From positions 1 through 24,144 of IMG/VR virus record IMGVR_UViG_3300010430_000441: DNA of 24,144 bases. The stretch is one strand, 5' to 3'. Position numbers and translations under genes: made by a program. Positions 1-24,144 of this stretch are shown in pieces. This DNA is from a virus. Each line of letters opens with the position of its first letter. Positions within the stretch are counted from its first letter, which is position 1. The notes beneath the pieces are model-generated. The model made no database searches, was not told the DNA's origin, and saw only the letters and a list, made by a program, of their open reading frames with translations.

Positions 1-162
1 ATGAAAGATATTCTCTGTGAAAATGACTGGCAGAAGCGAATCATTGCCTTCCAGAAGGCTGTTAATGAAACGCAATCTTTGTGTCTGGACGCTGAAGAGG
101 AAAGGGCAGGAGAGACACCGGCCCAGGTACTGAAGATATTTAACACACCGAGGCATACATGA
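1..162 (+). CDS. Small hypothetical protein (5' end may be cut by window edge)
   Basis: An open frame of 53 codons begins with ATG at the first base of the window and ends with TGA at 160-162. Because nothing upstream is visible, this ATG may be the true start or an internal methionine of a longer gene. The product is charged and mostly helical in character, with no recognisable motif, signal peptide or membrane segment. Its stop overlaps the start of the next gene as ATGA, which suggests translational coupling and supports it being a real member of the early operon. I do not recognise the family. Confidence 0.5.
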   Translation: MKDILCENDWQKRIIAFQKAVNETQSLCLDAEEERAGETPAQVLKIFNTPRHT

Positions 163-287
163 ACGGCAAGAACACACTATATGTCTTTGGACTGCTGGCC
201 TTTCTCAACTTCGGGGCGGTCCTGATCTATGAAGTAGCCGAGGCCGGTAGTATCCATACCTTTGTTAATAATCTGATTGGGGACTGA
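159..287 (+). CDS. Small single-pass membrane protein, 42 aa
   Basis: ATG at 159 overlaps the previous stop as ATGA. The frame runs 42 codons to TGA at 285-287. Residues about 7-24 (LYVFGLLAFLNFGAVLIY) form one hydrophobic segment preceded by a lysine and followed by acidic residues, so a single inner-membrane helix is likely. Two bases separate its stop from the next ATG. Small early membrane peptides of this kind occur in many phages with varied roles, and no specific function can be assigned. The evidence for a real gene is the overlap and the clean membrane-helix composition. Confidence 0.5.
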   Translation: MNGKNTLYVFGLLAFLNFGAVLIYEVAEAGSIHTFVNNLIGD

Positions 288-288
288 A

Positions 289-516
289 ATGATTAGCCAT
301 CCGAGACTTGTTAATGGTGAATGGGTTATCTCATTGCATGATGAAGATGACAATAACTTTGATTACATTACCGTTAGCAGACCTATGGATACAACTTATG
401 TGTTATTTACGGATGGGGACCAATATACCCCGCTTCTGGCAAAAGACATACCCGACATCATTCAGGCACTGAAAGACCTTATACCTTATGCGGAAGCATT
501 GGAGAAAGAAGAATGA
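289..516 (+). CDS. Hypothetical early protein, 75 aa
   Basis: I start the gene at ATG 289 rather than the in-frame TTG at 277. A GGGGA ribosome binding site lies about six bases upstream of the ATG, and the TTG would fall inside the preceding gene. The product is acidic, with an N-terminal half suggestive of beta strands and a helical C-terminus ending in a run of glutamates and a lysine. No family is recognised. The stop overlaps the start of the ERF gene as ATGA, so the protein is probably co-translated with the recombination module. Confidence 0.65.
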   Translation: MISHPRLVNGEWVISLHDEDDNNFDYITVSRPMDTTYVLFTDGDQYTPLLAKDIPDIIQALKDLIPYAEALEKEE

Positions 517-1235
517 GCAACGAATATGATGAATTTAATACTACACAGGATGTGCCGCCGGTACTAATTGACACAACAATGACGCCTGAAATTGGGAAGC
601 TGGCACTGGCACTATCCAAAGCACAAGGCGCTATCACTGGGGCACTAAAGGATAGCACTAACCCGTTCTTCAAGAGCAACTATGCTGACTTGGGGAATGT
701 ACTGGCTGCCTGTAGAGGACCGTTAAGCAAGAATGAACTTGCCGTAATACAGACAACGGAGCCATCTGATACAAGTGTTGTGGTTGTTACTACGCTGGTT
801 CACTCAAGCGGGCAGTGGATTCGCGGCAGGTTGCAAATGCGCCCTACCAAGCCTGATCCGCAGGGGATTGGGTCTGCTCTGACTTACTGTCGGCGGTATA
901 GTTATGCTGCCATAGTTGGTGTTGCCCAAATAGATGACGATGCCAATAACGCGTCTATTGCAGCCAATCACGCAAAGGTTAACGTAGACGGCACCCACGT
1001 AGACGTTAAGAAACTGAATGCGGTAGCCGATGAATGCGTGTTGATTGTTGACGAATGCGACGATGACACAGAATCAGGCTCGAAGCGGGCTAGGGAAATA
1101 TACGAGGCACTAACGAGGGACGAGCGCGAATATGTGCAAAGTGTACTCGGGCAGCGCAAATACAAGAACCCGTCAACAGGGCGGGATGTCCAATACTGGA
1201 AACCTTTTAAGCAACACCTGGTTGCAGCAGCTTAG
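513..1235 (+). CDS. erf: ERF-family single-strand annealing protein
   Basis: The 240-residue product has the hallmarks of the ERF superfamily of phage recombinases, which bind single-stranded DNA and anneal complementary strands during replication-linked recombination and genome circularisation. Visible motifs are NPFFKSNYADLGNVL at about residues 50-64 and GSALTYCRRYSYAAIVGV at 120-137, followed by the acidic DDDAN. These form the conserved N-terminal core of about 150 residues. The C-terminal part is a charged helical tail, as in other members. P22 Erf is about 204 residues, so the length fits. Start and stop both overlap or abut neighbours (ATGA at 513; the stop TAG at 1233 overlaps the next gene's AGGGA site). 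The annealing role is family knowledge; the motifs are seen directly. Confidence 0.93.
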   Translation: MSNEYDEFNTTQDVPPVLIDTTMTPEIGKLALALSKAQGAITGALKDSTNPFFKSNYADLGNVLAACRGPLSKNELAVIQTTEPSDTSVVVVTTLVHSSGQWIRGRLQMRPTKPDPQGIGSALTYCRRYSYAAIVGVAQIDDDANNASIAANHAKVNVDGTHVDVKKLNAVADECVLIVDECDDDTESGSKRAREIYEALTRDEREYVQSVLGQRKYKNPSTGRDVQYWKPFKQHLVAAA

Positions 1236-1239
1236 GGAT

Positions 1240-1443
1240 ATGGCTAGTCAACTATCAGCCCGAGAAGGTGAAGTGATCAGGCTGCTGATGGCAGGGTTTT
1301 CTCAAAAGGAAATAGCTAGCTTGCTTGGTATTTCACCGAAGACGGTAAATAGGCATGTAAGCAGGGCTAACGAAAAACTAGACTGTTCAACGGTTATACA
1401 AACGTGTGTTAAATATAGCCACCAACAAGGGGTGTTTCTGTGA
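1240..1443 (+). CDS. LuxR/GerE-type helix-turn-helix protein
   Basis: From ATG 1240 the product is 67 residues and is almost entirely a LuxR C-terminal DNA-binding domain. It has LSAREGEVIRLLMAGFSQKE, then IASLLGISPKTVNRHVSRAN and EKLDC, the typical four-helix order with the recognition helix near SPKTVNRHVSRA. There is no receiver or autoinducer domain, so this is a stand-alone DNA-binding unit like several small phage regulators. An AGGGA site overlapping the ERF stop lies about three bases from the ATG, which is tight. An alternative ATG at 1186, after a GGGCGGG stretch, would give 85 residues and overlap erf by 50 bases. The stop overlaps the next start as GTGA. It may regulate phage or host genes; the target is unknown. 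Confidence 0.85.
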   Translation: MASQLSAREGEVIRLLMAGFSQKEIASLLGISPKTVNRHVSRANEKLDCSTVIQTCVKYSHQQGVFL

Positions 1444-1853
1444 CTCACAAGTTCATAACCTGGACCCCAGAAATCAGGGGGAATGCTGTAACCGCAATTG
1501 ATGCGCTAGACCCTGATGTTGTATGGGATATAACAATCAAGCCACACAAGAACGACAAGAGTAAGGAGCAGTTGGGTTATCTGTGGGGAGTCGTGCTAAA
1601 AACGATAGCCGAACACATAGAAGACTCAACCGGCCAGCACTATACAACCGATGATATCTATTCGTGGATGATTGATGAATATGGAACTGACAGAATTGTG
1701 ACAATCAATGGCAAGCCGAAAGTAACAAAGCAGACAGCCAGCAAAATGAACACACATGATATGTCAGTATTCATTGACAAAGTTGTTAGGCACGCTGCCT
1801 TGTATATGCAGCTTGTGATACCGGAGGCCGACAAATACAGGAGCGCACAATGA
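1440..1853 (+). CDS. NinB/Orf-like recombination protein
   Basis: The start is GTG at 1440 in a GTGA overlap with the HTH gene, giving 137 residues. The pattern resembles lambda NinB (Orf), a small protein that loads or helps exchange single-strand annealing proteins. It has an N-terminal beta region ending in DITIKPHK, a basic KSKEQLGYLWGVVLKTIAEH helix near residues 40-60, and a C-terminal segment with TASKMNTHDMSVFIDKVV and a run ending LVIPEADKYRS. NinB is about 146 residues, so the length fits. Its position directly after an ERF-type annealing protein also fits. Similarity is by pattern only, so another small phage recombination or nuclease-accessory family is possible. Confidence 0.6.
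   Translation: MTHKFITWTPEIRGNAVTAIDALDPDVVWDITIKPHKNDKSKEQLGYLWGVVLKTIAEHIEDSTGQHYTTDDIYSWMIDEYGTDRIVTINGKPKVTKQTASKMNTHDMSVFIDKVVRHAALYMQLVIPEADKYRSAQ
1821..1853 (+). repeat. Copy 1 of a 33-bp direct repeat with RBS and ATGA
   Basis: This segment encodes the PEADKYRSA end of the NinB-like gene and also carries the AGGAG ribosome binding site and the ATGA overlap for the following small gene. It matches positions 2035-2067 at 29 of 33 bases. The shared core from ACAAATACAGGAGCGCA is identical in both copies. Confidence 0.85.
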
Positions 1854-2023
1854 GAACAATCAAACAAATAAGTAATCAGTTTAATACTCGTATTGGTGTA
1901 TTAAAACGCGAACGGGATAAGTTGCGGGCTATGGAAGATGAAATAGCGGAATACAGAGAGCGAGCAGAAACAGCAATTGAAAGTCTTGAATATGCGGTTG
2001 AAGTATTGAGCGAAATATTGTGA
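1850..2023 (+). CDS. Small coiled-coil protein, 57 aa
   Basis: ATG 1850 overlaps the preceding stop (ATGA) and is preceded by AGGAG at about eight bases. The product is 57 residues, strongly charged and helical, with heptad-like spacing through the segment RERDKLRAMEDEIAEYRERA. A short two-helix or dimeric coiled coil is the most that can be said. It is shorter than many gene finders' cut-off. It lies between two copies of a 33-bp repeat that each supply a ribosome binding site, as if it had been inserted by duplication of a gene end. Confidence 0.6.
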   Translation: MRTIKQISNQFNTRIGVLKRERDKLRAMEDEIAEYRERAETAIESLEYAVEVLSEIL

Positions 2024-2034
2024 TCAGATTAAAG

Positions 2035-2067
2035 CCGGAAGCGGACAAATACAGGAGCGCATCATGA
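2035..2067 (+). repeat. Copy 2 of a 33-bp direct repeat with RBS and ATGA
   Basis: Second copy of the 1821-1853 segment, with four mismatches. In one frame it still reads LKPEADKYRSAS followed by TGA, almost identical to the end of the NinB-like protein but no longer attached to it. The copy supplies AGGAG and the ATG for the gene at 2064, so it looks like a relic of a duplicated gene end kept for its translation signal. Confidence 0.85.
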
Positions 2068-2444
2068 TTACAGACAAAAATTCGCCTTTGCACGAGCAGA
2101 TAGGCCGCATCACACATGAATGCAGTAAAGCACTACTGCATGAGGAAGCACACGAGTTATCTCTTATAGAAAGGAAAGTTTTCGAACTAGAACTAATCGA
2201 GCAAGGTAGGGCACAGTATCAGGAACTGGTTGATGCGGCGATTGCATTTAATGCAGCCCTTTGTGGGGAACCAACAGGGACAGCAGCAAGACAAGTCATA
2301 AGAGCAGTAAAGCCATTCATTAAACCCAATAAGCTATCAGAGAAGCTGGATAAATATGCAGATAGATTTAACCCTGGAGGTGATACCCATAGCGAAATAA
2401 CCGCACTGGCAGACGAAGCAAGGGCACTAGAGAATGAGAAATAA
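2064..2444 (+). CDS. Hypothetical helical early protein, 126 aa
   Basis: ATG 2064 follows an AGGAG site at about seven bases, inside the second repeat copy. The 126-residue product is predicted from composition to be largely alpha-helical and acidic. Its N-terminal half is rich in glutamate and leucine, and a basic stretch (AVKPFIKPNKLSEKLDKYAD) lies near residues 83-102. No catalytic motif, cysteine cluster, signal or membrane segment is seen. It overlaps the following gene by 11 bases. Its position in a recombination cluster suggests a role in DNA metabolism or regulation, but that is inference. Confidence 0.65.
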   Translation: MITDKNSPLHEQIGRITHECSKALLHEEAHELSLIERKVFELELIEQGRAQYQELVDAAIAFNAALCGEPTGTAARQVIRAVKPFIKPNKLSEKLDKYADRFNPGGDTHSEITALADEARALENEK

Positions 2445-2724
2445 GAAACGCCTTCAGGCGGCTGCTAACGCTCCCTGTGTGCGCTGTGGGCGCGAGGGAG
2501 AGACAAGGGCATCCCATTACAACGGATTTAGATCATATTCCTTTGGGAAAGGTCGCGGGATAAAGTGCAATGATGACATGACAGCCTTTTTTTGTCATTA
2601 CTGCGATGCCCTGTATTCTGAAGAGGCTTATGGATCATGGGAAGGGGGAAGCAAGAATATTGAACGTTCTGAGGAGTTTTTGTTCTGGATATGCATGACA
2701 ACGATTTACTTACAGGGCGATTAA
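2434..2724 (+). CDS. Small zinc-cysteine protein, HNH/NinG-like character
   Basis: The 96-residue product has CVRC at residues 15-18 and CHYC at 54-57, two paired cysteines likely to hold one zinc ion. Between them are ASHYN at 26-30 and KGRGIKCND at 39-47. The layout (paired cysteines, a histidine after a short loop, a KG..IK.SD-like turn, then a second cysteine pair) recalls small phage HNH-like or DUF1364-like proteins found near ninB/ninG-type genes. A clear catalytic HNH triad is not visible, so it may bind DNA without cutting it. The ATG lies inside the end of the previous gene, with only a weak purine-rich site upstream, so coupling is likely. Confidence 0.6.
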   Translation: MRNKKRLQAAANAPCVRCGREGETRASHYNGFRSYSFGKGRGIKCNDDMTAFFCHYCDALYSEEAYGSWEGGSKNIERSEEFLFWICMTTIYLQGD

Positions 2725-2813
2725 CAGTTTGTCTGCGCCGTCAAGCGTGCCCCCCATGCGCCGGGCTGCGGGCCTGGTACTGGCGGCGCGGACACCTTTT
2801 AAGGAATAGAACT

Positions 2814-3122
2814 ATGGCTAATATATTACTGGATGTTGAAACCGTCGAAGGGTACAAGCAGCGCATTGCCGAGCTTGAAAAACAAGTAGAGGAACAGCGA
2901 GGCTATGCAAAATCAGCGAGGGGAGAACGACATAAATATGGGGCACAGGCTGACAGGTTTGAGGGGGAACTGGGAGATGCCAAGCGCCAGATTATAACGC
3001 TCAAGAAAGAACTGGCCGTTATGACAGACGCCGCAGAGGTAAGCGGAAAGCTGGCTATGCAAGCCGGTAATGAACTGGTTGAATTGATTAAAGCGAGTAA
3101 TGCCACCCGGCCTGACAACTAA
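2814..3122 (+). CDS. Coiled-coil protein, 102 aa, last early gene
   Basis: The open frame could extend back to ATG 2691 inside the zinc-protein gene. I choose ATG 2814 because AAGGA stands about eight bases upstream, and the extra 41 N-terminal residues are cysteine/arginine-rich and unlike the rest. The product begins MANILLDVETVEGYKQRIAE and is a long charged coiled coil (about residues 10-80) with repeated glutamate/lysine heptads. It has no membrane or catalytic motif. It closes the + strand operon and converges on the - strand late operon 14 bases later. The short segment 2725-2813 ahead of it is GC-rich but holds no convincing gene. Confidence 0.65.
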   Translation: MANILLDVETVEGYKQRIAELEKQVEEQRGYAKSARGERHKYGAQADRFEGELGDAKRQIITLKKELAVMTDAAEVSGKLAMQAGNELVELIKASNATRPDN

Positions 3123-3142
3123 CTATTCGTGCGTTTTTAGTT
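3117..3142. terminator. Weak convergent hairpin between early and late operons
   Basis: AACTAA (3117-3122) is complementary to TTAGTT (3137-3142) around a 14-base loop that includes a T-run. The arms contain the stop codons of both convergent genes. The stem is only six A/T-rich pairs, so it is at best a weak bidirectional terminator. The location between convergent operons is the main support. Confidence 0.3.
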
Positions 3143-3364
3143 ATTTGTGTGGACAGGTACGGGTGGCTCCCTATGCCTGTCTAAACAATGTTTTCTAATA
3201 ACCTTATCCTCTATTGCAAACGGATTTCCGTACTCTGAACACACTGATTTTTCACCTGAAATAGAGCACCCGCTTAGTGTGACGATTAAGTTGACTATAA
3301 CAATAAAAATAAGAATTAATAATCCTATCTTACATGCTATAGCCAACCAATCATCATTACTCAT
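3137..3364 (-). CDS. Small lipoprotein or membrane protein, last late gene
   Basis: The 75-residue product starts with ATG at 3364, overlapping the upstream stop as ATGA. Residues 13-31 are a long hydrophobic stretch (IGLLILIFIVIVNLIVTLS) ending in LSGC at 30-33, which matches a lipobox. It could be a lipoprotein with cysteine 33 lipidated, or a single-pass membrane protein. The remainder has two more cysteines and a proline-rich C-terminal tail ending PPVPVHTNN. Being downstream of the endolysin, it could be an outer-membrane spanin subunit or a holin-like factor, but no motif decides this. A + strand frame across the same bases is treated as its shadow. Confidence 0.6.
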   Translation of the reverse strand: MSNDDWLAIACKIGLLILIFIVIVNLIVTLSGCSISGEKSVCSEYGNPFAIEDKVIRKHCLDRHREPPVPVHTNN

Positions 3365-3741
3365 TCCTGGTCAAACTCGCCTGATATAAAGCGTTTAAGC
3401 GTAGTTGCTGCATTTAGATCAGGGACTAGCCTCGCATCAACCCCTTCATCCTCTGCCGCGTCTTTAAGATCCATGTACCACTGCTCTATTCCGCCCTGAA
3501 GGTACACCATCATAGATCCTCCCTCAGCGTAATCCAGGTTACCATGACTGAATTCAAAACTTGTTGCTTTTGTTTCGTTATTCGTCATGGAACAGCCAAC
3601 GGAATACCGGGAATCCCAATCAGGAGTATATCCAGGATAATCACCGGAACAGTTTGGATTGTTAGGGTTTTTTTCACATTTTTGATTTGCCATCACATAA
3701 CCGCTCAGGCTAATCAGTATTACTGCTATTAGATATTTCAT
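3361..3741 (-). CDS. Secreted hypothetical protein, 126 aa
   Basis: A clear Sec signal peptide opens the protein: MKYLIAVILISLSGYVMA, with likely cleavage after residue 18. The mature part of about 108 residues has three cysteines (22, 31, 50), an asparagine/proline-rich start (EKNPNNPNCSGDYPGY), and a helical C-terminus ending LKRFISGEFDQE. It should be periplasmic or envelope-exposed. No family is recognised. It sits between a small coiled-coil gene (32-base overlap) and a lipobox protein (ATGA overlap) at the far end of the late operon, where phages often carry non-essential envelope-modifying genes. An anti-superinfection or lysis-modulating role is possible but unproven. Confidence 0.65.
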   Translation of the reverse strand: MKYLIAVILISLSGYVMANQKCEKNPNNPNCSGDYPGYTPDWDSRYSVGCSMTNNETKATSFEFSHGNLDYAEGGSMMVYLQGGIEQWYMDLKDAAEDEGVDARLVPDLNAATTLKRFISGEFDQE

Positions 3742-3901
3742 TAGTTTTACTCTCCTTTATCATTTGGAGTTGAATCTTTTTCAACTCCAGTAGTTTGTCA
3801 AACATCTCCATCGTTTGATCATGCTGCAGTTTTAGCAAGTCCAAAGTCTGGTTCAGTTCATTGTCACAAGAAGGGGGGATTTCTCCCCCGCCCTTATCCA
3901 A
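3710..3901 (-). CDS. Small coiled-coil protein, probable TTG start
   Basis: This 63-codon frame begins at TTG 3901, two bases after the stop of the upstream gene, with AGGGG about eight bases before it. The first 11 residues (MDKGGGEIPPS) are encoded by a GC-rich hairpin at 3874-3889. The rest is a leucine/lysine/glutamate-rich helix (TLDLLKLQHDQTMEMFDKLL) typical of a coiled coil. No ATG occurs before residue 31, so if TTG is not used, only a 33-residue product from ATG 3811 remains. It overlaps the next gene by 32 bases. Its helix could oligomerise, but no function is recognised. Confidence 0.45.
   Translation of the reverse strand: MDKGGGEIPPSCDNELNQTLDLLKLQHDQTMEMFDKLLELKKIQLQMIKESKTNEISNSSNTD
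3874..3889 (-). terminator. GC-rich hairpin with GAAA loop
   Basis: On the - strand GGGGGA pairs perfectly with TCCCCC around a GAAA tetraloop, followed by CCTTCTTGTG with only a few Ts. It lies 15 bases after the stop of the 3904-4224 gene and may be a weak terminator or an RNA-stability hairpin. The same architecture recurs after the capsid gene at 19209-19226. Confidence 0.5.
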
Positions 3902-3903
3902 GA

Positions 3904-4224
3904 TTATACCCCTGTTTCAGGGGGTGTAGATTGAGCCATTTTAGTTGCCTGCTGTCCCCCGCCTAAAGAAGCCAATAGGGTAACAATCAAAGAACCAAGC
4001 TCTTTGGATTGCAACCCACCAACGGCTACAGCCTCTGTCATACCAATGCGATCCATTGCCGCCATGGTGTTACCCATTGACTTGGTAATAATGCCCTGCA
4101 TGGCTTGCTGGTTAGAAGCAAAGTTCTGTGACGTTACGTTAGCAACTTGGGCAGGAATGGACGCTATTGCCTTAAGCTCTTCATTCGCAATAGCAGAAAC
4201 GATACCATCATCTAATTCAGCCAT
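3904..4224 (-). CDS. Hypothetical protein with weak RebB (R-body) resemblance
   Basis: The 106-residue product starts at ATG 4224, with AGAGG eight bases upstream. It is alanine-, glutamine- and methionine-rich and largely helical. The segment IVSAIANEELKAIASIPAQV lines up without gaps with the start of RebB-type R-body proteins as I remember them (D-A-V-T-Q..V-K-V-L-G-x-x-P-A), and glutamines and alanines follow at similar positions. RebB proteins are usually about 70-110 residues and polymerise into contractile ribbons in bacterial cytoplasm. The match is weak and by memory only. Alternatives are a small virion or scaffold-like protein, or a lysis factor: residues about 74-92 (LGSLIVTLLASLGG) are mildly hydrophobic. 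Its leader is unusually structured. Confidence 0.6.
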   Translation of the reverse strand: MAELDDGIVSAIANEELKAIASIPAQVANVTSQNFASNQQAMQGIITKSMGNTMAAMDRIGMTEAVAVGGLQSKELGSLIVTLLASLGGGQQATKMAQSTPPETGV

Positions 4225-4239
4225 AATAATAACCTCTTA

Positions 4240-4258
4240 ACATCACCCATAATGATGT
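4240..4258 (-). promoter_or_regulatory. Leader hairpin just upstream of the 4224 RBS
   Basis: ACATCA and TGATGT form a perfect six-pair stem with a seven-base loop that reads TTATGGG on the - strand. Its near edge is three bases from the AGAGG ribosome binding site of the gene starting at 4224. The loop is perfectly complementary to CCCATAA inside the neighbouring three-way junction (4286-4292), so a kissing or pseudoknot contact is possible. Confidence 0.5.
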
Positions 4259-4269
4259 CACACACATAA

Positions 4270-4325
4270 GGTCTGACCGGCAAGGTTATGGGCCATTACC
4301 ACCCCGAAGGGCTAAAGGTCAGACC
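4270..4325 (-). ncRNA. Candidate structured RNA: three-way junction with UUCG loop
   Basis: Read on the - strand, GGTCTGACC (4325-4317) pairs perfectly over nine bases with GGTCAGACC (4278-4270). Enclosed are two abutting hairpins. One is GCCC-TTCG-GGGT (4312-4301), capped by the very stable C(UUCG)G tetraloop with a closing G-U pair. The other is GGTAATG-GCC-CATAACC (4300-4284), with one A-A mismatch. The UUCG loop exists only on the - strand, which gives the element a direction, and it lies in the leader of the 3904-4224 gene. There is no T-run, so it is not a simple terminator. It could be a regulatory leader, a processing site or a stand-alone small RNA. Confidence 0.5.
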
Positions 4326-4338
4326 AAACTGTTACGGC

Positions 4339-4358
4339 GTTTTGAAGCGCCTTCAAAC
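4339..4358 (-). other. Hairpin immediately after the 59-aa gene
   Basis: On the - strand GTTTGAAG pairs with CTTCAAAAC (one bulged base) around GCG, starting at the first base after the TAA of the 4359-4538 gene. It lacks a T-run, so it may protect a 3' end or punctuate the operon rather than terminate transcription by itself. Confidence 0.4.
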
Positions 4359-4538
4359 TTAAAATATGCGTTCCAGAAAACGCCCCACGGCATTCAGGAT
4401 CTGCTTGGCAGCGTCAGCCGCGTACTCGGGATTCTCCCGCAGTTCCTGCTCAATAGCATCGGCATTTTCTTCCAGCGCTCTCTCGTAGGCATCCACGGCT
4501 TGACGCAGGGCTTTTTCAATATCATCTATAGCACTCAT
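4359..4538 (-). CDS. Small acidic helical protein, 59 aa
   Basis: ATG at 4538 is preceded by a textbook AAGGAGA site seven bases upstream, stronger than most in this operon. The 59-residue product reads MSAIDDIEKALRQAVDAYER onward, entirely helical and alanine/glutamate-rich, ending AVGRFLERIF. It contains no cysteine, signal or membrane segment, so it is not a conventional holin despite standing next to the endolysin. Similar small helical proteins occur among phage virion or regulatory proteins, but no family is recognised. It stands alone, with 38 bases to the endolysin and 134 to the next gene, and is short enough to be missed by a 60-residue cut-off. Confidence 0.7.
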   Translation of the reverse strand: MSAIDDIEKALRQAVDAYERALEENADAIEQELRENPEYAADAAKQILNAVGRFLERIF

Positions 4539-4576
4539 AGTATTCTCCTTGGTTTATTCAACAAATGATTCAAACA

Positions 4577-4915
4577 TTAAGCTACATGCTCTCCGAAGCT
4601 AAGATGATTCCCATCCCCAAATCTACCGCCCCAACTGCAAAGCTCATGCATGGTCTCCCAGTGCTCTCCAATCTCGCGCCACGCTTCCGTAGTGGTCTGA
4701 TACTCACCGCTGATAAATAGATTGTAATCGACTGCAATTCGCTGCTTGTGTTTAGACAATGACGAACTGTAACTCTTCTTTTCCCCATACTCCCCGTGAA
4801 CGCGCGGATCACGAAAAGCATCGCCAAAAGATAGCTCATACCCCCTTTCATACACCCACAACACAAGCTGCGCCTGTAGTCGTACAAATAGCCGTTGTTG
4901 CTGTCCGAGCGTCAT
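4577..4915 (-). CDS. M15-family endolysin (L-alanyl-D-glutamate peptidase type)
   Basis: The 112-residue product has the zinc-peptidase signature of phage M15 endolysins. H56 and D63 lie in SLSKHKQRIAVDYN and D101 and H104 in GGRFGDGNHLS. The spacings (seven and three) equal those of H66/D73 and D130/H133 in the phage T5 endopeptidase, where three of these residues bind zinc and the aspartate before the last histidine is catalytic. The enzyme would cut the peptide stems of Gram-negative peptidoglycan at lysis. There is no signal peptide, so export would need a holin. It is somewhat shorter than T5 lysin (137 residues). The start overlaps the stop of the upstream lipoprotein frame as ATGA. Confidence 0.9.
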   Translation of the reverse strand: MTLGQQQRLFVRLQAQLVLWVYERGYELSFGDAFRDPRVHGEYGEKKSYSSSLSKHKQRIAVDYNLFISGEYQTTTEAWREIGEHWETMHELCSWGGRFGDGNHLSFGEHVA

Positions 4916-5106
4916 TTCTCGAATGAGGCGCCTTCCACGCTAATATCCTCGTTTTTCTCTAAATCATGGATGCATTGCATATGCGTCCCATCGGGGAGCT
5001 TCAAACTGCAATTACTTATGATGTGCCTGTCATCAGTCTCGCCTTCACGCAGCAATTCACAGCCGGATAAAAGCATCAGGGCGAGGGCAATGGGTGTTTT
5101 AACGAT
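4912..5106 (-). CDS. Small lipoprotein B, apparent AUC start
   Basis: From codon ATC at 5106 the frame gives a 64-residue lipoprotein: (M)VKTPIALALMLLSGC, a short basic N-terminus, a hydrophobic core and a lipobox LSGC with cysteine 16, then a polar domain with two further cysteines (33 and 45). An AGGAG site stands seven bases before the ATC. No ATG, GTG or TTG is available at this place in the frame. The first ATG (5076 downward) overlaps the upstream stop but lies four codons before the lipobox cysteine and would destroy the signal peptide. It resembles the protein encoded just upstream and overlaps the endolysin by four bases. An outer-membrane spanin-like role beside the endolysin is plausible; a point mutation that has killed the start is the alternative. 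Confidence 0.6.
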   Translation of the reverse strand: MVKTPIALALMLLSGCELLREGETDDRHIISNCSLKLPDGTHMQCIHDLEKNEDISVEGASFEK

Positions 5107-5276
5107 TTCTGTTCTCCTGCGTCGTGTTGTTCCTTGCTGGATGTAGTAATGCAGTCTACTTCTAGCATCTCAGTCTCAACCTTGCACCGCGATACAATGT
5201 CATGATCCCGCCGCTGACTCTGGCGGGCAATGTCGCAGCCGGATAGAAACAATATTAGAAGGATTGAATATTTCAT
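5076..5276 (-). CDS. Small lipoprotein A, 66 aa
   Basis: ATG 5276 is chosen over the in-frame TTG 5282 because it overlaps the stop of the spike gene as ATGA and gives a compact lipoprotein signal, MKYSILLILFLSGC, with cysteine 14 as the lipidation site. The mature part has two cysteines (about residues 31 and 42) in a context similar to lipoprotein B (VSRC...VDC against ISNC...MQC), which marks the two as paralogues. The C-terminal 25 residues are read through the start region of gene B in another frame. It should sit in the outer or inner membrane facing the periplasm. A spanin (Rz1-like) role is possible from position, but it lacks the proline-rich body typical of Rz1. Confidence 0.65.
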   Translation of the reverse strand: MKYSILLILFLSGCDIARQSQRRDHDIVSRCKVETEMLEVDCITTSSKEQHDAGEQKSLKHPLPSP

Positions 5277-6442
5277 GGGCAAATAACATCAGTCTCATGG
5301 AGCGGTGGCCCTGGATTATCCCCGTGGCCGATATGAGTATACTCAAACCCACAGAGATAGTTATCATGTTCGAGCGGGTATTCCCCCGGCCACATTGTAT
5401 GGAATGCTGCCAGTGTGCCATGAAAAGTATTACCATAGACTTCGGCTTGACCAGAACGCACATCTGCGCGAAAGCCTATTTTTGTATTCACGGATACGTT
5501 ATTTCTGAATATGTTACCAGTGGACCCCTCTGCAGAATTGACATACCCGGCATCTGTCCCCCCAACATAGTTGTCCTCGATGATCGAATCCTGACCGCGC
5601 CATGACTGGATACCTGCCGAAAAATTGCCGTTGTTGATTATATTGGATACAACATTACTTTTGACAAGCACGCGTTTGCAGTTGTAGTCATAATCCTCCC
5701 CTAGTCTATCCAGGTTGACCCCATGTCCATCGCCAGACGTGCTGCCGGTCATGGTGTCTGTCACATGATTATTGACAACAGATACATCCTCGCAAGCGTG
5801 CAGGCTGATTGCATTGTTTGGCGTTCGTTGCTCGCCTGATCGGTGTATGCGATTACCGTAAATGAATGCGTTTTTAACACCGGCAATGAGTACCCCTGAC
5901 TGACCAACCCGTTCAATAAGATTATTCCGTACAATGATGTTTTCCATCCACACATTATTGTCGATGTTATCTATAGCGTCCTGTTGCTGGTTCCCGTTAT
6001 ATATCCACATGGCCGCACTGATCGGTACGTCATGAATATATAACCCCTCCAGAATTATATTCTTTACCGGGACTCCGGGTTCCGAATACAACCAGATACC
6101 GGTACTCTTTGAATTGGTAAACTCAATATCTCGGATCGTTATATCTTGTGCGGCAATGCCCCATACACCGTACCAGTCTTTCTGGTCTCCATCGACAAGC
6201 GGCAACTCCCCTTCCCCGTAAGACTGGTATGTGACACCGTTTACCGTTTGTATATAAGACTTCCATGTATCACCACGTTTCAGGTTGACCGTATCACCCG
6301 CCTCTATATTGTTATAGGCGTGCATTAATGTCGCCCACGGCGATGGGCGAGTGCCTGGATTGGTATTATCCCCGCTATTGGCGATGTAATAATCCTGCGC
6401 GAATACAGGCAGAGACAACAGAAAAAGCACCAGGAATCTCAT
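5273..6442 (-). CDS. Exported right-handed beta-helix protein, spike paralogue
   Basis: The 389-residue product opens with a Sec signal peptide, MRFLVLFLLSLPVFA, with cleavage expected before QDYY. The mature part starts with a module shared with the next spike (DYYIANSG, PWATL, a GDTV..KRGDTW turn, then NGVTYQSYGEG and LVDG). It continues as a chain of parallel beta-helix rungs rich in NNxV/I, such as IIVRNNLIERVGQSGVLIAG and VSVVNNHVTDT. Beta-helix folds in phage usually serve as tail spikes binding or cutting surface polysaccharide, but virion spikes do not carry signal peptides. This one should be exported by the infected cell. It overlaps both neighbours as ATGA. A polysaccharide lyase or hydrolase activity is possible; no catalytic set is identifiable by eye. 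Confidence 0.8.
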   Translation of the reverse strand: MRFLVLFLLSLPVFAQDYYIANSGDNTNPGTRPSPWATLMHAYNNIEAGDTVNLKRGDTWKSYIQTVNGVTYQSYGEGELPLVDGDQKDWYGVWGIAAQDITIRDIEFTNSKSTGIWLYSEPGVPVKNIILEGLYIHDVPISAAMWIYNGNQQQDAIDNIDNNVWMENIIVRNNLIERVGQSGVLIAGVKNAFIYGNRIHRSGEQRTPNNAISLHACEDVSVVNNHVTDTMTGSTSGDGHGVNLDRLGEDYDYNCKRVLVKSNVVSNIINNGNFSAGIQSWRGQDSIIEDNYVGGTDAGYVNSAEGSTGNIFRNNVSVNTKIGFRADVRSGQAEVYGNTFHGTLAAFHTMWPGEYPLEHDNYLCGFEYTHIGHGDNPGPPLHETDVICP

Positions 6443-8196
6443 GATAAATTTTCCGTGTGTGTCGTATAATGCGTGCTCTGTACGCCACCCCTGTCGGCGT
6501 TTGTATCCGGGTACGGTTCGTTATTATGGGCTGCACTGGTAGGGCGAATCTCTGTATTCTGCCACCACTTGCTTACACTGTTATATGCTGGGGAAGATAT
6601 CGTTGGCACGTAATCAACATCAAGGAGCGGGTCTTCAAACGTAGAATTTACACCTTCTTTGCCTGTACCAATGAATCCAGCAAGGTCATATAGTGTTGCG
6701 CCGTCATCGAATATAAATGTATGCTTTGTGTTGTAGTAGATGTTATTGTCGCCCGTATAATTCACCCCGGCGAATACCGCCTTAGAGCTATTAATTAATA
6801 TACAGCCCTGCATATCGAAATCGGCAGTTTCCGAGATAACGACATCCCCATAGGCTCTTTGGATGGCTGGCGATACGTTGTAGCCGTTATTGTGGAATGT
6901 GCAATTTTTTATTGTGCCCACACTAGTCCCAACGTTAGCAGTTCCAGTCTTGGAGTTATTATGTATCCTGCAACCTTCCATCCTAAGTGTGCATGTATCA
7001 TGTACTGATACACCATCGCCGCCAGCACCGTCATAATCTTTGTTACCCGAGAATGATACCTCGCACCCGATGACAGTCATAGCAACCCCATTGATCCCGT
7101 TTATCCCGTCCTGAGCAGATGTTGATACGAAAGTATTTTGTATAATAGCCGTTCCGGTGTCCGCACGAATTCCGTTCCATGCATTCACGCCATCGAATCC
7201 ATTATTAGCCACCACGGAATCATATATCTCAAGCCCTGCATTGGATGTTTCTGTGGTTATGCCGCCCCGAGTATTATTACTTACATTGCAATTGAATATC
7301 CGTGTCTTCTGGCCGTTTGTGTTGATGCCATTTAGTGTCGCGTACTGGATATTACAATTAACCAAATCAACAACGCTTGTCCCAACAATTGCCACCCCGT
7401 CCTGGGGTGATCCACCCATAATAAGACCTTTTATCAGTAAAGGCTTTCCCGCATCTCCACCATGTATATAATTATTAGCAAGCGGGTTGTTTACAATCAG
7501 CCCATCTACATAACCGGCCTCTACTGTGTCATAACGAAAATACCCCGGCACGATGGCAGCCGCATTCCTATACCATGAGTCAATAAAACAATCACGGACA
7601 ATGCTTCGCGCCGAAGCATTAACATAGATTGCAGCAAAATTAGCATTCGTCGGTAGTGCGGTAGTCTGCCCGTGAACAACACAACCTTCAATTAGGCAGT
7701 CACCCCCATTGCCGTCACAACGAATACCATACTCATCACCCTGATATACATAACAGTCGGATATTGTTATGAACGATGACGTACCTGACAAGCGAACACC
7801 TGTACCCGGATTTCCGGCGGCGTGGTTCTTGAATACGCAGCCATGAACACTCCCATTTGAGGATGTTCCGGTATACCAAACGGCATTTGTTGTGTATCCG
7901 TTGAATTCAAGATTATCCACATTGACGTTATCCAAATTGTTAATAAACAACGTGGTACCTGTACCGTTGCCGTCAATAACAGGGTTTGCCCCTGTACCAT
8001 AATAGGTATATGTGATCCCGCCAGCAGCTGGGGTCAATAATCCGATAAACGCATCAGTTCTATTAAACTGAACAACGTCGCCGGTTGTCGCCGTGGCGTT
8101 CACTTTTGTAATAGTTTCCCACGGAGTAGTATCCGTCAACCCATCATTGGCATCACTGCCGCCATTCCCAGCACTAGCCACATAATAATCAGTCAT
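6439..8196 (-). CDS. Beta-helix tail spike
   Basis: This 585-residue protein begins MTDYYVASAGNGGSDANDGL, the module that also opens the exported paralogue downstream. It then runs as a long right-handed parallel beta-helix with many N/G-rich rungs (VNVDNLEFNGYTTNAV, SFITISDCYVYQGDEYGIRC, DVVISETADFDMQGCILINS). No signal peptide is present. The position after small tail-anchor genes and before lysis genes is where receptor-binding spikes are usually encoded. The likely role is host-surface binding, perhaps with depolymerase activity; catalytic residues cannot be assigned by eye. It starts three bases after the stop of the upstream fibre gene, with GGGAG before the ATG. Confidence 0.85.
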   Translation of the reverse strand: MTDYYVASAGNGGSDANDGLTDTTPWETITKVNATATTGDVVQFNRTDAFIGLLTPAAGGITYTYYGTGANPVIDGNGTGTTLFINNLDNVNVDNLEFNGYTTNAVWYTGTSSNGSVHGCVFKNHAAGNPGTGVRLSGTSSFITISDCYVYQGDEYGIRCDGNGGDCLIEGCVVHGQTTALPTNANFAAIYVNASARSIVRDCFIDSWYRNAAAIVPGYFRYDTVEAGYVDGLIVNNPLANNYIHGGDAGKPLLIKGLIMGGSPQDGVAIVGTSVVDLVNCNIQYATLNGINTNGQKTRIFNCNVSNNTRGGITTETSNAGLEIYDSVVANNGFDGVNAWNGIRADTGTAIIQNTFVSTSAQDGINGINGVAMTVIGCEVSFSGNKDYDGAGGDGVSVHDTCTLRMEGCRIHNNSKTGTANVGTSVGTIKNCTFHNNGYNVSPAIQRAYGDVVISETADFDMQGCILINSSKAVFAGVNYTGDNNIYYNTKHTFIFDDGATLYDLAGFIGTGKEGVNSTFEDPLLDVDYVPTISSPAYNSVSKWWQNTEIRPTSAAHNNEPYPDTNADRGGVQSTHYTTHTENLS

Positions 8197-8199
8197 ACC

Positions 8200-8628
8200 C
8201 TATCTCCCGAATACAGATGTAATCGTTTGTGTGCCGGATGCAGCCTGGTAGGCAATATATTTTGATGTTGATGCCCGGCGGAATAAATCTATACCCGGCG
8301 CTGCCACTGCATTACCAATGTCATTCAGTGCCTCCAGATAGGTTGCTCCCACACCAAGATTAACATTTGCCGCACCCTGATTGTTTATGGCGACTCGGAT
8401 AGTTCGTGTCGATAATCGCTCTACAAGTGGCGTTGTTGTAACATCAAAAGTCCCTGAATAGATACTTTGGACGAATGCATTGGCATAGTCTTTCAATTGC
8501 AGGAGCGTGCATCCCTGCATTTTATCATCACCCGTGGCATCTGGATCGACAAGCCCAATGACATCATTATCCTTCGGAGTATGATCAGGGATTTTAGCGG
8601 CGGCGGCTGTGTAAGTAAGATCGGCCAT
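8200..8628 (-). CDS. Tail fibre/anchor-type protein, 142 aa
   Basis: The N-terminal 45 residues (MADLTYTAAAAKIPDHTPKD, NDVIGLVDPDATGDD, LLQLKDYANAF) follow a pattern frequent in phage tail-fibre and structural proteins, where this segment probably attaches to the virion. The remaining 95 residues are beta-rich (RTIRVAINNQGAANVNLGVG) and could form a trimeric stalk or jelly-roll. GAGGAG precedes the ATG. It lies directly upstream of the spike and probably links or decorates it. A shortened copy of its N-terminus is encoded just before it. Confidence 0.65.
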   Translation of the reverse strand: MADLTYTAAAAKIPDHTPKDNDVIGLVDPDATGDDKMQGCTLLQLKDYANAFVQSIYSGTFDVTTTPLVERLSTRTIRVAINNQGAANVNLGVGATYLEALNDIGNAVAAPGIDLFRRASTSKYIAYQAASGTQTITSVFGR

Positions 8629-8629
8629 A

Positions 8630-8779
8630 TCAACTCCTCAGATAAGTTTGTAATTGCAATAATGTGATGCCCTGATTCTTGTCTGCATTATCGGGATCGG
8701 TTACGCCAATGACATCGGTGTCCTTCGGTACGCGGGTATCGTCCTTGTTATTTGCTTCGATATAGGTTATGTCAGCCAT
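8630..8779 (-). CDS. 49-aa duplicate of the tail-anchor segment
   Basis: ATG 8779 is preceded by GGAGG nine bases upstream. The 49-residue product (MADITYIEANNKDDTRVPKD, TDVIGVTDPDNADKNQG, ITLLQLQTYLRS) aligns along its whole length with the N-terminus of the next gene's protein, including the conserved DVIG and LLQL positions. It stops where the neighbour continues into its stalk domain. It therefore looks like a free-standing anchor or capping module arising by partial gene duplication. One base separates its stop from the next start. It is below a 60-residue cut-off and easy to miss. Confidence 0.7.
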   Translation of the reverse strand: MADITYIEANNKDDTRVPKDTDVIGVTDPDNADKNQGITLLQLQTYLRS

Positions 8780-8797
8780 CTAAACCACCTCCTTTCC

Positions 8798-9049
8798 TCA
8801 TAACGACAAATTAAACCTGAGTATAGTACCGCCGTGTGATTTCCAGCTTACAAGGCCGGTATCTGTATTGAAAAACATGGAGTTTTCATTAGCAGTAGCA
8901 CCATCTATTTCTGGCAAAGTTATACCGTCTGCTAGCTGTGCCTGAATAATTAAGATAAGCGCCAGCAAGCTAACGCCATTTTCATTTATTTCACCGGCAT
9001 CTATTGCCGGTATATCCCCTGATGCCAGTATGTCCGTTAACTCAGCCAT
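8798..9049 (-). CDS. Small structural protein, 83 aa
   Basis: ATG 9049 lies eight bases inside the end of the upstream gene. The first third is acidic and polar (MAELTDILASGDIPAIDAGE); the middle is a hydrophobic helix (GVSLLALILIIQAQLADGI) that is amphipathic enough to be either a coiled coil or a membrane helix. The C-terminus (NENSMFFNTDTGLVSWKSHG) resembles the short beta caps of phage fibre proteins. A small tail protein is likely given its neighbours; a holin cannot be excluded but is less likely at this place. Confidence 0.6.
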   Translation of the reverse strand: MAELTDILASGDIPAIDAGEINENGVSLLALILIIQAQLADGITLPEIDGATANENSMFFNTDTGLVSWKSHGGTILRFNLSL

Positions 9050-9953
9050 GCGTTACAAGAACTCCTGAATATGTGACTGGTTGTCCTAGATATGTTACAA
9101 AAGCAGCAACAAAGTTTTCCAATAACCAGTCTCCACCACTCTCAGTCTTCCATCTACCACCTGATTCTGTAGCCCATCCGTTATTTACGACTGGAGGAAA
9201 ACCTGGCAGAGATGAAACATCTACCGGAAAGCTAACCACATCCTCCAGGGGTTCCCCTGAATCAGTCCTTACCAAGTCGCCGGTTACTTCTGCATATGAC
9301 CATGTGACATCACTGTCATTAAACAGTGTTTCATTAATGTTATAGGTAATACTGAAACCGGGTAGTCCTGATGACCCTGAAACAGTAACAGCAGTTGTCC
9401 CGCCAAAAGTAACACCCAGCGTTTCAGTGCCGCCTATTTCCCTGTCGAACCGCAACACAATGACACTCTGACTGGTAGCTGTTGCTGACAACAGGACAGG
9501 AGGATTAAGGCAGTTATCTGCATTCCAGTTAAAGCTGCGGACGAATGCTGTATCTGGCGCTAATGCACCGTCGTTATAATCACCGACATTCTCATCATAT
9601 GAAACGGTAACAACATCACCGGCAACCAATGGGGTATCCCACGCACCTGTATAACTGATGTCATTCTGTCCCGATGTTAAGGCACCTGATAATGTATAAT
9701 TATTTCCGCCGGTTGCGGTAATCGTTATGCCTAGTGTGCCATCTGTAAAAAACACAGGAGCTGTGAAATCAAGCGCAACATTGCCACCACCCGCGCAATC
9801 CTCCCCATCAGTCCATCCCTGAAACGGCTTAGGCGCACCGAACAACGTATCATCCATCAGCCTGTTAGCTAACGCATAGGTATGCTGACCAACACGCTGG
9901 AACATGGCCGAACGCTTGCGCATTAACAATAATGGTCTAATACGTTGCTTCAT
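9042..9953 (-). CDS. Structural protein with Ig-like beta domains, 303 aa
   Basis: The product has a basic N-terminus (MKQRIRPLLLMRKRSAMFQR) and a short linker followed by two beta-sandwich-like modules. These contain NYTLSGALTSGQNDISYTGA...LVAGDVVTVSYDENVGDYND and LLSATATSQSVIVLRFDREI...FSITYNI, the typical strand pattern of SwmB- or Ig-like repeats of about 90 residues each. It ends in a short repeated GWATESGGRWKTESGGDWLLE stretch. Ig-like modules in phage decorate tails and capsids and help weak binding to cell surfaces. AGGAG precedes the ATG by seven bases. No enzyme motif is seen. Confidence 0.65.
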   Translation of the reverse strand: MKQRIRPLLLMRKRSAMFQRVGQHTYALANRLMDDTLFGAPKPFQGWTDGEDCAGGGNVALDFTAPVFFTDGTLGITITATGGNNYTLSGALTSGQNDISYTGAWDTPLVAGDVVTVSYDENVGDYNDGALAPDTAFVRSFNWNADNCLNPPVLLSATATSQSVIVLRFDREIGGTETLGVTFGGTTAVTVSGSSGLPGFSITYNINETLFNDSDVTWSYAEVTGDLVRTDSGEPLEDVVSFPVDVSSLPGFPPVVNNGWATESGGRWKTESGGDWLLENFVAAFVTYLGQPVTYSGVLVTHG

Positions 9954-9971
9954 GTTGGATACTCCTGTTTT

Positions 9972-9991
9972 ACAGTCTCCCGAAGGGCTGT
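9972..9991 (-). other. Intercistronic hairpin with UUCG loop
   Basis: On the - strand ACAG and CTGT flank CCC-TTCG-GG with a small internal loop, four bases after the stop of the 9996-10715 gene. There is no T-run. It may be an RNA-stability or processing element between two structural genes. Confidence 0.35.
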
Positions 9992-9995
9992 TTAT

Positions 9996-10715
9996 CTAAT
10001 ATCTAACTACATGGAAGGCAAAGTTTATCTGCGATATAGTTAACTCATTATTTGTGTGATTAATGAACTTTGTATAAACACGGAAATTACTGTTATTTGA
10101 TATATGAACATTTGTTACGTATCCAAAGTCGATGCTAGCCCCCAGACAGGTTGCGACAACTGCTATGTCCTGCGTATTAAGCGTATGCGTTACGGTACAC
10201 TCTCCTGTCGGATTATCCCATACCGCAGTCCAGCCTGTATTACCCTCAACAGTTCCATTTGTTAGTACAGTGCCATTAAATACAATGCTTGACGATGAAG
10301 CTATTGCATCTGCAATCCCAGCCGGATCACCAACAGGGCTAAACCCCGCTTCAACCACTGACACAGTGGTTAGACTTGTACCACCATCCACCGCAATAGT
10401 AAGTACTTGCGCGATATTGGATGTTATTGTTCCGTATAATATTCCTGCCGGAGTGTCGGTTAACTTTACACGCTGACCTGCAACATAAAGGGGGATAGCC
10501 TCAGAGAATGTAACGGTATCCGACCCTGTGGAAGATATCGTATAACCAAAATCTCTCCACTCCATTGTGTTATAATAACGTCTGACAGTGGCTTGGGATT
10601 CACGCTGACAATCGTTTAACTGGGCGACGGTTGTACCATCCTCCTGCGCTGCATCCGGTGGGGTAAAGGCGTTCATGCCGTCGCCGGTAGTTGTCCAGTC
10701 TTTAAGCTCAATCAT
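9996..10715 (-). CDS. Structural protein, probable tail fibre component, 239 aa
   Basis: The protein begins MIELKDWTTTGDGMNAFTPP, with a helical segment carrying DCQRESQATVRRYYNTMEWR near residues 35-54. It continues as a beta-rich body (FGYTISSTGSDTVTFSEA and repeated T/V/S/G strands). The early segment resembles N-terminal regions of fibre proteins that dock to the virion. No strong ribosome binding site precedes ATG 10715, unlike most neighbours, so translation may depend on reading of the upstream gene. The spacer upstream holds a small frame on the opposite strand. Confidence 0.65.
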   Translation of the reverse strand: MIELKDWTTTGDGMNAFTPPDAAQEDGTTVAQLNDCQRESQATVRRYYNTMEWRDFGYTISSTGSDTVTFSEAIPLYVAGQRVKLTDTPAGILYGTITSNIAQVLTIAVDGGTSLTTVSVVEAGFSPVGDPAGIADAIASSSSIVFNGTVLTNGTVEGNTGWTAVWDNPTGECTVTHTLNTQDIAVVATCLGASIDFGYVTNVHISNNSNFRVYTKFINHTNNELTISQINFAFHVVRY

Positions 10716-10726
10716 AAGGAGTCACC

Positions 10727-10810
10727 ATGTGTATCGACATTGTTTTATCGTTGCTTAGAACGCTGATATTCATTGCATTAGCGTACTTCTGGCTATTCAT
10801 TGTCTTCTAG
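10727..10810 (+). CDS. Candidate 27-aa hydrophobic peptide antisense to the late operon
   Basis: On the + strand AAGGAG sits six bases before ATG 10727, and the frame runs 27 codons to TAG at 10808. The peptide (MCIDIVLSLLRTLIFIALAY then FWLFIVF) is a single hydrophobic helix with one arginine, a typical membrane microprotein. It fills the gap between two - strand genes and overlaps the last 18 bases of the 10793-12508 gene. Against it: the whole surrounding region is transcribed from the other strand, no convincing + promoter was found, and short hydrophobic frames can arise by chance. The strength of the ribosome binding site is the main support. Confidence 0.35.
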   Translation: MCIDIVLSLLRTLIFIALAYFWLFIVF

Positions 10811-12508
10811 CATCTCCGCACCTATTAGTGTCGGTATTCTGGCTGCATGTACCTTTAATGCATTTATATCTGTTTTTGGTATCACTGCGCCACGCGCCAG
10901 CCAATTAACAAACTTCGGATTTACCATTTGCCTGGCAAGCATGTTCTGAGGTATAGCTGCAGACCCCATCGTTAGCGCCGTTAATGGGTTAGAAACAACA
11001 TTTAATGCGCTTGCAACAGGCGCTGTGTTTGAGAAATTCCTGGCAGTTGCAGAGTCCTTTAATGCCTCGATAACCTTTCCAAGATTATCTAATGCTGCCC
11101 TTGTTTCCTTATAACGGCTACCACCAAACATACTTGTTTTTGCTTCTGGCGATAATGAATTCCATCTTGTTAAGAATGTATCAGGCGAAAATACATCACC
11201 ACCCATATTCTGCTTGCCGGGTGTAGCCATACCCATGCGGTCGATTGTGGTTGATACAACATCATTCCACTGATTGGGCGTTACATTGTTCCGTACTTTG
11301 GCAATCCTTTTACCGGAGTCTTTAGAACCTTCCATCATCCACTTATATGCCTTGTCATCACGCTTGATAAGGGTCTCCAGTGTTGGCTTGTCTACGTTGT
11401 TGTAATAACGCGTATATCTGTCTAATATTCTGGATTGCTGCAATGCTCCCTGTTCTTTGGCTACATTGGTCAAGTCATCAAGTAGCCCACCGTAAACCCT
11501 TTTACCCTGCTGCCCTTCAAGCCCAACATAGCCACCGGCAACCTTTGGCATTTCAAGTTTACCGCCTAAATGAGTCCTGGCCTGCCTTACGGCGTCATAA
11601 GGAAGAGACTCAACCCCCTCTGGCAAATCCTTGGTGATCCCAAGAATACCTTTTGATTCGCTTATAGCCGGGCCCATGAACTTCCTTGCTCCAGGGGCTA
11701 ATGCTTTTTCCCCTGCCATTTGTTCAAGTAACCCACGGGAACCTTCCATGCTCACAGGGGTTGTTTTCCCAATCTTATTAACTAGTGCATCTTCAAGCGC
11801 ATTCCTTCTTACGCCGAATCTACCCTGAGCACCCTTTGCTCCACCTGCAAGAACATCCCCAGCACCCTGGGTTGTCATCCTGCGTCCCCCCGCTAACTGA
11901 GCTATTCTTGAAGCCTCTTCGCCTGATTGCCTGAGCACGTCATCAGAATATTGGCGCATGAAGTTCGCAGATCCTGGCGCTTTGGCTAATGCTTCCTCCA
12001 TTGTCTGCAGGAACCTGTTACCCGATGCTGTACCGGCAGACGGACCAGGTATATTAGCGTTAGCGAATGCGTTTGAAACATCCATAGCTTCGCCACCCAT
12101 CATGCGATTTGCCCCAGGTTTCAGCATTTTACTAACCTGCTTACCTGCGTAATTAAGCACATCACCGCCTATCTTCTGCCCTAGCATGTTCACACCGACA
12201 TTCTTTGCAGCACCTAACAGCCCAGTCTCTTCAGGCTGGCCCCCGCCTATATACTTGTTAGACAGGTCGTACATTTGCCCCCCGCTTTCAGCACCAAGGC
12301 CAGCCCCTGCAATAGCACCCAATGGACCCCCAGCAGCCCCGCCGAATCCACCAACGATACCGCCAAGCACTTCAGCCCCCATTCTGGGCCAATTCATGCC
12401 ACGGTCTTCCTTGGGTAGCTGCGCAAGCAAGTCTTCCCTTGTTGCCCCTTCAGGGCCTTCAAGTTCGTACTTTTTGCCGTCTGGTGCCGTGATCTGGTAT
12501 GTAGCCAT
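10793..12508 (-). CDS. Large ejection/internal virion protein
   Basis: The 571-residue product begins with a short domain, MATYQITAPDGKKYELEGPE followed by GATREDLLAQL, common at the N-terminus of phage structural and ejection proteins. Residues about 44-78 are a glycine/alanine zipper (VLGGIVGGFGGAAGG, GAIAGAGLGAESGG) able to insert in membranes. The rest is helical, with coiled-coil-like stretches. Podoviruses eject such proteins with their DNA to build a channel across the envelope (compare P22 gp7/gp16/gp20 and T7 gp14-16). No lysozyme motif is visible. It is the third of three consecutive genes of this type and is joined to the upstream gene by a TAATG overlap. Confidence 0.75.
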   Translation of the reverse strand: MATYQITAPDGKKYELEGPEGATREDLLAQLPKEDRGMNWPRMGAEVLGGIVGGFGGAAGGPLGAIAGAGLGAESGGQMYDLSNKYIGGGQPEETGLLGAAKNVGVNMLGQKIGGDVLNYAGKQVSKMLKPGANRMMGGEAMDVSNAFANANIPGPSAGTASGNRFLQTMEEALAKAPGSANFMRQYSDDVLRQSGEEASRIAQLAGGRRMTTQGAGDVLAGGAKGAQGRFGVRRNALEDALVNKIGKTTPVSMEGSRGLLEQMAGEKALAPGARKFMGPAISESKGILGITKDLPEGVESLPYDAVRQARTHLGGKLEMPKVAGGYVGLEGQQGKRVYGGLLDDLTNVAKEQGALQQSRILDRYTRYYNNVDKPTLETLIKRDDKAYKWMMEGSKDSGKRIAKVRNNVTPNQWNDVVSTTIDRMGMATPGKQNMGGDVFSPDTFLTRWNSLSPEAKTSMFGGSRYKETRAALDNLGKVIEALKDSATARNFSNTAPVASALNVVSNPLTALTMGSAAIPQNMLARQMVNPKFVNWLARGAVIPKTDINALKVHAARIPTLIGAEMLEDNE

Positions 12509-13449
12509 TATTTGATTCTCTTAACTGTCCAGCCATCTTTGGGGGCGCCTTTTGCTTTTGACGCGCCTTTTGTCGGGACGACCTTGCTACCGCCATATTG
12601 TTTATCAAGCCTTTCCCTTGCTGCTTTCAACTTTGGTTCCACTGTGTTCTCTATCTGATATAAGAGATCATCCCCTGAATATGCCTGGCTGAAAAATTGT
12701 GTAGGGTCTTTCATTATGTCTTCCATAATCCCCATATCAGGGCCACTCAAGACGCCAAGGTTATATAATTCTTTCATTTCCAATAACATATCTTTATGCA
12801 GACCGCCTATTGCTAGCTTATTCTTGCCCGGCCAATATTCTGTGCCTGTCTTTCTAAGCATGTCCTTATACGCAGCTAAAGACGTTTCAGCCCTTCCAAG
12901 AGTGTCATAAGATGCGCCTTTCTTCTCTCCAGAAACTAATACCTTCGGCCCGGATTTCCCATCTACGACAACATTTTCAATGGGTATTCCTGCGCTTCTC
13001 TTCTCATCATCTGTCCATACGTTTGACCCCCTACCCTCTGACCCAATTCGAACCATTGGCTTATTAACAGCCTCTAACATAGCCTGCTGAAATGGTTGTG
13101 TACCTGGCTGCAGCCCTGCAGCTTGCAGATTTCTATAGGTTGTTGTGGGCTGCTGTGGCCTCATGTTCTGAAACTGATTCTGTAAAGCAATGTTATTCTG
13201 CTGATTCTGACCAGCCATTAATTGAGCCGCCATCGGATCAAACGTCCTTCCGGGTATAGCCTGCAACCTCATAGCTGCCTCAACATTGCCCATCTGTCCG
13301 CCAAGCAATCCAGTCCCTGGTTGTGGAATAGCCGGGCCTGCCTGAGATGTATTCCCAGTAGCCTGTTGTCCGAGAATCCCACGCATAGCTGCAAGGTTGT
13401 TATTCCCGTAATTGAAGCCACCACCAGCAAGATAAGTTAAAAGGCCCAT
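12508..13449 (-). CDS. Second ejection-type virion protein, 313 aa
   Basis: ATG 13449 (MGLLTYLAGGGFNYGNNNLA) is chosen over a GTG three codons upstream because it makes a TAATG overlap with the preceding stop and has GGAGG nine bases upstream. The N-terminal half is rich in glutamine, asparagine and glycine (AGQNQQNNIALQNQFQNMRP), low-complexity sequence as in ejection proteins. The C-terminal half is a charged helical region (YQIENTVEPKLKAARERLDK) with a lysine-rich tail. It has no signal peptide. Placement between two similar glycine-rich proteins suggests all three travel in the virion and enter the cell with the DNA. Confidence 0.65.
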   Translation of the reverse strand: MGLLTYLAGGGFNYGNNNLAAMRGILGQQATGNTSQAGPAIPQPGTGLLGGQMGNVEAAMRLQAIPGRTFDPMAAQLMAGQNQQNNIALQNQFQNMRPQQPTTTYRNLQAAGLQPGTQPFQQAMLEAVNKPMVRIGSEGRGSNVWTDDEKRSAGIPIENVVVDGKSGPKVLVSGEKKGASYDTLGRAETSLAAYKDMLRKTGTEYWPGKNKLAIGGLHKDMLLEMKELYNLGVLSGPDMGIMEDIMKDPTQFFSQAYSGDDLLYQIENTVEPKLKAARERLDKQYGGSKVVPTKGASKAKGAPKDGWTVKRIK

Positions 13450-14297
13450 TACCACCATCCTCCCGCCGTTGTTGGCGAATAACCGCCAGTCGCAGGCACA
13501 CCCTGCGCAGCCCCCTGTGGAGCCATATTAGCACCCGCCGTACTATTTTGAAGGTAATTACCTGCCCCCTGATAATAACTACCCATTCCACCTAACAACC
13601 CGCTCAGGTTATTAGCCCAACCAGGAGATGACTGGGATTGGTTAGGTGTACCAAATAAAGGCGCTATCATATTCCCGTATTGCTGCGATGCCATCAATGG
13701 CTGATTCTGCTCGAATTCATGTCTTTGCATTGCTTGCGTTATAGGCTGCTGCGCATATCTTTCAGCACCTGCCCCGCCCCTTGCTTGCAGCTCCAGATCA
13801 CCGGCTTGCATTTCAGGCAATAACTGTGCCGCCTGCTGCTGTCGCTGTCTTTCAGCATTATAGTAAGGCATTAAGGCTGACATACCCGCCTGACTTGCCT
13901 GCTGTTGATTCATGGCAGAACCATAGCGCCCTGCCGCGTTAAACTGGTCATTAACCGCCTGCATCGCCGGATTCATTACGGCGTTTTGCATCTGCGGGTT
14001 CAGACCAAGATAGTCACCGCCCATCACAGAACTTAGATAATCCTGTGAAGGCTGGGAACTAAACTGGCCCATCCCCTGAATAGCTTGCTGGCTATACGGT
14101 GACTGATCAGCAAACATTTGACCCTGATAGAATTGTGGATCATATTGGTCTATTGCCGTGGCAAGACCCCGGCTAAAATCTTTACCAGCTCGCGTTACAT
14201 ATTTTGGCTGCTCTGCCGTAGCGCCGCCACCTCCACCACCAAGTAAAGAAGCACCACCAACGCCAATGGCTGCCGCACCTACTGCTCCCCATGTCAT
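13449..14297 (-). CDS. First ejection-type virion protein, Gly/Gln-rich
   Basis: The 282-residue product starts MTWGAVGAAAIGVGGASLLG followed by a run of six glycines, a membrane-compatible glycine zipper. Then comes a segment with QYDPQFYQGQMFADQSPYSQ and the motif FNAAGRYGSAMNQQQASQAG. That motif (GRYGS followed by an alanine/glutamine helix and a Y..ER.RQ run) recurs in many podovirus structural proteins of unknown exact role. The C-terminus is a tyrosine/glycine/glutamine-rich tail ending in two tryptophans. GGAGGTGA precedes the ATG by four bases, and the start overlaps the cupin gene's stop (ATGA). Confidence 0.7.
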   Translation of the reverse strand: MTWGAVGAAAIGVGGASLLGGGGGGATAEQPKYVTRAGKDFSRGLATAIDQYDPQFYQGQMFADQSPYSQQAIQGMGQFSSQPSQDYLSSVMGGDYLGLNPQMQNAVMNPAMQAVNDQFNAAGRYGSAMNQQQASQAGMSALMPYYNAERQRQQQAAQLLPEMQAGDLELQARGGAGAERYAQQPITQAMQRHEFEQNQPLMASQQYGNMIAPLFGTPNQSQSSPGWANNLSGLLGGMGSYYQGAGNYLQNSTAGANMAPQGAAQGVPATGGYSPTTAGGWW

Positions 14298-14785
14298 GTG
14301 TCACCTCCAATCTCTTTTGGCTTGCATGGGCCATCAAGCCCCGGTATTTCATCATAGCTTTTAGCTATAACGTGCTCTTCTATCTTTTCCAGTTCAGTCT
14401 CTTGAGTAGGATGTATCGTTGTCCAGATTGTGTCTTCATGAGCAAAGACTACTCGTTTAGTTCCTATCTGAGAAACAAACGTACACGGCCCTTTATATCT
14501 ATTCATGCCGAACTGTGTTTTTACTGATATATCACCTTTAGAGATAATATTAATATGCTCGGTCTTATGGATTTTGCCAATAACCATTTCACCAGCTTTG
14601 ATTGTCATTTCTCTGGCATAAACACCCGGCGCGAATATATGTCTCACATTTTCTTGTACGTCTATTTCCTCAACATCAGATACTGAGATAGCCTCATTCA
14701 TCCGACGTTCTATATCAAATATTTCTTCCCTGACACCAGGATCAGGCATTCCACCACAATCAATATCAAGGGTTACGATATTCAT
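14294..14785 (-). CDS. Cupin-like (RmlC-type) virion-associated protein, 163 aa
   Basis: The open frame extends to 14920, but the extra residues are a shadow of the upstream gene. ATG 14785 has GGAG five bases before it and lies after the upstream stop. The product has an N-terminal helical part (DPGVREEIFDIERRMNEAIS) and a central jelly-roll core with GVYAREMTIKAGEMVIGKIH, HINIISKGDISV and GPCTFVSQIGTKRVVFAHED, the strand and turn pattern of cupins. It ends WTTIHPTQETELEKIEEHVI. Cupin-like proteins of this size are common in phage tail and capsid operons. Histidines near residues 74 and 77 could bind metal or sugar. The role is probably structural. Confidence 0.7.
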   Translation of the reverse strand: MNIVTLDIDCGGMPDPGVREEIFDIERRMNEAISVSDVEEIDVQENVRHIFAPGVYAREMTIKAGEMVIGKIHKTEHINIISKGDISVKTQFGMNRYKGPCTFVSQIGTKRVVFAHEDTIWTTIHPTQETELEKIEEHVIAKSYDEIPGLDGPCKPKEIGGDT

Positions 14786-14819
14786 AATGACTCCATCGCT
14801 ATTTTGACAGCCGTATAAT

Positions 14820-15341
14820 TCATAGCTGTTGCACCAGTAACTGACCTGAAATAAGGTTAAGCGTATCAACAACAGACCCATAAATAGCAATAGCCACCTG
14901 ATCATCGACGCCCATAGCAACAGTTAAAGAACCTGACAGACTGGCTGCCGTTGTCTTGTTTGTCCATTCTGCTGTTGCCATTGGTGTATAACCAGGTACC
15001 CCAAGAACCGTATGTATTAATTCAAGCACATAGCTTTCGTTTAACGTCCCATTCTGGAATACCACTGTTGCCTGAATACTGTATAGCCCGGTTTCTTTAA
15101 CCGTGACAATTCCTGTTGTTTGATCGGCCTCTGCATAAGCACTGCCTAATGTACCAGCCCACGGCGCAACAATCGTGCCGGGGCTGGCATTTGAAATAGC
15201 AAAGGCTGGAACCGCTAATCCGTAATTCATAGCCACTGTGGGCTGTCTGCCCAGCAAATAATTTATCGCGTTCGCGCATTCCCTGTGCCCCTGTGCTGAA
15301 TCAGTTTCCTGTACGGATACGTCCAGATAACCGGCGCTCAT
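14820..15341 (-). CDS. C1q/TNF-like jelly-roll structural protein, 173 aa
   Basis: After an N-terminal segment that may anchor it (MSAGYLDVSVQETDSAQGHR) the protein has the strand order of a C1q-like jelly roll: ADQTTGIVTVKETGLYSIQA, TVVFQNGTLNESYVLELIHT, AASLSGSLTVAMGVDDQVAI and ending LISGQLLVQQL. C1q-like trimers occur as head fibres or decorating knobs on phage particles. It overlaps the upstream stabilisation gene as ATGA, implying co-translation in the head/tail assembly block. Confidence 0.7.
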   Translation of the reverse strand: MSAGYLDVSVQETDSAQGHRECANAINYLLGRQPTVAMNYGLAVPAFAISNASPGTIVAPWAGTLGSAYAEADQTTGIVTVKETGLYSIQATVVFQNGTLNESYVLELIHTVLGVPGYTPMATAEWTNKTTAASLSGSLTVAMGVDDQVAIAIYGSVVDTLNLISGQLLVQQL

Positions 15342-16792
15342 CTGGCACTGGTCCCGACAGATTCAGGCTCTGCCCCAAAGATGTGGGTGTAATCACCGGA
15401 TACCGTCAACACAATCCGATGGAAACGGGCATTTGCTCTGAATTTAGCCTTGCCTGTCTCAGCATAGGCGGCTTTTGGGCCAATATACGTCACCGGCCCC
15501 GATGCGCTGTTACGCGTGCCAACGCTTACCCCTATGGCAAGGTTATTCCCGTCTACTAACGCCCTGACGGACCTTAGAAGTGCCTTCCCGCCGATGTTCA
15601 TGGCAAACTCACCACTTTCAACAACAGCAATCAGGGAATCCCCTGTAAATGTGCCATGAGTATGCGTGTTATTAAAGGCCGTTACCTCAGGTTTGCCCCC
15701 CTTGAACTTGGTAGCGTCTGATAAATCAAAGATCGTGTCCGAAATCACCGGGGCACCGGGAAAACTATCACTCAATATAGACGGTAATTGGGAATAAGCG
15801 AGCCTTTCTACCTCGACATGGACCGGCCCCGCCCATCTGTCAGTCGCATAGTTATAAATCATGATCTTGTTTGCTATGCCAGTATTACCTGACCCCGGAT
15901 AGGACCAATAGACAAGGGTATTGTCTAAATCAATCAGGCTCGATATAGCATCCGGTTTGGTTGAATCATAGTCATCTATGAACGTCTGATTCATCGTGGT
16001 GGAGCCAATTGGACGCGACGTTATCCCGTTAAAGACATAAAAACCATCGTCGCCAAGATAATAGATTTCATTGCCTATCTGAGTGACCGAACCACCCGAC
16101 AACGTACCCCTTCCGGGCTGTACCTCGTCAAACTGCCAGATAAGGGCACCACCCACAAACCGCATCACATAAATGGAGTGCTCTGTGAATATTGTGGCGT
16201 ACTCACCACCAATAACCCGCGTAATGGCCCCGCCTTCCTGCAATACCTGTTTCCCGGCCTGGTTAGAACCATCATTGGTCCAATCACCACCCCCCACCGC
16301 AGACCACTGAACCAATCTTGGATTAGACGGGAGATTGCCGGTAATAATGAAATTTCTTGCTATCCCGATATGCTTTGGAGCGGGAACGTCTGCCGGGGTC
16401 GTGCTGGTATCATCAACAAAGGCACTTACAGCCTGTATAGGGGATACTTGTAACAGATCAAACCCGTTCGCCGCATATACATTGTCATTGAATGCAGCAA
16501 ACTCCCACGTCATAGCCGTATATCCAGACCCCACACTCGACCAGCTGTCACCAACCCGCTGATAGATGTTTGTAGCGGTTCCTGCATAACTGAAAGTTTC
16601 TAACACATAGTCCTGTACCGCCCTTGCGCCCAGACAAGCAGAAGGCAATGCGTCCATATCAGCCACATGCGCCCGGAAAGGCTCAAACGATTTTGCCAAA
16701 GGCAGGCAGTTCTCAGCCCTCACCACACCGGGGTTGTCCCGATCTGGCAAGTCCGGCATCAGTGGTCCGGTAAAGGCGGCTATTGTCTTCAT
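15338..16792 (-). CDS. Head-tail stabilisation protein, P22 gp10-like
   Basis: The 484-residue length fits P22 gp10 (472), the tail accessory factor that plugs the packaged capsid. The sequence is beta-rich throughout, with motifs such as IFTEHSIYVMRFVGGALIWQ, GDDGFYVFNGITSRPIGSTT and WSYPGSG. These recur in packaged-DNA stabilisation and related beta-propeller tail proteins. The C-terminal RFHRIVLTVSGDYTHIFGAE also matches that class, in which a terminal strand contacts the tail. It follows the adaptor and an Ig-repeat protein, as expected for the lower neck of a short tail. A T7 gp12-like nozzle assignment is the main alternative. Confidence 0.65.
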   Translation of the reverse strand: MKTIAAFTGPLMPDLPDRDNPGVVRAENCLPLAKSFEPFRAHVADMDALPSACLGARAVQDYVLETFSYAGTATNIYQRVGDSWSSVGSGYTAMTWEFAAFNDNVYAANGFDLLQVSPIQAVSAFVDDTSTTPADVPAPKHIGIARNFIITGNLPSNPRLVQWSAVGGGDWTNDGSNQAGKQVLQEGGAITRVIGGEYATIFTEHSIYVMRFVGGALIWQFDEVQPGRGTLSGGSVTQIGNEIYYLGDDGFYVFNGITSRPIGSTTMNQTFIDDYDSTKPDAISSLIDLDNTLVYWSYPGSGNTGIANKIMIYNYATDRWAGPVHVEVERLAYSQLPSILSDSFPGAPVISDTIFDLSDATKFKGGKPEVTAFNNTHTHGTFTGDSLIAVVESGEFAMNIGGKALLRSVRALVDGNNLAIGVSVGTRNSASGPVTYIGPKAAYAETGKAKFRANARFHRIVLTVSGDYTHIFGAEPESVGTSAR

Positions 16793-18237
16793 GCGTCGTA
16801 CTGGTGTATATCGCCAGCCTCGCTAATCACAAATAAACGGTCTTCGGTTACATACAAGCCGCGAATTGTTGTCACTTGTGCGCTCACATCTAATGTATCT
16901 TCAGGACTAGGCCCCAGTGTGGTTGTATCCCACGGCGCACCAAATCCAAATCTTTCGATAATCGAACCATTGCCTTTATACAAACAATTACCGTTTGCCG
17001 TAACAAAGGCAGAGGTGGCACTTTGACTGGATTTAACACTGTTATAGGTCATGGAACCAATAGTCCACGCAGGCATATCCAACTCATACAGGTTTTGTGG
17101 TCCATCATTACCCCACCCCAACAATCTCGTACCGTCCGGCTTTATGTTAATGTCGCTAATTCTTATAATTCCGCCGATATTGCTTATGGGATAAGAACCA
17201 ATCTCGACAGGTATATCCGGTGCATCATCATCAAATAAATAGGATGTCGGCAATGACCAACCAACGATTGATCCATTAATAAGGCCAGTATTACCTGACG
17301 CGTATAACTCACTGCCATCAGGTTTAACAGAAATACCCCATACATTGTCCCATTTAGCGCCTACATCAAAACTGCCAAATAATACTTGCTCGTTTATCTC
17401 CCAGTTAGCGCCGTTCGTTTCATAACTATTGATCAGGTTGAAATTAGAAAACCCAAGATACATATACCGGCCATCATCAGCAAAATTGATAGTCTGTGTC
17501 TGTGCACTTGGCGATATCGTCTTGGAAAAGGTAAACCGTGATAGCGGCAGGCCGCATATATCAACAACAAGCGATATGACCGTAGTATCCGATAATTGAT
17601 TGCTCAACCCATCGTCATTCTTTGCCCACGCATACAGCGTCTTGGCCCCTTCTGAATCAAACAGGTAATCAACCGGCTTTACCTGTGTCCACCCTGGATC
17701 ATCCAAAGCAGGGACATCAACTGATTCTGTCAGCAAGTACCAATCCGGGTTTGTTACATCAAAGGTTAAAACAGGGACCAGTAATGTATCACTGGTATCA
17801 GGAATATCGAAAGCGTCTACAACAGGAGGAACGGGCAAGGTTATAACTGTTGTATCACTGGCCTGCTCACTTAATCCGTCCGCATTGAACGCCCACGCAT
17901 AGAGCGTCTTCGGGCCTTCCGAGTCGAACACATAAACCACTGGCTGATTAAGCGTCCACCCCGGATCGTCTAACTCTGGCGTTAGTGGACTCTCTGTTAC
18001 TAAATAAAACTCGGGATTGCTAACCGAAAACGTCAATATAGGGACCACAAGAGAATCACTTTCTGACGGTATATCAAACCTGACAATAATAGGCGCTGCA
18101 AACGGGCAGGGATCAAACGGCTCTACAACAACAGGTACCGGAATAAACGTACCCTGGTCTGGAACACTGGGCACAAATGGGCTGCCATAATCCGTCTCTA
18201 TCGGTATTACAAACGGAGGGGTAGGATTACAGGCCAT
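16789..18237 (-). CDS. Tandem Ig-repeat plus beta-propeller-like virion protein
   Basis: The 482-residue product has a proline-rich head (about residues 1-53). Two tandem 81-residue repeats follow (54-134 and 143-223), both opening with FDIP and sharing DDPGWT, FDSEG.KTLYAWA and DGLS.Q.SDTTVI. Then comes a beta-rich region of about 250 residues with propeller-like turns (DDGRYMYLG, KPDGSELYASG, KPDGTRLLGWG, ANGNCLYKG). Ig-like repeats plus a propeller suggest a surface-exposed tail or neck protein contacting the host envelope. It is linked by TAATG to the adaptor gene upstream and by ATGA to the stabilisation gene downstream. Confidence 0.7.
   Translation of the reverse strand: MACNPTPPFVIPIETDYGSPFVPSVPDQGTFIPVPVVVEPFDPCPFAAPIIVRFDIPSESDSLVVPILTFSVSNPEFYLVTESPLTPELDDPGWTLNQPVVYVFDSEGPKTLYAWAFNADGLSEQASDTTVITLPVPPVVDAFDIPDTSDTLLVPVLTFDVTNPDWYLLTESVDVPALDDPGWTQVKPVDYLFDSEGAKTLYAWAKNDDGLSNQLSDTTVISLVVDICGLPLSRFTFSKTISPSAQTQTINFADDGRYMYLGFSNFNLINSYETNGANWEINEQVLFGSFDVGAKWDNVWGISVKPDGSELYASGNTGLINGSIVGWSLPTSYLFDDDAPDIPVEIGSYPISNIGGIIRISDINIKPDGTRLLGWGNDGPQNLYELDMPAWTIGSMTYNSVKSSQSATSAFVTANGNCLYKGNGSIIERFGFGAPWDTTTLGPSPEDTLDVSAQVTTIRGLYVTEDRLFVISEAGDIHQYDA
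17569..18078 (-). repeat. Two tandem 81-codon Ig-like domain repeats
   Basis: Coding repeats at 18078-17836 and 17811-17569 within the same gene, separated by an eight-residue proline-rich linker (PVPPVVDA). The protein copies are the same length and share most conserved positions, which indicates an internal duplication. Confidence 0.8.
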
Positions 18238-18830
18238 TAGATAACTCTTAAAGTATTACCCGATGTCCTTGCGATTTCATCCTGCTCATTGATTGCAGCA
18301 ACCGCTGTCTGGTATGCGCTCTCCCATAGAGGTATACGGCTATCATTGACTACATAGCCCTCTGCATGAGTCAGAGACCCATAAAGCAATGCATCATAGG
18401 CATTAGCTGTCAGCCAGTTATCCGGCGATGCATCCGTCAATTCAGGGAACTTTGCTGAATACGTTAGTACAATAGTGTTTACCCCTGTCGGCAACATGAT
18501 TATATTGCTCTTGATAGAGTAAAAGCCTGGATATGTCTCGTTGACCATCCTTTCAGGGCTTACATAATCAAGCGGTTCACTGTCTGTAGTGTCCGGGCTG
18601 GTTATTGTCACAATCTCGTCAAAATCATCCGGCAGGGTCACGTAATTAGTGCCGGATAATGTCTGGTCCGGCTGTACCGTCGCGCTAACTATCGTTTCCT
18701 GAGCTAAAGTCCTCAACACACGATTAATCCGCGCCTCACACAAGCGGATAAACGTAGGCACCGCAGGCGATATATCATCATCTGCCAGCCACGTCTGTAT
18801 GTCGCTTTTCAGGTCTATATAGTTAGGCAT
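18237..18830 (-). CDS. Head-tail adaptor, SU10-type
   Basis: The 197-residue product opens MPNYIDLKSDIQTWLADDDI and continues with PAVPTFIRLCEARINRVLRT, the helical pattern I associate with the SU10-like adaptor family that sits under the portal in short-tailed phages. A central beta segment (YVTLPDDFDEIVTI, FYSIKSNIIMLP, IVLTYSAKFPEL) and a helical C-terminus (LLYGSLTHAEGYVVNDSRIP) also fit. Family members are about 180-220 residues. Its place after the major capsid gene and before the stabilisation protein is the expected order. A TAATG overlap joins it to both neighbours. Confidence 0.78.
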   Translation of the reverse strand: MPNYIDLKSDIQTWLADDDISPAVPTFIRLCEARINRVLRTLAQETIVSATVQPDQTLSGTNYVTLPDDFDEIVTITSPDTTDSEPLDYVSPERMVNETYPGFYSIKSNIIMLPTGVNTIVLTYSAKFPELTDASPDNWLTANAYDALLYGSLTHAEGYVVNDSRIPLWESAYQTAVAAINEQDEIARTSGNTLRVI

Positions 18831-19198
18831 TACAGCCTCTTTGCTGCCTTAAACACTGGTTCAGTCGCTACCAGCTTGTCTGTGAACTTACGCCGCTCCT
18901 TAGCTGTGCCATTGATCCACTCCGGCTGTTCCTGCAGCCACATGGCCGCTGTGGGAGGTAAGTGTAAGTTGTAGTGAGACCATTCCCTGATGTCAGTCTC
19001 GCGCATCTTACGGTTATCTTTGTGCCACTGGACATTGATGGCATGGACCTGTCTGTCTGTCTCTGACCATTCAAACCCATGATAAATCATGTTCTCATGG
19101 GGAACCAGGACAGCCTTCTTTTTCATGCCATCATAACCAGGGTTGTTATTTACAACCCCTTCCATGATCTGACCAAACGTCAATGCGTCTATTTTCAT
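18830..19198 (-). CDS. Hypothetical protein after the capsid gene, 122 aa
   Basis: The product begins MKIDALTFGQIMEGVVNNNP and is basic overall, with many tryptophans, histidines and lysines (GFEWSETDRQVHAINVQWHK, PPTAAMWLQEQPEWINGTAK). It is followed by a basic helical tail ending VFKAAKRL. It lies between the capsid gene and the adaptor, a common slot for head-closure or capsid-decoration proteins, but I do not recognise the family. The tryptophan/basic pattern could equally mean nucleic-acid binding. It follows the capsid gene's hairpin and so may be expressed at a lower level than the capsid protein. Confidence 0.6.
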   Translation of the reverse strand: MKIDALTFGQIMEGVVNNNPGYDGMKKKAVLVPHENMIYHGFEWSETDRQVHAINVQWHKDNRKMRETDIREWSHYNLHLPPTAAMWLQEQPEWINGTAKERRKFTDKLVATEPVFKAAKRL

Positions 19199-19208
19199 GA
19201 TTAAGTAA

Positions 19209-19226
19209 GGGGGGCTTTCGCCCCCC
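19209..19226 (-). terminator. GC-rich GAAA-loop hairpin after the capsid gene
   Basis: On the - strand GCC and a run of at least four G pair to make a seven-pair GGGGGGC/GCCCCCC stem with a GAAA loop, followed by TTACTTAATC. The G arm continues for a total run of 11 G, so the register may slip. It starts within 20 bases of the capsid stop codon and probably acts as a partial terminator or 3'-end stabiliser, letting the capsid message exceed the downstream ones. Confidence 0.65.
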
Positions 19227-19237
19227 CCCCCATCCTT

Positions 19238-20266
19238 TTACGACAGTGTTACCGGGGCAGTCGGGTCAAGGCCATCAATCAGACCCTGCGCCTTCTCGTT
19301 CATCACGCACAACGTCCAGTCAACAGCAATCTGCCGGGTATCGGCCAACCCCTGTTTGGCAAGGGGTTCAGTGCGATAACCATGCAGGAATGCCAACCGC
19401 AGATAGTCAAAGTCAAGAATGTAAGCATTGACATCATCAGTAGCGTTCTCAAGCTGGATACGATTAGGCTCCAGTTTCAGTGTGGCAAAGTCACCAACAA
19501 AGATATTAACCGCACCGGTTGCCGTTACCGCATCCTTTGACTGGTTAACATCAGACTGCAGAGCCGCAACGCGAGCACTTGAGGTAAACAGATAGTTACT
19601 GAACTGCTCAATCATCCCCGGCGTACTCATAAAGCAACGTGACTCGCCGCCTTCCTCATAGACTTTCTTGGTAACAGAGCGAACCATTGTTTCAGTCATG
19701 GCGCGGGCTGTGGTTGTACCTGTTACGGCATCCACCACGCCGGTAGTGGTATTAAAACCGCCTGCACTATAACCAACACCAGATTCCACATTGGTGACAA
19801 TCCACGACCCCAACCCTGCAGACTGCGGGGCGGTTGTCCCATCAACACCCTTCACCGAGGGATTACGCGATAGCATGGTGGCCTCAACGTCACGACGGCA
19901 CTCAATCTGTCTACGGGACACCTGGTTAGCCAGTTCACGCGCATAGCCGATTGTACCGGCCTCATCAGCGCGGGTTGATACCTTCACCGTCTTGGTTGAA
20001 ATCTGACAGAAATCACCCTCGCGAGTACCAATTTCAGTATCATCATTGGCAATCGTGTCTGCACCGTCGATCTGTGCATTAGTCGATACCGGTGCCTGAA
20101 GTTTATCAACAACCCATTCCTTGTACGGGTGTTGACTGGTATCAGTCCCGATCCTGCTGGTTAGTGGTAGCGGATATTTAGAGATGTCAAAAATCTTGTT
20201 CATGACATCTTCTTTGATCAATCCACCAAATGCTGCTGCTGCTAGTCCATCACCTGTAACGGCCAT
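19238..20266 (-). CDS. Major capsid protein, DUF5309/SU10-like
   Basis: The 342-residue product fits the SU10-type (DUF5309) capsid family. It starts with an N-terminal arm GLIKEDVMNKIFDISKYPLP, then the stretch TSRIGTDTSQHPYKEWVVDK, then NAQIDGADTI, FCQISTKTVKVSTRADEAGT and IGYARELANQVSRRQIECRR. It ends with the C-terminal strand region LEPNRIQLENATDDVNAYIL and a DTRQIAVDWTL motif. These are HK97-fold proteins without the HK97 crosslinking residues. AGGAGAG precedes the ATG by five bases, and the gene follows the scaffold by 10 bases. It should be the most abundant virion protein, in keeping with the hairpin that follows it. Confidence 0.88.
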   Translation of the reverse strand: MAVTGDGLAAAAFGGLIKEDVMNKIFDISKYPLPLTSRIGTDTSQHPYKEWVVDKLQAPVSTNAQIDGADTIANDDTEIGTREGDFCQISTKTVKVSTRADEAGTIGYARELANQVSRRQIECRRDVEATMLSRNPSVKGVDGTTAPQSAGLGSWIVTNVESGVGYSAGGFNTTTGVVDAVTGTTTARAMTETMVRSVTKKVYEEGGESRCFMSTPGMIEQFSNYLFTSSARVAALQSDVNQSKDAVTATGAVNIFVGDFATLKLEPNRIQLENATDDVNAYILDFDYLRLAFLHGYRTEPLAKQGLADTRQIAVDWTLCVMNEKAQGLIDGLDPTAPVTLS

Positions 20267-20276
20267 GATTACTCTC

Positions 20277-21278
20277 CTATTGCGATAAGAGGGCCACTAT
20301 TGCATCAGCCTTTACCCGCTGATCGCGTGAATTAGTCGCCTTCTTGATTAACTTGTTGTGAGCAGCACGATCAGCAGTGGGTTTCTGTTTAACGGTTTGA
20401 GGGCGCAATGCAGGCGGTATGTCATCAATAGCCTTGACACTGGCTAGCTGATTATCACGCAACATCTGATCACGCATGTACTTCACGACATTGGGGTCCG
20501 TAATGGTTGTCATTTGCTGCTGACTAAAACCCTTACTTACTCCATACTCGATTAGCGACATGCTCTCTTTTTGCCTCACCTCGTTATCCGTCCATTCAGG
20601 AATCAGATTCAGCATTTGCTCTGTCTGCTTGGCAACGGTCCGCTGTTGCTGAACCATCTGTTCATCTCGCAAACTTTGCTGCACAGACTCACGCTGATTA
20701 AGTATCTGTTGCTGCAGGTTGTCACGCTGGTACTGTAACGATTGTAGCTCCTGCCTCATCAGTGCAAGCCCACCTGGATTCTCTTTCATCATAGAATCCT
20801 GGTTAGCATTGATATGCTGTTCTGTAGACGTAATCCGTGCATTTACCTCGAATAACTCTTGAGGCATCTGCAACATATCAGACTGCGCCATCCTGAAACT
20901 GGACTCTTGTGATTCCAGTTCTGCTTTTCTTGCTGCTAGCTCGTTTTGTGTTGATTCTGCAGCATGGTTGAATTCCTGTGCCTTCTTAAACTCGTCCTTT
21001 AATTCCCCGACAGTCTTAAATACCTGGTTGCCATCAGGGTCTTGCATGGCGATTTTCAGCGCATACGCTTCCTCGTCGCCAATATCGACGGCGTGTAACG
21101 TATCAAGAAATGAACCGGCCTCTACCTTCTCAGGCTCCGATTCTTCAACCTGCTCTTCAGCCTTCTCAGGCTCAAGCTGATCAACAACATCGTCACCTGA
21201 TACGGCAGGGACACCCGTTAGCTCTTCCGACGGAGAGTTCTCACTTCCCAGTAATGCCTGTACTAATTCGTCACTCAT
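20277..21278 (-). CDS. Scaffolding protein, 333 aa
   Basis: I place the start at ATG 21278 (MSDELVQALLGSENSPSEEL), which overlaps the previous stop. Extending to 21353 would add residues read from the upstream gene's other frame. The protein has a very acidic N-terminus (residues 20-55, many glutamates and prolines), then a conserved-looking patch (EEAYALKIAMQDPDGNQVFK), and a long glutamine/glutamate-rich coiled coil (about 85-210). The C-terminus is basic (AAHNKLIKKATNSRDQRVKA). An acidic, helical protein with a basic tail just before the capsid gene is the standard profile of phage scaffolds, whose basic end binds capsid subunits. Confidence 0.82.
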   Translation of the reverse strand: MSDELVQALLGSENSPSEELTGVPAVSGDDVVDQLEPEKAEEQVEESEPEKVEAGSFLDTLHAVDIGDEEAYALKIAMQDPDGNQVFKTVGELKDEFKKAQEFNHAAESTQNELAARKAELESQESSFRMAQSDMLQMPQELFEVNARITSTEQHINANQDSMMKENPGGLALMRQELQSLQYQRDNLQQQILNQRESVQQSLRDEQMVQQQRTVAKQTEQMLNLIPEWTDNEVRQKESMSLIEYGVSKGFSQQQMTTITDPNVVKYMRDQMLRDNQLASVKAIDDIPPALRPQTVKQKPTADRAAHNKLIKKATNSRDQRVKADAIVALLSQ

Positions 21279-21477
21279 GGCTGTTCTCACAGTTAAAATT
21301 GTCAAGTTCTTGCTTGAATTCAGCAAGCCATTCATACCGCCTGCGTGCGTCAATCATCTCTGATTCCAGCACGTTTAATACCCTGTTTCCGTACTCTTTC
21401 CTGAAATGCTCAAATATATCTTCATACCACGGTGCCTCTGTTAGTGAAGCCACCGCATTGCGTATGCGCTCACTCAT
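21271..21477 (-). CDS. Small hypothetical protein before scaffold, 68 aa
   Basis: The 68-residue product (MSERIRNAVASLTEAPWYED, then IFEHFRKEYGNRVLNVLESE) is helical, acidic and rich in aromatic and charged residues. It has no signal, zinc or membrane motif. Start and stop both overlap neighbours: ATGA with the gene upstream and an eight-base overlap with scaffold. It therefore belongs to the assembly block. Small helical proteins between portal and scaffold are common and mostly uncharacterised. Confidence 0.65.
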   Translation of the reverse strand: MSERIRNAVASLTEAPWYEDIFEHFRKEYGNRVLNVLESEMIDARRRYEWLAEFKQELDNFNCENSHE

Positions 21478-21752
21478 GCAGCAGCAGTTTGCCCTGTATA
21501 CGAACTACAGGGATCAATAAATCCATTTGTCCCGTCACCATCACCGTGGGCCGCCTTCCATCCCAGATCCCAATTAATGAACTGTGGATCGTCAACACCC
21601 ATAGCAGTGAAAGGGTTATCAGTACTTGGACGCTCTAATACAGTGCCACCAAGTCGATACTGGACACCCTCTTCGTATGCGCGATAATTCCGCACATAAA
21701 CATAATTGTTCTGCGGGACGCTATATGCTGTATCCAGCCATGTACCTGCCAT
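21474..21752 (-). CDS. Hypothetical virion-block protein, 92 aa
   Basis: The product starts MAGTWLDTAYSVPQNNYVYV and has a tyrosine-rich beta-like first half (NYRAYEEGVQYRLGGTVLER) and a glycine/aspartate-rich second half with paired tryptophan, ending in an alanine tail. The sequence is unlike a coiled coil or membrane protein. A small decoration or head protein is plausible from position, but no family is recognised. The stop overlaps the next start as ATGA; 40 bases without a gene separate it from the gene upstream. Confidence 0.6.
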   Translation of the reverse strand: MAGTWLDTAYSVPQNNYVYVRNYRAYEEGVQYRLGGTVLERPSTDNPFTAMGVDDPQFINWDLGWKAAHGDGDGTNGFIDPCSSYTGQTAAA

Positions 21753-21792
21753 AAATCACCTCTGCTTTAAGTTCAAACCTGTCATAAACCAT

Positions 21793-22077
21793 TTACCTCC
21801 ACCCCCGGTCCATTCTGATAGCTCTGCCGGTTGTTTCATCTTCTTGCAGAAGTCCCGACCCATCATAGACAGACTCGCGTGTTCCACGTGGATCATTGCC
21901 CTTCATAAACTCATAAACAGCAGGGTCTACAGGTGACGGAGGCAGTACCTGTGGCGGTACATAAGGGATCGGCTCAGGCATACCAGTCGCCAGCTCAGTA
22001 ATGTCAGCTACAGGCGTCAACATAGATTCCTTGCGCATTGGCCTGTAATTCTGGCCTGTGAATCTACCCTGCGGCAT
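21793..22077 (-). CDS. Proline-rich small protein after portal, 94 aa
   Basis: ATG 22077 (MPQGRFTGQNYRPMRKESML) is preferred to an in-frame TTG at 22095. It follows AGGGA by four bases and overlaps the portal stop by 14 bases. The middle is proline-rich (MPEPIPYVPPQVLPPSPVDP), with a charged C-terminus (DETTGRAIRMDRGWR). Extended proline stretches of this kind often wrap around partner proteins; a capsid or portal accessory role is possible but not shown. Confidence 0.6.
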   Translation of the reverse strand: MPQGRFTGQNYRPMRKESMLTPVADITELATGMPEPIPYVPPQVLPPSPVDPAVYEFMKGNDPRGTRESVYDGSGLLQEDETTGRAIRMDRGWR

Positions 22078-24103
22078 CTTGTCCCTGCCCCTCAATGTCT
22101 ACCTGGTGTACTAACTCAAGCTCGGTCCACTTCCTTAGCTGCTCGTTCGCGTCAAGCTCCATCTGTGCGCGGTCCTTTTCTCCCTCTTCCCGCTGTTTCT
22201 GGAATTCGAGCTGTGTCTTGGCCTGATTATTGGCCCGGTCTCCCTCTTCTTTCATGGCCTGAATCTGCATCTCAGCCTGTGCCAGCTTGGTGGCCGGATC
22301 ATTCTGTGCTGCCATCTGCGCGGCTTGGGCGTTCTGTTGGGCTGCCTGTTGCGACTCTTCGCTAGAGGGGTCTTGCCAGTATCTTTCAGGATTCTGCAGG
22401 CCATTGAAGCGGGCAAAGTCAGTGACCGTGTTATAAATCTTGTCCATTGTTGACAAGACGTTAGGCTCTGATGCCATCGCATTCACCTGCTGCTCTAATA
22501 CTGTCAGCAGCGCCTGTCCCTGCCTGATGCGCTCACCCATAGACAGGCCGATATCAATGTTTACCTGGTCACGGTCCAGCCACTGGGTTGGCACTGTCTG
22601 ATTCCAGGCGCCTGATGTCTTGAAGTTGATTTCTTCAGGGAAGTAGCGCTTTAACGTCCGGTGTATTAATACATAGGTAGTCTTTATCAAGGTCTCAGCC
22701 AGCGTCTTGGTAATCATCGACGCCAACATCTCCTTAAACGAAATCTGGCGTTCTACACCGTGAGCGGTCTGATTACCAACGGTCTGCCCTTCTGACTGCA
22801 GATCAAGGCTGGCTCCTGTACGCTCTGAACGCTCTTTATCCAGATACTGAAGTAGATTAAGGCTGTTTGTTCCCAGGTCAGCAACATTCAATTGCTCGAA
22901 CGCATCCATGCTCTTGACCCTGACAACCCCATCAATACGGCCATTGGTCGCATCTTTCATGTTGACCTGATTCTCAACCGCCTTATATCTGCGGTTGTTC
23001 ATCTGTTTCATGTTGTCCAGGTACTGACGTTTGGCAGCTGTCTTCTGGTCCTGAATCTCTCTAATCTTGTCGAATATCGACAGCCCTATGTACCGGTGAG
23101 GCATAATGAACGGCGTGCCAACAGCATAGGGTATCCATTGTGCAATGTCGTTACTCAGAATAGGCGTAGGGGAATCACAATAGATAATACGGCGCAATTC
23201 ACCAATCCCATCGTCATCATAATCAACCCGCATGTAGACTTCCCACACCTGGATAGTCCGCATTGAGTCCTCAAAGGCATAATGTTCGTCTTCATCGCTG
23301 GTCTGGTTTCTGGCGGTTGTATCTGACTCAGTATCGTCTGTGTACGTGGGTAGGTCTAATACAATGTCCTTGTCTATGCCGTACTCAATCAGGCTTGTCT
23401 GTGTCTCCATCCGCCTCTCAGCAACAAAAGCGGCCTCTTCGACATTAACAGATCGTTGGTCACTCGAAACAAGGAAGTTCTCAGGAGCCACCGCATCAAC
23501 ACCCAGTCTCCTGGTTGCCTTGATACGCTTTACTGTATTAACGCCACCTTCTTTCGAGATGGATACTTCCTCCCCCGCTTCTTTGGGGATTTGGACTTGC
23601 AGGCGCTGTATATCATCTAGTTCTCCATAGGTTTCGTATTGAATACGGGTAAATACATCGGGATATATCTTGAGAATGCCGTTCTTCTGTAACAATGCGT
23701 CCTTAACAGCCTGGTATATCTTCACATAGCCGTCATTCTGCTGCATTAGCATATAATTACATGCTTGACTCTCTGTCTCTGCCTGGTCCTCGTCCTGCTC
23801 TGATCTGGCCTGAAAACTAGCCACTGTGTCCGATGAGAAGGTTGGCATTATCTGTGCGAGCATGGCCTCTATGGTGTCTGCTACATCAAGGCTGACAGCA
23901 GTAGAGCGCCCGGCAGGTACAGAACTACGCCGTGTATATCCAGTAGCGTCTGTATCCTGGCTATTGGGGGCGTCATTACCACCTATCAGCCCAAAGTAGT
24001 AATCAATAGCCGATGTCCTGTTGCCGACTATTTCATCAGAATCAGCGCCGATAGAGTTATATAACTCGTTCTGGATGATTGCGGATAGTTCGGTATCGTT
24101 CAT
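22064..24103 (-). CDS. Portal protein
   Basis: The 679-residue length and sequence match P22/SU10-type portals. The N-terminal region has YYFGLIGGNDAPNSQ and GRSTAVSLDVADTIEAMLAQ. A central portion has LGVDAVAPENFLVSSDQRSV, then VWEVYMRVDYDDDGIGELRR and FIMPHRYIGLSIFDKIREIQ. That is followed by a stem/tunnel-loop region around TGASLDLQSEGQTVGNQTAH and a long C-terminal glutamine/alanine/glutamate-rich coiled coil (about 590-670) that would form the barrel. Portals form a dodecameric ring at one capsid vertex through which DNA is packed and ejected. The start overlaps the terminase stop as ATGA and has no strong ribosome binding site, so coupling is likely. Confidence 0.92.
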   Translation of the reverse strand: MNDTELSAIIQNELYNSIGADSDEIVGNRTSAIDYYFGLIGGNDAPNSQDTDATGYTRRSSVPAGRSTAVSLDVADTIEAMLAQIMPTFSSDTVASFQARSEQDEDQAETESQACNYMLMQQNDGYVKIYQAVKDALLQKNGILKIYPDVFTRIQYETYGELDDIQRLQVQIPKEAGEEVSISKEGGVNTVKRIKATRRLGVDAVAPENFLVSSDQRSVNVEEAAFVAERRMETQTSLIEYGIDKDIVLDLPTYTDDTESDTTARNQTSDEDEHYAFEDSMRTIQVWEVYMRVDYDDDGIGELRRIIYCDSPTPILSNDIAQWIPYAVGTPFIMPHRYIGLSIFDKIREIQDQKTAAKRQYLDNMKQMNNRRYKAVENQVNMKDATNGRIDGVVRVKSMDAFEQLNVADLGTNSLNLLQYLDKERSERTGASLDLQSEGQTVGNQTAHGVERQISFKEMLASMITKTLAETLIKTTYVLIHRTLKRYFPEEINFKTSGAWNQTVPTQWLDRDQVNIDIGLSMGERIRQGQALLTVLEQQVNAMASEPNVLSTMDKIYNTVTDFARFNGLQNPERYWQDPSSEESQQAAQQNAQAAQMAAQNDPATKLAQAEMQIQAMKEEGDRANNQAKTQLEFQKQREEGEKDRAQMELDANEQLRKWTELELVHQVDIEGQGQDAAG

Positions 24104-24144
24104 GCTACATCCATCGCTGAGTAGTCCAGATCACCACCCCATCC
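24100..24144 (-). CDS. Upstream gene C-terminus, probably large terminase (partial)
   Basis: The last 14 codons of a frame running in from beyond the window end read GWGGDLDYSAMDVA and stop at TGA 24100-24102, overlapping the portal start as ATGA. The order (terminase large subunit, then portal) is near-universal in tailed phages, so this is probably the terminase end. The visible residues alone cannot prove it. Confidence 0.5.
   Translation of the reverse strand, partial: GWGGDLDYSAMDVA

Follow-up and report, generated by a model that had tools for sequence, protein, structure and literature searches.

To our knowledge, few well-supported structured leaders exist in phage late operons. The purine riboswitch is built on a three-way junction with kissing 7-nt loops, in which both hairpins lie inside P1 around the ligand pocket. 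In the repZ pseudoknot leader, translation is controlled by a long-range pairing located immediately 5' of the ribosome binding site (RBS). In phages T4 and RB69, the gene 32 operator is a pseudoknot of approximately 28 nt, which is located 5' of the Shine-Dalgarno (SD) sequence and is bound by gp32, and this pseudoknot has been reported to be missing in some relatives such as RB49 (PMC535899).

The phage leader described here is a new RNA motif, but tertiary-folded phage mRNA leaders as a kind of device are already known. As in the gene 32 system, the tertiary fold is part of a phage mRNA, lies immediately 5' of the SD, keeps its topology while the sequence diverges, and is absent from some relatives; it differs in that a 7-bp kissing loop is combined with a three-way junction. 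With repZ it shares a long-range pairing that lies directly ahead of the RBS, but repZ is a plasmid replication gene and the switch is operated there by an antisense RNA. The three-way junction and kissing 7-nt loops are shared with the purine riboswitch, but membership in this class was rejected, as hairpin B of the leader lies outside P1 rather than being enclosed by it and no Rfam match was obtained. The sequence-only reading of this DNA had recognised no riboswitch class, which agrees with our search: no Rfam 15 family scored at or above the gathering threshold, with SNORD78 alone giving a match, by chance and to the + strand (E 2.7). No such element was found described in the open-access literature. 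Judged from sequence comparison, the leader is a real, apparently undescribed and probably regulatory RNA element preceding proteins distantly related to bacterial R-body proteins.

The phage locus and its late genes

The window, that is the whole stretch of 24,144 bases analysed here, is a virus record from a podovirus-like phage. It contains PHROGs matches to portal and major head proteins, and its portal protein is approximately 30% identical to those of cultured relatives. The late genes are encoded on the - strand, down to position 3137, where they meet the early genes of the + strand. The leader sits between a 59-aa gene (4359-4538, -) and a 106-aa gene (3904-4224, -), downstream of an M15-type endolysin gene (4577-4915). 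A repeated promoter motif was searched for upstream and none was found. The 59-aa gene is absent from the related contig L001 between endolysin and leader, pointing to gain or loss. Beside the endolysin gene, two small ORFs (4912-5282, -) carry lipoprotein-like signal sequences (LSGC) and possibly encode spanin-type proteins. On the + strand, the end of a 103-aa ORF (1132-1443), which by its listed start overlaps an Erf-like gene, resembles a LuxR-type helix-turn-helix, and the starts of two successive genes are spanned by a 44-nt direct repeat (82%; 1821-1864 and 2035-2078), which may reflect a local duplication.

The 106-aa protein is 100% identical between the window and L001 (3001-3321 in the latter). 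The two genes differ at 48 bases, all of them synonymous; 31 of 58 fourfold sites are changed, giving a Jukes-Cantor distance of 0.94. The endolysins of the same two phages are 65% identical and the neighbouring genes 60-65% overall. The protein is therefore frozen, with zero amino acid changes despite approximately 0.94 substitutions per fourfold site. On its own, it has no match in Pfam or PHROGs and no relatives among solved structures, and its structure model is poor (pLDDT 56). Protein searches gave no homolog in cultured phages and plasmids and no match in gammaproteobacterial genomes. The window protein does, however, rank first of the 410 window ORFs against A4 (E 0.014), a profile of eight related phage proteins (from L018, L048, L049, L050 and L094-L097). 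Four of these eight match RebB (PF11747) weakly, with a best E of 9e-4, and the profile-profile alignment of A4 with PF11747 spans only 24 columns. With the A4 profile, bacterial reb clusters were also recovered from alphaproteobacterial genomes, at E values from 5e-6 to 9e-4. An N-terminal motif similar to NLKVLGDGP is common to related phage proteins and RebB, but the similarity is weak, and any polymer formed by the phage proteins is putative. We consider the label Reb-like fairly secure for the phage family A4 on the basis of these profile matches, and tentative for the window protein, which is tied to RebB solely through the phage family (E 0.014 and E 0.0015). In the eight A4 phages, the RebB-like small proteins are encoded at varying places among the late genes, where an endolysin, tail fibre or head gene comes before them, and L049 carries two tandem paralogs (1604-1870 and 1948-2199). 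In a survey from 2013, phage genomes yielded no Reb homologs (PMC3583457).

Architecture, covariation and constant position of the leader

In the window, the 5' strand of P1, GGUCUGACC (4317-4325, -), forms a perfect nine-pair match with its 3' strand, GGUCAGACC (4270-4278, -). P1 encloses HP1 (GCCC-UUCG-GGGU; 4301-4312, -), of which the UUCG is kept in L001 and which is replaced by other small hairpins elsewhere, and arm A of the junction (4279-4300, -), GGUAA(u)GG-[CCCAUAA]-CCUUGCC, whose stem is replaced and whose 7-nt loop is kept in L001, L018 and L094. Loop A, CCCAUAA (4286-4292, -), is the 5' partner of the kissing pairing and is complementary to the 3' partner, loop B, UUAUGGG (4246-4252, -), which is presented by hairpin B, UGACAUCA-[UUAUGGG]-UGAUGUUA (4238-4260, -). 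Hairpin B abuts the SD, approximately 1-2 nt before AGAGGU (4232-4237, -), and the AUG of the 106-aa gene follows at 4224. A terminator reading of hairpin B was rejected, as no U-run follows the hairpin. All of these helices, which the sequence-only reading had described, are present both by reading of the sequence and with RNAfold, which recovered the three helices of the window leader in the MFE as well as the centroid structure. A further hairpin counted as the first helix of the leader at that stage, UUUGAAG-GCG-CUUCAAA after the stop codon of the 59-aa gene (4341-4357, -), does exist in the window but lies outside the conserved element and is missing in L001. The folding energy of the window leader is unremarkable (z -1.78, with 12 of 200 shuffles equally good), and z was -1.19 for the L001 and L018 leaders. 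With folding energy this modest, conservation had to decide.

Distantly related phages keep the shape with a changed sequence: leaders of this architecture lie in front of homologous small genes in L001, the L018 group, L094 and L049, with a looser match in L050. A search with the 106-aa protein yielded one contig, L001. The L018 group was identified by a pattern consisting of the two loops and the start codon; the L018 protein led to L048, L049 and L050, and an alignment of those to L094-L097. Hence, L001, L094, L049 and L050 were identified via the protein, independently of the RNA sequence. The L001 leader aligns with that of the window, and every difference in P1 preserves pairing, through double-sided changes at two positions and one G-U. 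Arm A and hairpin B have altered stems and identical 7-nt loops. The L018 group (three contigs, one leader), in which the leader also follows an endolysin-like gene, has a nine-pair P1 of unrelated sequence and new stems in arm A and hairpin B. In L094, P1 is UGGCGUAGC/GCUACGUCA and the loop pair is that of the window. In L049, P1 is UAGCAGGCU/GGUCUGCUA, and the loops, each within its own hairpin, covary, both sides being changed at three positions (CCUUGAA/UUCAAGG). L050 fits more poorly, with 7/9 pairs in P1, a 6-bp loop pair (CCAUCC/GGAUGG) and the SD within an extended hairpin B. L095 has only P1 and arm A, and the element was not convincing in the leaders of L048, L096 and L097. It thus went undetected, or in L095 was partial, in four of the nine family leaders (L001 left out), indicating that it is not essential to every family member. 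A final pattern scan without the start-codon requirement returned known examples only, a genome pattern scan for prophage or bacterial copies gave 43 matches, none with both flanking stems, and no convincing element was seen at bacterial reb loci.

It is extremely improbable that phage leaders simply fold somehow and that the complementarity is a coincidence, even if the modest z-scores would fit such a reading. In a sample of about five lineages with few sequences, P1 has 9/9 pairs in five phages, with 2-4 standard pair types at all nine positions across six phages, and on re-pairing of the P1 strands only one of 720 assignments, the true one, gave the observed pair total. The kissing loop is Watson-Crick at 7/7 positions in five phages and at 6/6 in L050. 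This covariation in P1 and the kissing loop argues against chance, as do the shuffles and the background rate, which were obtained with a script that demands P1 together with hairpins A and B whose loops are complementary, and that was written after the first examples had been seen (L018 having been found through its loop sequence). When both strands of the whole 24-kb window were scanned with this script, only the leader scored at least 27. None of 2000 dinucleotide shuffles each reached the observed score for the window, L001, L018 and L094, and nine of 2000 did for L049; about 20 independent chance matches with scores of at least 30 occurred outside the family in 2.49 Mb of strand. Covariation in independent phages, the check named with the sequence-only reading, supports that part of it in which the leader is structured and its loop-loop pairing functional.

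The position of the element is likewise constant. In 6/6 phages, the element ends no more than about 30 nt from the AUG of a gene of this family, and 1-10 nt separate hairpin B from the SD across phages, the SD of L001 being taken as AGGAG by reading, which differs from the choice of the script. Only in L050 does the SD fall within one of the core helices (P1, arm A and hairpin B), which favours a fold acting beside the RBS over one hiding it. P1 starts 2-13 nt past the upstream stop codon in L001, L094, L049 and L050, so that ribosomes ending there could open P1 in some phages; the distance is 33 nt in the window, however, and reaches 123 nt in L018, so that such coupling is not general.

Possible functions of the fold

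We infer a regulatory role for the leader, which most likely would set translation initiation or message stability. With a probability of roughly 0.55, we propose that 4238-4325 (-) is a cis-acting 5'-leader RNA, whose kissing-loop fold gates translation of the adjacent Reb-like gene. In this RNA, P1, HP1 and arm A form the three-way junction and the loop of arm A kisses that of hairpin B over 7 base pairs, resulting in a compact fold whose end is 1-10 nt away from the downstream SD of the late Reb-like gene. The locked fold may then set the ease of 30S loading on the adjacent RBS and, in the simplest version, its forming or melting would gate translation. It could be opened by a trans-acting protein, possibly the product of the gene itself, or alternatively by ribosomes finishing the upstream gene, as 4/6 phages would allow. 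The fold would also separate the RBS from upstream sequence, and beside the RBS it might offer a regulator a landing site or gate, or act as a stabiliser. A small-molecule aptamer seems less likely, as no invariant unpaired nucleotides were noticed outside the kissing loops. More tentatively, one might speculate that this is a phage-specific class of kissing-loop leaders controlling the output of a phage-borne R-body-like protein, perhaps acting as an autogenous operator whose loop lock is opened by the polymerising protein or an upstream ribosome.

Instead of switching, the element could mainly be an mRNA stabiliser or processing landmark, which, once the long late transcript has been cleaved, provides a protected 5' end close to the RBS on its upstream side and thereby raises the output of an abundant small protein. 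This is rather unlikely, but it would suit a late gene whose protein is under extreme constraint, the position of SD and AUG outside the fold in 5/6 phages, and loops without invariant residues resembling a ligand pocket; simple 5' hairpins would be enough for stability, however, and a conserved 7-bp kissing loop exceeds this need. The compact, self-contained fold could also belong to an independent non-coding RNA that is merely located upstream of the gene, a very improbable reading given that it is the Reb-like AUG that follows in 6/6 phages while the other neighbours differ.

The sequence-only reading had favoured another switch, in which loop A alternates between the UUAUGG start and loop B, and the complementarities it listed (CCCAUAA:UUAUGGG, CCAUAA:UUAUGG at the start, AUAACC:GGUUAU) are all present in the window. 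The 6-bp start-codon match is found in the window, L001 and L018, and three lineages with stems that have little in common retain CCCAUAA/UUAUGGG. But the match is confined to those three and fails as a family-wide rule: L094 keeps CCCAUAA/UUAUGGG with the start GAAAAUGG, and L049 keeps the start UUAUGGCU with the loop CCUUGAA, for which reason membership among start-codon-sequestering switches was rejected. Moreover, L095 and L097 have UUAUGG starts without a CCCAUAA loop, and the start duplex reaches -4.9 kcal/mol versus -7.5 kcal/mol for the loop pair. A mutually exclusive start-codon pairing is hence very improbable; the match is best seen as a by-product of the common AUUAUGGCU start context, and the SD-adjacent GGUUAU pairing is private to the window. 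Mimicry of the anticodon loop of initiator tRNA, presumably CUCAUAA, by the similar CCCAUAA was dropped because L049 has CCUUGAA.

Taken together, the covarying intramolecular kissing loop makes this leader testable by simple loop-swap mutants. It accompanies phage proteins that appear related to R-body proteins, a link to phages that had been suspected but was not found in the survey from 2013 (PMC3583457).
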